A DNA stretch of 64,000 nucleotides. Source: a virus. Under the pieces are notes generated by a model. The model did not search any database. It was not told the DNA's origin and was given only the letters and a program-made list of their open reading frames with translations. This document shows, piece by piece, positions 1 through 64,000 of this stretch (position 1 is the first letter of the stretch; every line of letters begins with the position of its first letter). Where the stretch lies: positions 158,830 through 222,829 of IMG/VR virus record IMGVR_UViG_3300009184_000029; one strand, given 5' to 3'. Position numbers and translations under genes: made by a program.

Positions 1-2580
1 ACGCATAAACAGTATATGAAAAAGATATATCCTGAAATTTCAAATCAGGATGCGTTTGGGTTAATTGATTACTCTTCAATTGAAGAAATATTTTCAGTAT
101 TTACTAAGAATGATTTAGATATTTTTGAAACTGAGTTTTTAAAATTCTCATTACCTACTTTATCGTTAGATAATGTGGTAAGATTAAACAACTTCCAAAG
201 TTTGATGAGGTCATTTTTTGTTGTAAATCCTGGTGCGGTTAATGGGTTTAAAAATGATGATAACGGAATCAAGTCATTTGCTAACGCTCAATTCCCAACA
301 GTATTGAGTTATATTAAAAATTTCTTGGAAAAAACAATTGTTTTAAAACTTGGTAATTGTCATTCATTTAATAGAGATTTATTTAACACTTTTAATTTAA
401 ACAGAGCTGATGATATAGGTATTATAAAATATAATAGTTATTTTGCAAATACCCCAAATATACTACCTTATTATAATCAAACAACACTTTACCAAACAAT
501 TGCAACTAATAGTCCCGAAGCATGGAAAGCGTTTCAATTATATATAGGATTTAGTAGTATTTCTGAATTAGATTATGAATCTTATAACACTTCTTTCTTA
601 TTCGATTTCTTTGTACAGTTTGATGTTGAATTTACTGAAGAAAATGTAATTAAATTTGCACCACTTGTTAAATTATATGCAACTAGAAAAATAGAAAATT
701 CATCATTAATACCTAATGATTCGAATCAACATGTTAATTTATTTAAAGATTATATTACAACATTTTTCTCTAATTCATTGGATTTAAGTAAACAAATTTT
801 AAATGATACTTTAATTAGTGTTAGAAAAGGATTACCGAATGTTAATGTTGGTTCATTATCTGTACTTGAGACTGTGTATCAATCTAATCCTCAAAAAGTT
901 GAAATGTATGATAGATTTAAAAATTTAAATGATGGATGGATATCTGGTAGTGATTATTTAAATCCTGCTCATACATTGTTTGAGGATATTGTATTTTTCG
1001 ATAGAGCAGGTAGAAATATTGGGGCTGAAATATATTGTGATGTTAATCACGTTAAAAATATTTTATCGGGGGCTTTAAAGGAAAATCCTGTGTTTAGTAT
1101 TATACAAGAAATATTAAACCATGAAAATTTTTCTGTAACTCAAAACATGGCGTTTTGTAATTATTACGGAGTACAAAGACCCGGAGATAATATTAACCCA
1201 AAATTTGTTGGGACTTCAGATGTGGCAAACACTTTATTTGGTACTTTTACTACAATTGATACACAAGATACTACCGCTAAGATAATATGTGAGTTCAATG
1301 ACATGGACTCCAAATACATCGATACCCCAAATGACAACTATAAATTTTCAAACGATTCTTTTGATTTAATTAAAGTTGAAAATAATCCTTTAAGAGAAGA
1401 TATTACAAATAAAGCTGATTTTGCACTTTCAAGTAAAGTTGTTGGATTTGTTGTAGACTTTTCGAATCAAAATCAGAATGTGTTCAAAAATATGAACATA
1501 AGCTCAAGAACTGGAGGTAAAAATATTGTAACAGTTCAGAATCAATTGGACGTTATTGAAGCGTCATCAGGTAAGAAGAGTGCGTCACAAAGTGTCTCTT
1601 TATATAACTTCTACAAGGGACAATCATATGATGTCTCAGTCAGTGCTATGGGTAATGCTTTATTACAACCAAAAATGTTTTTTTATTTAAAGAATGTCCC
1701 ATTATTTAGAGGAACGTATCAAATTAATGAGGTAAGTCATTCTATAACTACAACATCTTTTGGGACCCAATTTACAGGTAGAAGAGTTCCTGTGTACTCA
1801 ATTAAAAAAATTACGGATTATCTACAAAGTTTAAAAATACAAGTTTTAGAAAAAATATTAAACGAAACTAAGAATGCTCAGGAAAAATCACAAGGTGCTG
1901 CTACAGTATATAGTGAAAGGGATAATAAGATTATTAACTTTAAAGGTGGTAAACGACCAACACAAAACCAAGCTTGTAAACCTAATGAAAAATACAATAC
2001 TTTCCAAACAGATACTCCGAAACAAACAACAACTTCAGTTAACGCTTTAATTAAAAAAATTGAACAAGTCTTCCCAAGACTAACCGATACGGCTTTAGCT
2101 GATTATCAAAAGAAAGTTACCGAAAACCAAAATCTTTGGTTTATAATATTCTCTATTGTATACGTTGCTAATTTACAAGAAGGTAAACTGAGTTCTTTTA
2201 ATAATAACTTTGGTAATATACCATTAGATACTGAATACGGAGGTGATTTAATGAAGTTACCCAAAAAGAAATTTATATGTTTAGAAAGTTTGGGAGGTGC
2301 GTCAACGGCTTATATGTCATTTGATACGATAGATAAAAATATTGAATTTATAGGTAAAAAATTACAATCAAGGTCAAACGACTTTACTTCTTTAGAAGTT
2401 AATGCAGTTTTAATTAAACAAATGACAACAATTTGGACTAACTATTGGCCTAATTTCGCAAATGACATGTACACCCAACTCAAACAAACTGACCCATATT
2501 CATTTAATGAATTAGAATTAAAAGTAAAAAAATCATTGAATTTGGCTAAAAGTAATTTTACACCATTACCTACATTTTAA
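1..2580 (+). CDS. Baseplate hub-like virion protein with C-terminal lysozyme-like domain (5' partial)
   Basis: The reading frame is open to the left edge: the five codons before the first ATG (position 16) carry no stop, and that ATG lacks the A-rich leader typical here, so the gene probably begins outside the window. Residues about 530-600 (counted from that ATG) resemble the end of gpD/hub-type baseplate proteins, with the pattern 'GNALLQPKMFF...FRGTYQINEVSHSI...F.T.F'. Residues about 680-830 look like a glucosaminidase/lysozyme-type fold, with a Glu in 'LQEGKL' followed by 'NNNFGNI' and a late aromatic-rich 'WTNYWPN'. A hub protein that locally digests peptidoglycan during injection would fit, as in T4 gp5. 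The hub assignment is family-level pattern recognition; the enzymatic role is inference. It is followed by small virion-like genes. Confidence 0.55.
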   Translation, partial: THKQYMKKIYPEISNQDAFGLIDYSSIEEIFSVFTKNDLDIFETEFLKFSLPTLSLDNVVRLNNFQSLMRSFFVVNPGAVNGFKNDDNGIKSFANAQFPTVLSYIKNFLEKTIVLKLGNCHSFNRDLFNTFNLNRADDIGIIKYNSYFANTPNILPYYNQTTLYQTIATNSPEAWKAFQLYIGFSSISELDYESYNTSFLFDFFVQFDVEFTEENVIKFAPLVKLYATRKIENSSLIPNDSNQHVNLFKDYITTFFSNSLDLSKQILNDTLISVRKGLPNVNVGSLSVLETVYQSNPQKVEMYDRFKNLNDGWISGSDYLNPAHTLFEDIVFFDRAGRNIGAEIYCDVNHVKNILSGALKENPVFSIIQEILNHENFSVTQNMAFCNYYGVQRPGDNINPKFVGTSDVANTLFGTFTTIDTQDTTAKIICEFNDMDSKYIDTPNDNYKFSNDSFDLIKVENNPLREDITNKADFALSSKVVGFVVDFSNQNQNVFKNMNISSRTGGKNIVTVQNQLDVIEASSGKKSASQSVSLYNFYKGQSYDVSVSAMGNALLQPKMFFYLKNVPLFRGTYQINEVSHSITTTSFGTQFTGRRVPVYSIKKITDYLQSLKIQVLEKILNETKNAQEKSQGAATVYSERDNKIINFKGGKRPTQNQACKPNEKYNTFQTDTPKQTTTSVNALIKKIEQVFPRLTDTALADYQKKVTENQNLWFIIFSIVYVANLQEGKLSSFNNNFGNIPLDTEYGGDLMKLPKKKFICLESLGGASTAYMSFDTIDKNIEFIGKKLQSRSNDFTSLEVNAVLIKQMTTIWTNYWPNFANDMYTQLKQTDPYSFNELELKVKKSLNLAKSNFTPLPTF

Positions 2581-2629
2581 TTACTTTTGAAATTTTATAA
2601 TAACATTGATATTTATATAAAAAAAAGTT

Positions 2630-2854
2630 ATGGACATTAAAACTGCAATTAATAATTATCTTGGTAAACAAGCAAGAATTACTGAAAAGGATAATGGTAA
2701 TGGATTTAAAGAAGTTTGTGATTTAGATACTGGAGATTGTTATACAGTAAGAATGAAAGATGGTCTTATTGAAAGAGTTGACAACACATATCAAACAAAC
2801 AAAAAAATAAAAGTAGAAACTAATAACGGATTTAAACAACTTCTAAATGGCTAA
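2630..2854 (+). CDS. Small hypothetical protein (74 aa)
   Basis: A 74-residue soluble, charged protein with no recognised family. The middle contains 'DLDTGDCYTVRMKDGLIERVDN', a short beta-hairpin-like stretch, followed by a Lys/Asn-rich tail. An A-rich leader (eight A, then gtt) precedes the ATG, which is the usual start context in this genome. It sits 49 bases after the hub-like gene and overlaps the next gene by 8 bases, so the two are probably co-transcribed and translationally coupled. Function unknown. Confidence 0.6.
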   Translation: MDIKTAINNYLGKQARITEKDNGNGFKEVCDLDTGDCYTVRMKDGLIERVDNTYQTNKKIKVETNNGFKQLLNG

Positions 2855-3506
2855 TAAAATATCTGAAAAAATATTGTCTGAATTGGCAAGACACAAAAGT
2901 ATTAATAATTACTTAATGGAACAACCTGTTCCACCACCGCCACCACCTCCACCCGCACCTGACGCTGGTGCTGTTCCACCACCACCTGCACCTGATGCCG
3001 CCGCACCTGCTCCTGCACCTGCACCTGCTGAAGATGCTAATAAAGTTGATGTTACTAAAGACCCAGATGTTGAAAAAATTGGTGACGAAAAAAGTAAAAA
3101 GAAAGACGATAAAGGTGATGAAGAAATTGAAGTCACAGATTTAGTTACATCTCAAAAAAATATTGAGGGGAAACAAGAAGAGTACTTTGAAAATTTATTT
3201 AAACAATTACAAGATTTAGAAAGTAGATTAACTGATATGGACTCAATCGTAAATAAATTAAACGATATTGAAGCTAAAATTGAAAAATATAGAGTTAAAA
3301 GTCCTGAAGAAAAATTGGAACTTAGAAGTATTGATTCTGCACCATTTAATCAAAAACTATCTCAATTCTTTCAAGATAAAGAAGAAGATTTAGAAGCAAC
3401 AGGGAAAGAGTATATTCTAACTTCTGATGAAGTTGAGGACTTTAGTCCTGATGAAATCAGAGGAAGTTTCACACAGGCTCCTGACCAAGAATTCAAAAAA
3501 TACTAA
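2847..3506 (+). CDS. Proline/alanine-rich coiled-coil protein (219 aa), probably virion-associated
   Basis: The N-terminal 25 residues are amphipathic ('ISEKILSELARHKSINNYLMEQ'-type). Residues about 27-62 form a low-complexity Pro/Ala tract with runs of Pro and repeated 'APAP'. Residues about 65-95 are Lys/Asp/Glu-rich, and residues about 105-150 are predicted coiled coil ('LFKQLQDLESRLTDMDSIVNKLNDIEAKI'). The acidic C-terminus carries 'SDEVEDFSPDEIRGSF'. This looks like an elongated structural or scaffold-type protein. No family is recognised. Its last bases are followed by the promoter of the SSB gene, so it ends a transcription unit. Confidence 0.6.
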   Translation: MANKISEKILSELARHKSINNYLMEQPVPPPPPPPPAPDAGAVPPPPAPDAAAPAPAPAPAEDANKVDVTKDPDVEKIGDEKSKKKDDKGDEEIEVTDLVTSQKNIEGKQEEYFENLFKQLQDLESRLTDMDSIVNKLNDIEAKIEKYRVKSPEEKLELRSIDSAPFNQKLSQFFQDKEEDLEATGKEYILTSDEVEDFSPDEIRGSFTQAPDQEFKKY

Positions 3507-3512
3507 TTAGTA

Positions 3513-3544
3513 TTTGACAAAAACGGCTGACACACTTACATTTG
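3513..3544 (+). promoter_or_regulatory. Bacteroidota-type promoter upstream of the gp32-like gene
   Basis: TTTG at 3513-3516 and a perfect TACATTTG (consensus TAnnTTTG) at 3537-3544 are separated by 20 bases. This matches the -33/-7 architecture of the Bacteroidota primary sigma factor. The gp32-like start codon follows 27 bases downstream, leaving room for a short A/T-rich leader. Seen in sequence; promoter activity is inferred. Confidence 0.65.
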
Positions 3545-3571
3545 TTTATTAACTATTAATTTATATATATC

Positions 3572-4414
3572 ATGGCGACAAATTCACTAGATGCTGTACT
3601 CGCTCAGTATGAAAAAGCGAAAAGTGGAGGAAACTCTACAAACAAAATGTCTCAAGAAGACAGAATGAAAAAATATTTTGCGGCGATATTGACGCAGAAT
3701 GAAACATCGGGACAGAAACGTCTTCGTATTTTACCAACCCCTGATGGGTCATCACCTTTTAAAGAGGTATGGTACCATGAGGTACAAGTTGAGGGTAAAT
3801 GGAATAAAATCTATGACCCAGGTAAAAACAATAACGAGCGTTCACCTTTGACTGAAATTCATGACGAATTGATGTCAACAGGTAAAGAGTCCGATAAGGA
3901 ACTTGCTAAATCTTACAAACCACGTAAATTCTACATCGTTAAGGTTATTGACCGAGATAACGAAGCGGATGGAGTGAAGTTTTGGAGATTTAAACACAAC
4001 TACAAGAACGAAGGTATTCTTGACAAAATCATTCCAATTTGGAAGGCTAAAGGTGATATTACTGACCCTGTTAATGGTCGTGATTTAATCATTGAGTTAG
4101 CTAAGGCTAAGACTCCAAAAGGAGCAACTTACACAGTTATTCAAACTGTAATGCATGATGACCCATCTCCTGTTCACACAGATGCGGAAACTGCTAAGAC
4201 ATGGACTGAAGACCCACTTACTTGGGCTGACGTTTACTCTAAAAAACCTGTTGAATATTTGGAAGCTATTGCTCGTGGAGAAACTCCAAGATGGTCTTCA
4301 GAATTAGGTAAATATGTTTACGGTGATGAGGCATCAGAAATGAGTGTTGGTGGAGGTATGACAATCTCTGACCCTCAGGCAGATGCTGAACCTGATGGTG
4401 ACTTACCATTCTAA
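3572..4414 (+). CDS. Single-stranded DNA-binding protein, T4 gp32-like
   Basis: Recognised as a gp32-type SSB by the core around residues 25-215 ('QKRLRILPTPDG...EVWYHEVQVEGKW...CP-less middle...KFYIVKVIDRDN...VKFWRFKHNY') and by its place directly before uvsX. It coats replication and recombination ssDNA and organises the phage replisome. At 280 aa it is a little shorter than T4 gp32 (about 300). It contains no cysteine, so the zinc site of T4 gp32 is absent. The C-terminus is acidic and ends in Asp-Leu-Pro-Phe, like the protein-interaction tip of bacterial SSB rather than the T4 gp32 tail. It has its own promoter upstream and a strong terminator downstream, consistent with high, independent expression. 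Confidence 0.88.
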   Translation: MATNSLDAVLAQYEKAKSGGNSTNKMSQEDRMKKYFAAILTQNETSGQKRLRILPTPDGSSPFKEVWYHEVQVEGKWNKIYDPGKNNNERSPLTEIHDELMSTGKESDKELAKSYKPRKFYIVKVIDRDNEADGVKFWRFKHNYKNEGILDKIIPIWKAKGDITDPVNGRDLIIELAKAKTPKGATYTVIQTVMHDDPSPVHTDAETAKTWTEDPLTWADVYSKKPVEYLEAIARGETPRWSSELGKYVYGDEASEMSVGGGMTISDPQADAEPDGDLPF

Positions 4415-4419
4415 TTTAT

Positions 4420-4460
4420 ATGGATGGACACTTGAATTGACAAAGTGTCCATCCATTCTT
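4420..4460 (+). terminator. Rho-independent terminator after the gp32-like gene
   Basis: A perfect 14-bp inverted repeat (4420-4433 with 4443-4456, arms ATGGATGGACACTT and its complement) with a 9-base loop lies 5 bases after the stop codon and is followed by a T-rich stretch (tcttattttta). T4 gene 32 is also followed by a terminator, so the arrangement fits a highly expressed single-gene transcript. Confidence 0.85.
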
Positions 4461-4495
4461 ATTTTTATACAAACAATTTAAACGAATAGACATTT

Positions 4496-5494
4496 ATGGC
4501 AATAAAGAAAAAAGAATTTTCATTAGATGCAATCAAAGACAAGTATTCTACAAAAACTAAATACAAAGACACGGAGTTCTATGAAGTCGATGAAGCTTTT
4601 CATAGTAGTTGCGGTTTACCTGGTCCTGCTTTGGGTAACATCAATATGTTCTTGGGGCACTCAAATTCTTCCAAAACGACGGCTCTTGTCAAAGCAGCTG
4701 TGTCTGCTCAGAAGAAGGGGCATTTGCCTGTTTTCATTATCACGGAAAAAAAATGGAGTTGGGACCATGCAGTTGAACTCGGTTTGGTGGCGGAGATAAC
4801 TGATGGTGAGTGGGACGGACAGTTCATATTCAACGATAACTTCGATTACATCGAACAAGTAACTGACTATATCAATGAATTATTGGATGAACAGGAAAAA
4901 GGTAATATCCCTTATTCTCTTTGTTTCCTTTGGGATTCAGTAGGTTCAGTACCTTGTAAGATGACATTTGATGGTAAAGGTGGTAAACAACACAATGCAT
5001 CTGTATTAGCTGATAAGATTGGTATGGGAATCCAAGCTCGTATTACTAAATCTCGTAAAGAAGATTATCCATATACAAATACAATGGTGGTAGTTAATCA
5101 ACCTTGGGTTGAGTTACCTGACAATCCATTCGGACAACCAACAATTAAAGCAAAAGGTGGTGAAGCTCTTTGGTTAGCATCGGCTCTTGTGTTTTTGTTT
5201 GGTAATCAGAAAAATGCGGGTATCAACCACATTACCGCAACTAAAAATGGTAGAACGGTATCTTACGCAATTAGAACTAAAATTTCTGTCCTAAAGAACC
5301 ACATTAATGGATTAGGATATAAAGATGGTAAGATTATTGCAACACCACAAGGGTATATTGCGGATACCAAAGAGGCTCTTGAGGAGTATAAAAAACAATA
5401 TTCACAATATTGGAACGCAATTCTTTCAGGTACTGGGGAAATTACCCTTGATGAATCTGAAGAAACTTTTGACAACGAAAACGAACCATTTTAA
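4496..5494 (+). CDS. uvsX: UvsX-like recombinase (RecA family)
   Basis: RecA/UvsX-family strand-exchange ATPase of the phage recombination-dependent replication pathway. The P-loop is at residues 54-62, 'GHSNSSKTT', with Lys60. The usual second Gly is replaced by Ser, as in T4 UvsX, whose loop is also non-canonical. A Walker B-like hydrophobic strand followed by Asp appears in 'SLCFLWDSVG', and the DNA-binding-loop region has 'NTMVVVNQPWVEL'. Length is 332 aa against about 390 for T4 UvsX. The C-terminus is acidic and ends in Glu-Pro-Phe, echoing the acidic -PF tip of the SSB encoded immediately upstream. The start follows an A/T-rich leader after the SSB terminator. Confidence 0.9.
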   Translation: MAIKKKEFSLDAIKDKYSTKTKYKDTEFYEVDEAFHSSCGLPGPALGNINMFLGHSNSSKTTALVKAAVSAQKKGHLPVFIITEKKWSWDHAVELGLVAEITDGEWDGQFIFNDNFDYIEQVTDYINELLDEQEKGNIPYSLCFLWDSVGSVPCKMTFDGKGGKQHNASVLADKIGMGIQARITKSRKEDYPYTNTMVVVNQPWVELPDNPFGQPTIKAKGGEALWLASALVFLFGNQKNAGINHITATKNGRTVSYAIRTKISVLKNHINGLGYKDGKIIATPQGYIADTKEALEEYKKQYSQYWNAILSGTGEITLDESEETFDNENEPF

Positions 5495-5503
5495 TTATTG
5501 TTC

Positions 5504-6499
5504 GTGAAAAAAACACTACTTGTCGACGGAAACAATTTGATGAAAATTGGATTTCACGGTCTGAAAGATTACTTTCATAACGGTGAACACATCGGAGCTT
5601 TGTATCACTTTATGAATACACTTCGTAAATTCATTGATGAACAAAACTTTGACAAGGTGGTAGTATTTTGGGATGGTGAAGACTCCACAAGTTTACGTGG
5701 GGTTCTTTACCCCAAATACAAACAAAATCGTAGATTAACAATGGAGGACTCAATCTTTATGTCCTACCTAAAACAAAAAAATCGTATTAAACAATATCTT
5801 GAGGAAGTTTACATTAGACAACTTGAGATAAGTGGTAGAGAAGCGGATGATTTAATCGCTCACTATTGTCATGTTTCCGAAAATGAACAGAAATTAATAT
5901 TTTCGTCAGATAGGGATTTAACCCAACTTATTTCTGAAAAGGTGTCAGTATATTCACCATCTATTAAAGCTACTTTTAAACATGGTGACAAGATTAAATT
6001 TGATGATTTTGAATTCCCTCATTACAATGTCAAAACATTAAAAATATTAACAGGTGATAAATCTGATAATATTGAGGGTATATACCTACTTGGTGAAAAA
6101 ACATTAGTAAAATTTTTTCCTGAGATACTTGAAAAAGAGGTAACTTATTCCGATATTTTAACAAGAGCTGAAGATTTATTAAAAGAACAAAAAGATAACC
6201 AAACTCTTAAAAATCTTCTAACAGGTAAAACAAAATCAGGTATATTTGAAAACGAATTTTTTGAAGTAAATGAGCAAATCGTTGATTTATCAAACCCACT
6301 CCTCAAAGACGAGGACAAAGAAGAGATTTCCCAAATTGTTAACGAAACATTAGAAGCCGAAGGTAGAAGTTATAAGAATATAATCCGTTATATGGTTGAG
6401 GACGGAATATTCAAATACCTACCTAAGGGTGACGATTCGTGGACATATTTTTTAAAACCGTTTATGAAACTAACAAGAAAAGAAAAACACAAAAAGTAA
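5504..6499 (+). CDS. rnh: 5'-3' exonuclease / RNase H (FEN-like, T4 Rnh type)
   Basis: Structure-specific 5' nuclease expected to remove RNA primers and flaps from Okazaki fragments. Metal-binding acidic residues are visible in family order: 'LLVDGNN' near residue 8, 'VVFWDGEDS' then 'YPKYKQNR', 'READDLIAHY', 'SSDRDLTQLI' and 'TGDKSDNIEG' (helix-hairpin-helix entry). The GTG at 5504 gives a natural start, MKKTLLVDGNN. A TTG two codons earlier (5498) is possible but rare. It lies 9 bases after uvsX, so it is in the same operon. Length of about 330 aa is close to T4 RNase H (305). Confidence 0.85.
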   Translation: MKKTLLVDGNNLMKIGFHGLKDYFHNGEHIGALYHFMNTLRKFIDEQNFDKVVVFWDGEDSTSLRGVLYPKYKQNRRLTMEDSIFMSYLKQKNRIKQYLEEVYIRQLEISGREADDLIAHYCHVSENEQKLIFSSDRDLTQLISEKVSVYSPSIKATFKHGDKIKFDDFEFPHYNVKTLKILTGDKSDNIEGIYLLGEKTLVKFFPEILEKEVTYSDILTRAEDLLKEQKDNQTLKNLLTGKTKSGIFENEFFEVNEQIVDLSNPLLKDEDKEEISQIVNETLEAEGRSYKNIIRYMVEDGIFKYLPKGDDSWTYFLKPFMKLTRKEKHKK

Positions 6500-6510
6500 A
6501 AAAAACAATT

Positions 6511-6966
6511 ATGAAAGAACAACAAGACATTACGAAATTAGAATTCTTAATGACAGTTAACGACAATTTTATTGTCCAAAGATTTTTCAACGTTAAAGAT
6601 TACAATTCAAAATCTTCAAAATCTGTTGAAGTTATCGACCTATTAAATAATTTGGTTGATAGCCTAAAAGATGATTTTAAGATGAAGACTGTAACATACA
6701 TGTTGGATAACCAGTATCAAATTTCAGAAGACCCTGAGATTCTTAACACGTCATTCACTGACGGTCCTGAAATGTTTAACATTTACATTAAGAATGGTGA
6801 CAATGTAATGATGCATTATGGGTTTGATGCTAAATTGTATCCACCTAAAATTAGATATACAGTAGATATTAGACCTTATCTAAAATCTTTGTTGAATGAC
6901 TTAACTTATGTTATGTCAAGAAAAAAATTAACACACGAAATGTTGGGGTATCAACTTGTTCGTTGA
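6511..6966 (+). CDS. Hypothetical protein between RNase H and helicase genes (151 aa)
   Basis: The frame is open further upstream, overlapping rnh, but the ATG at 6511 follows an A-rich leader 11 bases after the rnh stop and is the better start. The protein is soluble and mixed alpha/beta, with 'MTVNDNFIVQRFFNV' at the N-terminus and 'RYTVDIRPYLKSLLNDLTYVMSRKK' near the C-terminus. No family is recognised. Its position between a 5' nuclease and the replicative helicase suggests a replication accessory protein, but nothing in the sequence identifies it as the gp59 helicase loader. Confidence 0.6.
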   Translation: MKEQQDITKLEFLMTVNDNFIVQRFFNVKDYNSKSSKSVEVIDLLNNLVDSLKDDFKMKTVTYMLDNQYQISEDPEILNTSFTDGPEMFNIYIKNGDNVMMHYGFDAKLYPPKIRYTVDIRPYLKSLLNDLTYVMSRKKLTHEMLGYQLVR

Positions 6967-6991
6967 TATTTAATTAAAAAAGGGATTTATT

Positions 6992-8362
6992 ATGGCTGAC
7001 AAAAATTTTGAATATTTAGGAGACACTTTTCAATTACAATTACTTAATCAAATTGTAATTGATAAGGATTTCGCCCACTCTATTATCGAGGTAATGGAAC
7101 CGGGTTATTTTGAGAACAAGTACTATAAGTTATTTGTTCAAATGGTTAAAGAATATTATTCAAAATTTGAGCATACCCCTAGTTTCGACACACTCCAACA
7201 AAAAGCTAAAAGTGAAATTAGTCAAGAATTATTATTAAAGATAACCTTAGACACAATTAATGATATAAAAAACATATCTGATGATGGAAGTCAGTTTGTT
7301 CAAGAAAAGGCTCTTAAATTCTGTAAACAACAAGAATTACAGAAAGTTATGGATAAGGCCAAAAAAATAATTGAACATGGTGAATTTGAAAATTACGATA
7401 CTTTAGAGGAGATGGTTCGTGAAGCGTTACAAGTTGGTAATGTTGATAGAGGGACTGGGGATGTTTTTGAAAATTTGGATGATGTTTTAGCCGATGACTA
7501 TAGACACCCAATTCCAATGGGAATACCGGGTATTGATAACTTACTAAAAGGAGGACTTGCAAAAGGTGAAATTGGTGTGATATTGGCTCCAACAGGAGTT
7601 GGTAAATCAACACTAACTACAAAAATTGCGAATAACGCTTTTAATCTTGGGTTTAATGTGTTACAAATATTTTTTGAGGATAATTTTAAAATTATACAAA
7701 GAAAACATTTTACATGTTGGACAGGTATTGCACCTGACGACCTTGGAAATCATAAAGAAAAAGTGTTAGAGAAAGTTGCGGAGATTAAAGAAACAATGAC
7801 TAATAAGTTAATTATGAAGAAGTTACCTTCAGATACATTAACTATGGGTCAGATTAAAAATCAAATCCGTAAAATGATTGCTGATGGTATCCACGTTGAT
7901 ATGGTCATATTAGATTATATCGATTGTGTTACACCTGAAAAGGCTTTAGAAGATGAATGGAAATCTGAAGGTTCGGTTATGAGAGCGTTTGAGGCGATGT
8001 GTCATGAATTGAATATCGTTGGATGGACCGCAACACAGGGTAATAGAAGTTCAATATCATCAGATGTTGTAACAACTGACCAAATGGGTGGTTCAATTAA
8101 AAAGGCTCAAGTTGGTCACGTTATTATTACTGTGGCAAAATCATTACAACAAAAAGAGTTAAACCTTGCAACAATCGCGATTACAAAATCAAGGATTGGT
8201 AAAGATGGTGTTGTATTTGAGAATTGTAAATTTAACAATGAAATGTTAGAAATTGATACAGAAAGTACCACAACATTCTTAGGACTTGAAGAACAAAAAG
8301 AGGAGAGGAATCGAAATAGGATTAAGGAAATTATGGATAAAAGAAAACAACAACAAGTATAA
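6992..8362 (+). CDS. Replicative DNA helicase, DnaB/gp41-like
   Basis: Hexameric 5'-3' helicase that unwinds DNA at the phage fork with the primase. The N-terminal 150 residues look like the DnaB/gp41 helical domain ('FQLQLLNQIVIDKDFAHSI'). The RecA-like domain has Walker A 'APTGVGKST' at residues 199-207 (Lys205), Walker B-like 'VDMVILDYID' and the sensor region 'GWTATQGNRSS' followed by 'QMGGSIKKAQVGHVIITV'. Length of 456 aa matches T4 gp41 (475). It is in the replication operon, 25 bases after the preceding unknown gene and 28 bases before nrdB. Confidence 0.9.
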   Translation: MADKNFEYLGDTFQLQLLNQIVIDKDFAHSIIEVMEPGYFENKYYKLFVQMVKEYYSKFEHTPSFDTLQQKAKSEISQELLLKITLDTINDIKNISDDGSQFVQEKALKFCKQQELQKVMDKAKKIIEHGEFENYDTLEEMVREALQVGNVDRGTGDVFENLDDVLADDYRHPIPMGIPGIDNLLKGGLAKGEIGVILAPTGVGKSTLTTKIANNAFNLGFNVLQIFFEDNFKIIQRKHFTCWTGIAPDDLGNHKEKVLEKVAEIKETMTNKLIMKKLPSDTLTMGQIKNQIRKMIADGIHVDMVILDYIDCVTPEKALEDEWKSEGSVMRAFEAMCHELNIVGWTATQGNRSSISSDVVTTDQMGGSIKKAQVGHVIITVAKSLQQKELNLATIAITKSRIGKDGVVFENCKFNNEMLEIDTESTTTFLGLEEQKEERNRNRIKEIMDKRKQQQV

Positions 8363-8390
8363 TTATTAAAACAGAAACAGAAAAAAAATT

Positions 8391-9338
8391 ATGGAAAAAA
8401 TATTAAAAGAGAACCCAAACAGATTTGTGATTTTCCCAATACAATACAATGATATATGGGAATACTATAAAATGCACCAAGCCGCGTTTTGGACTGCGGA
8501 AGAAGTTGATTTAAGTGGTGACATTAGAGATTGGGAAAATCTTTCAGAAAATGAACAATATTTTGTTAAAAATGTTCTATCGTTTTTTGCGGCGTCTGAC
8601 GGTATTGTTAATGAGAATTTAGCTGAAAACTTTTACAGAGAGGTACAATACCCTGAGGCTAAATTTTTCTATGGGATTCAACTTGCAATGGAGAACATTC
8701 ACTCATTAATGTATTCTTTATTGATTGACACTTACATCTCAAATGAAGATGAGAAGAATAAATGTTTCACAGCTTTGGATAACCTACCTGCAGTTCAAAA
8801 GAAAGCCAAATGGGCTTTGGATTGGATTGAAAATGCATCCTTCCAAGAAAGATTGGTGGCATTTGCGGCAGTTGAGGGTATCTTTTTCTCAGGTTCATTT
8901 TGTTCAATATTTTGGTTAAAATCTCGTGGAATTATGCAAGGTTTGTGTAATGCGAACTCTTTGATTTTTAAAGATGAAAATTTACATTGTGATTTTGCAA
9001 TTCATTTATTGAATAATCACGTAGAAAACAAACCGAGTGAAAAGAGAATTAAAGAAATTCTTTTATCAGCTTTGGAGATTGAAAAAGAATTTATCACAGA
9101 ATCACTTCCGGTTTCATTAATTGGTATGAACCAAAATTTAATGAAACAATATTTGGAGTTTGTGGTTGATGGACTACTTGTTAAATTTGGTTGTAAGAAA
9201 CAATTTAATGTTGAACAACCATTTAAATTTATGGAACAAATTGCCGTTGAAACTAAAGGTAATTTCTTCGAATCTAGAACAGTTGAATACCAAAAAGCAA
9301 AATTAAATGAGACCCTCTCATTTACAGATGACTTTTAA
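8391..9338 (+). CDS. nrdB: Ribonucleotide reductase class Ia beta subunit (NrdB)
   Basis: Makes the tyrosyl radical that drives reduction of ribonucleotides to deoxyribonucleotides for phage DNA synthesis. All di-iron ligands are present in order: Asp40 ('EEVDLSGD'), Glu101 and His104 ('ENIHS'), Glu162 ('AVEGIFF'), Glu196 and His199 ('DENLH'). The radical Tyr is Tyr108. Length of 315 aa is typical of the short, eukaryote-like R2 group rather than the E. coli enzyme (375). It is followed 19 bases later by nrdA, giving an nrdB-nrdA order, so the pair is co-transcribed with the helicase operon. Confidence 0.95.
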
Positions 9339-9357
9339 TTTACTATCTTTTTAAACT

Positions 9358-11790
9358 ATGATGTCACTAAGAATTAAAAAACGTAGTGGGGACGATGCGT
9401 CGTTTAACCCACAAAAAATTTATAACAGAATTAAACGAGCCGCTAAAGGATTAACGGTTAACTCTGACGAAATATTCATTAAGGTAATAACCTCAGTTCC
9501 GACTGAGGGTATTATCACAACCAAAGATTTGGATAAGTTGATTTATGAAATTGCTGCGGCATTTACGGGTAGTCATCATGACTACTCTCGTTTAGCGTCA
9601 TCAGTGGCAATTTCTTCATACCATAAAGAAACTGACCCAAGTTTCTCAAACGTTATGCATACTTTACATGTTGATGGTGTTGTAAGTAACGAGTTAATGG
9701 GAATTGTTGAATCTTACGGACCTGATAAGATTGATGAAGTAATTAATCACGATAATGATTATAACTTTGACTATTTTGCTTGGAGGTCACTTTCTGAAAT
9801 GTACTTGTTGAAACTACCTGACGGTAAAGTTGTTGAACGTCCACAACATATGTATATGAGAGTTGCTCTTTGGGTAACAAATACATTCGAGGAAGCGGTT
9901 GAGTATTACCAATCTTTATCAACACAAAGAATATCTCCCGCAACACCAATCATGATTAACGCCGGTACCAAAGTTCCACAACTTGCTTCTTGTGTTCTTC
10001 ATTACAATGATTCAGATTCTCGTGATGGATTACTGAACACTATGAGAGATATCTCAACGTACTCATCGGATGCTGCGGGTATCGGACTATCAATGTCTAA
10101 CATTCGTAGTAAGGAGAGTCGTATTTCATCTTCAGGTGGATATGCAGGTGGACTTTTGAAGTATTTAAAGATTGTAAACGAGTCACTTCGTTTCTTTAAC
10201 CAACAAGGACGTAGACCAGGTTCTGCGGCAATTTACTTAGAACCTTGGCATAAAGATATCTTTGACCTATTGGAAATTAAAAAGAACACAGGTGCTGAAG
10301 AATTAAGAGCTCGTGATTTGTTTACCGCACTTTGGATTCCTGACAACTTTATGAACGCAGTTAAGAACAACGATGATTGGTATTTGTTCTGTCCTAACGA
10401 TATTATTAAAGCGGGTATCAAACCATTACAAGAAAGTTATGGTGATGAGTACGAATCTAATTACAACAAAGCCGTTGAGTTAGGTCTTGGTAAGAAAGTT
10501 AAAGCCCAAGAAATTTGGAATAAGATTATTGAATCACAAGTTGAAACAGGTGTTCCATATCTATGTTCTAAAGATAGTGCTAACAGAAAGACAAACCATC
10601 AGAACATTGGGGTAATCAAACAATCAAACCTTTGTAATGAGATTTACCAATATACTGACGAGAATACAACGGCAATCTGTACTCTTTCATCTATGGTGTT
10701 AAAGAACTATGTAAAAGATGGTGAGTTTGATTTTCAGGGATTGTATGAAGAAACTCGTAAAGTTGTAAGAGCGTTAAATAAAGTCGTTAACGTCAACAAT
10801 TACTCAACTGAAAAAGGACTTAAAGGTGGATTGGAACAAAGAGCAATTGCTATTGGAACACAAGGACTTGCTGACGTATTTTATTTGATGGATTACATCT
10901 TCACATCTGAAGAAGCTCGTAAATTAAATAAAGAGATTTTTGAAACAATCTATTTCGCAGCAATCACTGAAAGTAACAGATTGTGTATGGATGGTATATA
11001 TGAACCATATGCTCACTTTGAAGGGTCACCGATGTCACAAGGAGTTTTCCAATTTGATATGTGGGGATTGAAAGAAGATGAGTTATCTAAAAGATGGCCT
11101 TGGGGGATTCTTAAACAGAATGTTAGTAAATATGGAGTTTGTAACTCATTATTCACGGCTCAAATGCCTGTAGCATCTTCAGCTAAGATTACAGGTTCAT
11201 ATGAAATGACAGAACCCGCTCACTCGGCAATCTTTAACAGACGTGTGGTTGGTGGAGAGATTATGATTGTTAACAAGTATTTGATTAGTGACTTTGAAAA
11301 GATTGGAATTTGGTCTGAGGACTTAAAGAATGAAATCATCATGAACGAAGGTTCAATTCAAAACATTAACTTCAATAACTATCTTGACCAAGAAGATAAG
11401 AGATATAATTTCAAAGTTAAAAGAACTGAACATTTAATTAATAAGTACAAAACAATTTGGGAGATTTCACAAAGAGAATTGATTGAAATGGCGGCTGATA
11501 GAGCACCATTTATTGACCAATCACAGTCAATGAATATCTATATGTCAAACCCAACATTGTCAAAAATTTCATCATCACATTTCTATGGATGGGAAAAAGG
11601 ATTGAAAACACTTTGTTATTACGTTAGAACAAGAGCAATCTCAACTGGGGCTAAACACTTGGCAATGGACGTATCAAAAATTAATAAACCAAAACCAACT
11701 CCTGAACCACCAAAGGTTGACTACAGTTATATGAATTTACCTCCAAAACCTGAGAATAGTGATTTTGATTGTTTTGGATGTTCATCCTAA
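9358..11790 (+). CDS. nrdA: Ribonucleotide reductase class Ia alpha subunit (NrdA)
   Basis: Catalytic partner of NrdB. The N-terminal 90 residues form an ATP-cone-like domain ('IKKRSGDDASFNPQKIYNRI'). Active-site residues are all visible: Cys212 ('QLASCVLHY'), Asn424-Cys426-Glu428 ('SNLCNE'), Cys441 ('AICTLSSM'). The redox-relay C-terminal pair is Cys805/Cys808 in 'DCFGCSS'. Length of 810 aa is within the family range (750-860). The first codon is ATG with a second ATG directly after. The gene ends the first replication block and is followed by a strong terminator. Confidence 0.95.
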   Translation: MMSLRIKKRSGDDASFNPQKIYNRIKRAAKGLTVNSDEIFIKVITSVPTEGIITTKDLDKLIYEIAAAFTGSHHDYSRLASSVAISSYHKETDPSFSNVMHTLHVDGVVSNELMGIVESYGPDKIDEVINHDNDYNFDYFAWRSLSEMYLLKLPDGKVVERPQHMYMRVALWVTNTFEEAVEYYQSLSTQRISPATPIMINAGTKVPQLASCVLHYNDSDSRDGLLNTMRDISTYSSDAAGIGLSMSNIRSKESRISSSGGYAGGLLKYLKIVNESLRFFNQQGRRPGSAAIYLEPWHKDIFDLLEIKKNTGAEELRARDLFTALWIPDNFMNAVKNNDDWYLFCPNDIIKAGIKPLQESYGDEYESNYNKAVELGLGKKVKAQEIWNKIIESQVETGVPYLCSKDSANRKTNHQNIGVIKQSNLCNEIYQYTDENTTAICTLSSMVLKNYVKDGEFDFQGLYEETRKVVRALNKVVNVNNYSTEKGLKGGLEQRAIAIGTQGLADVFYLMDYIFTSEEARKLNKEIFETIYFAAITESNRLCMDGIYEPYAHFEGSPMSQGVFQFDMWGLKEDELSKRWPWGILKQNVSKYGVCNSLFTAQMPVASSAKITGSYEMTEPAHSAIFNRRVVGGEIMIVNKYLISDFEKIGIWSEDLKNEIIMNEGSIQNINFNNYLDQEDKRYNFKVKRTEHLINKYKTIWEISQRELIEMAADRAPFIDQSQSMNIYMSNPTLSKISSSHFYGWEKGLKTLCYYVRTRAISTGAKHLAMDVSKINKPKPTPEPPKVDYSYMNLPPKPENSDFDCFGCSS

Positions 11791-11806
11791 AAAAATCCGA
11801 TGTGTT

Positions 11807-11831
11807 ATCCCGAGCTAGGTCGGGATTTTTT
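11807..11831 (+). terminator. Rho-independent terminator after nrdA
   Basis: Stem ATCCCGA (11807-11813) pairs with TCGGGAT (11820-11826), with a 6-base loop and a T-run. It lies 16 bases after the nrdA stop and separates the replication/nucleotide operon from the structural block. Confidence 0.85.
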
Positions 11832-11880
11832 ATTTTCATTATGATTTACTGAAAATTTTACAACATTATATTTATTTGAT

Positions 11881-12339
11881 ATGGCAGATGGAAGAACATA
11901 CGGTATAAATTTTCCTTTTAAAGATTCTTTAAATGGTAAATATTTGGATTTGTCCGATACTGCTGATGAAGAAATCAGAAGTAATTTAATCCACTTATTA
12001 TTATCTAGAAAAGGAAGTAGGTATTTTTTACCTGATTTTGGGACTCGATTATATGAATATATTTTTGAACCACTTGATGGACCAACATTTACCGATATTG
12101 AAGCGGAAATCAGAGATGCTGTTGAGAAGTATATTCCAAATCTAACAATAAATGGAATTAATATAACTTCAACTGAAAGTGAAGAGGGGAGTGATGTTGT
12201 GACTACAAATCAAGACATTTTAAGAACTGTTGATGCTGGCTCACAATCAATACCTGATTATACTGCGAAAATAAGAGTTGACTACACAATAACAAATGAT
12301 GCATTTAAGAGCAAAGATTTTGTAATAATTAACCTATAA
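11881..12339 (+). CDS. Baseplate wedge protein, T4 gp25-like
   Basis: gp25/GpW-family sheath-initiation wedge component with lysozyme-like ancestry. The family signature is clear: 'INFPFKDS...YLDLSDTADEEIRSNLIHLLLSRKGSRYFLPDFGTRLYEYIFEP' at residues about 7-62, then 'IEAEIRDAVEKYIPNLTI'. Length is 152 aa against 132 for T4 gp25; the extra residues lie in an acidic insertion around 98-125. It is the first gene after the nrdA terminator and is followed 4 bases later by the gp6-like gene. The gp25-gp6 adjacency is widely conserved in contractile tails. Confidence 0.9.
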   Translation: MADGRTYGINFPFKDSLNGKYLDLSDTADEEIRSNLIHLLLSRKGSRYFLPDFGTRLYEYIFEPLDGPTFTDIEAEIRDAVEKYIPNLTINGINITSTESEEGSDVVTTNQDILRTVDAGSQSIPDYTAKIRVDYTITNDAFKSKDFVIINL

Positions 12340-12343
12340 AAAT

Positions 12344-14182
12344 ATGGCTGAAAAAAAAATATCGTATACTACAAGGGATTTCCAATCTATAAGACAAGAA
12401 TTAGTAACCTTTGTTCAAACTTATTATCCTGATTTAATCCAAAATGTAAATGACGCTTCAGTTTTTTCAGTTTTATTGGACTTAAATGCTGCGGTTACCG
12501 ACAATCTTCAGTTCCATATTGATAGAAGTATTCAAGAAACGGTATTACAATATGCTCAACAAAAAAGTTCAATATATAATATTGCGAGAACTTATGGTTT
12601 AAAAATACCTGGATTAAGACCATCAGTTGCGGTTGTCGATTTTTCTATTACTGTTCCCGCTTTAGGTGATGCTGAGGATTTAAGATATTGTGGAGTTTTA
12701 AGAGCGGGAAGTCAAGTTATCGGGGCAGGTCAAATTTTCGAAACAGTTAACGATGTTGATTTTACCTCACCGTTAAATGCTGAAGGATATCCAAACAGAG
12801 TTAAAATTCCAAATTTTGATGCTAATAATAATTTAATTAATTATACTATTGTTAAAAGGGAAACTGTTGTTAATGGTATTACAAAAGTATTCAAAAGAAC
12901 AATAACAGGTAGTGATGCTAAACCATTTTTAGAGTTATTTTTACCTGAAAAAAATGTTTTAGGTGTTACAAGTGTATTACTTAAAGATGGGGTTAGTTAT
13001 TCTAATGTACCTACATCTCAAGAATTTTTAGGTACTACTGATAGATGGTATGAAGTATATGCTTTAGCGGAGGACAGAGTTTTTGTACCCGACACTTCAA
13101 AACCCGCTGACCAACCAGGACTTAAAGTTGGTAAATATATCCAAACTAATACAAGGTTTATAACTGAATATACACCTGAAAGTTTTCTTAAATTAACTTT
13201 CGGTGGAGGAAACACTTCTGCTGATGAACAATTAAGAGACTTTGCGAGAAATGGTATAAACTTAGATTTATCAAAATATCAGAATAATTTCTCATTAGGT
13301 TCAACGTTAAAACCAAATTCAACTTTGTTTATTCAATATAGAATTGGTGGAGGATTGGCGACTAATTTAGGTGTTAATGTTATAAACCAAATTGGAACTA
13401 TATCTTTCTTTGTAAACGGACCGTCACAGAGTGTTAATCAAAACGTTCAACAGTCATTACAATGTAACAATGTTACGGCTGCGATTGGTGGGGCAGATAG
13501 ACCAAGTTTAGAAGAGGTTAGAAATTATGTAGGATTTAATTTCTCGGCTCAAAAAAGAGCGGTAACCATAAATGACTATCAATCAATACTTAGAACAATG
13601 CCGTCACAATATGGGGCACCGGCAAAGGTTGCAGTTTTTGAACAAGATAATAAAATTGTGGTAAAACTTTTATCATACGATACTAATGGTGCTTTAACAA
13701 ATATTGTATCAAATACATTAATATCAAATATTGCGAATTATCTATCAAACTATAGAATGATTAATGATTATATCTCAGTACAAACTGCTGATGTCATTGA
13801 CTTATCATTGGACATTTCAGTTGTTCTTAATTCTACACAAAGTCAGGGAGCGGTTGTTAGTAGTATAATTAACAAAGTTACCGCATTCTTTAGTCCTACA
13901 CAAATAGAAATGGGAGAAACAATTTATATTTCAGAATTAAGAAGAATTTTACAATCTGAAAATGGTGTTCTTTCTGTTGCAGATATTTCAGTTTACAATA
14001 AAGTTGGAGGTCAGTACTCATCATCAGAAACATCAATGAGTTACTCTGATGCGACTACTAAAAAAATACAACTTAATGAAGAAACTCTTTACGCAGAACC
14101 AACCCAAATATACCAAATTAGATTCCCTGCTAAAGACATTATCGTTAGAACAAAGAATTTAACTACAGTAAACATTTCCTAA
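12344..14182 (+). CDS. Baseplate wedge protein, T4 gp6-like (baseplate J)
   Basis: Forms the iris-like wedge ring of the baseplate. The N-terminus shows the baseplate-J/gp6 pattern 'YTTRDFQSIRQELVTFVQTYYP...NDASVFSVLLDLNAAVTDNLQFHIDRS'. The C-terminal third has 'KRAVTINDYQSILRTMPSQYGAPAKVAVFE', typical of the J-domain hinge. Length of 612 aa is close to T4 gp6 (660). It directly follows the gp25-like gene, and the two products contact each other in T4. Confidence 0.88.
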   Translation: MAEKKISYTTRDFQSIRQELVTFVQTYYPDLIQNVNDASVFSVLLDLNAAVTDNLQFHIDRSIQETVLQYAQQKSSIYNIARTYGLKIPGLRPSVAVVDFSITVPALGDAEDLRYCGVLRAGSQVIGAGQIFETVNDVDFTSPLNAEGYPNRVKIPNFDANNNLINYTIVKRETVVNGITKVFKRTITGSDAKPFLELFLPEKNVLGVTSVLLKDGVSYSNVPTSQEFLGTTDRWYEVYALAEDRVFVPDTSKPADQPGLKVGKYIQTNTRFITEYTPESFLKLTFGGGNTSADEQLRDFARNGINLDLSKYQNNFSLGSTLKPNSTLFIQYRIGGGLATNLGVNVINQIGTISFFVNGPSQSVNQNVQQSLQCNNVTAAIGGADRPSLEEVRNYVGFNFSAQKRAVTINDYQSILRTMPSQYGAPAKVAVFEQDNKIVVKLLSYDTNGALTNIVSNTLISNIANYLSNYRMINDYISVQTADVIDLSLDISVVLNSTQSQGAVVSSIINKVTAFFSPTQIEMGETIYISELRRILQSENGVLSVADISVYNKVGGQYSSSETSMSYSDATTKKIQLNEETLYAEPTQIYQIRFPAKDIIVRTKNLTTVNIS

Positions 14183-14226
14183 TCTGAATATTTTTATAAA
14201 ATAGTAATAAAACTATTTATAAAAAT

Positions 14227-17200
14227 ATGGGTAAAAACTTTAGAATTAGGACAAAGGTTGGAGTAGATACGAGAGTTGAAGCCAAGTTAGAACAAGATTT
14301 TGATTTTTTAGAAATTCTTTCTTTAAAATTAACTCAGCAACAAGTTTACAATAGACCAACCTCAAACTATGGAGTTTTATGTGGTAGAGTTTACGCTAAT
14401 AATGGTTTTGGTGTTCCTAACGCAAAAGTATCAGTTTTTATTCCTCTAACTGATGAGGATTCTAACAACCCTGTAATATCAAGAATATATCCTTATAGAA
14501 ATTTAAATACTCAAAATGAAGATGGGTATCGGTATAATTTATTACCATATGTTGCATCATATACAGGACACGTACCAACAGGAACATTTCCTGATAGAGA
14601 AGACATTTTAAAAGATAAATCTCTAAGTTATACCTATGAAAAATATTATAAATTCACCGCCAAAACAAATGATGCGGGTGATTTTATGATATTTGGAGCA
14701 CCTGTTGGGAATCACACAATTGTGATGGATGTTGACGTTTCTGACATTGGTCAGTTTTCATTAACACCCCAAGATTTATTAAGAATAGGTAGAGCAACTG
14801 AAGCTCAACTTGATGGTGCTAAATTTAAAGAATCAACAGATTTAGATTCTCTACCTCAAATAATCGGAATTAAAAAGACAATAGATATTAATCCATTTTG
14901 GGGTGACCCTGATTTGGCGACAATCGCGGTAACAAGAGTTGACTTTAATCTTTTAGAGGAGGCAAATATTGAATTTAAACCTACATGTGTATTCATGGGT
15001 TCATTAATTTCAGGTATTGATACTAAGGCAATTTCTAAAACGTGTAAAGTTAAAGTTAGAGCAGGTGATTTATGTGAATTAATTACAGGTCCTGGACAAA
15101 TTTTAGCGATTAGACAAACAGTTAATTTTGATAAATTAGGAAGACCCATATTAGAACAGTATAAGGTAGAAAATGACGGACAGGTAATTGATGAAAACGG
15201 TACTTGGATGATTGACCTACCAATGAATATGGATTACGTGTATACTGATGAAGAAGGTAAACAACAAATAAGTTATGACCCAAGTATTGGAATACCAACA
15301 AAAGGTAGATATAGATTTAAAATTAAATGGAATCAATCTGACAAGTCAACAGAACAATTAAAAAGAGGGTATTTCTTAATTCCCAACGTTAAAGAATATG
15401 GATGGGATAAAGATAATTTGGGATTAAATCCGGCGAAAGATTTAAACCCTCCCGCAACTGTACCCCCAACAATTAGTGCTGCGACAATAAGTACACCATC
15501 GGTAACTGGACCTCCTGTTATATCTTACCAAATTGACCAACCATTGGTTGATTTTGCTAATACTTCTTTTGGTAAATTTACAAGGTCATATTCATTTAGT
15601 TTAAGTTGGTTTGATTATGTAAATCCTCAGTCAGCAATTAATTGTGACGACACATTCTATGAGTTCCAATATAATAAAGTTTATACTGTATCTCAGTTAA
15701 TTGACAAATATAGAAGTGGAAAATTACCTGCAAGATTTTTAGGATTTAAAAATTGTTTAGATGATAAATGCGCCGGAAATACTGAAAAATTTCCAGTTAA
15801 TGACGGACACTATAACATAACATTTTTATACGTATTACTTACCGCATTAATAACTTTAGCAAAACCAATTGTTTTAATTATTGTTTTAATATTTGCGATT
15901 TTAGCTTGGATTTACAGATTAATTTCTGAGTTTATTTGCGATAAAATAGTTCCGTTACTTAGAAATTTAGGAAGAACAAGAACTGTTGCCGGTTTTGATT
16001 TTGTTATTTGTCCTACGTGTAATGGTACTGCAGATGATTTAGAGAATAAATGGTGTGATAGACCAAACCCATTTACAGATAAAAGATTTCCTTTGTTATT
16101 ACAAGATGATGGTGATTGTTCATTTTGTGACTGTAAAGATAGTGGAGAATCTTTGGCGGGAAATGTATATGGAGCGGTTAACTCTAGTTGTTTGGCAGAC
16201 CTTTCATCAACATCTAAATGGTTATATGATGTTAGTATAAGTACAGAATTACAGTCACCACCTCAAATAAATTTATTGGCGGGATTTACGTCTCCATTTT
16301 TTAATTTCGCAACAAGAATGCCAACCACATGTGTATATCCTCAAACATATTCGTATGGTTCATTAGCATTTGATTATGGGTCTGTGTTTTTAACTGAGCA
16401 AGGTGTTGGACCCGCAGTCTTTTCACCGTCATTAACAATTTCTGAAAGATTAAATTTATTTAATACTAAGGCTAAGTATTTCAATAATGGTGGATTAGAT
16501 ATAGATACATTTACATTACCGGCAAGTCATGGTTCAAGTTTAATTAGTACTGAATTAAGCCAAATGAATGTTAACAAAGGAGGATGGAATAGAATTAAAC
16601 TTACAATTTCTTCCGAAGATGCGATTCAAGACCAAACAGATTGGCTAGCAGCTCAAAAACTACCATTACCTGGAGGGGCATACCCAAGTGACGGTTCTTA
16701 TCACTTGGATAATGTAATGATTTTACTTGTTGATGAGAACTGTAAATTGGGTACTACAAGAGCTGGTACTTTAGTTACTTTTAATAATCCTACGTTATCA
16801 TCCGACGTTAATTTAACAGGATTTACAACAACTTCCCAAGGACAAGGAGGTCAAACAATATTTACTCCAACGTTTAATCCATATGGTGGAAGACAAATAA
16901 CGGGAACTCCAATACATAAATCAGCTCAAACTTCAACAACTGCGGGTAAAAATTTGGATGTTTGGTATGCTGACCCAAGTGATGCTAATGTTGAGCCAGT
17001 AATTTTTAATCCTAATCTAATTGTAAAATGGAACCTTATAACTGACCCGTATGTACAAAGTTTAAAAAATATTATAGATGCTAACCAAACAATTTATGGT
17101 GGGCCATTTAATATTAACAATATAAGGGGTGATGCTCCAGGGTCCACATATACAGATGAACTTACATTCCCATATGTAGGTAATAAAGCTTCATACACTA

Positions 17201-20200
17201 TAAATTATGATGTTGATTTAATACCTCCGTATTACAAATATCCTGCAGATATTGAGTATTTCCAAGTAATTGAGAATTATAGTATTGATTCGTTAGTTAA
17301 TAAATGGGCTCCTGATAGTCCGTCTAATGCACTTTCTTTAAAAAGGAGATATTTGTATAATCAAATGCAAGTTATTAGATGGAGAAAATTTAAATATTTT
17401 TTAAGTAGCGTAAACAATACTGCTCCAGGAACAACAAGTCCTAATTTAGTTAACACACCTATTGGTACTAATAATACTTCTTTATATTTACAACCTATTG
17501 TATATACAAATCAATTAAAACCACATGAGTTATTTCAAAATTTTGGTAAATTAAGGGTGGTAATTTTACAAAGAGGTGTTGACCCGTATTCACCAAAGTT
17601 TAAAATGAAAATAGATTTATCTAGACTTTTAGGTTTTACGGATTTTAAAACTGGATTTTCAGTTGATTCGGATGGTAGAGTGATTCAAAATTATTATAGG
17701 TTAAATCAACCAATACAAGGTTCAAGCAGAAGTCAAAGTCATTATTACTATCTTGGTAAAAAAACGTATGACTTTCAAGGATATATGCAAATAGATGATG
17801 ATTCATTTCCATTAACGGAGTATGGTAGATTATTTTTTAAATCAAAATTTTTTAAACCTAGTCCAACTCAATTTACATCATTTAGTTCTAACATATTACA
17901 AAAATACTCTGCTTTAGGTGATAGAAAAATTAATTACCCAAGTTCGTCTCAGAGACCATTTAAAAATTTTACATCTTATTTTAAATGGTTTACATTTTGT
18001 GCTAATGCATCTTTTAGTAATAATCTGTATTACGGAACTTCGGGGACTAATACTATACCTGCTAGTACGACTCCTTTATTTGCAAATGGGGGACAATCAC
18101 CAATAACAACAACAACAAATCCCATATCATCCCAATACACCCAAACTTTGGGTTCTACTCCAAGATTATTACTATACAGATGTAATAATGACCCATCTAT
18201 ATCTACAACTAATATTGCTCCTGGTATAAATCCAAATTATCTTAATTTTACTCAAGGACCAGTTCCTGACGGGAACAATACCTATAATCAATTTTATTTT
18301 ACACCTATACCTGCAAATTCTGCAAACGCTTCTGCTAATGGAGATGTTCTTGTTTTAAGTAATAATTCGTCTTTAGCACAAGATGGAATCACTTCAAGTT
18401 ATAGTATACAAACAACATTACAAAATAGAGTTATTTATGATGGTATTGGTGTAAAAGCGCATTATAATAATTTGTTTACACAAAGGTGGAAAAAGACATC
18501 TTCAACTAACAGTAATTCTTTTTGGTCTGCGTTTATTGGGGTTAATAAATACGTAAATAATCAAGCTTGGGGACCTGGATGGACAGTTAATAACGGTAGT
18601 AGTGATAGTCAAGTTATTAATACTTTAGAAGAATATCCGGGGTATACAGGGTATTTCCCATATGAAGATATTGGAGGAGGTTCGTATATGTGGGCAGAAT
18701 TAAATTTTGACACTAATAGTGGACAAGCATTAAGTGACCCTGATTTAGGATATAAGTATTTAACTCAACTTTATTATGTGCCAAGATATGATACTGGATT
18801 AACAGTCACTTACGAGAAATTAACAGGAGCAATAATACCAACAACCAACGCAGCACTTAATGGTTCAACGGCATCTAATGATTGGCCGAATCAATCAGAG
18901 GGTGACATATTTAATATCTTTAGAAGTGATAGATTACCTACATCTGATAATACAGATACTGAGGGTAAAAATTCATTTGTTTTGTATCAGAATAATTTGT
19001 TTGCGGTTTACATCATCGACACAACCCAAACAGGTGTTACTGTTAGTTTCTCACAATCTGCTCAGAATAATTCAGGATTGGCTCTTGAAAATGAACCAGT
19101 GAGTGCTGACGGAGTTGGAGAATTCCCATTACAAAATGTTTTGAATACCATTAGTGACTGTACATTATCCAAAAACTTGGGATGTTATTCAGTAAATACA
19201 AATGGAGATGTTACAGTCAGTAGTTTACCCGGATGTTCACAAGTACCAAAAGATTCGCAAAATGACTCAGTCAAAGTTAGTTTTTTTGAAAATGGATGTT
19301 ATATCTTGGTAAGAACTGATTTTAATTTTATATATTCGTTTCAGTCTGACGCTAAGATAGTGCAAGAATTATTTTTAAGGATTAAATACAATCTTGCAAT
19401 TTGTTTAAATGTTATCTCACATAATTTTAATAATGAGTGGATTAATGGTACACTATTAGCATTTCCATTTAAACAAGTTACAATTTTTGGTGGTAATAAT
19501 CAGGTATCGCAAAAAAATTTCTGTAAAGAAACTATGATGTTTAATTATCAGAGTAATAATTTCTATTATAGAAGTAGTCCATATGCTTTAGGTAGTGACA
19601 GGTATACTCTTAACACTGACGGAACAGTTTCAAATACAAGTGAAGCTGGAACTAATGCAGGTCAATTTGTCGGACAGAGAAAAAATTATAGAAATACGGG
19701 TAATATATTTGGAGCGACTAATGCGTCATTAGGTAATAATAGACAACTTTTATTCCCAACTACTATATTAGACATGGGTCCTGTTAATCCTAATATACAA
19801 GAGTATGTTTATTCTGATGATTATGATGGGTACATGTTAAATAATCTGAACTCAACAACCTTTCAAAGTACTAGTGATATTATAAACTTTTTCACTTTAA
19901 CCCGATTATTGAGACAAGGACTATCATTAAATAGATTTACAAATCAAGACGGGGCATTTGTTCCTGATGTTGTAATTGATTCTTTATTTGATGCTAGAGG
20001 GTCTGAAAAGGCGGTTGACGGAGATTTTGCACAATCTATTGCAATAAACTCACAATTAGGTATTATTAATTTTACCCCTGAAAATTATACATCGGACACT
20101 GTTAAAGTATTCACAAGAAGTACTGGAACAGGTAACGATACAATATACTCTCCTACTTTTGGAATTTTCTTCTCAGGTAGTACATCTCAAAGAGATTTAG

Positions 20201-20754
20201 TTTCACCTAGAAGAATAATATATATTGAAAATTCAAATATACCTTTAAATACTGATTATTATTTAAATATATTAACCAAGTCACAAGAAGTTCCTTTTTA
20301 TCATTGGAATTTGGATGATAAAAATTATAGGCCTGGTTCTTACGCTTCACCTTCTACTGCTGGTCCAAATATATTTGGTTCTGAATCTAATAATTGGTTA
20401 ACAGGACCTGATTCTGATAGTGTTGCTATTACTACTCCTTTTAACCAAAACAATCAAACATTGTCAAATAATAATAAATTTTTCAAATACAAATATCAAA
20501 AAGTAGATAGATTAGACTCTGTTTCAGACACATTCCAAAATTATAATACATCACAAACACGTCTGACCGGATGGATATGGGATTATGATGCAACTATAAA
20601 TAAATTAAATTATCAAATCACATCAACTAAAGGTTCTAAACATCCAAGAATTATGAATGGGGCTCCTTATTATTTTTATTTTGGATTAATAAAAGGTGCA
20701 ACTGCTTGGGATAGATTTGTTAGAAGATGGATAAATACTACTGAAGAATTATAA
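14227..20754 (+). CDS. Giant virion/baseplate protein (2175 aa) with membrane-like segment and Cys cluster
   Basis: No named family is recognised over the full length. Residues about 45-175 look like a transthyretin/carboxypeptidase-regulatory-like beta domain ('GVLCGRVYANNGFGVPNAKVSVFI' then 'DAGDFMIFGAPVGNHTIVMDVD'). Residues about 534-566 are strongly hydrophobic ('VLLTALITLAKPIVLIIVLI' onward) and would make one or two membrane spans, flanked by basic residues. Residues about 595-636 hold a cysteine cluster (CPTC, then WCDR, then CSFCDC) that could bind zinc. The remainder is Asn/Thr/Ser-rich, beta-type sequence as in tail proteins. Its place after gp25/gp6 and its 1-base stop/start overlap (TAATG) with the next gene put it in the baseplate/tail operon. 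A role in baseplate periphery or membrane penetration is inference. Confidence 0.6.
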   Translation: MGKNFRIRTKVGVDTRVEAKLEQDFDFLEILSLKLTQQQVYNRPTSNYGVLCGRVYANNGFGVPNAKVSVFIPLTDEDSNNPVISRIYPYRNLNTQNEDGYRYNLLPYVASYTGHVPTGTFPDREDILKDKSLSYTYEKYYKFTAKTNDAGDFMIFGAPVGNHTIVMDVDVSDIGQFSLTPQDLLRIGRATEAQLDGAKFKESTDLDSLPQIIGIKKTIDINPFWGDPDLATIAVTRVDFNLLEEANIEFKPTCVFMGSLISGIDTKAISKTCKVKVRAGDLCELITGPGQILAIRQTVNFDKLGRPILEQYKVENDGQVIDENGTWMIDLPMNMDYVYTDEEGKQQISYDPSIGIPTKGRYRFKIKWNQSDKSTEQLKRGYFLIPNVKEYGWDKDNLGLNPAKDLNPPATVPPTISAATISTPSVTGPPVISYQIDQPLVDFANTSFGKFTRSYSFSLSWFDYVNPQSAINCDDTFYEFQYNKVYTVSQLIDKYRSGKLPARFLGFKNCLDDKCAGNTEKFPVNDGHYNITFLYVLLTALITLAKPIVLIIVLIFAILAWIYRLISEFICDKIVPLLRNLGRTRTVAGFDFVICPTCNGTADDLENKWCDRPNPFTDKRFPLLLQDDGDCSFCDCKDSGESLAGNVYGAVNSSCLADLSSTSKWLYDVSISTELQSPPQINLLAGFTSPFFNFATRMPTTCVYPQTYSYGSLAFDYGSVFLTEQGVGPAVFSPSLTISERLNLFNTKAKYFNNGGLDIDTFTLPASHGSSLISTELSQMNVNKGGWNRIKLTISSEDAIQDQTDWLAAQKLPLPGGAYPSDGSYHLDNVMILLVDENCKLGTTRAGTLVTFNNPTLSSDVNLTGFTTTSQGQGGQTIFTPTFNPYGGRQITGTPIHKSAQTSTTAGKNLDVWYADPSDANVEPVIFNPNLIVKWNLITDPYVQSLKNIIDANQTIYGGPFNINNIRGDAPGSTYTDELTFPYVGNKASYTINYDVDLIPPYYKYPADIEYFQVIENYSIDSLVNKWAPDSPSNALSLKRRYLYNQMQVIRWRKFKYFLSSVNNTAPGTTSPNLVNTPIGTNNTSLYLQPIVYTNQLKPHELFQNFGKLRVVILQRGVDPYSPKFKMKIDLSRLLGFTDFKTGFSVDSDGRVIQNYYRLNQPIQGSSRSQSHYYYLGKKTYDFQGYMQIDDDSFPLTEYGRLFFKSKFFKPSPTQFTSFSSNILQKYSALGDRKINYPSSSQRPFKNFTSYFKWFTFCANASFSNNLYYGTSGTNTIPASTTPLFANGGQSPITTTTNPISSQYTQTLGSTPRLLLYRCNNDPSISTTNIAPGINPNYLNFTQGPVPDGNNTYNQFYFTPIPANSANASANGDVLVLSNNSSLAQDGITSSYSIQTTLQNRVIYDGIGVKAHYNNLFTQRWKKTSSTNSNSFWSAFIGVNKYVNNQAWGPGWTVNNGSSDSQVINTLEEYPGYTGYFPYEDIGGGSYMWAELNFDTNSGQALSDPDLGYKYLTQLYYVPRYDTGLTVTYEKLTGAIIPTTNAALNGSTASNDWPNQSEGDIFNIFRSDRLPTSDNTDTEGKNSFVLYQNNLFAVYIIDTTQTGVTVSFSQSAQNNSGLALENEPVSADGVGEFPLQNVLNTISDCTLSKNLGCYSVNTNGDVTVSSLPGCSQVPKDSQNDSVKVSFFENGCYILVRTDFNFIYSFQSDAKIVQELFLRIKYNLAICLNVISHNFNNEWINGTLLAFPFKQVTIFGGNNQVSQKNFCKETMMFNYQSNNFYYRSSPYALGSDRYTLNTDGTVSNTSEAGTNAGQFVGQRKNYRNTGNIFGATNASLGNNRQLLFPTTILDMGPVNPNIQEYVYSDDYDGYMLNNLNSTTFQSTSDIINFFTLTRLLRQGLSLNRFTNQDGAFVPDVVIDSLFDARGSEKAVDGDFAQSIAINSQLGIINFTPENYTSDTVKVFTRSTGTGNDTIYSPTFGIFFSGSTSQRDLVSPRRIIYIENSNIPLNTDYYLNILTKSQEVPFYHWNLDDKNYRPGSYASPSTAGPNIFGSESNNWLTGPDSDSVAITTPFNQNNQTLSNNNKFFKYKYQKVDRLDSVSDTFQNYNTSQTRLTGWIWDYDATINKLNYQITSTKGSKHPRIMNGAPYYFYFGLIKGATAWDRFVRRWINTTEEL

Positions 20755-22550
20755 TGAATAGTGGACAAGAAAATACAATAGTTTTAGGTTCTTTAAGATA
20801 TAAAGGGGCCGTTAATACTAACTTGTTTATTCAAGAAGTTTTAGTCGGTAAACAAAAAGAAATTATAGATTCTGAAAGAAGTATAACGGTTAATTTACCA
20901 AAATTATATCAAGACGAAAGACAAAAATCTAACATCTTTAGGCCATCGGCTAAGTTTGATTTAATTTTAAAAAATTCATATGTTGGTAAAACAGATTATA
21001 GAAGATTTCAAAATCAATTGTATTATACTAACGCTTTAAATGATAAGATTGCGGATGTTAATAACGGTTCTACATATTTGGCGTGGCAAGGATTTCCACA
21101 ATATAATGAATTTGATTTTATTAGAAATGACAATGATTTACCTTCATGGACTCTATCTGGAGGGGCACATTTAATTACATCACAAAAAGATGTTACTGAA
21201 AGGAATTGGTATTTTTATATGTCATATGTTTATAAAGGAGACCCAGATGTACCGATGAGATTTTATGAAGGTACGTCAACATCACCATCAATTAGTTGGA
21301 TGGCAAATCAAGGAGTACCATTTAAAACGGGAAGAAATCAAATTGATGGGAAAAATTTAGTAACATTTAAATGTATTACTAATCACGGATTAAGTGTTGG
21401 TGAAAGTGTAAATTTATTAATTAATAATAGTGCGTCAACTGTAACAGTTTATAGTTTAGGAGATGGTTCTTTTGGCTCTGATGAATTTATTTTTAACTTA
21501 TATAATGTTTGGTCAGACAGTTTAACGCCATATCCTCCTAATTTATGGGGTACTGCTAAAAGAGTTTTGAGACTTGATGCAAGTGGTAATAGTATATCGG
21601 AATACGTGTCTAAATATTATGTTAGAGTACATAAAATTATTACAAAAAATTCAGATAAAGTATTAACAAAGGCTGGTTTTAATCAGAATGCTTATAGGAC
21701 GACAACTAAATATGAGTCATCGGCTTTAACACCTAATTTAGTATCTAGAATATCAGTTAAAGAAGGTAGTCAAGAATATAATTTATCATTTAATACTGAT
21801 ATTAATGTTACAAATTTAATTGACAACCAAAAAAGACCTGTATCTGAAATTTTTTATACTATAATAAATAAAGGTCAGTTTGGGTGGTTTAATAGACCTG
21901 TTGTAATTCAACAAGGTATATTACCTAAAGGTCTATTAACAGGATGGGAATTTAATATGAGTACCTCAAATAGTGGTAATTCTTGGTGGAACACTTCAAC
22001 ACAACCATTAAATACTGATAATATACCACTGTTAAGTTATACTAGAACCTCAGGGGTTACTAAAACTTTTTACTATAACAATGAACCGAAAAATGGAGAA
22101 ATTTACGGAGATTTATGTGAGTGGAACGACTTAGAACAAATTGAAAAAGTAGTATCAAAAAGAATACATAAATTAAAATTTAATCAAGATATTTTTGTTA
22201 CTGATACAAATACAAATAATAGTGGTGGTTATTATTATTATCCTTTTTATAGCCAAAAAATTAGACAATTCTCTAATTATTTAGAAGAAGGTGACCCGGT
22301 ATTAACTACAAATATACCTGATTACGCATATTACTCAACTAATAATAATTTGTTCTATTGGAGAGATATATACGACTATGGTATTTTTGATTCTGATAAT
22401 CAAGGAATAAATTTTCCATATTCAAATGACGGACATTATCCGTATTCAAATTACGTATTTAAAATAATACCAGAAGGTTCTAATTTTGCGGATGCTAATT
22501 CTAACCAAGATAATTTAGTTCAATTACCTTTATCAGATGCCTGTGAATAA
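20754..22550 (+). CDS. Hypothetical tail/baseplate structural protein (598 aa)
   Basis: Not recognised. The protein is Asn/Tyr/Ser-rich and predominantly beta in character, without membrane segments. It contains 'RISVKEGSQEYNLSFNTDINVTNLIDNQKRPVSEIFYTIINKGQFGWFNRP' around residues 330-385. It starts in the TAATG overlap with the giant virion gene and overlaps the next gene by 14 bases, so translation is probably coupled through this run. Structural role is inferred from context and composition. Confidence 0.6.
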   Translation: MNSGQENTIVLGSLRYKGAVNTNLFIQEVLVGKQKEIIDSERSITVNLPKLYQDERQKSNIFRPSAKFDLILKNSYVGKTDYRRFQNQLYYTNALNDKIADVNNGSTYLAWQGFPQYNEFDFIRNDNDLPSWTLSGGAHLITSQKDVTERNWYFYMSYVYKGDPDVPMRFYEGTSTSPSISWMANQGVPFKTGRNQIDGKNLVTFKCITNHGLSVGESVNLLINNSASTVTVYSLGDGSFGSDEFIFNLYNVWSDSLTPYPPNLWGTAKRVLRLDASGNSISEYVSKYYVRVHKIITKNSDKVLTKAGFNQNAYRTTTKYESSALTPNLVSRISVKEGSQEYNLSFNTDINVTNLIDNQKRPVSEIFYTIINKGQFGWFNRPVVIQQGILPKGLLTGWEFNMSTSNSGNSWWNTSTQPLNTDNIPLLSYTRTSGVTKTFYYNNEPKNGEIYGDLCEWNDLEQIEKVVSKRIHKLKFNQDIFVTDTNTNNSGGYYYYPFYSQKIRQFSNYLEEGDPVLTTNIPDYAYYSTNNNLFYWRDIYDYGIFDSDNQGINFPYSNDGHYPYSNYVFKIIPEGSNFADANSNQDNLVQLPLSDACE

Positions 22551-23418
22551 ATTTAAAATAGTTCCTGACGGTACGAATAAAAATCTAAATGTTAAATTAT
22601 ATTCTGAATGGGATTTGGAAGATAGGGACGACGCTATTGATGAATATAAAAATACTGTTGTAGAAGAAGTTGTTGGTAAACCAGTTGACTATGAAATAGG
22701 TAGATTTGAATTTAAATTTGGAAATATTGAGTATAAATTTTATTTTAATAATAAAAATTTAAAAAACGCGACATTTGCGGGTACTAGTTATACTGCGTAT
22801 CCTAACTATGTTGATATAAATGACCAACCTACTTCAGTTTTCACTGTACCTGAAATATATTACCAAGGAACTGCATTTAAAAATTCGTTTTTCAAGTTGG
22901 ATTTTTATGATAGTAGTGACCCCGGTACCCAAACAATACAATTCACAATAATAATTCCAACACATCAAGGAGAGGTACAAACTGTTACGTATGAATATAG
23001 AAACTATATAATCAAACGACCATGGTTTAAATTAAATAAATTAACAGATAAAGAAGGGTATTATTTATATTGGTTGAAAAAAAAGAATGTATTTAATATA
23101 GATACTTTTTATATGAGTGCTAAGTTTTTTGATGCTAAAACAGGTAAATTTTTAACTTTTTTAACATCTAAACAATTATCATTAGGTAACTCAACACCCA
23201 ATAAATTTACTTTCACAAATAATCTAAACAAATTTTCATATTATAAAGTTAAATTAGATTATAATGATTTCAGTTATTTAGTTGGTGGACTATACGAAAC
23301 ATTTACAAATATACCATCATCATCAACAACCGACGGTGTTATTACTTATAATAATACTAATGCTAATTTATTTGGCACTTCTAATAATCCTGTTGTATGG
23401 TACGAATATTTAGACTAA
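22537..23418 (+). CDS. Hypothetical tail/baseplate structural protein (293 aa)
   Basis: Unrecognised. The N-terminal part carries an acidic helix ('EWDLEDRDDAIDEYKNTVVEEVVG') followed by alternating beta sequence rich in Tyr, Phe and Asn. It begins 14 bases inside the preceding gene and stops 1 base before the next ATG. Tight packing suggests stoichiometric co-expression with neighbouring virion genes. No catalytic motif seen. Confidence 0.6.
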   Translation: MPVNKFKIVPDGTNKNLNVKLYSEWDLEDRDDAIDEYKNTVVEEVVGKPVDYEIGRFEFKFGNIEYKFYFNNKNLKNATFAGTSYTAYPNYVDINDQPTSVFTVPEIYYQGTAFKNSFFKLDFYDSSDPGTQTIQFTIIIPTHQGEVQTVTYEYRNYIIKRPWFKLNKLTDKEGYYLYWLKKKNVFNIDTFYMSAKFFDAKTGKFLTFLTSKQLSLGNSTPNKFTFTNNLNKFSYYKVKLDYNDFSYLVGGLYETFTNIPSSSTTDGVITYNNTNANLFGTSNNPVVWYEYLD

Positions 23419-23419
23419 C

Positions 23420-24511
23420 ATGGAAGTAAACGATAAATATATAAAAATTTCACCTGAGGTTATTAGTGGTGACATATTCCCACAAACCTATGATGGTAAA
23501 ACATTTGGGATATATTCGAGTATGACTATGGTATTAAGCGCGGGAACTAATGGGTCATCATTATTAACTGGGCTTACAATACCAATAGTTTTGGAACAAT
23601 CAGTACATAACATTGGTTATTATGACGTTTTTGATGGGGAGGTATTACAAAAAGATACTGTGAGTAATTTTATTTTTACAACAGGGTCAACTACAAATCC
23701 GTATGTAATATATGTTTATAACACTTCAGATATAACTACTAAAAAATATTTAGAATTATCAACCTACGAAATAAATTGGGGGGATAGTACTATGTATTAT
23801 CCTTACAACGCATTTAATTCTGCTCACACTTATTCTATATCATCTGCTTATACAATAACATTAAGACAAACTAATCCATGGGGAGTTATTAACGTAGTAA
23901 AAAACATTAAAATCCCATATGACCAAACTCCCGACGATTCAAATCCAAACGGAACTGCCACTTTTACACCATCAGGTGGGTCATGGATTGGTACCCCGAT
24001 AAGTTATGACTATATTTTTCCCTTTGATTCTAATATTAATAAATCATATCAGGTAACAAGTAATTTCCCTCAGTTTTATCAAAATTTACCATTCGCCGTA
24101 ACCTCTTTTACTAAGTCTGAATTAACGACATTAGAAAAATATACATCACCTCAATACATAGTTAACTACGAAGTATATTTAAACCAACAATATGTCGGTA
24201 AAATAACTTCTAGTTCACAGACCCAAATTAATTATACGATTTACGATATTGACTATATAGATTTTTCTGACGGGACTTCAGTTAGGGTTGCGTATTCATC
24301 AGGTGTTACTCCTAATAATATCACACAAAGTGCAATAACAAAAAATGAGGTATTAATGAATATGGTTGAGCAGCCACAAATACAATCAAATGTATTTATA
24401 GAAAGAGGTAAGAGTTCAGGACTTGAATCTTTAAGAAGGATTGGTGAAGTTGATAGTATTAGGGATTTGGAGAGATATGGATATAAATATTTTAATATAA
24501 TTGAGAACTAA
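23420..24511 (+). CDS. Structural protein with PKD-like beta domain (363 aa)
   Basis: Residues about 115-170 resemble a PKD-type beta-sandwich: 'EINWGDST' then 'HTYSISSAYTITLRQTNPWG', which is the WGDGT...HTY...YTVTL pattern of that family. PKD domains are common spacers in surface-exposed proteins. The C-terminus is helical and charged ('SGLESLRRIGEVDSIRDLERYGYKYFNI'), suggesting docking to a partner. It is packed 1 base after the preceding gene and 2 bases before the next. Structural assignment is inferred from the operon. Confidence 0.6.
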   Translation: MEVNDKYIKISPEVISGDIFPQTYDGKTFGIYSSMTMVLSAGTNGSSLLTGLTIPIVLEQSVHNIGYYDVFDGEVLQKDTVSNFIFTTGSTTNPYVIYVYNTSDITTKKYLELSTYEINWGDSTMYYPYNAFNSAHTYSISSAYTITLRQTNPWGVINVVKNIKIPYDQTPDDSNPNGTATFTPSGGSWIGTPISYDYIFPFDSNINKSYQVTSNFPQFYQNLPFAVTSFTKSELTTLEKYTSPQYIVNYEVYLNQQYVGKITSSSQTQINYTIYDIDYIDFSDGTSVRVAYSSGVTPNNITQSAITKNEVLMNMVEQPQIQSNVFIERGKSSGLESLRRIGEVDSIRDLERYGYKYFNIIEN

Positions 24512-24513
24512 AT

Positions 24514-25419
24514 ATGGCATTAGGTACATACGGAACATTAAGACCAGCTGACGTTTCACCGGCGGATGTTGACATACTACTAAATTACACTCCATCGAGA
24601 GATGTGACTGAAAATTTTATTTTAAAAAAATTAAATTCACAATCTATATTAAAACCATATTTTCATAATCAAAATACTGGTGGTAATAATAATGTTGAAT
24701 TATTGGGAGGGTTATATAACCTAACTTTACCTGCTACTGAGTTTAATCAACTTGGAATATATACTTTATATATTAGACCTGCGGAAATTAGAACATCAAT
24801 CACAGATTGTGGAGTTTTATCTGCGTTACCAAATGTAAGAGGATTAGTTATTGATTTAAATAATGTCCCTGACCAGTTTAGAAATAAATTCACCTCTCAA
24901 GGTTTAGTTGGGTTTAGAGTTGAATATTTAAATTCTGATGGAACAAAAGTACCAAACTTTTTTAGAGTTGTTACTTCTTCATTTTATTGTGAGGCAGTAA
25001 CTTCCAATCAATCAAATACTGCGCAAAAGGCGGTTAGATATAGATACGTTAATGGTCAATCTAATTTAATGTTTTTAACATTAACACCATCATCATCACC
25101 AACTAATAATCCTGCATCGGTACCTTTCATAGGACAACCTGGACAAAATATTATAATTACTAATACATATTTTAATCCTACAACTATTGAAGTTGAGATG
25201 GTTGAACATGACGCATCCACATTGGCTATTGCTCTTTATGGTAATCAAACAAAATCGATGGATGATGGTATCTACACAATTTATGACAATAATAATAACA
25301 TCTATAGACAATATAACTTGTATGAAATACGTGACCAATTTAATGAGTTACTTTATGAGGTTAGACAAGAACGTACAAATATTGACTTTAGTAAAAACTT
25401 TGGAACAATAATCGCTTAA
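24514..25419 (+). CDS. Hypothetical tail/baseplate structural protein (301 aa)
   Basis: Unrecognised, beta-rich, no membrane segment. The N-terminus reads like an assembly tag ('GTYGTLRPADVSPADVDILLNYTPSRD'). The C-terminal 40 residues are charged and helical ('LYEIRDQFNELLYEVRQERTNIDF'). Its stop overlaps the next start codon by one base (TAATG), continuing the coupled structural run. Confidence 0.6.
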   Translation: MALGTYGTLRPADVSPADVDILLNYTPSRDVTENFILKKLNSQSILKPYFHNQNTGGNNNVELLGGLYNLTLPATEFNQLGIYTLYIRPAEIRTSITDCGVLSALPNVRGLVIDLNNVPDQFRNKFTSQGLVGFRVEYLNSDGTKVPNFFRVVTSSFYCEAVTSNQSNTAQKAVRYRYVNGQSNLMFLTLTPSSSPTNNPASVPFIGQPGQNIIITNTYFNPTTIEVEMVEHDASTLAIALYGNQTKSMDDGIYTIYDNNNNIYRQYNLYEIRDQFNELLYEVRQERTNIDFSKNFGTIIA

Positions 25420-28400
25420 TGGCTACTAAGTATACTTGTCCACCACAATCTCCATCAGGTTTTGGAACCTTTTCGGATAATTTAGTCGGATTCCAATTAA
25501 CCGATGGGGGAGGACTTACGCAAGGTAATTTTAATTTTACAACAGGAGTCACTGAAAAATCAAATAGAAATTTTGAAACAGGGGTTTTTGGTCAACCGAT
25601 TAATTTAGAGACATTAAACATATCTGTAGAAGAAAGTAAAAATATACAATCAAATATAACAGGAGTTTATCCTAATTTTGATTTAAGTTTTATCTCTAAT
25701 TTTACACTTTTTGGACCTTTATCTGAAAGATTTTCAGCTTCGATAACTAAAATAGTTAATTTTTTTCCTGCATCTTTAAATATTAAATTTAGAAGACCAA
25801 ATTTTACAACTGGTTATACTGCATTTGATATCAATTATGATAGTGATGAAAATGAAACTGAATTTAGTATTTATGTATCGGCAATAACAAATCCATTTGG
25901 TATTGATTTTACAACTAATTCTGCGAAGAATATTGCAAAATCTGAATTACCATTATCTAAGTTAAGGGATATAACTACTAATTTCAGAAGTTATACATTA
26001 ATACTAAGCTCGACTTCGTATAATTTAAAATATTTCTATCCTTCAGCGACTTTAACTGGAGGTACTATAAGTTTAGTGGTTAATGGTAATCCATTTTCTG
26101 CGGGAACCGCGACAACTACATCATACGATTCTTTTATTGTAAGACCGAATAATATCGAAGTAGAACAAGTATTTGATTTTGATTTTGACCAAGTTGATAA
26201 CTTTTTATTAAACAGGTCGGTTAGTCCAATCTATACTGCAATATTCAAAGTCCCAAGAGTTTCAGATGATGGGATTTATTATAATAGTAATGAAAATACT
26301 ACTTGGCCATTAGATGGTGAATGGAATTTAGATATAAGAACTCCATTATTTGACAATTACGTATCTAAATTAAATGAAATAGCTGAAAACTTTGATAGTT
26401 TTAAAACAAATTTAATCTCAAGATTTTTGACTACAAATTCATTTATTGAATTTGATACTCCGGATAGAAAGATTGATAAAGTATTAAAGATTTATGGTAG
26501 AAGTTTTGACGAGACAAAGAAATATATTGATGGTTTGTCACATATTATTTCAGTAAATTATACTGTTAAGGATGATATCCCCTCACAATTATTAACAAAT
26601 CTTGCGGAAACTATAGGTTGGAATCCATCGATTTCTCCAATCTCACAAAAAGGAGTTAATAGTACGGTTTATAATGAAAGTTTAGGTTCTGAGTTTGAAG
26701 GTATATCGGTAGGTATGACTCAAGATGAGTTAAACTACCAATATTATAGAAATTTAATACTTAATTCGGCGTACCTTTTTAAGTCTAAAGGTACTAGAAA
26801 ATCTATAGATTTTTTATTAAAATTAATTGGAGCACCTGAGGCATTGATTGAATTTAATGAATCAGTTTATGTTGCAAGTCAAAAAATAAATGTATCAGAT
26901 TTAGATTCCCAATTTTCATTAATTGGTGGAGGAACATTTAGTGAAACAGTTCCTGTGTTAGATACAAATAGTATATATAATTTTAATGGAGATTCGGTTA
27001 CAGGATACACTTCTGAAACTCGGTCAACAACAATTGCGATTACAAGAGAGGATTATCCTGTTGACTCTGAAGGATATCCTTCTCCGCCAACAAATACTGA
27101 TGGATTCTTTTTCCAAAAAGGGGCTGGTTGGTACCAATTAACACCTGACCATCAAAGTAATTTAAAAGTTGACACTACTTTAAGTGTGTTCACAGGTTCT
27201 AACCCTGATATACAAACTAGTTTTTCTGAGTTTACTTATGGTAAGGAATATATTGATAGATTTAGAGATTTCCCATATACTAACTTAGGATATAGTTTAA
27301 CAAGGGTAACTGATAATAATAAAAGTTGGGGGAATAATGAAATTCCATATAGAAGTAATGAAGACGCTAGTTATTATGCATTTTATCCTGTAGGTGATGA
27401 GAGATTGGTTATAAACGCAAAGAACACTGAAATTTTCTTAAATCCTGCACAGGCCTTGGCTTATGATGTATGGTATCTTTCACAACAATATGATTATCCA
27501 ATTCCTAACTCAGGACTTAGTAATCCATATCCTCAAACAGGGGGGGTTGATTCTACAGTTATTAATCCAAAACCAAGAACTCAACCATTTTTCGAGTTCT
27601 ATCAAAGTTTTTGGAAGAATATGATTAATGTTAGAAATAGACAAATAAGTACGGATGGTAAGACAGGTGGATATCCTACATTACAATATTTGTGGTATAG
27701 TTATTTGACAATGTATCAAGATACAGGTATTCAAAATGACAACTTTAGTTATCAAAAAATGATTGAATACATTTCAGGGATTGGGGGGTATTGGTTGAAC
27801 TTAGTCGACCAATTTGTTCCGGCAACAACTTTATGGAATGGGGGAACAAAACTTGAAAATTCGATATTCAACAGACAGAAATTTTTATATAGAAGAAATA
27901 GAAAATATCAATTACCTACACAATCGGTACCTGGTTCACCAACTGTGGCACCATTAGGTGACTATGGATGTTTAGAAGAGACTGTTGTATTGGGGTATGG
28001 TATAATTACCGCATCTATTCTAAGTCAAGCTATTGCTAACTACCAATTAACTAATCCAAATACAAATTTAAATACTGTAAGTACATATTGGAAATTAAAA
28101 TTAACACTTGACGGGATTACAATAACCTCACCAACTAATTTCTTTGTTGGTAATGGAACAAACGGAGGTGTTGACGAATCATTCCCTAGTGACTCAGTAG
28201 TTGATGATGCAGTTAATACTTTCTTTACTAATAATAGTGTAATTAACGCTTTAACTACTGAATTCTACAACGCGACTCCAGATACTGCGAATAATAAAAT
28301 ATATTTAACTACAACAAATTGTCAACAAGCGGATTTACAAGTGGCTAACTTGGGTATTGATTTATTGATTAGTGCTTTATCTAATACTACGGATGCGGGT

Positions 28401-28907
28401 GTTTATTGGATAAAATTGGTTTTTGGATTACCAACAAATTTATCACAACAAATTACGTTAATATTTAAAAGAACTTCATTAACTACTGTTGGTACAAATG
28501 TTAATGCATTTAATTATGTTAGTATTGCTGGTACTGGAGGGGGTCCGACATACACATCAATAGTTGATACTGATAAGACATTAATAAAAGATACTACTAG
28601 ATGGAAAGTTAAAACTCCAATGTATGCAGTGTTAACTGCGGGAAGTAATGGTGGTAACAGGATTTATTTCAGTGTTCAAAAAAATGATTTAACTACAACT
28701 AATTATCCTAATAATCTTGGATGGGGATTAACATCTACCGCGGCTCCATCAGGTACAAATCCTGCAACTGGATTAGTATGGCCGGCAGCTAATCCTAGTT
28801 TAGTTGGATTAACTTCAGATGTAGATATTTTCTACTCAACAGACTTTTATACAACTAATGTTAATAATGTAAATTGGAACCCTAATCCATCAAATATAAT
28901 AATATAA
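25419..28907 (+). CDS. Large tail/baseplate protein with gpI/gp7-type segment (1162 aa)
   Basis: Residues about 380-480 contain the best clue. A segment 'QLLTNLAETIGWNPS' is followed by 'YYRNLILNSAYLFKSKGTRKSIDFLLKLIGAP'. The 'KSKGTR.SI..LL...G' pattern is typical of the baseplate/tail-fibre attachment proteins related to P2 gpI and T4 wedge proteins. The surrounding sequence is beta-rich. The C-terminal 300 residues form a separate Thr/Asn-rich region, possibly surface-exposed. It links the baseplate block with the adhesin genes that follow. Family placement is tentative. Confidence 0.6.
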   Translation: MATKYTCPPQSPSGFGTFSDNLVGFQLTDGGGLTQGNFNFTTGVTEKSNRNFETGVFGQPINLETLNISVEESKNIQSNITGVYPNFDLSFISNFTLFGPLSERFSASITKIVNFFPASLNIKFRRPNFTTGYTAFDINYDSDENETEFSIYVSAITNPFGIDFTTNSAKNIAKSELPLSKLRDITTNFRSYTLILSSTSYNLKYFYPSATLTGGTISLVVNGNPFSAGTATTTSYDSFIVRPNNIEVEQVFDFDFDQVDNFLLNRSVSPIYTAIFKVPRVSDDGIYYNSNENTTWPLDGEWNLDIRTPLFDNYVSKLNEIAENFDSFKTNLISRFLTTNSFIEFDTPDRKIDKVLKIYGRSFDETKKYIDGLSHIISVNYTVKDDIPSQLLTNLAETIGWNPSISPISQKGVNSTVYNESLGSEFEGISVGMTQDELNYQYYRNLILNSAYLFKSKGTRKSIDFLLKLIGAPEALIEFNESVYVASQKINVSDLDSQFSLIGGGTFSETVPVLDTNSIYNFNGDSVTGYTSETRSTTIAITREDYPVDSEGYPSPPTNTDGFFFQKGAGWYQLTPDHQSNLKVDTTLSVFTGSNPDIQTSFSEFTYGKEYIDRFRDFPYTNLGYSLTRVTDNNKSWGNNEIPYRSNEDASYYAFYPVGDERLVINAKNTEIFLNPAQALAYDVWYLSQQYDYPIPNSGLSNPYPQTGGVDSTVINPKPRTQPFFEFYQSFWKNMINVRNRQISTDGKTGGYPTLQYLWYSYLTMYQDTGIQNDNFSYQKMIEYISGIGGYWLNLVDQFVPATTLWNGGTKLENSIFNRQKFLYRRNRKYQLPTQSVPGSPTVAPLGDYGCLEETVVLGYGIITASILSQAIANYQLTNPNTNLNTVSTYWKLKLTLDGITITSPTNFFVGNGTNGGVDESFPSDSVVDDAVNTFFTNNSVINALTTEFYNATPDTANNKIYLTTTNCQQADLQVANLGIDLLISALSNTTDAGVYWIKLVFGLPTNLSQQITLIFKRTSLTTVGTNVNAFNYVSIAGTGGGPTYTSIVDTDKTLIKDTTRWKVKTPMYAVLTAGSNGGNRIYFSVQKNDLTTTNYPNNLGWGLTSTAAPSGTNPATGLVWPAANPSLVGLTSDVDIFYSTDFYTTNVNNVNWNPNPSNIII

Positions 28908-28908
28908 A

Positions 28909-31086
28909 ATGGCAACATATTCGATATCAGTAACAGGGGATTGTAGTAACACAAATAATGGGGTGTTTAATTTAAATATTGACCCAGGTTCAGGACCTTA
29001 TTTAGTGTCTTGGACAGGTAATATTTTTTCACCACAAACCACCTCTCAAAATTATGTCCAAACAGGACTTAGTGCTGGAAGTTATTCAATAACAATCACA
29101 GACTCTTCATTACCTGTTAATATAGTTACAGGTCCTATTTTATTCTACATTTCATCTGGATTTAGTTTAAATGTTTCAAATGTTATTGATACAACATGTT
29201 CAATATCAAACGGTTCTATAACATTGAATTCTAGTTCAAATTACGGAAATACTAATGCTGATTTATATTTTACAAATGAAAACGGTATAACTAACAGATT
29301 ACAAACAATAAAATTAAGTCAATTAGATTATACTGTTAGTAATTTAAGTAACGGAACTTATTATTTTAGAGGTGTTGACGAAGGAGGTTGTATTTGTAAC
29401 AGTCAAACTGCTATTGTTAGAAATTCATCTAATTTTGATTTTGGTTTATTTGTTGTTGATACTAATAGTTGTGGTACAGACTCAGGTAAACTTTATGTAA
29501 CAGGGTTAACAGGTACTCCACCATTCACATACCAATGGGTAGGAGCGTCAAATATTCAACAGACTACAGACTATGCAACTGGGTTAACTCAGGGTTTTTA
29601 TACTTGTACTATTGAAGATTCTACAGGGTGTGTCACTTCTAGAAGTGCTACCATATCATTATTAAGTCCAATGTCGTTAAGTAATTACACTATTGAAACA
29701 CCAACATGTGTTGGTAATGATGGTTCATTAACTGTTTATTTAAATGGAGGAACACCACCATATTATTGTTTATTATCAAATGGTGAGGTTATTACAACTT
29801 TAAACACTGGTATAACTTTTAATAACCTTGTATCAACCACATACCAGTTAGAGATTACGGATGCGACTTTATGTAAATTAAATTTAACTATTCCTGTAAT
29901 TTCACCTAACTCATTTAATGTTTATTCGGTAAGTACTACAAATTCAAATTGTTCGTATAGAGATGGTAAAATAAGTATTTTAATGCAAGATGGAATACCT
30001 CCTTATACTGCGACAATTACTAAAAATAACGGGGATACCCAAACTTTAGTAACATACCAAAGTGATATTACTTTCCAGGGTCTTGAATCGGGTACTTATG
30101 ATTTAAATATTTCCGATAGTTTATCATTATGTTCTTATTCAAGTGGATATACTATAGATAATGTTACAGAATTTACATCAGTATTAAGTACAACTGGAGC
30201 GACTTGTAGTAATGATAATGGGGTTTTAAGGGTACAAACAACACCATCAACTACTGCAACAACTTACTACAATTACACGTTAAATAACGGATTTTCTAGT
30301 GGACCAACATATGTGACGGATTACTATTTCACAGGATTAAGTGTTGGAAATTATACATTGGCAGTTCAGAATTCAAATAATTGTATTGAATCTTATGATT
30401 TTGCAATTTCCCAAGGAAACACCGCACCAAATATAACTTTATTATCAACAGGATGTGGTACAGGTAGTGGTGGTACTATTTCTCTTATTATTGATGGAGG
30501 TCAGTATCCTTATACTATCGAATGGGGTACTAATATTAGTGGACAAACAGGTACTTTTATAACTGGATTAACTGCTGATTTTTATGAGGTTACTGTGACA
30601 GATGCTAATGGATGTCAAGACTATTCATCTACTGAAATAGTATGTGCTCAAAGAGTTGCGTCATCACAAAGTATTAATGTTGGAGGTATTGTTAGTAAAA
30701 CTACAAAAACTAATGGACTTACAATTTATAAAATGTTGTCACAAACATTTGCAACTTCGATATCTAACGCTGAAAATTGTATTTTAACCGCGACCACATT
30801 TACGGCTAAAGCAGTTTTGGATAGTATTGAATATACTAAAGAATTCTATAATGGTACTTCGATAGATGACTATCCTAGCGATGAATTGTGGGAAACGATT
30901 ACTGAAACTTTATTATCATCAGTTTACGGTGTGGCGTCTGTTGATATTGATATTGTGACAAATAGTGTTGTAATTACAAGTGAACAAGTTGGGGGGGTTG
31001 ATGTACTTGCAAATAAAACTTTATATTATTATTTAACCATAGATTGTGAATCTTCTTGTCAATTTTCAGGAGGAACAAGTTGTTAA
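28909..31086 (+). CDS. Adhesin-like virion protein with about seven SprB-type repeats (725 aa)
   Basis: About seven tandem units of roughly 80-90 residues cover residues 1-585. Each has the pattern C-x-N/D-x-G-x-[IL]-x-[VL] ... G-G-x-P-P-[YF]-x-x-x-W ... L-x-x-G-x-Y-x-[VL]-x-[VI]-x-D-x-x-x-C; examples are 'NGGTPPYYCLLSNGE' and 'YEVTVTDANGCQDY'. This is the SprB repeat described in Bacteroidota gliding-motility adhesins. The C-terminal 140 residues form a different domain ending in a Cys-rich tip ('CESSCQFSGGTSC'). It follows the large baseplate protein by one base, so it is most likely a tail-fibre or tail-tip adhesin. Confidence 0.75.
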   Translation: MATYSISVTGDCSNTNNGVFNLNIDPGSGPYLVSWTGNIFSPQTTSQNYVQTGLSAGSYSITITDSSLPVNIVTGPILFYISSGFSLNVSNVIDTTCSISNGSITLNSSSNYGNTNADLYFTNENGITNRLQTIKLSQLDYTVSNLSNGTYYFRGVDEGGCICNSQTAIVRNSSNFDFGLFVVDTNSCGTDSGKLYVTGLTGTPPFTYQWVGASNIQQTTDYATGLTQGFYTCTIEDSTGCVTSRSATISLLSPMSLSNYTIETPTCVGNDGSLTVYLNGGTPPYYCLLSNGEVITTLNTGITFNNLVSTTYQLEITDATLCKLNLTIPVISPNSFNVYSVSTTNSNCSYRDGKISILMQDGIPPYTATITKNNGDTQTLVTYQSDITFQGLESGTYDLNISDSLSLCSYSSGYTIDNVTEFTSVLSTTGATCSNDNGVLRVQTTPSTTATTYYNYTLNNGFSSGPTYVTDYYFTGLSVGNYTLAVQNSNNCIESYDFAISQGNTAPNITLLSTGCGTGSGGTISLIIDGGQYPYTIEWGTNISGQTGTFITGLTADFYEVTVTDANGCQDYSSTEIVCAQRVASSQSINVGGIVSKTTKTNGLTIYKMLSQTFATSISNAENCILTATTFTAKAVLDSIEYTKEFYNGTSIDDYPSDELWETITETLLSSVYGVASVDIDIVTNSVVITSEQVGGVDVLANKTLYYYLTIDCESSCQFSGGTSC

Positions 31087-31090
31087 TTAA

Positions 31091-32068
31091 ATGAGAAGTA
31101 TTACTCTAAATAGCGTAAATGGTACACCACCATATAGGATTTTCGCATGTGATTCATCGGAAACCGATTGTACATTAGTTTATTATACCGAAAATTCAAT
31201 TCCACCATCGGTTGAAATACCGATACCAACAAAGTACTCAACCGCCCCATCAGTTAGAATAAAAGTGTATAATACTGACGGGTGTATTTTAATTGAGGAT
31301 TTTAATTGTGTCACACCAACTCCAACACCTACACCTACAATTACTCCAACAATACCTCCTACACCGTCAATGACACCGTCAATGACTCCAACTATATCTT
31401 TAACACCTTCAAATACCCCAACAATTTCTATTACACCGTCAATAACTCCTTCTACAACAGTAACACCTACTGTAACCAATACCCCGACACCAAGTTCGTT
31501 ACCTGAAACTCCCCAAGCTTATTTGTTTATTGAACCATTTAGTGCTTCCTCAAGTATAGGTAATTATATGTACAACAATGGTTCAACAGGGTTTTACGGA
31601 TTTACAAATGCTACTAAACCTAGTTCATCATCTTCGGCCTTTACATTAGAGATGAATCTTTATTGTAGTTATTCAGGGTGGACAAATGGGGAATTACCTG
31701 CAATTGTTAAATCACAAATACCTCAGGCAACATCTGGGTTTGATTCTTTGGGTAATCCAATAATTTCATATAATTTTCAAACAGTACAAATACCACCTGA
31801 TAGTGTTTTAGATAATGCTTGGTATACATGGATAATACCACCGGCATATACTAATAACCAATACCAACTTGAAATCGGGTTGAGTGACAATAACCCAAAT
31901 ATTTTTACAAGTGTTTACACTGAACCAACCATATATTCAAATAGTTTCTATTATTCAGGTGGAACAATTGCTCAATATACTTACCGAGTTTATACTTCTT
32001 ACCCTGACCCAACGTTTAGAATAAATAACAATACCGTTCTTTATTTTAAAGGAAGTGAGGTAGGGTAA
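31091..32068 (+). CDS. Modular fibre protein: small Cys domain, Thr-Pro linker, beta domain (325 aa)
   Basis: Residues 1-73 form a small domain shared with two other proteins in the window ('VNGTPPYRIFACDSSETDC', ending in a Cys). Residues about 75-140 are a Thr-Pro/Ser-Pro linker (TPTPTP..., SMTPSMTP). The C-terminal domain of about 185 residues is beta-type and Tyr-rich. The knob-linker-domain layout suggests an extended receptor-binding accessory fibre. It is the second in a row of adhesin-like genes. No enzymatic motif seen. Confidence 0.65.
   Translation: MRSITLNSVNGTPPYRIFACDSSETDCTLVYYTENSIPPSVEIPIPTKYSTAPSVRIKVYNTDGCILIEDFNCVTPTPTPTPTITPTIPPTPSMTPSMTPTISLTPSNTPTISITPSITPSTTVTPTVTNTPTPSSLPETPQAYLFIEPFSASSSIGNYMYNNGSTGFYGFTNATKPSSSSSAFTLEMNLYCSYSGWTNGELPAIVKSQIPQATSGFDSLGNPIISYNFQTVQIPPDSVLDNAWYTWIIPPAYTNNQYQLEIGLSDNNPNIFTSVYTEPTIYSNSFYYSGGTIAQYTYRVYTSYPDPTFRINNNTVLYFKGSEVG
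31312..31500 (+). repeat. Thr-Pro-coding low-complexity repeat
   Basis: DNA reads as imperfect tandem units of the type acacc(g/t)tcaat/act or ccaacacctac. It encodes the Pro-Thr/Ser linker of the fibre protein. Related tracts lie in four neighbouring genes, giving sites for slippage or homologous exchange. Confidence 0.7.
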
Positions 32069-32080
32069 TAATTATAGTAT

Positions 32081-32923
32081 ATGTCATTTGTTTATAAAAA
32101 TCCACTAACCGCCATTGTAACACAAGGACCCCAAAGTGTTAAAAGAACACAAACTTTTGGTAATTCTTATAGTGTTAATAATATTGGTGGATACATGGAG
32201 GTGTATACTTTAAACGATTTAGTATACACTATCCCGTCAGGTACGACAGGTATTGTAGAATATTCGGGAAATACCATACCTGTTGATTTTTATAAAGGTA
32301 ATGGTAACCCATGGTCATATAATGTTTTAAGTTTAGGTTCTGATAATATTTCTTCGGGTAGAAGAAGACTTGGTATGTTAGTTTATGTTTATGAACAAGA
32401 CCAAGTTTATCAGTTTCATATTAGCGGTTACACTTCTTTATGGACAGCAGCGACTGCTAGTACTAACTGTGTTAATATTTCTGATTTTGGTACCACGATT
32501 AAAAATAATACTGTTGCAGGTCAAAATTTTATTAACGCTTGGACTGCTAGTACTATTGAGGATGTTAGTGGATACACAAGTGAAACTGCGGTTTGGAGAA
32601 AGTTTAGTACTGGGAATAGTAGTGGGGGAACGGGAATTACTGGGTCAGGTACCACAGGATATATTCCAAAATGGAATTCCAGCTCAAGTCTAACAAACAG
32701 TTTAATCCGAGATAATGGAACCACAGTATCCATAGGCTCCCCATCAAGTGTTGCCGCCATACTTGAGGTAGCCTCAACGTCACAAGGGGTTTTATTCCCT
32801 AGAATGACACAATCGCAAAGATTGGCAATTAGTTCACCAACCCCTGGTTTAATTGTTTATCAAACTGATAGTACTGACGGGTTATATATTTATAAAGTTG
32901 GAGGATGGATACAAATAATATAA
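32081..32923 (+). CDS. Tail fibre protein with Bacteroidota-type C-terminal tip (280 aa)
   Basis: The C-terminal 95 residues carry the widespread Bacteroidota fibre signature: 'GYIPKWNSSSSLTNSLI' then 'GVLFPRMTQSQRLAI' and 'PGLIVYQTDSTDGLYIYK'. Such tips occur on phage fibres and surface proteins of this phylum. The N-terminal 185 residues form a separate beta domain, possibly attaching to the virion. Located within the adhesin gene series; likely host recognition. Confidence 0.7.
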   Translation: MSFVYKNPLTAIVTQGPQSVKRTQTFGNSYSVNNIGGYMEVYTLNDLVYTIPSGTTGIVEYSGNTIPVDFYKGNGNPWSYNVLSLGSDNISSGRRRLGMLVYVYEQDQVYQFHISGYTSLWTAATASTNCVNISDFGTTIKNNTVAGQNFINAWTASTIEDVSGYTSETAVWRKFSTGNSSGGTGITGSGTTGYIPKWNSSSSLTNSLIRDNGTTVSIGSPSSVAAILEVASTSQGVLFPRMTQSQRLAISSPTPGLIVYQTDSTDGLYIYKVGGWIQII

Positions 32924-32924
32924 T

Positions 32925-34352
32925 ATGGCAGGAATTTTAACTATAAATAATATAACAGGGATACCACCGTATCAGATATACGTTTGTGATATAAATGGTA
33001 ATAATTGTCAATTAACAACTTACGACCAAGACCCAGTTTATTTACCAATATTGGTCCAAATACCTGATGAGTTTTCAGGTATTGATAATATTTTTATAAA
33101 AATAATTGATGGTAATAATTGTGAGGAAAGACAAGTCTTTGTTTGTCCAACACATACTCCAACACCTTCAGTTACCCAAACCCCAAATGTTACACAAACG
33201 TTAACAAGAACACCAACACCTTCAGTTACTAATACTAATACGCCAACAGTTACCCAAACACCAACTAAAACATCAACTAATACACCCACCCCAACCAAAA
33301 CTCCGACACAAACTCCGACTAATACTCAGACACCTACAAATTCAAACACACCTACAAATACTCCAACCCCAACAGTTACGAAAACATCAACTAACACTCC
33401 CACTCCATCAATAACTGCTACGAGAACACCGACAAGGACAATGACTAAAACCCCATCACCAACTCCTTCGGGAATTGTCACCTGTCTTACGTTGAATAAT
33501 TATTATAATGGTTTTGATTGTTACTATGGTGTATATAATTCAGTTAATGATAAATTAATTCTATCTGAGACAAATAGTGGTTCCACTTACATCGTAAATG
33601 CATCAACTTTAACAATCGACTCAACTATATTAACTTTGGATTCATTCAAGATGTCTTATAACCCTAATACTAACGTAACTGCGGTAATTGAACAAACTAA
33701 TAATATGATTTATATTATTTCAGGTACAAGTACTGCGTCCACAATATCTATAATTGGACCAAGAGGGGTCGCTTTTAATACTACTGATAATAATTTACAT
33801 GTTGCGAAAGGAAATCAAGTTAATATCTATAACACATCATTTAGCTTAATTAATACATATTTTGCCGATAATCTTGAGTATGACCTAACCTATAATTCTA
33901 CCGATAATACAATGTATATCTGTAACTTTAATAGTAATAATGTATCTGTTTTTGATTGTTCTCTAAGTTCTGTAACGGCTACAATATCTGTTGGAACTAA
34001 TCCGTCAAGATTAACTTACTACCCTAACGGTAACAAAGTCTATGTAATTAATGATGGTGACGATACTATATCTGTGATTGATTGCGGGACTAATACCGTG
34101 ACCAGTACTATTACTTTTACATTAGGCCCATTTGAAGATTTAGTTGATTTGATTTGTATAAATTCTCTAAACAAAATAATTGTGACTGATGGGTCAGGGC
34201 AAAATCTTTATGAAGTTAATGCAACTACAGACACCATAATATGTTCAACATCCACATTCCCAAGTTCTGCGAGAGGTATTGTATACGACAGTCTAAGAGG
34301 ATATACTTATGTTTTAGATAATTCCATGGCAAGACTCAATCAATATATTTAA
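32925..34352 (+). CDS. Modular adhesin: Cys domain, Thr-Pro linker, YVTN-type beta-propeller (475 aa)
   Basis: Residues 1-75 are the same small module as in the gene at 31091 ('INNITGIPPYQIYVCDINGNNC'). Residues about 76-182 are a long Thr-Pro linker. Residues about 185-475 contain repeated blades such as 'YNSTDNTMYICNFNSNNVSV', then 'SVGTNPSRLTYYPNGNKVYV' and 'ISVIDCGTNTVTSTI'. These match the YVTN/NHL-like beta-propeller of surface-layer proteins. A propeller at the end of a flexible stalk suggests ligand binding. It starts one base after the upstream fibre stop. Confidence 0.7.
   Translation: MAGILTINNITGIPPYQIYVCDINGNNCQLTTYDQDPVYLPILVQIPDEFSGIDNIFIKIIDGNNCEERQVFVCPTHTPTPSVTQTPNVTQTLTRTPTPSVTNTNTPTVTQTPTKTSTNTPTPTKTPTQTPTNTQTPTNSNTPTNTPTPTVTKTSTNTPTPSITATRTPTRTMTKTPSPTPSGIVTCLTLNNYYNGFDCYYGVYNSVNDKLILSETNSGSTYIVNASTLTIDSTILTLDSFKMSYNPNTNVTAVIEQTNNMIYIISGTSTASTISIIGPRGVAFNTTDNNLHVAKGNQVNIYNTSFSLINTYFADNLEYDLTYNSTDNTMYICNFNSNNVSVFDCSLSSVTATISVGTNPSRLTYYPNGNKVYVINDGDDTISVIDCGTNTVTSTITFTLGPFEDLVDLICINSLNKIIVTDGSGQNLYEVNATTDTIICSTSTFPSSARGIVYDSLRGYTYVLDNSMARLNQYI
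33148..33475 (+). repeat. Thr-Pro-coding low-complexity repeat (longest copy)
   Basis: About 330 bases of imperfect acc-cca/act-ccg units encoding roughly 105 residues of (Asn/Lys/Val)-Thr-Pro-Thr repeats. It separates the Cys module from the beta-propeller. Confidence 0.7.
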
Positions 34353-34417
34353 TATTCAGAAATATATTTATTTTAATATATTTTCTTACAAAATGATTCC
34401 TCAATTATTTATATAAT

Positions 34418-36439
34418 ATGACTTGGTATTTTAAGGATTGTAACTCAGATTATTATTATTCGTTTAGTAATCAGTCTTCATTTGAAGGTTCGTTAGTTGA
34501 AGGTAATGTTTATGCGATTACTACCACAGATTTGGTGGTAATATGTACAACTGCTCAAAATATAGATTCGATACCGACTTATTTAATTAACACTGAAACA
34601 ATCCAAGATATAATTTTAATTGACGGAGATTGTACCACGTGTAATAACATATATGGTTTAGGGGTTACACCAACTCCAACGCCAACAATGACAAATACTC
34701 CAGGAGGTAGTCCGACCCCGACAAAAACGGCAACTCCAAGTCCGACACCAACGTATACTCCAACACCAACAGTTTCTCAAACACCTACCCAAACTCCAAC
34801 GATTACTGCAACACCTACCAAAACACCTACGAATACCCCAACGACAAGTATTACTCCGACACATACTCCAACTCCAAGTATTACAAGTACTCCATTCCCA
34901 ACACAAACCTCTCCGGTATACCCTGTTGTGACAGGAAATACTGAAGTTCTTAGTATTCTAACAATATTACCATTAACTGTTACTTGTTACCCAATTTCAC
35001 CATCTTATTATGGTGGAAGTGATGGTTCAGTTACTTTAGGAATTAATGGAGGGACTCCACCATACAATATAAGATGGTCCACAGGTGCTCAAGGAGTACA
35101 ACTTACAAATTTATCAGCGGGTACATATAGTGCTCAAGTTAGTGATTATTATAGTGATTTTACAACTTCAATAACTTGTACTGTAGAACAAGTAACACCA
35201 ACTCCTACACAGACGTTAACTCCTACGATAACACCAACACCATCATCTTATATACCAAAGTTTTGTTTATCATTCTTCTACTATGGAGATTACTACTATA
35301 TAAATTTTGAATTCAATGGAACTACAACGTATCCTATGGATTTAAAATGGATTTCAACAACGACAAATCTAACTTCATCAAAAGTTAACATAACATTTAA
35401 TACGACTAATTCAGTTTGGTCGACATCATCGTTTTATCCCGATTTGATTCCTGCTAATAATTTTGACCAAATAGAAATTAAGTTCACTGCTGAAGGTGGT
35501 AATTCTTATACAACTCCAGTAAATCTTAATTGGGTTACTTTGGGTATTATTGTTGATGATTTGATAATTAATGACAATTACCCATATGGTAAAGTATGTG
35601 ATGATAGTTATGATATTAAAATAACTAAAGTTGAAACATTCCCATCATGTTCAAATACGAATAACGGTAAAATTACAATATATACAAATAATGTTGTTGG
35701 AACCTTAGAGTATTCTATTAATTCATTAGACGGACCTTGGCAATCAAGTAATCCAATATTTTTTAATGTTACACCTGGAACATATTCAGTTGCAGCTAGA
35801 TTAGTTTCAAACACTGATAGTTACGAGATATATGACGGAGTGGTTGTTTCAACAGTACAATCCCCAAGTCTACAGACAAATATAACGGGTAGAGATATAT
35901 TTGTTAGAGGTAAAGTAGGTATGTCGGGAATTGAAACAGTTAAGAATTACACATTCCAAATTAATAATCAAATATCTAATTCAACATTAAGTAGTGTAAA
36001 TATAACTTTCAGTATTAGTACAGTATTAAAGGTTAATACTGATGTTGATAGTTATAATCCATATTTAATGATATCTAAACCATCGGTACAATTAGGTGAA
36101 GGTACATTACTGAATCCTATCGATAATACTTGGTATCAAACAACTATAGAGTCTGGATGTGAAAGTTTTGATAATAAATTAACCTCTTATACTGAAACAA
36201 TACAAACATATAAATACAATACTGATGTTTCAGTCAGTGATATTATTAGTGGTTCATTTAATTTAACATGGTTACAACCTGTTATAGAAAATTATAGTTT
36301 TGAAAACTATAAATGTTTCATAAAGAATGAATGGGATTTTCAGGTCCAAATTTTAAATGTTAGTTACCCATCAACATGTAAACCTGATAATATAAATAAT
36401 TCACCACTAAGGTTTACTGGTAACTATTATACAGGATAA
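34418..36439 (+). CDS. Modular adhesin: N-terminal Cys domain, two Thr-Pro linkers, SprB repeat (673 aa)
   Basis: Residues 1-84 form a small domain ending in '[12 protein letters not shown]'. Residues about 85-165 are a Thr-Pro linker. Residues about 180-260 contain one SprB-type repeat ('[20 protein letters not shown]' then '[12 protein letters not shown]'). A second short linker follows ([18 protein letters not shown]), then a 390-residue beta-rich region containing another SprB-like unit ('[11 protein letters not shown]', '[10 protein letters not shown]'). It is preceded by a 65-base A/T-rich gap. Likely a virion adhesin. Confidence 0.65.
34661..34915 (+). repeat. Thr-Pro-coding low-complexity repeat
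   Basis: Imperfect tandem acaccaac/tccaactccg-type units encoding the first Thr-Pro linker of the gene at 34418. The antisense frame is open, but only because of the repeat. Confidence 0.65.
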
Positions 36440-36468
36440 AAATCATATTAGAAATAATTATATAAACA

Positions 36469-38718
36469 ATGGGATATATACAAAGAAACACCGAAGGATT
36501 ATTAGTTACTAGATTAACAGATACTGGTAGATTAAAATTATCACAAGGTAATTTCAATATTAGTTATTTCCAAGTAGGGGACAGTGAACTTAATTATACT
36601 GCAATAACTGAGTCTTCATATACTAATTTGGATGGTAAATCTATAAATTTTAGATTCAGTGGTTCAAGTGTATTAGAACCCCCATTTAATGCTCAAAATA
36701 CAACAGGTGGGTTACAATCAACAAAAAACGCTGTAAAATACCCAATGTACCTTAATGGTGAAGGGACTACTCAGTATGGTATTCCATTTATGGATTCAAT
36801 TAATGAATCAATTTATAACACTGCAACACCATTAGGATTCTTTTCAGCATGTACACAAGGTTATATGCCTTATATAACTTCTGCTTATACTCTTAATTCT
36901 AGAATGTATAGAAATACTTCAGCTTTTACACCAAGTAATCTTTTTACCGTGTCAGGCAATTTAAACTGTACTAATAGTGCTTCTGCAACTACAGGATTAG
37001 TTGGAAGTTACCTAAGGATATTTTATTCAAATCAAAGTGCTAGTTGTAATTGTGGGACAATACTATCTGTATTTCCATCAATGGTTTATTTAGTTAATAG
37101 TTATAACATTTCGACTTCTGCAGTTACTTTTGATAGAATCACACCTAACTTTAACATATTAGGTTCTGTACCGGGTCAGAGTAGATTATTTTATTATCCA
37201 TCGGGTATGACCGCATTGTATGATACTGTAACACCATCTCAATATTGGTATACTGCGGTAACAAGTTATGAATCTATTTGTACCCCTAATGATGGATACT
37301 CTAAAGTATGGAATATGAATATTCCTTGGACTGAAAATCCTGCAGGATTAAATGATACTGTTAATGAAGGATATGGTCAGTTTGGTTCTGTAAATTATAT
37401 AGGTACTAAAGAATATTTGGGATACATGAGTTCTTTAGGACAATCAGCAACAAGTGAAGTTTACTATGTTAACTCTTTAGGTGATGAAGTTGTTGTAAAA
37501 CCCGAAGACCAAAAAGCGATTGCGATTATACATTATACAAATAATAGTATTATAAATTATTATGGTGAAAAATTTGCGGTAGAACCTAATAGCACAATTT
37601 TAGATTCATCAGGTTACGCTTCTAATTTTAAAGTAATTATGCCAACATTGATGTGGCATAAAAATACCGGAGCAACACCATATGGTGAGACTTTTTATAT
37701 TAATCCTCCATCATTTATTGATGATACAGATGTTTTTAAAGTTAATTATTTAACATCTACTAAGAATTCTGATATGAATTATCCTGGAATTAGATATTTC
37801 GATTTATGGGATAATTATGGTCAGGCTAATGGTAAACCAAGTAGAGTTGGTAAAGTTTTTCCTGATGATAAGTTAGTTGTAATTGATGATGAAGAAATAG
37901 TTGCATCAATGTCATGGGCGTCTAATAGAAATTTCACATTACCTGCACCTAAAGTATCATTAACTCCACCAGATGTTTGTAACCAAAATAGTAATTCAGT
38001 TGGTATTTTGACTGGTACTGACCAAACAATGTGGGTTACATATAGATTTGATAGTGTATTATTCGATGGAATGCATTGTAATTATTATCAGTCAATACAA
38101 GGACCATCTACAGGTTGTTCAATATCAACTCAAAACGTTTCAGTACAATTTGGACCGGAATTTGCATTCATGAATACAGGTTCCACTACAGGATATAGTT
38201 TAAATACTTTTTATATTTTAGCACAAATTACGGACACTGGAGAAAGACCATCCCCAACAGGGTGGAAACAAATGAATTATAATTCAGATTTAGTAGATTA
38301 TGATGTGGTCGGAGCCGGCTCAAACAATTTCATAACAAAAACAGGTATGACTAATGTTAGTTTTGTCATTGACCCTACAAGCTATAATTTGGGTACCTCC
38401 TATGATTTAAGTACTGTATTAACCTTACCGACAAATGGTACTACTGATACGCAAGTTAATTTTGGTGATGAGTATTTCTTCTATGGTAGTATTGAAACTG
38501 ATATTCAAGCAACAATATATGAGATGAGATATAGAATAAATTTACCTAATAATTTATTTACAACTTCATCAAATCCTTCATGGACGGATACATATTCTCC
38601 GTATATGACTGAGATTGGTCTTTACGATTCCGAAAAAAATCTTATGATTTTATCAAAGTTTCAAACACCTGTTAAACGAGACGGCATTCAACAGGCGGTT
38701 GTTAAACTTGATTTCTAA
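36469..38718 (+). CDS. Tail/baseplate structural protein (749 aa)
   Basis: No family named. The N-terminus 'MGYIQRNTEGLLVTRLTDTGRLKLSQGNFNISYFQVGDSE' is typical of an assembly domain on an oligomeric virion protein. The body is beta-rich and ends in 'YMTEIGLYDSEKNLMILSKF', which resembles the terminal part of short-fibre or wedge-associated proteins. It closes the plus-strand structural run and is followed 12 bases later by the resolvase gene. No enzymatic motif seen. Confidence 0.55.
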   Translation: MGYIQRNTEGLLVTRLTDTGRLKLSQGNFNISYFQVGDSELNYTAITESSYTNLDGKSINFRFSGSSVLEPPFNAQNTTGGLQSTKNAVKYPMYLNGEGTTQYGIPFMDSINESIYNTATPLGFFSACTQGYMPYITSAYTLNSRMYRNTSAFTPSNLFTVSGNLNCTNSASATTGLVGSYLRIFYSNQSASCNCGTILSVFPSMVYLVNSYNISTSAVTFDRITPNFNILGSVPGQSRLFYYPSGMTALYDTVTPSQYWYTAVTSYESICTPNDGYSKVWNMNIPWTENPAGLNDTVNEGYGQFGSVNYIGTKEYLGYMSSLGQSATSEVYYVNSLGDEVVVKPEDQKAIAIIHYTNNSIINYYGEKFAVEPNSTILDSSGYASNFKVIMPTLMWHKNTGATPYGETFYINPPSFIDDTDVFKVNYLTSTKNSDMNYPGIRYFDLWDNYGQANGKPSRVGKVFPDDKLVVIDDEEIVASMSWASNRNFTLPAPKVSLTPPDVCNQNSNSVGILTGTDQTMWVTYRFDSVLFDGMHCNYYQSIQGPSTGCSISTQNVSVQFGPEFAFMNTGSTTGYSLNTFYILAQITDTGERPSPTGWKQMNYNSDLVDYDVVGAGSNNFITKTGMTNVSFVIDPTSYNLGTSYDLSTVLTLPTNGTTDTQVNFGDEYFFYGSIETDIQATIYEMRYRINLPNNLFTTSSNPSWTDTYSPYMTEIGLYDSEKNLMILSKFQTPVKRDGIQQAVVKLDF

Positions 38719-38730
38719 GTAATATCAATT

Positions 38731-39321
38731 ATGAAAAATTTAAAAAATACACCCAAGATATTGGGACTAGATGTTTCTACAAAAACAATTGGGTGGGCAT
38801 TATTTGACTTTAAAACTAAAGAATTATTGGAATTAACTCATATTTCTCCTGTTATAAAAAGTAAGTCTGACAATAAAATGGAGGAAATGATACTAAAGTC
38901 TGAAATTTTTAAAAAGAAATTAGACGAGTATAAAAATTTAGGTATTATTAAAGTAGTAATTGAGGAACCTTTATTAAATTCTAATAATGCTTACACCATC
39001 GGAACTCTTTTAAGATATAATACATTAATTACTAAACAAGTATATGATGTACTTGGAGTTGTTCCTGAGTTTGTGTCTACTTATAACTCAAGAAAATTAG
39101 CATTTCCTGAATTAGTTCAAAAAAATAATAAAGATAAATTTGTATTATTTGGTGGTTATCCTAAAGACTGTGATAAAAAACAAATTATTTGGGAATTAGT
39201 CTCTAAAAAAGAACCACAAATTACATGGTTATATACAAAGAATAATACTTTAAAGAAAGAAAACTTTGATATGACCGACGCTTATACCGTTGTTCTTAGT
39301 TATTTAAATTCTAACAATTAA
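38731..39321 (+). CDS. RuvC-like Holliday junction resolvase (RNase H fold)
   Basis: A nuclease expected to cleave branched recombination and packaging intermediates. The four acidic residues of the RuvC/RNase H active site appear in order: Asp14 in 'ILGLDVSTKTIGWALFD', Glu78/Glu79 in 'KVVIEEPLL', and Asp180/Asp183 in 'FDMTDAYTV'. Length of 196 aa fits RuvC-type enzymes (about 170-200). T4 uses the unrelated endonuclease VII (gp49) for this task, so this phage may have substituted a RuvC-type enzyme. Its 3' end overlaps the convergent minus-strand fibre gene by 11 bases. Confidence 0.75.
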   Translation: MKNLKNTPKILGLDVSTKTIGWALFDFKTKELLELTHISPVIKSKSDNKMEEMILKSEIFKKKLDEYKNLGIIKVVIEEPLLNSNNAYTIGTLLRYNTLITKQVYDVLGVVPEFVSTYNSRKLAFPELVQKNNKDKFVLFGGYPKDCDKKQIIWELVSKKEPQITWLYTKNNTLKKENFDMTDAYTVVLSYLNSNN

Positions 39322-41479
39322 TATCGTTAGTCACTCCACTAGCACTTCCTATTCTATTTGATGTAAATGTGAAATCTGATGGGTATGATGGATTCCATCC
39401 GGCAATCTGTTGTATATATGTCAGTTTAGGACCTGTAAAGGTACTACCATAGAAAGATTGGTTAATTTCTACACCAGGTACTGGTTCCTTTTGAACTATT
39501 GTTCTCTCACCTATTCCTAAATAAGGACATACTCTATAAACGTATGTGTATATTGACGCTGATGGTGTAGGTGTATTAGTTGGTGTTAAAGTAGGTGTTG
39601 TGGTAACAGTTTGAGTCGGTGTTTGACTAGGTACAGGAGTACAGAATCTACAATCAAATAAATTCCCACTATCAACACTATTTAAAGTGTTTAAAGGTGA
39701 ACTGAATACTTCCCCAATAAACGCTCCGCAAATTGATACGTTATCAACGGTTGCTTTAATTATTGCCCCTATTGGTAGAGTCCAAGCCACACTAACTAAA
39801 TAAACTTGACCTGTCGAACAATCTCTAAGTTGTTTTGTTAACTGACTTGTAAATGATTTTTGGAATATATTAAATGTTGTTTCACCTGTAACAAAACAAT
39901 TCTTAGCTGCGTTAGTTGGGGTTAATGTTGGTGTTTGAGAAGGTAGGGGAGGACTTATTGTCACACCTGATACTGAAACTGATTTACCATAACAAACTTG
40001 AGTTGGAGTTGGTGTAGTTGTCGGAGTTGTTGTTAATGTTGGGGTAAGTGTGGGAGTTGGTGTGATTAAACTTGAAATTGAAAAATCACAATTAAAAATA
40101 GAATCAAATGTGAATGTTGAACAATCGATATTAGGTGTTGGGGTAGGTGTTGCAGGTATGTTCGCAAAAAATGATGAACTGAAATCAGGACATAATCCAT
40201 AGTAAGGACTTGCTCCCGATATAACACAATCATATCCTGGTAAAGTACCTAAACACCATCCTGTATAACCTGTGTTATAATATATAAATGCGGGTGTCGT
40301 TGATGTATTAGAATAATAGATATTATATCCGTTATATGTCTTATATCTATAATATGTTCCATCATATTGTGAGTACCCACTAAAGTTAGTGTAAATATAA
40401 TATTGTGAAGTTGGGCAACCTGTAAGAGGGGTTACTGTTGGTGTTGGGGTTGGAGTTGATGTGTTTGAAGGTGATACAGTTGGAAATGCTGATAAAGTTG
40501 GTAGTGGTGTATGTGTAATACTTGGAGTTGGAGTATTACTTGCAGTCGGTGTATTGGTTACACCTGGTGTTTCAGTTATTGATGGTGTTGGTGTTTGAGT
40601 GGATGTAATTGTTGGTGTAGGACTTGGAGTTCTTGTTGGGGTATTTGATGGTGTGATTGAAATTGTTGGAGTTACAGTTGCGGTTTGTGTTGGGGTTGGA
40701 GTCACTGAAGTTATACAACCTGCATCAGTTAAACATGCGATATTTGGATTGTAGTATGTACTTGTGAAAGCTGATGAATTTGCGACAGAATTATATAAAG
40801 TGTTATCTTTATAATAACTAAATCTTACATAATCACTTAAATTTGTTAGGGAACTATTAACATTAACACATATTGTTGTGGACGTTATTGAGGTATAGGA
40901 TAATTTATTATACACCCCAGGACACGTGTAGTACTCTAAAGATAATCTGTTATTATTTACTGGTGAAGTATTACCTGACGCCGAATTAAGGTCTGATTGT
41001 CGAATTGTAAATTGAATACAATTACATAAAGATGTTGTTGATGGGGTTACGGTTGCGGTTGGTGTTTTAGTTTGAGTTGTGGTTGGAGTACTTGTTAATG
41101 TAATCGTAGGTGTCGGTGTTTGAGTTGCAGTATTAGTTGGGGTTGGTGTGTGAGTAGGAGTTGCCGAAGGAGTGTTAGTTGGAGTTGATGTTGGAGCAGC
41201 GGTTGAGGTTGGTGTAGGTGTTGGAACACTAGCACATGTGTATATTGTTGTACATTGTGTACAACTTGTGTAAGTTATACCATTACCTGACAAGTAGTTA
41301 TACACAGGTAATCCTGATGTAAAAGTAGTATATACTGCTAAACTACAGCCTGTGTAACTATCCGTCTGAATATAGTACGTTGTACCTGCGGAGAAAGAAT
41401 ACGTGGGTGAAAGGTATTGAAACTGAAATCGTGAACCATCACAACAACCCGAAAATCCTATCCAATTTAAACTTGCCAT
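39311..41479 (-). CDS. Modular fibre/adhesin with multiple Thr-Pro linkers (722 aa)
   Basis: Minus-strand member of the adhesin family. Residues 1-88 form a small Cys-rich domain ('FSGCCDGSRFQF' to 'TSCTQCTTIYTCAS'), similar in plan to the head of the gene at 34418. Several Thr-Pro linkers (about 88-150, 262-345 and shorter ones further on) alternate with small beta domains that are Tyr- and Cys-rich. The C-terminal domain holds 'QKEPVPGVEINQSFYG'. It starts in a TAATG overlap with the upstream 73-residue gene. Its 3' end collides with the resolvase gene. Likely a surface-exposed fibre. Confidence 0.65.
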   Translation of the reverse strand: MASLNWIGFSGCCDGSRFQFQYLSPTYSFSAGTTYYIQTDSYTGCSLAVYTTFTSGLPVYNYLSGNGITYTSCTQCTTIYTCASVPTPTPTSTAAPTSTPTNTPSATPTHTPTPTNTATQTPTPTITLTSTPTTTQTKTPTATVTPSTTSLCNCIQFTIRQSDLNSASGNTSPVNNNRLSLEYYTCPGVYNKLSYTSITSTTICVNVNSSLTNLSDYVRFSYYKDNTLYNSVANSSAFTSTYYNPNIACLTDAGCITSVTPTPTQTATVTPTISITPSNTPTRTPSPTPTITSTQTPTPSITETPGVTNTPTASNTPTPSITHTPLPTLSAFPTVSPSNTSTPTPTPTVTPLTGCPTSQYYIYTNFSGYSQYDGTYYRYKTYNGYNIYYSNTSTTPAFIYYNTGYTGWCLGTLPGYDCVISGASPYYGLCPDFSSSFFANIPATPTPTPNIDCSTFTFDSIFNCDFSISSLITPTPTLTPTLTTTPTTTPTPTQVCYGKSVSVSGVTISPPLPSQTPTLTPTNAAKNCFVTGETTFNIFQKSFTSQLTKQLRDCSTGQVYLVSVAWTLPIGAIIKATVDNVSICGAFIGEVFSSPLNTLNSVDSGNLFDCRFCTPVPSQTPTQTVTTTPTLTPTNTPTPSASIYTYVYRVCPYLGIGERTIVQKEPVPGVEINQSFYGSTFTGPKLTYIQQIAGWNPSYPSDFTFTSNRIGSASGVTNDINC

Positions 41480-41700
41480 TATACGTTAAAACAACTTATT
41501 AATGTACAAGTATCGTTATCAATTACTTTCAAACAATACTGTGTATTTTTATCATATGGAGGTGGTACAGTAAAATTATAAGGTAACTCACCTGATGTTA
41601 TTTGTGAAACGTAAATACAATTAGATTGATTTGAGTCACAAATGAAAATTTGGTAAGGAGTTGAACCTGTTATATTATTAACTGTTACTTGTACTGACAT
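41479..41700 (-). CDS. Stand-alone small Cys module protein (73 aa)
   Basis: The whole protein corresponds to the N-terminal module of the fibre proteins encoded at 31091 and 32925: 'VNNITGSTPYQIFICDSNQSNC' at the N-terminus and 'LKVIDNDTCTLISCFNV' at the end. It lacks the Thr-Pro linker and distal domain. It overlaps the following minus-strand fibre gene by one base (TAATG), so the two are co-translated. A role as a separate head or assembly piece for the fibre is inference. Confidence 0.65.
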   Translation of the reverse strand: MSVQVTVNNITGSTPYQIFICDSNQSNCIYVSQITSGELPYNFTVPPPYDKNTQYCLKVIDNDTCTLISCFNV

Positions 41701-41772
41701 ATTTTATAAATAAATATAGAAAATGGTAAAACTTTGTGAAGTTTGACAAACCTAAGTTTTTAATTATATTTT

Positions 41773-42675
41773 ATGAATATGGATGACAACGAAATTTTAG
41801 TGGAAATTATTAGAGACTTGTTTGGTAAAGAGAAAAATTATTACCAAACAAAAGGGCAAATTTCTGTAAATTGTCCATATTGTGATGATGGAAAAAACAA
41901 GGGAAATTTAGAAATTAATATGAATGAACACGTCTTCAAATGTTGGTCGTGTTCTGATAGTAACGGCACCCATGGACATTTGGGTAAACTAATGGACATG
42001 TTTGGTACCAAGAGACAAAAAAAGATATATGATTTATTTAAACCTAAAGATGTTAATTTCAAAGAATACCGGGTAAAAAAAATAGAATTACCAAAAGAGT
42101 TTATTCAATTTAAGGATGTTAATCCAATACACATTCCACACAAAGAGGCTGTTAAATATTTGAAAACTAGGGGAATTACAAATCAAATGGTTGAAAAATA
42201 TAATATTGGATTTGCAACAGACGGAGAATATTCAGGTAGAATTATTGTTCCTTCATATAATTTGGATGGGGAATTAAATTATTTCATATCAAGAGCTTGG
42301 TTTAAGACAAAAAATAAATATAAAAATCCTGAAGCTCCAAAAGAAACAATAATATTTAATGAAAAATTTATAGATTGGGATTTACCTATTTACGTATGTG
42401 AGGGTGTTTTCGATGGATTCTTCACCCCAAATCCTGTGATACTTTTAGGTAAAGTTATGAGTGATTTATTATTTGAAAAGATATATGATAACGCAAAATC
42501 AGATGTGATAATTTGTTTAGACTCAGATGCTTGGATGGATGCCCAAAAATTATATAACCAATTAAATGGTGGTAAATTAAGGGGTAGAGTTAAAATATTA
42601 AAATTACCTAAAAATTCTGACATCGCAGATTTGAGAGGTAATATTGAAAGTTATTTTTATAAAATGAGTTATTGA
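41773..42675 (+). CDS. DNA primase (DnaG/gp61-like)
   Basis: Makes RNA primers for lagging-strand synthesis with the gp41-like helicase. The N-terminal zinc finger is intact: Cys34 and Cys37 ('NCPYCDDG'), Cys57 and Cys60 ('FKCWSCSD'), followed by His67/His69. A TOPRIM-type core follows: 'IYVCEGVFDGFF' (catalytic Glu) and 'VIICLDSDAWMDA' (DxD). Length is 300 aa against about 340 for T4 gp61. The ATG at 41773 is followed by a second ATG two codons later. It is divergent from the minus-strand fibre pair. Confidence 0.88.
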   Translation: MNMDDNEILVEIIRDLFGKEKNYYQTKGQISVNCPYCDDGKNKGNLEINMNEHVFKCWSCSDSNGTHGHLGKLMDMFGTKRQKKIYDLFKPKDVNFKEYRVKKIELPKEFIQFKDVNPIHIPHKEAVKYLKTRGITNQMVEKYNIGFATDGEYSGRIIVPSYNLDGELNYFISRAWFKTKNKYKNPEAPKETIIFNEKFIDWDLPIYVCEGVFDGFFTPNPVILLGKVMSDLLFEKIYDNAKSDVIICLDSDAWMDAQKLYNQLNGGKLRGRVKILKLPKNSDIADLRGNIESYFYKMSY

Positions 42676-42676
42676 T

Positions 42677-43048
42677 ATGAGTAAATACGGATATGTGACT
42701 GAGAACGTAAAAAACATAAAACCTAGATTTTATGTTTATTCTGACGAATACAGGGATTTAAGAACAAAATTATATGATTACGGATATGATTATAAAAAAA
42801 CACCAGTTGTTTTAGATAGAAAAAATAGAATAATTAGTGGTGTTTTCACGTATAACGCCATAAAAGATGGATATGGCGACGTTGATTTAACAGTTAATAG
42901 AATAAGACTATCAGTGTATGGTTTACTATCTATTACCCCTATTTTATTTATATTAAACTATCTACCATTTAATAAAAAAATAACAAAGTTTTTGATTGAC
43001 AAAAACTTATTACCTAAAAATTATGAATTTAAAAGAAACCGCAAGTGA
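42677..43048 (+). CDS. Hypothetical protein with C-terminal membrane segment (123 aa)
   Basis: Starts one base after the primase stop. Residues about 44-75 ('TPVVLDRKNRIISGVFTYNAIKDGYGDVDLTV') faintly resemble the ParB/Srx nuclease-like fold (hydrophobic-D-x-x-x-x-I-I-x-G ... A), but the catalytic His/Arg of that motif are missing. Residues about 81-98 are hydrophobic ('YGLLSITPILFILNYLPF') and may be a membrane anchor or buried helix. The C-terminus is basic. Function unknown. Confidence 0.55.
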   Translation: MSKYGYVTENVKNIKPRFYVYSDEYRDLRTKLYDYGYDYKKTPVVLDRKNRIISGVFTYNAIKDGYGDVDLTVNRIRLSVYGLLSITPILFILNYLPFNKKITKFLIDKNLLPKNYEFKRNRK

Positions 43049-43877
43049 GATACGAGATATTTTACTTAAAAAAAGAGAAGAGTTAAACTTAACATTCTTT
43101 GAAGAAACCCACACTTATTTTATGAAAGATTTGGATGGGGAGGTTAAGAACACCTTCCCTTCAGTTTCAAAAGTCTTAAAAAAGTTTTATCCTGAGTTCC
43201 CAACTGACGAAGCTGCGGAAAAAAAGTCTAAGGGTGACCCTGTACTTAAACAACAATTAATAGAAGAATGGGCGGCAGCTGGAGATTACTCTACAAATAT
43301 GGGAAGTCGTGTTCATTTTATGTTGGAAAAAAAACTTATTGAAAAATATGGTAACTACAAAGAGGTAAGACAACCAATATTTGATTGTGATTTTACACAG
43401 ATATTAAAAGGTGATAGTATGATATCTGCCGGTTCAAAATACCTTAAACTTATGGAAGGTAGAGATGTTGTATTGTTGGATACTGAAATGGTTTTAGGTC
43501 ATCCTGAATTAGGATATACTGGACAACCTGATAAAATTTGGTTGGTTATTAACAAAAAGGGTGATGAGTTTGGATTGTTAATAACGGATTGGAAAACAAA
43601 TAAGCCAAAAAACTTCCAATCCAATAATTTTACAAAACCAATGTTTAGACCTTTTGAAAACCAACCAAATACTGCTTTGGGTCACTATTATGTTCAGTTA
43701 CCACTTTATGGTAAATTATTACTTAAAATGTTAGAAGGAACAAAATATGAAAACATTAGATTATATGGATGTATTGTTGTATTATTGAGAGAAGATTCAG
43801 AATACGAAGAGTATCGTGTCCCACAAGATGTAATTGATACTGTTCTTAATATGAACGTAAAGGATTATTTAAATTGA
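43023..43877 (+). CDS. PD-(D/E)XK superfamily exonuclease (RecB-like)
   Basis: Predicted DNA exonuclease. Motif order is right for the RecB/lambda-exo-like family: His98 in 'GSRVHFM', Glu155 in 'LLDTEMVLG', Asp170 in 'GQPDKIWL', and Asp189-x-Lys191 in 'LLITDWKTNK', followed by 'YYVQLPLYGKLL' (a Gln-Tyr-type motif). The frame is open to 42996, but the ATG at 43023 gives MNLKETASE and only a 26-base overlap with the previous gene. It lies in a recombination/replication cluster with primase and gp47/gp46. Confidence 0.8.
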   Translation: MNLKETASEIRDILLKKREELNLTFFEETHTYFMKDLDGEVKNTFPSVSKVLKKFYPEFPTDEAAEKKSKGDPVLKQQLIEEWAAAGDYSTNMGSRVHFMLEKKLIEKYGNYKEVRQPIFDCDFTQILKGDSMISAGSKYLKLMEGRDVVLLDTEMVLGHPELGYTGQPDKIWLVINKKGDEFGLLITDWKTNKPKNFQSNNFTKPMFRPFENQPNTALGHYYVQLPLYGKLLLKMLEGTKYENIRLYGCIVVLLREDSEYEEYRVPQDVIDTVLNMNVKDYLN

Positions 43878-43904
43878 CAATCACCTTAAAAATTAATATA
43901 TTTA
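43874..43904 (+). promoter_or_regulatory. Possible promoter before the small gene cluster at 43911
   Basis: TTGACA (43874-43879) and TATATTTA (43897-43904, 7 of 8 to TAnnTTTG) are 17 bases apart. The box ends 6 bases before the ATG, implying a leaderless or nearly leaderless message. A/T richness makes chance matches likely. Confidence 0.3.
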
Positions 43905-43910
43905 AAAACT

Positions 43911-44129
43911 ATGATAAAACTAACATTTTACACAAAAAACAAACAAGTTACCGTTGATTTTGGTGACCTACACCACGAATCCTACGAGAATGTACCGACA
44001 GTACAAGTAAGAGATGGGTACTATGAAGTTATGAAGCGAATTGATAGTGATACCGCTCCTGTAGGTTACACAACAATTCCTGTACTTAGAGTGCCAATTA
44101 ATAATACAATAATGTTTATAGAAGAATAA
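43911..44129 (+). CDS. Small hypothetical protein (72 aa)
   Basis: Short beta-rich soluble protein ('IKLTFYTKNKQVTVDFGDLHH', 'TTIPVLRVPINNTIMFIEE'); no family recognised. It starts 33 bases after the nuclease gene and 1 base before the next start. A TTGAC/TATATTTA pair lies immediately upstream and could give a near-leaderless transcript. Confidence 0.55.
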   Translation: MIKLTFYTKNKQVTVDFGDLHHESYENVPTVQVRDGYYEVMKRIDSDTAPVGYTTIPVLRVPINNTIMFIEE

Positions 44130-44130
44130 T

Positions 44131-44364
44131 ATGGAATTAGAAAAACCAAGAATTAATTTAAGAGAAATGAACTTTGTCAAATGCGACGCATGTGAGTTTG
44201 ACCAGTTCAAAGAGGTAACCTATTTAAAGTTAGTACCAAAACTAATGACAGGTTCACCTAATGACACAATCGTACCCTTCCCAACTTACGCTTGTTTGAA
44301 GTGTGGTCACATTAATGATGAATTAAACCCTTTCATACAAGATTCTCCTAAACTTGACTTATGA
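44131..44364 (+). CDS. Zinc-ribbon protein (77 aa)
   Basis: Two CxxC knuckles, Cys18/Cys21 ('VKCDACEF') and Cys55/Cys58 ('ACLKCGHIN'), define a probable zinc ribbon. The spacer holds a hydrophobic strand and 'MTGSPNDTIVPFPTY'. It overlaps the gp47-like gene by 4 bases, so it is translationally coupled to the recombination nuclease. It may be a nucleic-acid-binding or regulatory accessory factor; no specific role can be assigned. Confidence 0.7.
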   Translation: MELEKPRINLREMNFVKCDACEFDQFKEVTYLKLVPKLMTGSPNDTIVPFPTYACLKCGHINDELNPFIQDSPKLDL

Positions 44365-45140
44365 TTAAAAAAATAGTTCATTTCAGTGATTTACACATTC
44401 GTTTATTTAAAGACCATGACTTGTATAAGAGAATTTTACAAGATGCCTTCAAACAGTGGAGAGATATTGCTCCTGACCGTATTGTCTTTACTGGAGATTT
44501 AGTACACTCTAAAAACCAAATGACACCTGAACTTGTTGAGTTCATTGCTTGGGTATTAACTGAGTGTTCTAAGATTGCTAAAACAATCTTAATTCCTGGT
44601 AACCACGATTTCCTTGAGAATAATATGGAACGATTGGATGCTTTAACTCCTGTGGTTGATTCACTTCAAAATGAAATGGTTGTTTATTATAAGAATAGAG
44701 GTGTATATTCTGACCAAAACATTGATTGGTGTGTATATTCACTTATGGACCACAATATTCCACCTGAGATTGAAAAGTCTGACCGAGTTAAGATTGGATT
44801 GTTTCACGGACCGGTACAAGGATTGACAACCAATTTAGGTTTTAAATTTGAAGATGGATTTGAATCTTCAAAATTTGATGGATGTGATTTGGTATTCTGT
44901 GGAGATATTCATAAGAGACAAATTTTTGATATACCTGGTGGAAAGAAGGCTTATATGATTGGTTCCACGATTGTTCAGAACTATGGTGAAACGATTACAA
45001 AACATGGGTATGGAATTTACGATGTTGAGAAGGATGAATATGTTACGGTTGATTTACACAATCCAAAACCATTTATTGCATTTAGAATAAACTCTTACGA
45101 AGATATTGAGAATGGAACAGAAAAACTCGCTAACTATTGA
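44361..45140 (+). CDS. Recombination nuclease subunit, T4 gp47/SbcD/Mre11-like
   Basis: Metallophosphoesterase that forms the gp46/gp47 complex processing DNA ends. Motifs are visible: 'HFSDLHIR' (Asp10, His12), 'VFTGDLVHSK' (Asp46), 'IPGNHDF' (Asn81, His82), 'GLFHGP' and 'CGDIHKRQ'. Length is 259 aa against 339 in T4. The C-terminal capping/gp46-docking part appears reduced. The ATPase partner is three small genes further on (46179). Confidence 0.88.
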   Translation: MIKKIVHFSDLHIRLFKDHDLYKRILQDAFKQWRDIAPDRIVFTGDLVHSKNQMTPELVEFIAWVLTECSKIAKTILIPGNHDFLENNMERLDALTPVVDSLQNEMVVYYKNRGVYSDQNIDWCVYSLMDHNIPPEIEKSDRVKIGLFHGPVQGLTTNLGFKFEDGFESSKFDGCDLVFCGDIHKRQIFDIPGGKKAYMIGSTIVQNYGETITKHGYGIYDVEKDEYVTVDLHNPKPFIAFRINSYEDIENGTEKLANY

Positions 45141-45606
45141 TATTAGTAAGCAAGACCATAATGACTTAATTTCTTTTTGTGAATTAAATGAAATTAGTGA
45201 TATTGACGGATTTATTAAATTATGTTTCCGAAAGGGACTTATGATTGAAAAATACGGGCTTTTAAACCAGGGAAGTTTACCTGATATAATTGATAGGGAA
45301 CTTGAAAAAGAAGTTATTAAAGAAGTGATTGTTGAGAAAGAGGTTATTGTTGAAAAACCTGTAATTGATAACGAAAAGGTAGAAGAATTACAAAACGAAA
45401 TTTACATCCTAAAAGGTAAATTAGAAAATCAAAAAGAAGTTGAGTGTGGTAAACTCCAAGACACACTTATGGAACTTAATAGACAAATTGGAGATAAAAA
45501 TGAAATGATAAAAGAATTAAGAAGTAAGGTAGCAGACCTTGAAAATCTGACAAAAACTTCTTATGCTTTCTATCTAAAAAGTTCAAATTTAAAAGACAGA
45601 TTATGA
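45112..45606 (+). CDS. Hypothetical coiled-coil protein (164 aa)
   Basis: The N-terminal 50 residues ('LTIDISKQDHNDLISFCELNEISDIDGFIKLCFRKG') resemble a ribbon-helix-helix-like or small helical domain. Residues about 65-150 form a long coiled coil with repeated 'EVIVEKEVIVEKP' and 'ELRSKVADLENL'. It overlaps the gp47-like gene by 29 bases and the next gene by 4. A TTG at 45106 is an alternative start, but the ATG at 45112 is preferred. Located between gp47 and gp46, so an accessory role is possible. Confidence 0.6.
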   Translation: MEQKNSLTIDISKQDHNDLISFCELNEISDIDGFIKLCFRKGLMIEKYGLLNQGSLPDIIDRELEKEVIKEVIVEKEVIVEKPVIDNEKVEELQNEIYILKGKLENQKEVECGKLQDTLMELNRQIGDKNEMIKELRSKVADLENLTKTSYAFYLKSSNLKDRL

Positions 45607-45959
45607 TTACAACATTATTAGCTTGGTTTCTTATGAGCTACGGACTCATGAACATTATGGTTTACGGAAGTATTTTTAAAGGATTACGAAATGGTATTAG
45701 TAATATTGGGGATGCTAAAATTCCTTTAATATCAGGAATATTTAATTTCATTTCAGGTATTTTGGGATGTCCCATGTGTTTTAGTACTTGGGGAGGGTTC
45801 TTTTTGGGATTATTTATTTATTCCCCTTCACATCAGTTATTTGGAACAAATGAAATGATTGCATGGTTCTTTGACGGTATTATGTCATCAGGAGCTGTAT
45901 GGGCAATCAATGCATTTATTGAGTGGTTCGAACAAAACAGACCAAGTAAAAACGATTAA
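45603..45959 (+). CDS. Small integral membrane protein, possibly DUF1360-like (118 aa)
   Basis: Three hydrophobic segments: residues about 2-22, 42-75 and 87-108. The central 'GCPMCFSTWGGFFLGLFIY' (CxxC followed by Trp-Gly) is like the signature of small DUF1360-type membrane proteins. It is coupled by a 4-base ATGA overlap to the preceding coiled-coil gene. Function unknown; membrane location is inferred from hydrophobicity. Confidence 0.6.
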   Translation: MITTLLAWFLMSYGLMNIMVYGSIFKGLRNGISNIGDAKIPLISGIFNFISGILGCPMCFSTWGGFFLGLFIYSPSHQLFGTNEMIAWFFDGIMSSGAVWAINAFIEWFEQNRPSKND

Positions 45960-45976
45960 TTTTAAACTATATAATT

Positions 45977-46162
45977 ATGCCAAAATCAAGACAAAGAAAG
46001 GACCACAAAAAGAAGGCCCAAGCTAGAAAAAGAAAAGTGGCTCAAGCCCAACAAATGTACCAAAAAATGATGAATTCCGCAATGATGGAACAAATACAAA
46101 AACTGAAGTCCGCTCAATCAGGAACAACAGAAAGTGATGAACCTGTTCAGCAAACCGTTTAA
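45977..46162 (+). CDS. Small basic protein (61 aa)
   Basis: Highly basic N-terminus ('PKSRQRKDHKKKAQARKRK') followed by a Gln/Met-rich helix and an acidic tail. This could be a nucleic-acid-binding peptide. Similar small basic proteins recur in T4-like phages; no function is known to me. It lies between the membrane protein and the gp46-like gene. Confidence 0.6.
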   Translation: MPKSRQRKDHKKKAQARKRKVAQAQQMYQKMMNSAMMEQIQKLKSAQSGTTESDEPVQQTV

Positions 46163-46178
46163 TTTAGAGCAAGTAAAG

Positions 46179-48506
46179 ATGATTAAAGATTTGGATTTTG
46201 ATAAGTTGGAGAACCCATACGTACAAGTCGTATGGGAAGATGCACCTGAAAACTTCACACAAGAAAAGTTAAAGAACGTAAAACATTACTTCCAAAAGAA
46301 GTATAACACAACCAGTGTAAATGTTATTACCAAACTTAAAAAGAGTGAGGAAGTTCAGGATAATGTTGACGTGTCATTCAATATTATGGATGAGAACTTT
46401 CAACACGAACTTATCAAAACCATTCTTGAGTCAAAAGGTCAAGGTTTATTGTATGATGATATCCTAAAGATTGACTCGGCAGTTAATAACAAAATGATTG
46501 CTGAACAAGAAGAAATTGGGACATTTAAGAAATGGTACATTAAGACTATTGAGTTCTCGAACTTCTTATCTTATGGCGAAAACCAAAAGTTAAATTTTGA
46601 AAAGTTGGGGGGTATTACGGTTATTGAATCTGACCCACCAAACTTTGGAGGTAAAACTGTACTATCAGTTGATTTATTATTGTTCTTATTCTTCAACACA
46701 ACTACCAAAACGAACAAGGCTGAGGAAGTATTCAATAGATACTCAGATAAAGATAAGGTGTCTGTTCGTGGTGAGATTGTTATTGATGGTGAGGATTATA
46801 TTATTGTTCGTGAACTTGAACGTAAGAAATCTAAAGCCGGTGAATGGAATGTTAAAACTGAATTGGATTTCTTTAAGAAGTATCCTGATGGTTCATTAGT
46901 TAAATTCACAGGTGAACAAAGACGTGAAACCGAGAACTTTATCAAAACGTCTATTGGAAGTTATGATGATTTCTTAATGACAATCTTAACCACTGGTACT
47001 AACTTGGAAGATTTGTTGGAAGCAAAACCAACGGCTCGTGGGCAAGTATTATCAAGATTTTTAGGATTAGATTTCTTAAAGAGAAAGGAAGAAACAGGTA
47101 AAGAAATTTACTCACAATTCGCCAAGTCAATGATTTCTAATATCTACAATACTGAATCTTTAAAGACACAGAACGAGGAGTTAAAATCAAGTAATGATAC
47201 TTTAAATTTAGGTATTACTGAAAACAAAAGTAAATTAGTTGACGCTCAAGGACGTATTGTTAAAGGACAAGAGTATCGTGATAATTTATTAAAGTCTAAA
47301 GTTGTTGTTGAAAAAGAATTAACTCTTTTAAATCCTGAACAAACACAGAAAGAGATTGATAACTTCCAAAGCCAGTTAGTACAGAACATTAAATTACGTG
47401 ATGGTGTTAACATTGTTGAACCATCTGAATTTTATCATGAAGACCAACACGACAAGGTTAAGGAAGAATATCAAGAGGCTTACAAACAAAAGGTTGAAGT
47501 TGACACAAACATTTCAGGGATTGAAAAGTTAAAGAGTTCTGTAAGTGGTGGAATCAAATGTGAACACTGCGGAATTGAACTTATGAACGCTGCAATTACC
47601 CAATCAAGAATTGCGGAACTTGATAATTATATCAAGTATAAAACCGAAATAGAGGGTATAATGTATGATTTAACAGGCAAAGAACAAGGTTTTGTTAAAC
47701 TTAAAAAAGACTTTGATGAGTACGAAAGAAATAAATTAATTTATGAAAAGTACCAAGCAACAATCGAAACTCTCCACACAAAGAAAGATGCTCTTGAATC
47801 AAAACTTAATAGATATGGAGAGATGCAAGATGTTATTAAATCAAATGAACAGATTGAAGGACAGATAATTAAAGCCAATATGCGTCTTGAGGAGTTGAAG
47901 AGAGAGGAAGAATTGATTAAGAAAAGTATCTCAAACTCGGAGTTTCAAATTAAACAAAACGAAGATAAGATTGATGGTAATCTAAAAACTATTGTTAAGA
48001 TTGCTGAAGAACAAGAGAAGGAAGTTAAGTATAAGTTATACTTGGAATTGTATGGTAAGAATGGAATTGCCAAAAGAATTATGAAAAGTATGATGCCACT
48101 CATCAATTCCGAGTTGCAACGACTACTTCAGGATTCTTGTTACTTTAGATTGGAGATTCGTATTAGTGATAAGAATGAGGTTGAGTTTTGGATGATTGAT
48201 AACAACACTCAAATTGAGAAGTTAATGACCACAGGTTCAGGGTATGAGAAGACAATTGCTTCATTGGCGTTAAGAGCGGTCCTTGCTAAGGTTTGTTCTT
48301 TACCTAAACCAAATATCACAGTATTTGACGAGGTATTCGGTAAGATATCAAACGACAACCTTGAAATGGTTTATGAGTTCTTTATTAAGATTAAAGAATA
48401 CTTCGAAAACATTTTGGTTATCACTCACAATCCAATGATTTCCAATTGGGCTGACAACGTTATCAAAATCACAAAAACAGACAATATCTCCAAAGTTTCT
48501 CAATAA
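46179..48506 (+). CDS. Recombination nuclease ATPase subunit, T4 gp46/SbcC/Rad50-like
   Basis: SMC-like ATPase partner of the gp47-like nuclease. Counting from the ATG at 46179 (775 aa), Walker A is 'PNFGGKT' at about 154-160. Coiled-coil arms flank a zinc hook with Cys461-x-x-Cys464 ('CEHC'). The signature motif is 'TTGSGYEKTIASLALR', and Walker B is 'ITVFDEVFG' with Asp717/Glu718. T4 gp46 is about 560 aa. Here about 130 extra residues precede the ATPase core. The frame is open to 46134 (GTG/ATG), which would overlap the previous gene, so the start is uncertain. The 3' end lies in a terminator stem. Confidence 0.88.
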   Translation: MIKDLDFDKLENPYVQVVWEDAPENFTQEKLKNVKHYFQKKYNTTSVNVITKLKKSEEVQDNVDVSFNIMDENFQHELIKTILESKGQGLLYDDILKIDSAVNNKMIAEQEEIGTFKKWYIKTIEFSNFLSYGENQKLNFEKLGGITVIESDPPNFGGKTVLSVDLLLFLFFNTTTKTNKAEEVFNRYSDKDKVSVRGEIVIDGEDYIIVRELERKKSKAGEWNVKTELDFFKKYPDGSLVKFTGEQRRETENFIKTSIGSYDDFLMTILTTGTNLEDLLEAKPTARGQVLSRFLGLDFLKRKEETGKEIYSQFAKSMISNIYNTESLKTQNEELKSSNDTLNLGITENKSKLVDAQGRIVKGQEYRDNLLKSKVVVEKELTLLNPEQTQKEIDNFQSQLVQNIKLRDGVNIVEPSEFYHEDQHDKVKEEYQEAYKQKVEVDTNISGIEKLKSSVSGGIKCEHCGIELMNAAITQSRIAELDNYIKYKTEIEGIMYDLTGKEQGFVKLKKDFDEYERNKLIYEKYQATIETLHTKKDALESKLNRYGEMQDVIKSNEQIEGQIIKANMRLEELKREEELIKKSISNSEFQIKQNEDKIDGNLKTIVKIAEEQEKEVKYKLYLELYGKNGIAKRIMKSMMPLINSELQRLLQDSCYFRLEIRISDKNEVEFWMIDNNTQIEKLMTTGSGYEKTIASLALRAVLAKVCSLPKPNITVFDEVFGKISNDNLEMVYEFFIKIKEYFENILVITHNPMISNWADNVIKITKTDNISKVSQ

Positions 48507-48528
48507 AATTTGGGGATATTGTTTTTTT
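48482..48528 (+). terminator. Terminator overlapping the 3' end of the gp46-like gene
   Basis: Left arm 48482-48494 (CAATATCTCCAAA, inside the coding end) pairs with 48509-48521 (TTTGGGGATATTG): 13 bp with one T-G wobble and a 14-base loop, followed by seven T. The next promoter's -33 TTTG lies within the right arm. Confidence 0.7.
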
Positions 48529-48541
48529 AATCTTATATTTG
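48509..48541 (+). promoter_or_regulatory. Bacteroidota-type promoter upstream of the gene at 48558
   Basis: TTTG (48509-48512) and a perfect TATATTTG (48534-48541) are 21 bases apart, and the start codon is 16 bases beyond. The promoter is interleaved with the upstream terminator. It would drive the 167-aa gene and the sigma factor gene. Confidence 0.5.
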
Positions 48542-48557
48542 TAAAAATAAAAATTAT

Positions 48558-49061
48558 ATGTCTCATTTATTATTTGCATTTGGTGATTACAAGGAAAATG
48601 AAAAACCTTTAGACCTATTAATTGAGTTAGTTTCTCAGATTTCATATAAAGAAGTTAAATATCAATATGGTGAGGCGGGGGTTATTGTAAGATTTTCATC
48701 TAAGTTAGAGAATCAACAATTATCCGATTATCTTAATGATAATATTTTAAAATTAACCGCTATGTTTTTTGTTTTTAAAGAGAATCTAGACATGATTGTA
48801 TCTTTAGATGAAAACATATATTCTCATTTATTTGGGGAAGATTATCAAACACCTGAAAATGTTCAGTCAACTGACAATTTGTCAGATTTTGAGTCAGACA
48901 TGGGTATTGACATAGGTAAAATTTTTGAAATTTTAGAAAAAAATAGGAAAGTTGAGGAAAAGAAATTAACTTTGGACGAATTATTGGACAAAATCAATGA
49001 AATTGGTTTCGATAATTTAAATAACCATGAAAAATACTTACTTGAAATTTACTCAAAATAA
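48558..49061 (+). CDS. Hypothetical protein upstream of the sigma factor (167 aa)
   Basis: The N-terminal 85 residues form a compact alpha/beta domain ('LLIELVSQISYKEVKYQYGEAGVIVRF'), then an acidic linker. The C-terminal 28 residues, 'TLDELLDKINEIGFDNLNNHEKYLLEIYSK', match the small helical tail seen at the end of many Bacteroidota proteins (DUF6576-like, as in rhomboid proteases). It is preceded by its own promoter and followed 6 bases later by the sigma gene. A regulatory partner role is possible but unproven. Confidence 0.6.
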   Translation: MSHLLFAFGDYKENEKPLDLLIELVSQISYKEVKYQYGEAGVIVRFSSKLENQQLSDYLNDNILKLTAMFFVFKENLDMIVSLDENIYSHLFGEDYQTPENVQSTDNLSDFESDMGIDIGKIFEILEKNRKVEEKKLTLDELLDKINEIGFDNLNNHEKYLLEIYSK

Positions 49062-49067
49062 TAATAT

Positions 49068-49868
49068 ATGATAAACAAAACAACAGTTATACCCATTAAC
49101 CAAGATGAAGTTAGTTTTTACCTTAAAGACCTTAGAAAGTTGAAGGTAATGACACCTGATAGAGAAAAAGAGCTGTCAAAAAAAATACAATCCCCTAATA
49201 TCTCACAGAAAGAGAAAGATTTAATTGAAAAAGAATTAGTCGAAGGTAATTTAAGATTTGTTATTAGTGTTGCTAAACAGTATCAGAATCAAGGAGTTGA
49301 TTTACCTGACCTTATTGCGGAAGGTAACATTGGATTACTTAAAGCGATTAAGAATTTTGACTGGACTAAAAACCTTAGATTTATATCATACGCAGTATGG
49401 TGGGTTAGACAATCAATCTTACAATGTTTAAATGAACATTCAAGAACTATCCGTATACCTGTGAATGTTATTCAAGACTATCAGAAAGAGAAAAAAGAAA
49501 CGGAAAAAAGTGGTGAGAATATCTCAGATAGATTTTTAAATCTACCATCAACGATTAATTTACAAAGTGAAATTAATGAAGAAGGTGACACATTAATTGA
49601 TTTGATTGTTAATGTGGACGCTCTTAGACCTGACGAATTACTTGATGGTAAAACACAACTAAAAGACGGTTTGATGAATATCCTTAATGTTCTTGATGAA
49701 AGAGAAAGACAAATAGTTGAGGATTATTACGGAATATCTGGAACACCAAGAACACTTGAGGACATCGGGTCTGACTTCAGTCTAACTAAAGAAAGAGTTA
49801 GACAAATCAAAGAGAAGGCTTTGAGAAAATTAAGGAATGAGAGTTCTACTTTGTTTGACTACATTTAA
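49068..49868 (+). CDS. Sigma70-family RNA polymerase sigma factor
   Basis: Directs host RNA polymerase to promoters. Region 1.2 is recognisable in 'VSFYLKDLRKLKVMTPDREKEL'. Region 2 is strong: 'NLRFVISVAKQYQNQGVDLPDLIAEGNIGLLKAI' and 'LRFISYAVWWVRQSILQCL' (residues about 66-123). Region 3 start is 'SRTIRIPVNVI'. Region 4 helix-turn-helix is 'TLEDIGSDFSLTKERVRQIKEKALRKLR' (about 229-257). At 266 aa it resembles the compact primary sigma of Bacteroidota far more than T4 gp55. A strong terminator follows. Likely used for middle or late transcription. Confidence 0.88.
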   Translation: MINKTTVIPINQDEVSFYLKDLRKLKVMTPDREKELSKKIQSPNISQKEKDLIEKELVEGNLRFVISVAKQYQNQGVDLPDLIAEGNIGLLKAIKNFDWTKNLRFISYAVWWVRQSILQCLNEHSRTIRIPVNVIQDYQKEKKETEKSGENISDRFLNLPSTINLQSEINEEGDTLIDLIVNVDALRPDELLDGKTQLKDGLMNILNVLDERERQIVEDYYGISGTPRTLEDIGSDFSLTKERVRQIKEKALRKLRNESSTLFDYI

Positions 49869-49871
49869 AAT

Positions 49872-49893
49872 AAGGAGGGGTAACCCTCCTTTA
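49872..49893 (+). terminator. Rho-independent terminator after the sigma factor gene
   Basis: Perfect 8-bp stem AAGGAGGG (49872-49879) with CCCTCCTT (49884-49891), tetraloop GTAA, then a T/A-rich tail, 3 bases after the stop codon. Confidence 0.8.
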
Positions 49894-49910
49894 TTATTTA
49901 TATCAAATAT

Positions 49911-49918
49911 TAATTTTG
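49911..49918 (+). promoter_or_regulatory. Possible -7 promoter box before the gene at 49955
   Basis: TAATTTTG matches TAnnTTTG exactly, 36 bases before the ATG at 49955. No TTTG is seen at the expected -33 spacing, so this is tentative. Confidence 0.3.
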
Positions 49919-49954
49919 TATAATTATATATTATAAACTTAATTTAAATTAGTT

Positions 49955-50233
49955 ATGGAAAAATTAATCAAATACGCACCTAGTGCAACATTATTCTTCA
50001 TATTAATTCTTTTTTTTAAGTCTTGCGGGACATCTACACAAATTAAGAACACCAATGAAGAGTTAAAATCTTTAAACAAGAAAGTCGACTCATTAACAAC
50101 AATACTTGTTACTCAAGATGAGATGATTACATTATTAAAAGAAACCCCATCTTGGAAAACTCTTGAAATTGAGGAATTATCGGATAAAAATAATGTACCA
50201 ATAAACCATTACAAAAATGAAATTGAAAAATGA
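49955..50233 (+). CDS. Membrane-anchored coiled-coil protein (92 aa)
   Basis: Residues about 9-22 form a signal-anchor ('SATLFFILILFFK'), followed by 'SCGTS', which might be an atypical lipobox cysteine. Residues about 32-65 form a coiled coil ('TNEELKSLNKKVDSLTTIL'). It overlaps the next membrane-protein gene by 4 bases. Size and layout recall spanin-type lysis proteins, and an amidase-like gene follows, but this is inference; no spanin family signature is recognised. Confidence 0.55.
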   Translation: MEKLIKYAPSATLFFILILFFKSCGTSTQIKNTNEELKSLNKKVDSLTTILVTQDEMITLLKETPSWKTLEIEELSDKNNVPINHYKNEIEK

Positions 50234-51090
50234 AAAATTGGTTTTCTAATAACTTGAGAAAAATAATAATCACGGCTTTCGTGATTCCGATACTACTGGT
50301 TGCATTTGTTTCAATATCACACGTAACTACTTTTTACGGAATTTCAAATCCAATAACATGGGCAATTTATTTGTCTGTTGGTATTGAAATTGCTGCCTTA
50401 TCAGCACTTGCTGCGGTATCAGTTAATATGGGTCGATTTGTGTATTTACCATTTATTGTTGTGACTATAATCCAAATGTTAGGCAATATTTTCTTTTCTT
50501 TCACATATATTGATGAAACTTCACAACTTTTTACAGATTGGATTAATATGGTTGGTGGATTGTTTGAAAATATGGGTATTGAAAAAACAGATTTAAATAC
50601 ACATAAATCTATACTTTCATTTTTAACAGGAGGATTACTTCCTGTAATTTCATTAACGTTTGCTCACATGCTCGTTAAATTTTCAGAAAATGAAAATAAT
50701 AAAAAAGAAACACAACCTGTTATTGATTTAGAGGAAGTCAGTAAAAAAATTGCAAAAGAAGAATTTGTTGAAGATTCTAAATTAAAATGGAACCCAACTG
50801 ACGAACAGATTGAAATGTTAGAGAAAATACTGAAAGGTAAATACGAGAGTCCTGAGAAAGAAAAAGTTGAAGAAAAACCATACGTTCCATCAGAAGATGA
50901 ACTTAAAAAGTTTGAGGAAGTACTATCTAAGTATGATAATGGTAGTGACTATGATGAAAATCTAAACACCTACCAAAACATAGTTAATGAAAATCAAGAA
51001 CCCACAGAGGTTCAAAAAAAAAATCATGAATCAGACGAAAACATCAATGAGGATTACAAGGTTTTAAATTATTTAGGAAGAAATGATTGA
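50230..51090 (+). CDS. Four-span membrane protein with acidic cytoplasmic tail (286 aa)
   Basis: Hydrophobic segments at residues about 11-30, 39-60, 68-92 and 118-142 ('ITAFVIPILLVAFVSIS', 'AIYLSVGIEIAALSALAAVSV', 'FIVVTIIQMLGNIFFSF', 'SFLTGGLLPVISLTFAHMLV') suggest four membrane spans. The C-terminal 140 residues are highly charged. It overlaps both neighbours (4 and 8 bases). A holin-like role beside the amidase-like gene is possible, but the large charged tail is unusual for a holin. Confidence 0.6.
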   Translation: MKNWFSNNLRKIIITAFVIPILLVAFVSISHVTTFYGISNPITWAIYLSVGIEIAALSALAAVSVNMGRFVYLPFIVVTIIQMLGNIFFSFTYIDETSQLFTDWINMVGGLFENMGIEKTDLNTHKSILSFLTGGLLPVISLTFAHMLVKFSENENNKKETQPVIDLEEVSKKIAKEEFVEDSKLKWNPTDEQIEMLEKILKGKYESPEKEKVEEKPYVPSEDELKKFEEVLSKYDNGSDYDENLNTYQNIVNENQEPTEVQKKNHESDENINEDYKVLNYLGRND

Positions 51091-51676
51091 AATTAAAAAA
51101 TGGGGTAAATTAAAACCGTATTCTAAAAGTAAGATAAAACGACAAATAGTTTTATGTTCTACTTTAAGACCGGCAAACTATTATCTACAATCTTTAAAGT
51201 ATCGACATAATGGAGAATACAATAAAGTTCCGAATTATGTTATCACAAGGGATGGTGATATTCTAAATGTATTACCTGATTTATCATATCGTAAATTTTT
51301 TGACGATGATGATGTAAATAAAAATTCAATAATTATAAGTTTAGAAAATTTAGGTTGGTTAAGACAATTACCTTTAAAAATATTTTATACTAATTGGATT
51401 GGAGATATTTATAAAGAGAATGTTTTTGAAAAAAAGTGGAGAGAAAAAGATTTTTGGCAACCTTTTACGGATAAACAAATTGAGAGTCTTTCAAAATTAT
51501 GTGACCACCTTTTTAAAAAATACTCAATAAAAAATAAATTTATAGGACATAATACCAAAGTAGACGGTATCAAAATATTTGAAGGAGTTGTCTGTAAAAG
51601 TAATTTTGATACAAAATACACCGATGTAAGTCCGGCTTTTGATTTTGACTTTTTAAAAAAAATTGAAAATGAATAA
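51083..51676 (+). CDS. Amidase_2/PGRP-like protein, putative endolysin with altered zinc site (197 aa)
   Basis: Fold-level match to N-acetylmuramoyl-L-alanine amidases (AmpD/T7 lysozyme type): 'PNYVITRDGDILNVLPD' (residues 50-66), 'SIIISLENLG' (82-91), 'QPFTDKQIESLSKLCDHLFKKY' (126-147), 'KFIGHNTKVDG' with His156, and 'TDVSPAFDFDFL' with Asp181. The usual first zinc-ligand His, at the end of the first strand, is Cys25 ('QIVLCSTLRP'). His156 and Asp181 are in the expected places. Cys can bind zinc, so activity is possible but uncertain. No signal peptide, as in phage endolysins that need a holin. Confidence 0.65.
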   Translation: MIEIKKWGKLKPYSKSKIKRQIVLCSTLRPANYYLQSLKYRHNGEYNKVPNYVITRDGDILNVLPDLSYRKFFDDDDVNKNSIIISLENLGWLRQLPLKIFYTNWIGDIYKENVFEKKWREKDFWQPFTDKQIESLSKLCDHLFKKYSIKNKFIGHNTKVDGIKIFEGVVCKSNFDTKYTDVSPAFDFDFLKKIENE

Positions 51677-52298
51677 TAGTTACGATGAAATAAAAAACCT
51701 ACTTAAAAAAAGTAGAATGATTGCTCAGTCAAAATACCCTTCAATTAATGAAGGTGTTAATGATATAAAGAAGAAATATCTTATAACTGAGGATGATGGT
51801 ATTATTGATGGTGAATCAGATGTTCAAAATTATGAAGTTGCTAAAAGTATTGAGGGAGAGATTAGGAATGATGACCCAAAAAGAGACGAAGAACAACAAG
51901 GTTATAGAATCTCAGGTGGTATTTTAGTAATTCATGCTACAGATAAAACTGATTTAGAATTAACTACTGACGAAAAAAAATCATTTCAAGAGACTATGGA
52001 TGAATTTGTTGAAGAAGTTTCTGACTTGGTTAATTTTGGGCCTTTAAACATATATTCAAATAATGTTGATTGGTCAGGTAAAATAGTTGATTTAGATATT
52101 GAATTTTTCTATACAATCGGAGAATCTAACGGTATATATATGACAGGTGAGATGTTAAAGATAGATGATAACTTTACCGAAACTATTGAAAAATTACAAA
52201 GTTATTATGAGAAGTTTAAGTCAAAGTGGGCTAAAATTTTGGCGTCAAGAAAGAAAACTAATGAAAAAAAAATAGGTAAAGATGAATCTGAAAGATAA
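51669..52298 (+). CDS. Hypothetical protein (209 aa)
   Basis: A soluble acidic protein with N-terminal helix ('DEIKNLLKKSRMIAQSKYPSI'), a central beta region ('GYRISGGILVIHATDKTDLELT', 'FFYTIGESNGIYMTGEML') and a basic C-terminal tail. The ATG at 51669 is preferred over a TTG two codons upstream. It overlaps the amidase-like gene by 8 bases and the next gene by 17. No family recognised; it may be virion-associated like its downstream neighbours. Confidence 0.55.
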   Translation: MNNSYDEIKNLLKKSRMIAQSKYPSINEGVNDIKKKYLITEDDGIIDGESDVQNYEVAKSIEGEIRNDDPKRDEEQQGYRISGGILVIHATDKTDLELTTDEKKSFQETMDEFVEEVSDLVNFGPLNIYSNNVDWSGKIVDLDIEFFYTIGESNGIYMTGEMLKIDDNFTETIEKLQSYYEKFKSKWAKILASRKKTNEKKIGKDESER

Positions 52299-53067
52299 AT
52301 TTATTGCAACATTAGATAGAGCGTTTGGGTCTAATTATGATAAATTAGGACCTAATAGTTTTTTCACAAAGGAAAAAATTAAAAATGCGGTTAATACTGA
52401 AACTAATAAATTCCCAACCTTAAAGTCTGAGTCTAAGAAAAAAGAAACTAAAGAAACTACCTCAAGTGGGTCAAGTGGAGGATTTGTACCTTCTTTACAG
52501 TTTAAAGAAAACAAACAAGTTAAAAAATTAACAGAAGCTGAAAGAACCGCAATGGCGAAGTTAAGAGACTTGTCAAAAAAATATGCTTGTAAAGGTTCTA
52601 AAGATTGTACGGATAAAGATAAGATTGAAGACACTTATGAAGATTTAAAGAAACAATATGCAATTGGTCTTAAAGTTGAGAAAGAGCATAAATCAGGTGA
52701 CCCAAAACAAATTGTCATTGACCATTTATCAGAAGACCCAAACTATTACAGTAAATTAAAAAAGATGGAGTTTAAAGAGATGACATCTTCGGCTTCATCA
52801 GGACAATACACAGGGGCAGCATTTTTAGCAAAATCACAAAGTAAAGAAGACTGGAAACCATCGCAGAAAAAACAATGGAAGGGTGGACAATTTGTTAAAG
52901 TTAAAGATAAATGTAATAAATTCCCATATTGTAATCAGGGAATTGGAGCTTTAGAGTTTTTTGAGAATGAAAATATTAAAGAATCTGTTAAAAACTTATC
53001 AAGACAGTATGGATTATCTAAAGAAACAATTATAAAAATACTATCTGAATCTCTTAAACTTAAATAA
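52282..53067 (+). CDS. Hypothetical phage protein with DUF5661-like segment (261 aa)
   Basis: Residues about 130-170 ('YAIGLKVEKEHKSGDPKQIVIDHLSEDPNYYSKLKKME') resemble DUF5661, a short conserved motif in phage proteins. It also carries 'TSSGSSGGFVPSL' and 'TSSASSGQYTGAAF', Gly/Ser peptides that recur in T4-like virion proteins and may be cleavage or linker sites. Two Cys pairs (residues about 101/107 and 213/218) are present. The C-terminal 30 residues are a helix-turn-helix-like tail ('VKNLSRQYGLSKETIIKILSES'). Role unknown. Confidence 0.55.
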   Translation: MNLKDKFIATLDRAFGSNYDKLGPNSFFTKEKIKNAVNTETNKFPTLKSESKKKETKETTSSGSSGGFVPSLQFKENKQVKKLTEAERTAMAKLRDLSKKYACKGSKDCTDKDKIEDTYEDLKKQYAIGLKVEKEHKSGDPKQIVIDHLSEDPNYYSKLKKMEFKEMTSSASSGQYTGAAFLAKSQSKEDWKPSQKKQWKGGQFVKVKDKCNKFPYCNQGIGALEFFENENIKESVKNLSRQYGLSKETIIKILSESLKLK

Positions 53068-53095
53068 CGATATATTTATATAAAAATAAATTGAC

Positions 53096-54445
53096 ATGAA
53101 ATCAAGAAAAATTAATTTAGATAAATTATCTAAAAGGATTAGTGAAGAGATTCGTAAAGAAGAAAATAAAGAATCATTGACTAATAGACAAAAAAAGTCT
53201 TTAGATAAGAATAATAATAATAGAATTGACTCGGAAGATTTTAAAATTCTAAGAAAACAAAAATCTGAAAAAAAACAAGTTGAAGAAGATATGGACTTTA
53301 TAATTGATTTAACTTCAGATGGAGATGAATTTGAATATGATGAGTATGATGATTTCACAGGAGATGAATCAGGTTCAATGAAATGTAGACATTGTAACGG
53401 AACAGGATATGATGAGTTTGAAGATACTGAATGTGAATGGTGTGGAGGAAATGGTGATGATGGTAATATGTATGATATTAATAGTGAAGATGAAATTGAT
53501 GAACCATTTGTTATCCCTGTTGATGAATCTGAAAAAAAATGGATTCAAAGAGCAATTAAGAAACCTGGTTCATTAAAAAGACAACTTCATGTTGATAAAG
53601 ATGAGAAAATCCCAACTTCAAAATTAAAAGGAATTAAATCCCAATTAAGTAAAAGAGCTGAAGGAGATAGAAAATTAACTAAACCAGAATTAACTAAATT
53701 GAGAAGAACTAATTTAGCATTAACATTAGGTCAAATGGACGAGTCAATTACTTATCGTGTTTACGATAAAGATGGTGAGTATTTTGAAATTAACGAAAGT
53801 GAGATGGTTAATGTTATTGAGGATATGGTACTTGAAGCAAAGGCTAAAGGTTTAGAAATGTATGACAAAGTACATAAACAAGATAAGAAATTAAATAAAG
53901 ACGGTGTTGAAGCGTCTATGAAGAAAATTGCCGATTATGTTAAACCAACATCTAAAGGTGAGAAATTTACAGGTGACCCAAAACATTTTCCAAAAGGAAA
54001 TGGACAGTTAGCAAAAATGGCGAAAAAGGCGTATACACCTTCTAAGGCTGTTGAAGAATATATTGAAAACATTGCTTACGCTCCAACTAACTTAGAATTA
54101 GAATATGATGAAATAGAACCAAACCAAGATTGGATTGAAGCTAATGTTGTAGGTTCATCTAAAACAGGAAATGGTGATTACGCAAATTCTGAAAAAACTG
54201 ATTTAGGGAAGAAGATAATGAAGAGAATGAAAGACAATATATACAATAAAGAGAAAAACATGTCTTACAATAGATACCCGACACCAACATATGATGTTGC
54301 AGGTGAACGTCAAAAAGGTGGTAAGTTGAGTGGGATGATGAAATCTCTTAAAAAAGAAAACACTATTATTGAATCAGATAAGTTAGTTACAGAAGAATTA
54401 AAAAAGATATTTGATTTAATGTCTTACAAGAAAAATACTCAATAA
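53096..54445 (+). CDS. Hypothetical protein with DnaJ-like zinc motif (449 aa)
   Basis: Residues about 98-120 hold two CxxCxGxG-type knuckles ('CRHCNGTGYDEFEDTECEWC' and 'GGNG'), like half of a DnaJ zinc finger. Residues about 146-215 carry the phage-common segment 'WIQRAIKKPGSLKRQLHVDK' and 'IPTSKLKGIKSQLSK'. The protein is Lys/Glu/Asp-rich with no membrane span. A possible Ca-binding-type 'DKNNNNRIDSED' occurs near residue 40. It is followed by a strong hairpin terminator containing the next start codon. Virion or assembly role is speculative. Confidence 0.55.
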   Translation: MKSRKINLDKLSKRISEEIRKEENKESLTNRQKKSLDKNNNNRIDSEDFKILRKQKSEKKQVEEDMDFIIDLTSDGDEFEYDEYDDFTGDESGSMKCRHCNGTGYDEFEDTECEWCGGNGDDGNMYDINSEDEIDEPFVIPVDESEKKWIQRAIKKPGSLKRQLHVDKDEKIPTSKLKGIKSQLSKRAEGDRKLTKPELTKLRRTNLALTLGQMDESITYRVYDKDGEYFEINESEMVNVIEDMVLEAKAKGLEMYDKVHKQDKKLNKDGVEASMKKIADYVKPTSKGEKFTGDPKHFPKGNGQLAKMAKKAYTPSKAVEEYIENIAYAPTNLELEYDEIEPNQDWIEANVVGSSKTGNGDYANSEKTDLGKKIMKRMKDNIYNKEKNMSYNRYPTPTYDVAGERQKGGKLSGMMKSLKKENTIIESDKLVTEELKKIFDLMSYKKNTQ

Positions 54446-54472
54446 TATTTATTTAAAACATATCTAAGTTAT

Positions 54473-54506
54473 ATTCTCCATATAGTTCTATATGGAGAAT
54501 TTTTTT
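54473..54506 (+). terminator. Perfect 12-bp hairpin terminator that contains the next gene's start codon
   Basis: Left arm 54473-54484 and right arm 54489-54500 are perfectly complementary (ATTCTCCATATA / TATATGGAGAAT) with loop GTTC and a run of six or seven T after it. The ATG of the downstream gene is at 54492-54494, in the right arm. The element can act both as terminator and as a start-codon-masking structure. Confidence 0.8.
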
Positions 54507-54962
54507 AAATACATATCTCAACCGGCAACCAAAGAAGATATTGAAGATTGGTTAAGGGCTAATAATATTGTTATGGAAAGAGTTAATCTTTTCCATGATT
54601 TTATAATTTCTCTTAATGACATCGTAAATAAAACATATTTGGGAGGGGAAAATGATGAAAATGAAATTAAAATTCAAATGACTGAAAATGATATTAGAGG
54701 TCATTTTGATTGGTGTATTCTAAAAGTTATAAAGGATTTTAATAAAGAATCAATATACTTTAGACCTGAAGAAGATTATTTGGATTTTATGTTTTCATTT
54801 TATAAAGAAACTTTCTATAATCAGACACAAGATTTGGTTAGAAATTCTTTAGGTAAATTTTTCGATGATTTATTTAATTTAGAAAGTATGGTTACAAGGT
54901 CTGACTTAGACATGTTAATTACGATTTATCGTGGATTAAATAAAAATATGACTATTAGTTGA
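54492..54962 (+). CDS. Hypothetical protein (156 aa) starting inside a terminator hairpin
   Basis: A helical, acidic protein with no known family ('TKEDIEDWLRANNIVMERVNLFHDFIISLNDIV' at residues 13-46). The ATG at 54492 lies in the descending arm of the upstream hairpin, so translation would need the stem melted or a transcript starting within it. A later in-frame ATG gives residue 29, but the sequence before it looks genuinely coding. It ends one base before the TTGACA-type box of the Hc1-like gene. Confidence 0.6.
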   Translation: MENFFKYISQPATKEDIEDWLRANNIVMERVNLFHDFIISLNDIVNKTYLGGENDENEIKIQMTENDIRGHFDWCILKVIKDFNKESIYFRPEEDYLDFMFSFYKETFYNQTQDLVRNSLGKFFDDLFNLESMVTRSDLDMLITIYRGLNKNMTIS

Positions 54963-54990
54963 CAACCAAAATAAAACATATATTATTAAT
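54959..54990 (+). promoter_or_regulatory. Possible promoter for the Hc1-like gene
   Basis: TTGACA at 54959-54964 is followed by A/T-rich TATATTATTAATAAT starting at 54979 (14-base gap) with the ATG at 55014 after a strongly A-rich leader. The -7 box is poor, so this is only suggestive. Confidence 0.35.
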
Positions 54991-55013
54991 AATAAAAATA
55001 AAAAAACAAAAAA

Positions 55014-55190
55014 ATGGAAACAGTTAGTAAAATCAAAGAACTTACCGAACAGTTAAGCATTGATTCTGAAAAGTTTTTCAAGGGAAATAATTCAGCAGGA
55101 ACTAGAGCTAGAAAAACAGCTCAAGATTTGAAATCATTGTTACAACAATTCAGAGGTGAAATTCTTGAATTCAGAAAAAAAGATGCATAA
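55014..55190 (+). CDS. Histone H1/Hc1-like protein (58 aa)
   Basis: A 58-residue protein: N-terminal helix 'VSKIKELTEQLSIDSEKFF', then 'KGNNSAGTRARKTAQDLKSL' and a basic C-terminal helix. The pattern 'D-x-x-K-F-[YF]-x-K-G-N-x-x-A-G-T-R-x-R-K-x-x-Q-x-L-K' is the hallmark of the Hc1-like DNA-binding proteins common in Bacteroidota. The usual Tyr before 'KGN' is Phe. It would bind DNA or compact the nucleoid. The ATG follows an A-rich leader. The next gene begins within its last 8 bases. Confidence 0.8.
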   Translation: METVSKIKELTEQLSIDSEKFFKGNNSAGTRARKTAQDLKSLLQQFRGEILEFRKKDA

Positions 55191-55368
55191 TCCAATTGAA
55201 TTTTCACTTTTTTTCATTTTCATATCTTGTATTTTAGTAATAATACGGGATATATTCAGACTTACAAGTGCCCTATTATCTGAACAACCTAAAATGGTTC
55301 TAAGTAGTAGGGAACTTGTAATTCTTTGGTTTAGTATTTCCTTTTTCATAACCTATTTAATAAAATGA
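55183..55368 (+). CDS. Small two-span membrane protein (61 aa)
   Basis: Two hydrophobic stretches, residues about 6-25 ('FSLFFIFISCILVIIRDIF') and 40-60 ('LVILWFSISFFITYLI'), with a short polar loop between. The ATG at 55183 overlaps the end of the Hc1-like gene; a GTG at 55156 is an unlikely longer start. It overlaps the next gene by 4 bases (ATGA). Function unknown. Confidence 0.55.
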   Translation: MHNPIEFSLFFIFISCILVIIRDIFRLTSALLSEQPKMVLSSRELVILWFSISFFITYLIK

Positions 55369-55787
55369 CTTTGTATACCACAATTGAACCTATTTTAGAT
55401 TTCCTAATTTCTATTAGAAAGATGGAAAATTTTTTGATTTTTGACATCAAAATACCCAAAAAATGGAGACTCCTTAAAAAATTTATAAAAGAGGAGAAAT
55501 TTTTAGATAACGGACTTATAGAAGATGACTATAGGTCAGTTTCATTTGTCTGTGAGATAAGTGAAAATGAGATTGAAGAAACTCAAAAGAACATTATTGG
55601 CATTATTAATTTTAATCTTGAACTTGAAGAAAAAGAATCTTTATTAGAGAATAAAATTTCTGAACTTAAAAATTTATTTGAAAAGGAAAACTTAAATAAT
55701 TTGAAAAAATTAGAGTTTAAGATGAAGACAATTAAAGAAAGTAAACCAACACAACCAAACCCTATTATAATCGATGAAGAATCTTGA
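55365..55787 (+). CDS. Hypothetical protein with coiled-coil C-terminus (140 aa)
   Basis: The N-terminal 60 residues are mixed alpha/beta ('LIFDIKIPKKWRLLKKFIKEEKFL'). Residues about 85-125 are a charged coiled coil ('LEEKESLLENKISELKNLFEKE'), ending in an acidic tail. No family recognised. It overlaps both neighbours (4 and 14 bases) in a run of small coupled genes. Confidence 0.6.
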   Translation: MTLYTTIEPILDFLISIRKMENFLIFDIKIPKKWRLLKKFIKEEKFLDNGLIEDDYRSVSFVCEISENEIEETQKNIIGIINFNLELEEKESLLENKISELKNLFEKENLNNLKKLEFKMKTIKESKPTQPNPIIIDEES

Positions 55788-55959
55788 TAGAGAAATTGAA
55801 AATTACGAAAAATTCAACAAACAATTAGACACCCAACTTGAAAAAGATAAGTTGGACTTTGCTAGCATTTTAAAAAATGTAGATAAAGATAAGATTTTCA
55901 TCAAACCAAAGAAAGACCCATTATGGAAGAGAATAGTGAAATTATTAACGAAAAACTAA
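55774..55959 (+). CDS. Small charged protein (61 aa)
   Basis: A helical charged peptide ('REIENYEKFNKQLDTQLEKDKLDFASIL') with a basic amphipathic end ('KKDPLWKRIVKLLTKN'). No family recognised. It overlaps the preceding gene by 14 and the following one by 37 bases, both in different frames, which supports translational coupling but lowers certainty. Confidence 0.5.
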   Translation: MKNLDREIENYEKFNKQLDTQLEKDKLDFASILKNVDKDKIFIKPKKDPLWKRIVKLLTKN

Positions 55960-56174
55960 GTAAAATCGCTATGTTATCTGAGGGTGTAGCTCAGTTATTT
56001 GATGGTAAGACATCAACATTAGTAGTACTTAAAGAACCTGAGTTTAAACAATGGTGTAAAATTTTCTCAAAACTAAACGTTGATTCAAATATGTTTAAAG
56101 TGGACATATCTAACGTTGAATTTATTTTTGTCTTGGATGGGTCGTCGATTTCCGATATAAGTAATCCTTCTTAA
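55923..56174 (+). CDS. Small hypothetical protein (83 aa)
   Basis: N-terminal helix ('SEIINEKLSKIAMLSEGVAQLF') followed by alternating strands ('STLVVLKEPEF', 'NVEFIFVLDGSS'). Unrecognised. Its 3' end overlaps the convergent minus-strand gene by 53 bases, an unusually long convergent overlap. It ends the plus-strand run of small genes. Confidence 0.5.
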   Translation: MEENSEIINEKLSKIAMLSEGVAQLFDGKTSTLVVLKEPEFKQWCKIFSKLNVDSNMFKVDISNVEFIFVLDGSSISDISNPS

Positions 56175-56745
56175 ACCCCTTTTCAACTAAAAGTGAGTAT
56201 ATATACTTACGATGAATTGTGTTAGTATCCTTAGACACAATACTCTTACCCACTAAATCTTTTTGTAATATGTCAATAATTCGACTGGAGTCGTATTCAT
56301 TCTTTAATGAAAAAATATTGATAACTGTTTGATTCTGAACGACTATTTTGTTATTTAATTTTGAAATTAAATAAACCTCACTATTTTTAAAATAGGTTTT
56401 AACTAAAGTATCATAAGATATTTTTCTTTTTGTTTGAAAATCAAATATTAGTTCTTCTTTATTATAATTTTTTATATTCTGAATATACTTGTCTCCAACT
56501 CTTGGGTTTATGTATATTGTTCTACCTAACTCGTCTTTGTAGAATATATTCTCGAGTATTACTTTGTCACCTATAATCCCTAAATTATACTCAATTTCAT
56601 AACCTGAATTAAATTCTTCTCTAAATTTGACTTTTTCTGAAATTTCTATAAGTTTATTAAAAAAGTCATTTGCTTTTTTTTCAGTTTTAAAAGTCTTTAA
56701 AACCTTTTTTTTCTTATTATTTTTAAATAAAATTATTTTAAACAT
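56122..56745 (-). CDS. Hypothetical protein (207 aa), lone minus-strand gene
   Basis: Starts at the ATG at 56745 ('FKIILFKNNKKKKVLKTFKTEKKANDFFNKLI'). The frame is open for 28 more codons upstream but those run into dnaJ. The protein has a small N-terminal alpha/beta domain and a C-terminal helical region with 'RKYIYSLLVEKGFKKDYLYRKS'. The basic character suggests nucleic-acid contact. No family named. It is divergent from dnaJ with only about 17 bases between starts. Confidence 0.65.
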   Translation of the reverse strand: MFKIILFKNNKKKKVLKTFKTEKKANDFFNKLIEISEKVKFREEFNSGYEIEYNLGIIGDKVILENIFYKDELGRTIYINPRVGDKYIQNIKNYNKEELIFDFQTKRKISYDTLVKTYFKNSEVYLISKLNNKIVVQNQTVINIFSLKNEYDSSRIIDILQKDLVGKSIVSKDTNTIHRKYIYSLLVEKGFKKDYLYRKSTTHPRQK

Positions 56746-56762
56746 ATAACAAAATATAACAC

Positions 56763-57683
56763 GTGGAAAATTATTATCAAGTTTTAGGGGTATCAGAAAA
56801 TGCAACTCAGGAAGAAATAAAGAAGGCATTTAAGGAAAAGTCTAAAATAACACATCCTGACAAAGGAGGTTCTGAAGAAGAATTCAAAAAAATTAATAAC
56901 GCATACTCAACATTGTCTGACCAAAATAAACGGAATGAATATGATATGAAACAAAAAAATCCTTTTGGGGGAGGTAACCCAAATGGGTTTAATCCATTCG
57001 ATGTATTCAACGATTTTTTCGGACAGAGACAAAGACCTCAAAGAAAAGTTAGAGATAGAATTATAAATCTTAGTATTGGTGTTTTAGATTGTTTAAGAGA
57101 GACTGAAAAAACAGTAAATTACCAAATAGAAAAAGATTGTAATAGTTGTAATGGTTCTGGAGGGGAAAGAGTTAATTGTGAACACTGTGGAGGGTCAGGA
57201 CATATTACACAACAAGTTGGCAACAGTTTCTTCAGTAACATAATTCAAACTCCATGTAACCAATGTGGGGGTAGAGGATTTAAACTAAAGAACCTGTGTT
57301 ATGTATGTAATGGGGTTGGTAAACAAAGAGAGTTTAAGACAACTAAATTCCAAATACCTAAAGATATACAGGATGGACAATTTATTAAATTATATGGTCA
57401 AGGAGACATCTCACAAGGACAGGCAGGGGACTTGTTAATTAAATTTGAAATGGCTCCACAAGATGGATTTGAAAGAATTAATAATGATTTAGTGTATAAT
57501 CATTTTTTCACGTCTATAGAAGATTTAAATAAGAGTGAAATTGTGGTTAATTCTTATAATGAGAAAATGAGTATTAAGTTGCCTAAAACTATAGATACCT
57601 CAGTACCATTAAGAGTTAAAAATAAAGGTATTTCAGGTGGGGATTTATTTATTAGAATGAACCTAAAGTTTGAAAGAACTTAG
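56763..57683 (+). CDS. dnaJ: DnaJ-type Hsp40 co-chaperone
   Basis: Stimulates DnaK ATPase and delivers clients. The J-domain is at residues 3-62 with His31-Pro32-Asp33. The Gly/Phe linker ('NPFGGGNPNGFNPFDVF') follows. All four zinc knuckles are present: Cys126 ('CNSCNGSG'), Cys139 ('CEHCGGSG'), Cys165 ('CNQCGGRG') and Cys179 ('CYVCNGVG'). A beta-rich client-binding domain ends the protein. Length is 306 aa against 376 in E. coli. The GTG start at 56763 is followed by M-E-N-Y-Y after initiation. A phage-encoded DnaJ probably redirects host DnaK to virion assembly or replication. Confidence 0.9.
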   Translation: MENYYQVLGVSENATQEEIKKAFKEKSKITHPDKGGSEEEFKKINNAYSTLSDQNKRNEYDMKQKNPFGGGNPNGFNPFDVFNDFFGQRQRPQRKVRDRIINLSIGVLDCLRETEKTVNYQIEKDCNSCNGSGGERVNCEHCGGSGHITQQVGNSFFSNIIQTPCNQCGGRGFKLKNLCYVCNGVGKQREFKTTKFQIPKDIQDGQFIKLYGQGDISQGQAGDLLIKFEMAPQDGFERINNDLVYNHFFTSIEDLNKSEIVVNSYNEKMSIKLPKTIDTSVPLRVKNKGISGGDLFIRMNLKFERT

Positions 57684-57822
57684 ATAGTTTTTCATAAATA
57701 AAAGTTGCAAATATATACGACGTATATATAACAGATATTAAAGTATAAAGGACCAATAGGGTCCTTTTTTTTGGGATAAAGAAAAAATCTTTACAAGATT
57801 CACACTTAAAGTCTAACTTCAT
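57652..57822 (-). CDS. Possible CxxC/membrane micro-protein (56 aa)
   Basis: An ATG at 57822 opens 56 codons: an N-terminal 'FKCESCKDFFFIPKKR' (CxxC knuckle, then basic) followed by a hydrophobic span 'TLLVLYTLISVIYTSYIFAT' and a basic end. A zinc knuckle plus membrane anchor is a common small-protein plan. It begins 17 bases inside the P-loop micro-ORF and ends 32 bases inside the dnaJ gene on the other strand. It also contains the dnaJ terminator in antisense. Real coding is uncertain. Confidence 0.35.
   Translation of the reverse strand: MKLDFKCESCKDFFFIPKKRTLLVLYTLISVIYTSYIFATFIYEKLSKFFQTLGSF
57711..57729. promoter_or_regulatory. 19-base near-perfect palindrome after dnaJ
   Basis: ATATATACG (57711-57719), one central A, then CGTATATAT (57721-57729): perfect 9-bp inverted repeat. 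It sits between the dnaJ stop and its terminator. The CG-centred core stands out in A/T-rich sequence, as for a dimeric repressor site, but no target gene is evident. Confidence 0.4.
57747..57772 (+). terminator. Rho-independent terminator after dnaJ
   Basis: AAAGGACC (57747-57754) pairs perfectly with GGTCCTTT (57760-57767), 5-base loop, followed by T-run. It lies 63 bases after the dnaJ stop and also overlaps the possible minus-strand micro-ORF 57652-57822. Confidence 0.8.
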
Positions 57823-57886
57823 AAATTAATGCATTTGCCAATGTTGTTTTGCCAGCACCTGGCTGACCTGTAAACCAATAAATCAT
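57806..57886 (-). pseudogene. APS-kinase-type P-loop micro-ORF (26 aa), probable truncated cysC-like gene
   Basis: The 26-residue frame is the start of a P-loop kinase: 'MIYWFTGQPGAGKTTLANAL' then 'IYEVRL' and a stop. 'WFTG.PGAGKTTLA' is the Walker A region of adenylylsulfate (APS) kinases. Everything after the P-loop is missing. Its ATG overlaps the sulfotransferase stop (ATGA at 57883-57886). APS kinase makes PAPS, the sulfate donor of sulfotransferases, so the neighbours fit. Most likely a 3'-deleted remnant; a functional short peptide is not excluded. Confidence 0.6.
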
Positions 57887-58707
57887 ATATTCTTTTGATA
57901 ATTAAAAATTTCGTAAAACCACTGATAATTGTTATAAATCCATTCAGTCACATCCGCACCCAAAACTTTATTCGCAGTTGATGGAGTTAATTCTAACGAC
58001 TTTCTAATTGTATGGTCACCAAACATTCCATAAACTTCATCATCTTCTTTAGTTACTTGTTCAATATTATCAAAGTCGTGATTAAAAAATGGAATACCCA
58101 AATATTCATATATCCTTGTCATTGTCATTTCAGGATATAAACATAAGTCTTCATATCGGATAAACAAAATTTTTTCATTTATTCCTTGTCTAAAAATTTC
58201 AGATAACCTCTCAATCGCCATTCCAACAGGTTGTGAGTTTGCCCAAATGTCAATTCTTTTTGGTGTTGATGTACCTTTCAGTTCGTTATGATTAACAATC
58301 CCAATATCTTTGTATTGATTTTTTCTAAAGTTCTTTTCCATTGAACAAAAGATATCACGTAAATCTCTAACCATACAAATGATTTTAGGTTCAGGAAATA
58401 TTTCATTTAAAAATCCATAATGAACTCCCCAACCTCTACTTTTATCCACAACATATTTTTTATCTGTAATTGTGTTGAAGAAACCTTCAACACCATTTTT
58501 ACAAAAAGACAAATAACCTTGTTTCATCAATTCAGTATCCTGAGCTTTAAATTCAGGTGATGTAGAATAGTTAGCCCTTGCAGCATAAATTAATTCCAAC
58601 ACACCACTTGTTGGTGTTGCATAAATGTCAGGATTTTGAGCCAATATGTTTTGTAACATTGTACTACCAGCTCTTGGTAATGAACTTTGAAAGAATAATT
58701 TTTCCAT
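57883..58707 (-). CDS. Sulfotransferase (PAPS-dependent family)
   Basis: Transfers sulfate from PAPS to an acceptor. The 5'-phosphosulfate loop is at residues 8-20 ('SSLPRAGSTMLQN', with Pro-Arg-x-Gly-Ser-Thr). The 3'-phosphate-binding region is 'KIICMVRDLRDIFCSM' (Arg114). A later family feature is 'FIRYEDLCLYPEMTMTRIYEYLGI'. Length of 274 aa is normal for the family. It starts in a one-base stop/start overlap with the SET gene and ends in ATGA coupling to the APS-kinase fragment. Substrate unknown; a surface glycan or fibre protein is inference. Confidence 0.85.
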   Translation of the reverse strand: MEKLFFQSSLPRAGSTMLQNILAQNPDIYATPTSGVLELIYAARANYSTSPEFKAQDTELMKQGYLSFCKNGVEGFFNTITDKKYVVDKSRGWGVHYGFLNEIFPEPKIICMVRDLRDIFCSMEKNFRKNQYKDIGIVNHNELKGTSTPKRIDIWANSQPVGMAIERLSEIFRQGINEKILFIRYEDLCLYPEMTMTRIYEYLGIPFFNHDFDNIEQVTKEDDEVYGMFGDHTIRKSLELTPSTANKVLGADVTEWIYNNYQWFYEIFNYQKNI

Positions 58708-59093
58708 TATATAATTTTTTTAACACTTTTCCAATAATCGGGTCCTCCATACGACGTACAGATTTCTTCACCCGCTTCAATAATACGATTTGACACGAAA
58801 TAATAAAGAGCACTACTTGAGTCGCAAGTCCAAAACGCATTATTATTTTCACTATGATTATAGATACATCCATAACCCAATGGAATGGCATAATGTGTTG
58901 GTTTATGACCACATGGATATGCAAATCTATATTTTAAAAATATATCATAATCTTGACCTAAATTAATTTTGAAGAATATTGCATAACAAACTTCAATAAT
59001 TTCATTAGGTTCAATTCGTTCAATAGCAAAAACCCCCAATCCATGAATTGGGGATGCTTTAACTTCTATCTTTTTAGGTATTGGGACATTCAT
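58707..59093 (-). CDS. SET-domain protein (putative lysine methyltransferase, 128 aa)
   Basis: A minimal SET domain. S-adenosylmethionine-binding N-terminal signature 'SPIHGLGVFAIERI' (residues 14-27), the central knot 'YNHSENNNAFW' (78-88, Asn-His-Ser) and the C-terminal 'AGEEICTSYGGPDYW' (107-121) are in the canonical order. At 128 aa it is as compact as viral SET proteins. It would methylate protein lysines. The target is unknown. It is coupled by one-base overlaps to the glycosyltransferase and sulfotransferase genes. Confidence 0.85.
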   Translation of the reverse strand: MNVPIPKKIEVKASPIHGLGVFAIERIEPNEIIEVCYAIFFKINLGQDYDIFLKYRFAYPCGHKPTHYAIPLGYGCIYNHSENNNAFWTCDSSSALYYFVSNRIIEAGEEICTSYGGPDYWKSVKKII

Positions 59094-59965
59094 TATTCTT
59101 CAGAAAGAGAATTGATAACATCATTTACATTAAAAATTTCATCTTCATTGAAATATGGAAATTCAATTGGTTCTCCCAAAATATTAAACTTATACAAATA
59201 TGAATTTTTTAATTCGGGTTTTTTAGTGAAAGGATTGTTAACGATATTATGATTGTTTTCATATCCAAATACTATGGGAGAATTTACAATCCATAAAACT
59301 GTTGAGTTAAGTCCTAATGCAGTTGCAGTATGTTGAGCAAAACTATCCATAAATAAACGCTTTGAACTCATCCCAATAACTGACGCAATCGCTCTGAAAT
59401 TATCTGTTATAGATACTGTATCTTTCAAAGATATTTGGTCTTCTCTTCTAATATGGAAAATGGTATAAGCAAATTTAAACTTATTAACAACTTGTTGAGC
59501 GATGTTATCAGGGATGTCTCTCGCCCAAGAGTATTTCAAATCTTGTTCAATACCTCCATTTGTTTGAATAACCATAATAGGTTTATCAGTTGCGTATTTA
59601 TTAGAATAAAATTTAAATTCTCTATCCGTTAAATAAACTTTTGGTTGTTCTCCTTCATACTCTAAACCGAACAATTTACACCAAGTTTCAATTACGTGTT
59701 CTTTTTGTGTTATATGTTCAGCTTCCAAGTAGGGGTCGTGAGCAAATAGTTTGAAATCTTTACCATCAATATAATCAGAATAGAAATATTTGTGTTCACC
59801 GAAAGCAAATGCTCGGTCCACAAAAGGATTATTCATAAACACATCAGGATATCCTGATACTACAATTAGATTACAATCAGGATATGTTTTTTTAATTACT
59901 TCGGCAACTGCGGTTGCGATTACACATTTACCAATACCACCATTTATTTGAAAAATAATATTCAT
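59093..59965 (-). CDS. GT9-like (heptosyltransferase-type) glycosyltransferase (290 aa)
   Basis: GT-B fold features: N-terminal 'MNIIFQINGGIGKCVIATAVAEVIKKTYPDCNLIVVSGYP' (G-G-x-G-K loop and following strand) and C-terminal domain with 'PIMVIQTNGGI' and 'MSSKRLFMDSFAQHTATALGLNSTVLW', like the sugar-nucleotide site of family 9. Typical GT9 enzymes are about 320-350 aa, so this is a short version. First gene of the minus-strand cassette (GT, SET, sulfotransferase). Substrate unknown; phage or host surface glycan is plausible. Confidence 0.75.
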   Translation of the reverse strand: MNIIFQINGGIGKCVIATAVAEVIKKTYPDCNLIVVSGYPDVFMNNPFVDRAFAFGEHKYFYSDYIDGKDFKLFAHDPYLEAEHITQKEHVIETWCKLFGLEYEGEQPKVYLTDREFKFYSNKYATDKPIMVIQTNGGIEQDLKYSWARDIPDNIAQQVVNKFKFAYTIFHIRREDQISLKDTVSITDNFRAIASVIGMSSKRLFMDSFAQHTATALGLNSTVLWIVNSPIVFGYENNHNIVNNPFTKKPELKNSYLYKFNILGEPIEFPYFNEDEIFNVNDVINSLSEE

Positions 59966-59998
59966 AATTAATTTTTTTAAAAAAAATAATTTAAGAAT

Positions 59999-60025
59999 AT
60001 TATTGGTAAATAGAAATCCAATAAT
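59999..60025 (-). terminator. Weak hairpin after the 77-aa gene (minus strand)
   Basis: ATTATTGG (59999-60006) pairs with CCAATAAT (60018-60025) around an 11-base loop; read on the minus strand it is followed by A/T-rich sequence with a T-run further on. It lies at the stop codon of the 77-residue gene. Weak because the stem is short and A/T-rich. Confidence 0.35.
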
Positions 60026-60258
60026 TAAAAATAAATTTGACTAATAAAATCTTGAATTGACGATGTTATTTGACCGTCAAGAGTAAATTCACCATTTTGA
60101 AAGAAGTATAAACTATTCCCTAATTCAATCTCACAAGAATTATCACTATCTATATTGTACCCATTTTGATACATATCAAATGTAAAATAATGGTCTTGAT
60201 TATTAAAATTTAATCCGTTTGGTATTTTATTAATTTCTAGCATATTTTTAAATTTCAT
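60025..60258 (-). CDS. Small hypothetical protein after the fibre gene (77 aa)
   Basis: Asn/Asp-rich, beta-type soluble protein ('YFTFDMYQNGYNIDSDNSCEIELGNSLYFF'). No family recognised. The first ATG (60258) overlaps the fibre stop by 11 bases; a second ATG at 60243 avoids the overlap. Position behind a giant fibre gene suggests a fibre chaperone or cap, but this is inference. Confidence 0.5.
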   Translation of the reverse strand: MKFKNMLEINKIPNGLNFNNQDHYFTFDMYQNGYNIDSDNSCEIELGNSLYFFQNGEFTLDGQITSSIQDFISQIYF

Positions 60259-63200
60259 TTATTGAGTAATACGATACAAATGTTGTATCTGACGCACTTG
60301 AATTAAGTATACTATACATAACAAATTGATTAACAGTCCAGTCAATTGTTAAAGTTGTAACAGCACTTGTACTTGTATTAACATCATCTTGAACGTTGGT
60401 TATTGATGTATTAAACACTTCCGTTGTTCCTCCCTTAACTGCCGCAGTTCTTGATAAATCAGTATAAAGAATTGTTAATCCACTATTAAATTGACCGACT
60501 ATTTGAGCTCCGGTTAAGTTTAGAGTTGTATTAACACTTATTCTGTAGTTGGCTGCGGCATTTACTCCTACTTTACGGTACCTGGCTTTAAATAAAACAA
60601 TATCTCCGGTTGTAATTGTATTTGCAGGAATTAATACCGATTGTACTAATTGATAAGAACCTGTCGTTGTGTTTCCAGAACTATCAACCCCACTTGAAAT
60701 TTTTGTAACTATATTTCCACCTCTTGATGATATTGTTACCGCGGATATTGTTGTAGCAGAAATTGTTGTCGCAGACATTGTTGTTGCAGATATAGTTCCT
60801 GTTATAATATTGTTTGTGTAAAGTGTACACGCTGATGTCGCATTTAATCCACAACCAATCGCGAATGAATAGTTACCTGTAACAGTGTTACCACTACCAC
60901 CTAATATACCCGAATACTGACCACTAACTATGTTACGGGTGCCACCACCTATGAATGAATATGAACATCTAGCACTATTACAAAGACCTCCACCTATTGA
61001 TGAATATACTGCAAGAGTTCCCGACGTACCTGATATAGTATTATTACCACCTCCTAAAATTGCTCCGGTAGTATCATAAATACGATTACAATAACCTCCA
61101 CTAATAGTTGAATGACTTGTTTGACTACTACTACCAATAGAAGTTATAAGATTACATCCTCCTCCACCAATAACACTAGTGTAAATGTATCCTCCAACCT
61201 GATTTTGAATACAATTTTTCCATCCAGAAGGAATTCCTATATAAAATCCACCATTAATTATATTTTGGTCTCCACCACCAATAAACGAGTTTGAATTAAT
61301 TGAACCAATGTTGTTATTTGACCCTCCACCAACAAATGAATAATTTCCATTTGAAACATTTGATTGACCCCCAACGATAACGTTACAATTACCGTAAGTA
61401 GAATTTGATTGTCCCGCGCCTATGAAATTTCCTCCACTACCATAATAACTTGAGCTAGTAGTATTTTGGTAACCACCTACAATTACACTTCTATCGTTTG
61501 GATAGTATTGACTTGATGTATGACAATTTAAGACACCATTACCAATAAATGAGTAACTACTGTCAGTTTTGTTACAAAACCCTGTAGCTATAAAATTACC
61601 GGTCCCACACGGAATTAAATTACAAAACCCTCCACCAATTATTGAATTAGTTCCGTTATTGATGTTACAATATCCATTAAGTATTGTACTACATCCACCT
61701 GCAACAGAATTCTTAAATCCCCCACCAATAAATTGTCCAATAGGAACTGACAGATAATTACCGCAACCTCCTCCAATAAACCCAAAATTACCGGCAATTG
61801 TATTACCTGAACCACCACCAATGAATGAATAACTACAACAAACGTTATTTCTAACACCTGAACTTATTGAGCTAAAACAAGAAGTTGATGCGGTCATCGT
61901 ATTACCCGTACCACCGCCAATAAATGAATACGCTCCACCGGCAATATTACAAAGTCCTCCAGCTATGGTAGATGTATTACCGCTTGAGACGTTGAGACAA
62001 CCCCCACCAATAAATGAATATGTCCCTGAATTGGTATTACCTGAACCACCAGTTATTTTTCTTATCGTTGCAGTTGTTGCAGATATTGTATTTGCACTTA
62101 AACCTCCTGTGAATATAGTTGCTCCTGATACGGTTCCACCTGTAAATGTTCCACCTCCACCTGTTGAACTTATTGTATAGTTACCACTACCATTATTTGT
62201 AATTGTTATATTAGTTCCTTGAGTTAATCCACTAACAGGTAAGTTATTGTATGTTGTTGCAGATATTGTGTTAGCACTTAACCCACCTGTTATTATGTTA
62301 TTAGTATATAACGTACAGTTAGCCGTAGCATTTAATCCACAACCAATAGCCGAAGAAAAACTACCACTAACAGTATTACCACTACCTCCGAGTGCCATAC
62401 CGTAACTACCACTAACAGTATTACCTCTACCTGTTCCAATAAAACTAGAAGAACCACCTGATGTAATAATATTTAAAGTGCCACCTCCAATAAATGAACA
62501 GTTACCACCCGCAGTATTTTTACCTCCACCAACAACTGACGATGTTACTCCGCTAGTAATATTTTGAAGTCCCCCTCCAATAAATGAATAAGAGCAACAA
62601 GAAGTATTTAAACCACCTCCAACAACACTAGCGGAACTTCCACACGATTTATTAGCAATACCACCACCCACAAAAGAATAGGTACTATAAGTATTATTTA
62701 ATGCACCACCAACAACTACTGATGCCAACCCTGATGCGGTATTACCTGTACCAGCCAACGATGCCGAAAAATCAGCAGTTGCATTATTTCCAACCCCACA
62801 TCTAATTGACGATGTAGTACATGAACCCTGAATTATGACAGGACTTACAGGTGTATAATTTGTCAATAAACCGTTAGTACTTGAACAAACTGCTTGTCCT
62901 GAAGATAACGCACTTGAGTAGATTGACCCACAAGAACAAAAATCATTTGTATAAAATGTATTAGGACAAGATGCCACAATATTACATCCAAACACACCAA
63001 TAAATGAATCGGACACAAAATTATTCATACCTCCAATTATCACCGAATTAGACATTTTTGCAGTACCAGAAATAGAATTTAAACATCCATTAAGGATTGT
63101 GGAAAACTGTGGCCCAAAAGATGGATAACCTGAAATTGTGTTTTGATTTCCCCCACCAATAAATGAATAATATCCCGACGAAGTATTTAAAGTTCCTCCA

Positions 63201-64000
63201 CCAACAAATGAATACGACCCACTTGTGGTATTACAATATCCGCCGACAACACTTGATGTATTCCCACTTGCAATGTTAGCTGAACCTCCTCCTACGGTTG
63301 AGTAATTACCACTTGCTGTGTTACCTACCCCACCACCTACGGTTGAGTTGAGTCCAGTTGAGTTGTTTTTATATCCACCACCAATAGTTGAATATTTACT
63401 ACTTGAGGTGTTACAATACCCCCCACTTACGGTTGAGTTATAGTTACTTGATGTATTACAACGTCCACCACCTACGGTTGAATAAAATCCACTCGATGTA
63501 TGAAAACCTCCTCCTCCGATTGTTGAAAAATAATTGCTTGACGTATTACTTCCACCTCCACCAACAAATGAATAATTACCTGATGAAGTATTTGAAGTTC
63601 CCCCTCCAATAATCGAATATGTCCCACTTGCTGTGTTACCACCCCCACCTCCAACAAATGAGTAATTACCCGAAGCGGTATTACCCGAACCTCCCAAAGA
63701 AGCCCCATAATCACCCTTAGCAGTATTATTTACCCCACATCTAACAGTTGAGTTAATTCCTATACCTGTAATGTATAAAACACTTGGTAAATCTATATTG
63801 TTTGAAAATGGTGTTATTCCATAAGAATAATGTTGGGTACCCTCAGTAACTAAAGTTATTGAATGTGATTGATTACCTGTATTTGTTGCTCTTACTTTTA
63901 CAACAATTCTGTCAGTTGTATTTATTGATGAACCCGAATAATATCCATCCGTCAATTGCATTGATGGATTTGGGGAATTTGTAGTTACTGGTGTCGGGTC
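60248..64000 (-). CDS. Giant GGG-repeat tail fibre / adhesin (5' partial, over 1250 aa)
   Basis: The frame is open through the right edge: the 13 codons upstream of the first ATG at 63961 contain no stop, so the gene is incomplete. The body consists of dozens of units of about 14-17 residues of the form 'GGG-x-x-N-T-x-S-G-x-Y-S-x-[VI]' resembling the head repeats of trimeric autotransporter (YadA/Hia-like) adhesins and Bacteroidota phage fibres. Two linker zones carry 'TISATTYNNLP' and 'GLTQGTNITITNNGSGNYTI'. The final 190 residues form a non-repetitive C-terminal domain ('VLFKARYRKVGVNAAANYRI'). Likely a trimeric host-range fibre. Confidence 0.75.
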   Translation of the reverse strand, partial: DPTPVTTNSPNPSMQLTDGYYSGSSINTTDRIVVKVRATNTGNQSHSITLVTEGTQHYSYGITPFSNNIDLPSVLYITGIGINSTVRCGVNNTAKGDYGASLGGSGNTASGNYSFVGGGGGNTASGTYSIIGGGTSNTSSGNYSFVGGGGSNTSSNYFSTIGGGGFHTSSGFYSTVGGGRCNTSSNYNSTVSGGYCNTSSSKYSTIGGGYKNNSTGLNSTVGGGVGNTASGNYSTVGGGSANIASGNTSSVVGGYCNTTSGSYSFVGGGTLNTSSGYYSFIGGGNQNTISGYPSFGPQFSTILNGCLNSISGTAKMSNSVIIGGMNNFVSDSFIGVFGCNIVASCPNTFYTNDFCSCGSIYSSALSSGQAVCSSTNGLLTNYTPVSPVIIQGSCTTSSIRCGVGNNATADFSASLAGTGNTASGLASVVVGGALNNTYSTYSFVGGGIANKSCGSSASVVGGGLNTSCCSYSFIGGGLQNITSGVTSSVVGGGKNTAGGNCSFIGGGTLNIITSGGSSSFIGTGRGNTVSGSYGMALGGSGNTVSGSFSSAIGCGLNATANCTLYTNNIITGGLSANTISATTYNNLPVSGLTQGTNITITNNGSGNYTISSTGGGGTFTGGTVSGATIFTGGLSANTISATTATIRKITGGSGNTNSGTYSFIGGGCLNVSSGNTSTIAGGLCNIAGGAYSFIGGGTGNTMTASTSCFSSISSGVRNNVCCSYSFIGGGSGNTIAGNFGFIGGGCGNYLSVPIGQFIGGGFKNSVAGGCSTILNGYCNINNGTNSIIGGGFCNLIPCGTGNFIATGFCNKTDSSYSFIGNGVLNCHTSSQYYPNDRSVIVGGYQNTTSSSYYGSGGNFIGAGQSNSTYGNCNVIVGGQSNVSNGNYSFVGGGSNNNIGSINSNSFIGGGDQNIINGGFYIGIPSGWKNCIQNQVGGYIYTSVIGGGGCNLITSIGSSSQTSHSTISGGYCNRIYDTTGAILGGGNNTISGTSGTLAVYSSIGGGLCNSARCSYSFIGGGTRNIVSGQYSGILGGSGNTVTGNYSFAIGCGLNATSACTLYTNNIITGTISATTMSATTISATTISAVTISSRGGNIVTKISSGVDSSGNTTTGSYQLVQSVLIPANTITTGDIVLFKARYRKVGVNAAANYRISVNTTLNLTGAQIVGQFNSGLTILYTDLSRTAAVKGGTTEVFNTSITNVQDDVNTSTSAVTTLTIDWTVNQFVMYSILNSSASDTTFVSYYSINEI
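60860..63720 (-). repeat. Tandem repeat array encoding the fibre's GGG units
   Basis: Imperfect units of roughly 42-51 bases; the core 'ccaccaataaatgaata' and close variants recur about fifteen times on the plus strand (YSFIGGG on the minus). Two non-repeated linker zones at about 62030-62300 and 62790-63060 break the array. Units differ at silent sites, indicating age as well as recent exchange. Confidence 0.7.

Follow-up and report, generated by a model that had tools for sequence, protein, structure and literature searches.

A mobile glycosyltransferase–sulfotransferase cassette adjoining a repeat fibre gene in a large phage

What do a glycosyltransferase (GT), a SET-domain protein and a sulfotransferase (ST) act upon when their genes overlap one another beside a giant phage fibre gene? 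The window analysed here is the final 64 kb of a 222,829-base IMG/VR virus record. At its right end the minus strand carries, in order, the fibre gene, a 77-residue open reading frame, GT, SET, ST and the remnant of an APS-kinase gene (Table 1). GT and SET share one base in a TAATG junction, as do SET and ST, and the last junction, between ST and the APS-kinase fragment, is an ATGA with four shared bases. Re-inspection of the sequence bears out the three reading frames described in an earlier note on this DNA, with their order, strand and overlaps, as well as the adjoining giant fibre gene, which lies directly upstream on the same strand together with the 77-residue frame. The latter matches phrog_25505 weakly. 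Homologues of GT, SET and ST are under purifying selection (dN/dS 0.03–0.21; the values are rough, with dS near saturation in several pairs). No DNA-level relatives were found among GenBank phages, and an Rfam scan gave no match within 56–64 kb of the window.

Table 1. Features of the cassette and its surroundings (positions are those of the window)
Feature	Position	Strand	Basis or remark
dnaJ	56763..57683	+	convergent neighbour, outside the cassette
Intrinsic terminator of dnaJ	57747..57772	+	8-bp stem and T run, from sequence
APS kinase (CysC) remnant, 26 codons	57806..57886	-	kinase-like over start, P-loop and 21 matching residues; unrelated from there to the stop
ST, PAPS-dependent sulfotransferase, 274 aa	57883..58707	-	PF13469; fold closest to tyrosylprotein sulfotransferase
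SET-domain protein, 128 aa	58707..59093	-	PF00856; accessory insertion between GT and ST
GT, GT-B glycosyltransferase with GT9 (heptosyltransferase) fold, 290 aa	59093..59965	-	AlphaFold2 and Foldseek, motifs
Small open reading frame, 77 aa	60025..60258	-	between fibre and GT; 96% identity to the counterpart at the same place in related locus L009
Repeat fibre protein, at least 1250 aa	60248..64000	-	runs off the contig end; proposed substrate

The AlphaFold2 model of GT (pLDDT 88) opens with a Rossmann-type strand at residue 2 and has the two-domain GT-B fold of the WaaC/WaaF type. Its best PDB matches in Foldseek are the GT9 structures 3tov, WaaF, WaaC and TibC (3tov, E=3.5e-13; 1psw, 1.2e-11; TM 0.54–0.69). 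Sequence profiles from Pfam, NCBIfam and the PDB give no convincing match, and the fold comparison alone is informative: none of 21 GT family members matches PF01075 at E≤1, and the family profile aligns with a PF01075-positive phage GT9 protein over 62 columns only, at a probability of 65%. The label 'GT9-like' given in the earlier note therefore holds for the fold but finds no support in Pfam. Two motifs, GGIGK and DSFxQH, are conserved. The first aligns with the NGLGD of a genuine GT9 enzyme, and the N-terminal Asp of the GxGD motif is absent; its position is occupied by K13, which is invariant across the GT family.

A useful comparison is provided by TibC and AAH, which are bacterial autotransporter heptosyltransferases (BAHT). 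TibC, which shares the GT9-like fold, places heptose on serines of Ser-rich adhesin repeats (PMC4358343), a setting that resembles that of a GT encoded beside a Ser-rich repeat fibre. The definition of a BAHT includes an N-terminal β-barrel and a four-cysteine iron finger (PMC4358343), both of which occur in TibC but neither in the 290-residue phage GT, and no CxxC pair is conserved across the phage family. A sulfotransferase in the same operon is, conversely, a feature of the phage system. We therefore use TibC as a working model for the phage GT, by analogy, and not as a family assignment.

The earlier note also proposed a PAPS-type sulfotransferase, and ST is confirmed as one by PF13469 (E=1.4e-22, 81.5 bits against a Pfam cut-off of 27) and by its PAPS-site motifs (5'-PSB and 3'-PB), in which P11, R12, G14, S15, T16, R114 and S122 are invariant and the P-R-x-G-S-T sequence is kept. 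Among solved structures, profile and fold comparisons both place ST closest to the tyrosylprotein sulfotransferases TPST-1 and TPST-2, with TPST-1 nearest to the ST model (pLDDT 87.5). Phage and TPST enzymes thus have fold, profile and PAPS motifs in common, but the TPST catalytic Glu has no counterpart in ST, where GEETR is aligned to TPTSG. The only NCBIfam match, below its cut-off, is the Nod-factor sulfotransferase NoeE. Sulfotransferases of the same Pfam family have been reported in OM43 phages and in Synechococcus phages S-SKS1, S-SRM01 and S-SCSM1, and what such enzymes do in phages is described as unclear (PMC10580990). ST shares about 30% identity with the Synechococcus phage proteins, and no GT9-like partner of the GT family was found beside either group.

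Conservation of the arrangement was assessed by scanning IMG/VR with ST (40 loci) and, separately, with GT (67 loci); nearly all of the loci are metagenomic contigs, and such pattern scans favour near relatives. In nearly all of these loci GT and ST adjoin each other. No cultured phage with an intact fibre–GT–ST–APS kinase block, for which a flavobacterial host is likely, turned up in the collections searched. ST lies within 1.5 kb of GT in 36 of 39 dereplicated loci fetched with GT only, so the pairing is not an artefact of how the loci were fetched. Across all 56 dereplicated GT loci, ST is present in 53, an APS kinase in 43, a nucleotidyltransferase in 37, DUF2061 in 37 and SET in 6. The spacing between GT and ST is -1 to 7 bases in most loci, and in most relatives ST is followed by an intact APS kinase with a four-base overlap. 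An arrangement that recurs in this way across dozens of viral contigs is beyond chance, and it substantiates the idea that glycan transfer and sulfation genes are coupled in one phage operon. The lack of co-occurrence in relatives that the earlier note named as counting against its reading is not observed for GT and ST. Lysine methylation had been counted as a third partner; this part did not stand, because SET occurs in so few loci, all from the clade of this phage. The conserved unit is GT and ST, not GT, SET and ST.

The neighbourhood of the fibre gene is conserved as well. A fibre with GGG repeats, recognised by the repeats rather than by structure, is found nearby in 28 of 33 dereplicated GT-fetched loci with enough sequence, and homologous fibres adjoin the cassette in relatives. 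The position of the cassette on the genome varies. In two related phages (L002 and L004) it sits between homologues of genes at 112.8 and 117.1 kb on the backbone of this genome; in three others (L005, L006 and L009) it lies near the equivalent of 191 kb; here it is found at 216.7 kb. These three backbone positions indicate that the cassette has moved as a module. The fibres of L005 and L006 combine an N-terminus like that of the protein at 190.9 kb with repeats like those of the fibre in this window. In those two phages and here the module carries fibre sequence along.

The SET protein, also named in the earlier note, belongs to PF00856 (E=2.5e-9, 37.9 bits against a cut-off of 22.4). Its GLGVFA, YNHS and SYG motifs are intact, and N79, H80, S81, Y115 and G116 are invariant among homologues. 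The nearest solved structure is PBCV-1 vSET (PDB 1n3j and others; E=2.2e-17), which, like the phage protein, is a minimal SET domain without a post-SET region. The target of vSET is histone H3K27 of its eukaryotic host, whereas a bacterial phage has no histone H3 to modify. The distribution of SET identifies it as an accessory insertion in one clade, placed between GT and ST with the coupling kept. An association of SET with lysine-rich fibres was considered and rejected, since Lys makes up 0.4–2.0% of fibres beside SET loci and covers the same range where SET is absent.

The APS-kinase P-loop fragment of the earlier note is real, but it is a decayed 26-residue remnant and not a functioning gene. 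The frame 3' of ST begins MIYWFTGQPGAGKTTLANALI and then departs from APS-kinase sequence; before that point 21 of 21 residues match the kinase of close relatives, in which the gene is intact. In those relatives ST is 90% identical and the kinase sequence runs on for 141 residues. Only profile positions 1–25 of 152 in PF01583 are represented in the window, and no second or intact APS kinase is present in the 222.8 kb of the record. In relatives the kinase domain is intact (PF01583, E=2.1e-17), and NCBIfam and PDB profiles likewise identify the protein as APS kinase. It is doubtful that the point where dnaJ meets the kinase fragment is an assembly chimera, in which case the real phage may have an intact kinase. 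The 30-base junction sequence occurs in no other viral contig, other genes lie 3' of dnaJ in relatives, and the contig ends close by inside a repeat gene; however, the dnaJ terminator sits right at the junction, and because the cassette moves between sites a true recombination is equally plausible. The same terminator accounts for a 56-residue CxxC/membrane micro-protein that had been suggested at 57652–57822. That frame runs antisense to the terminator and into the 3' end of dnaJ, and it has no homologue that we could find; we reject it as a gene.

Further genes accompany the cassette in some relatives. In 6 of the 56 loci the operon continues beyond the APS kinase with a cupin, an HAD protein (in 5 of these 6) and genes resembling those of ADP-heptose synthesis. 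The best NCBIfam models for the latter are RfaE domain II (5e-26), RfaE domain I (3.6e-39) and ADP-heptose 6-epimerase (2.4e-49), all below their curated cut-offs and far ahead of other models. In one such locus (L010) no glycosyltransferase other than the GT9-like protein was recognised beside the ADP-heptose-like set, which favours ADP-heptose as the probable donor. No ADP-heptose genes are found in the 222.8 kb of this phage. In other loci a GT25 protein or an FkbM methyltransferase occupies the slots that separate GT, ST and APS kinase. The common theme to which these accessory genes point is modification. The nucleotidyltransferase of relatives, of which this genome has no copy, had been considered as a compact ATP sulfurylase; its profile matches NMN adenylyltransferases.

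We consider it somewhat probable that the locus is a fibre-modification cassette, and infer the donor sugar, the acceptor, the order of the steps and any role of the SET protein as follows. The fibre is built from a repeat of about 14 residues, G-G-G-x-x-N-T-[AS]-S-G-x-Y-S-[FT]-[IV], with 28 GGG triplets; one repeat position is Ser in 25 of 28 copies and another Tyr in 16 of 28. Ser, Thr and Asn make up 38% of the available part, Asp plus Glu 1.7% and Lys 1.2% (15 residues). GT would transfer a sugar, most likely heptose, to Ser or Thr of this adjoining fibre, in the manner of TibC, which adds heptose to the repeat adhesins TibA and AIDA-I; the ADP-heptose-like genes of six relatives fit an ADP-heptose donor. 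ST would then move sulfate from PAPS onto the added sugar or, alternatively, onto fibre tyrosines. In most relatives the PAPS may be topped up by the APS kinase translated together with ST; with the kinase broken in this phage, PAPS must come from the host. For the SET protein the probable target is a lysine, either in the fibre or in some other phage protein that is assembled alongside it; methylation of the fibre itself is only a guess, against which the small number of fibre lysines speaks.

Several observations count against a fibre-directed role, including the missing GT9 Asp in GT and TPST Glu in ST and the lack of an intact APS kinase and of ADP-heptose genes in this record. Operon adjacency, moreover, is no proof that the fibre is the substrate, and host surface polymers are possible substrates. 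In that case GT would add a sugar to LPS or capsule and ST would sulfate the product, leading to serotype conversion or superinfection exclusion, and the fibre adjacency would simply reflect exchange of receptor-related modules. The GT9 members WaaC and WaaF are LPS heptosyltransferases, NoeE is the one NCBIfam match of ST, and GT25, found in the accessory slots of relatives, is an LPS family. We nevertheless regard modification of a host glycan or lipid as unlikely: GT, ST and APS kinase form one translated unit beside the fibre, often with one small gene between, and serotype conversion would presumably bring little to a large phage in which no lysogeny genes are recognised.

It also appears quite unlikely that ST works independently of GT as a protein-tyrosine sulfotransferase, with the recurrent Tyr-Ser motif of the fibre as its target. 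The kinship with TPST-1/-2 and the Tyr recurring at one repeat position would suit such an activity. The catalytic Glu is not conserved, however, and TPSTs prefer acidic surroundings of the acceptor Tyr, which these acid-poor repeats do not offer; ST is, in addition, rarely distant from a GT. Viral cysC is commonly interpreted as serving sulfur assimilation, and papers found in our search discuss it alongside assimilatory sulfate reduction. On that basis the genes here would feed the sulfate reduction of the host and be grouped with unrelated enzymes by chance, which we regard as very improbable: the kinase overlaps the gene of a direct PAPS consumer, with GT and fibre genes next to them, and this phage, although it lost the kinase, has retained GT, SET and ST, on which selection acts in its clade.

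If the cassette modifies the fibre, some viral 'cysC' genes would serve virion modification rather than sulfur assimilation, and the GT–ST–APS kinase block gives them and phage sulfotransferases a concrete, testable role in fibre sulfation. Mycobacteriophages offer a parallel, in that they encode glycosyltransferases and carry glycans on structural proteins of their own (Freeman et al. 2023, cited in PMC12619734). The targets there are capsid and tail tube, and the part of PMC12619734 available to us describes no sulfotransferase or PAPS supply. Our literature search found no paper joining phage, sulfotransferase, tail fibre and glycosylation; as far as that literature goes, a sulfated phage fibre would be the first. 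Its charged sugar coat could change receptor binding or shield the fibre. More tentatively, the relatives may possess a widespread and mobile viral pathway for assembling sulfated (hepto)glycans on tail fibres, with a PAPS-making kinase of their own in many lineages, an ADP-heptose pathway in some and a vSET-like lysine methyltransferase as an option. The SET insertion is in any event a rare vSET-like enzyme in a phage operon, and one that selection keeps.

SprB repeats are among the sequence matches, and dnaJ-bearing jumbo phages of Flavobacteria are described in PMC12619734; together these suggest a Bacteroidota host.

In some related phages, the cupin, HldE-C-like (RfaE domain II), HldE-N-like (RfaE domain I) and HldD-like (ADP-heptose 6-epimerase) genes form a compact operon, with a HAD gene at some loci only, positioned between the APS kinase and nucleotidyltransferase genes. 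This set, an apparent viral ADP-heptose pathway, occurs in contigs L010 and L067 and also in L069, L072, L073 and L102. Relatives' cassettes usually end with a DUF2061 membrane protein gene that overlaps the nucleotidyltransferase gene.

The SET protein of L137, a phage-like contig from a Winogradskyella MAG, is 45% identical to the window SET protein, and an HldE-N-like kinase gene lies a few kb upstream. Another phage SET gene (L051) has a 4-base overlap with a GDP-fucose-synthase-like epimerase gene; the SET gene of LR756501, a phage of 735 kb, also lies between similar neighbours.

In the window's own phage genome, but outside the window, two genes that look like glycosyltransferases come after a fibre-like gene of 1376 aa, at the position that the GT–SET–sulfotransferase cassette occupies in relatives L002 and L004. 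Within the window, a run of large Thr/Pro-rich tail proteins weakly matches SprB repeat and beta-propeller.

Coordinates of features at the compared loci
Feature	Location
ADP-heptose-like gene set	L010:9261-11545
ADP-heptose-like gene set	L067:8117-10730
DUF2061 gene (example)	L002:9639-10082
HldE-N-like kinase and SET genes	L137:489-1226 and 5001-5396
SET and GDP-fucose-synthase-like epimerase genes	L051:5039-6387
Fibre-like/glycosyltransferase site (L118)	G000:C1:112915-119067
Thr/Pro-rich tail proteins	window 28909-36439
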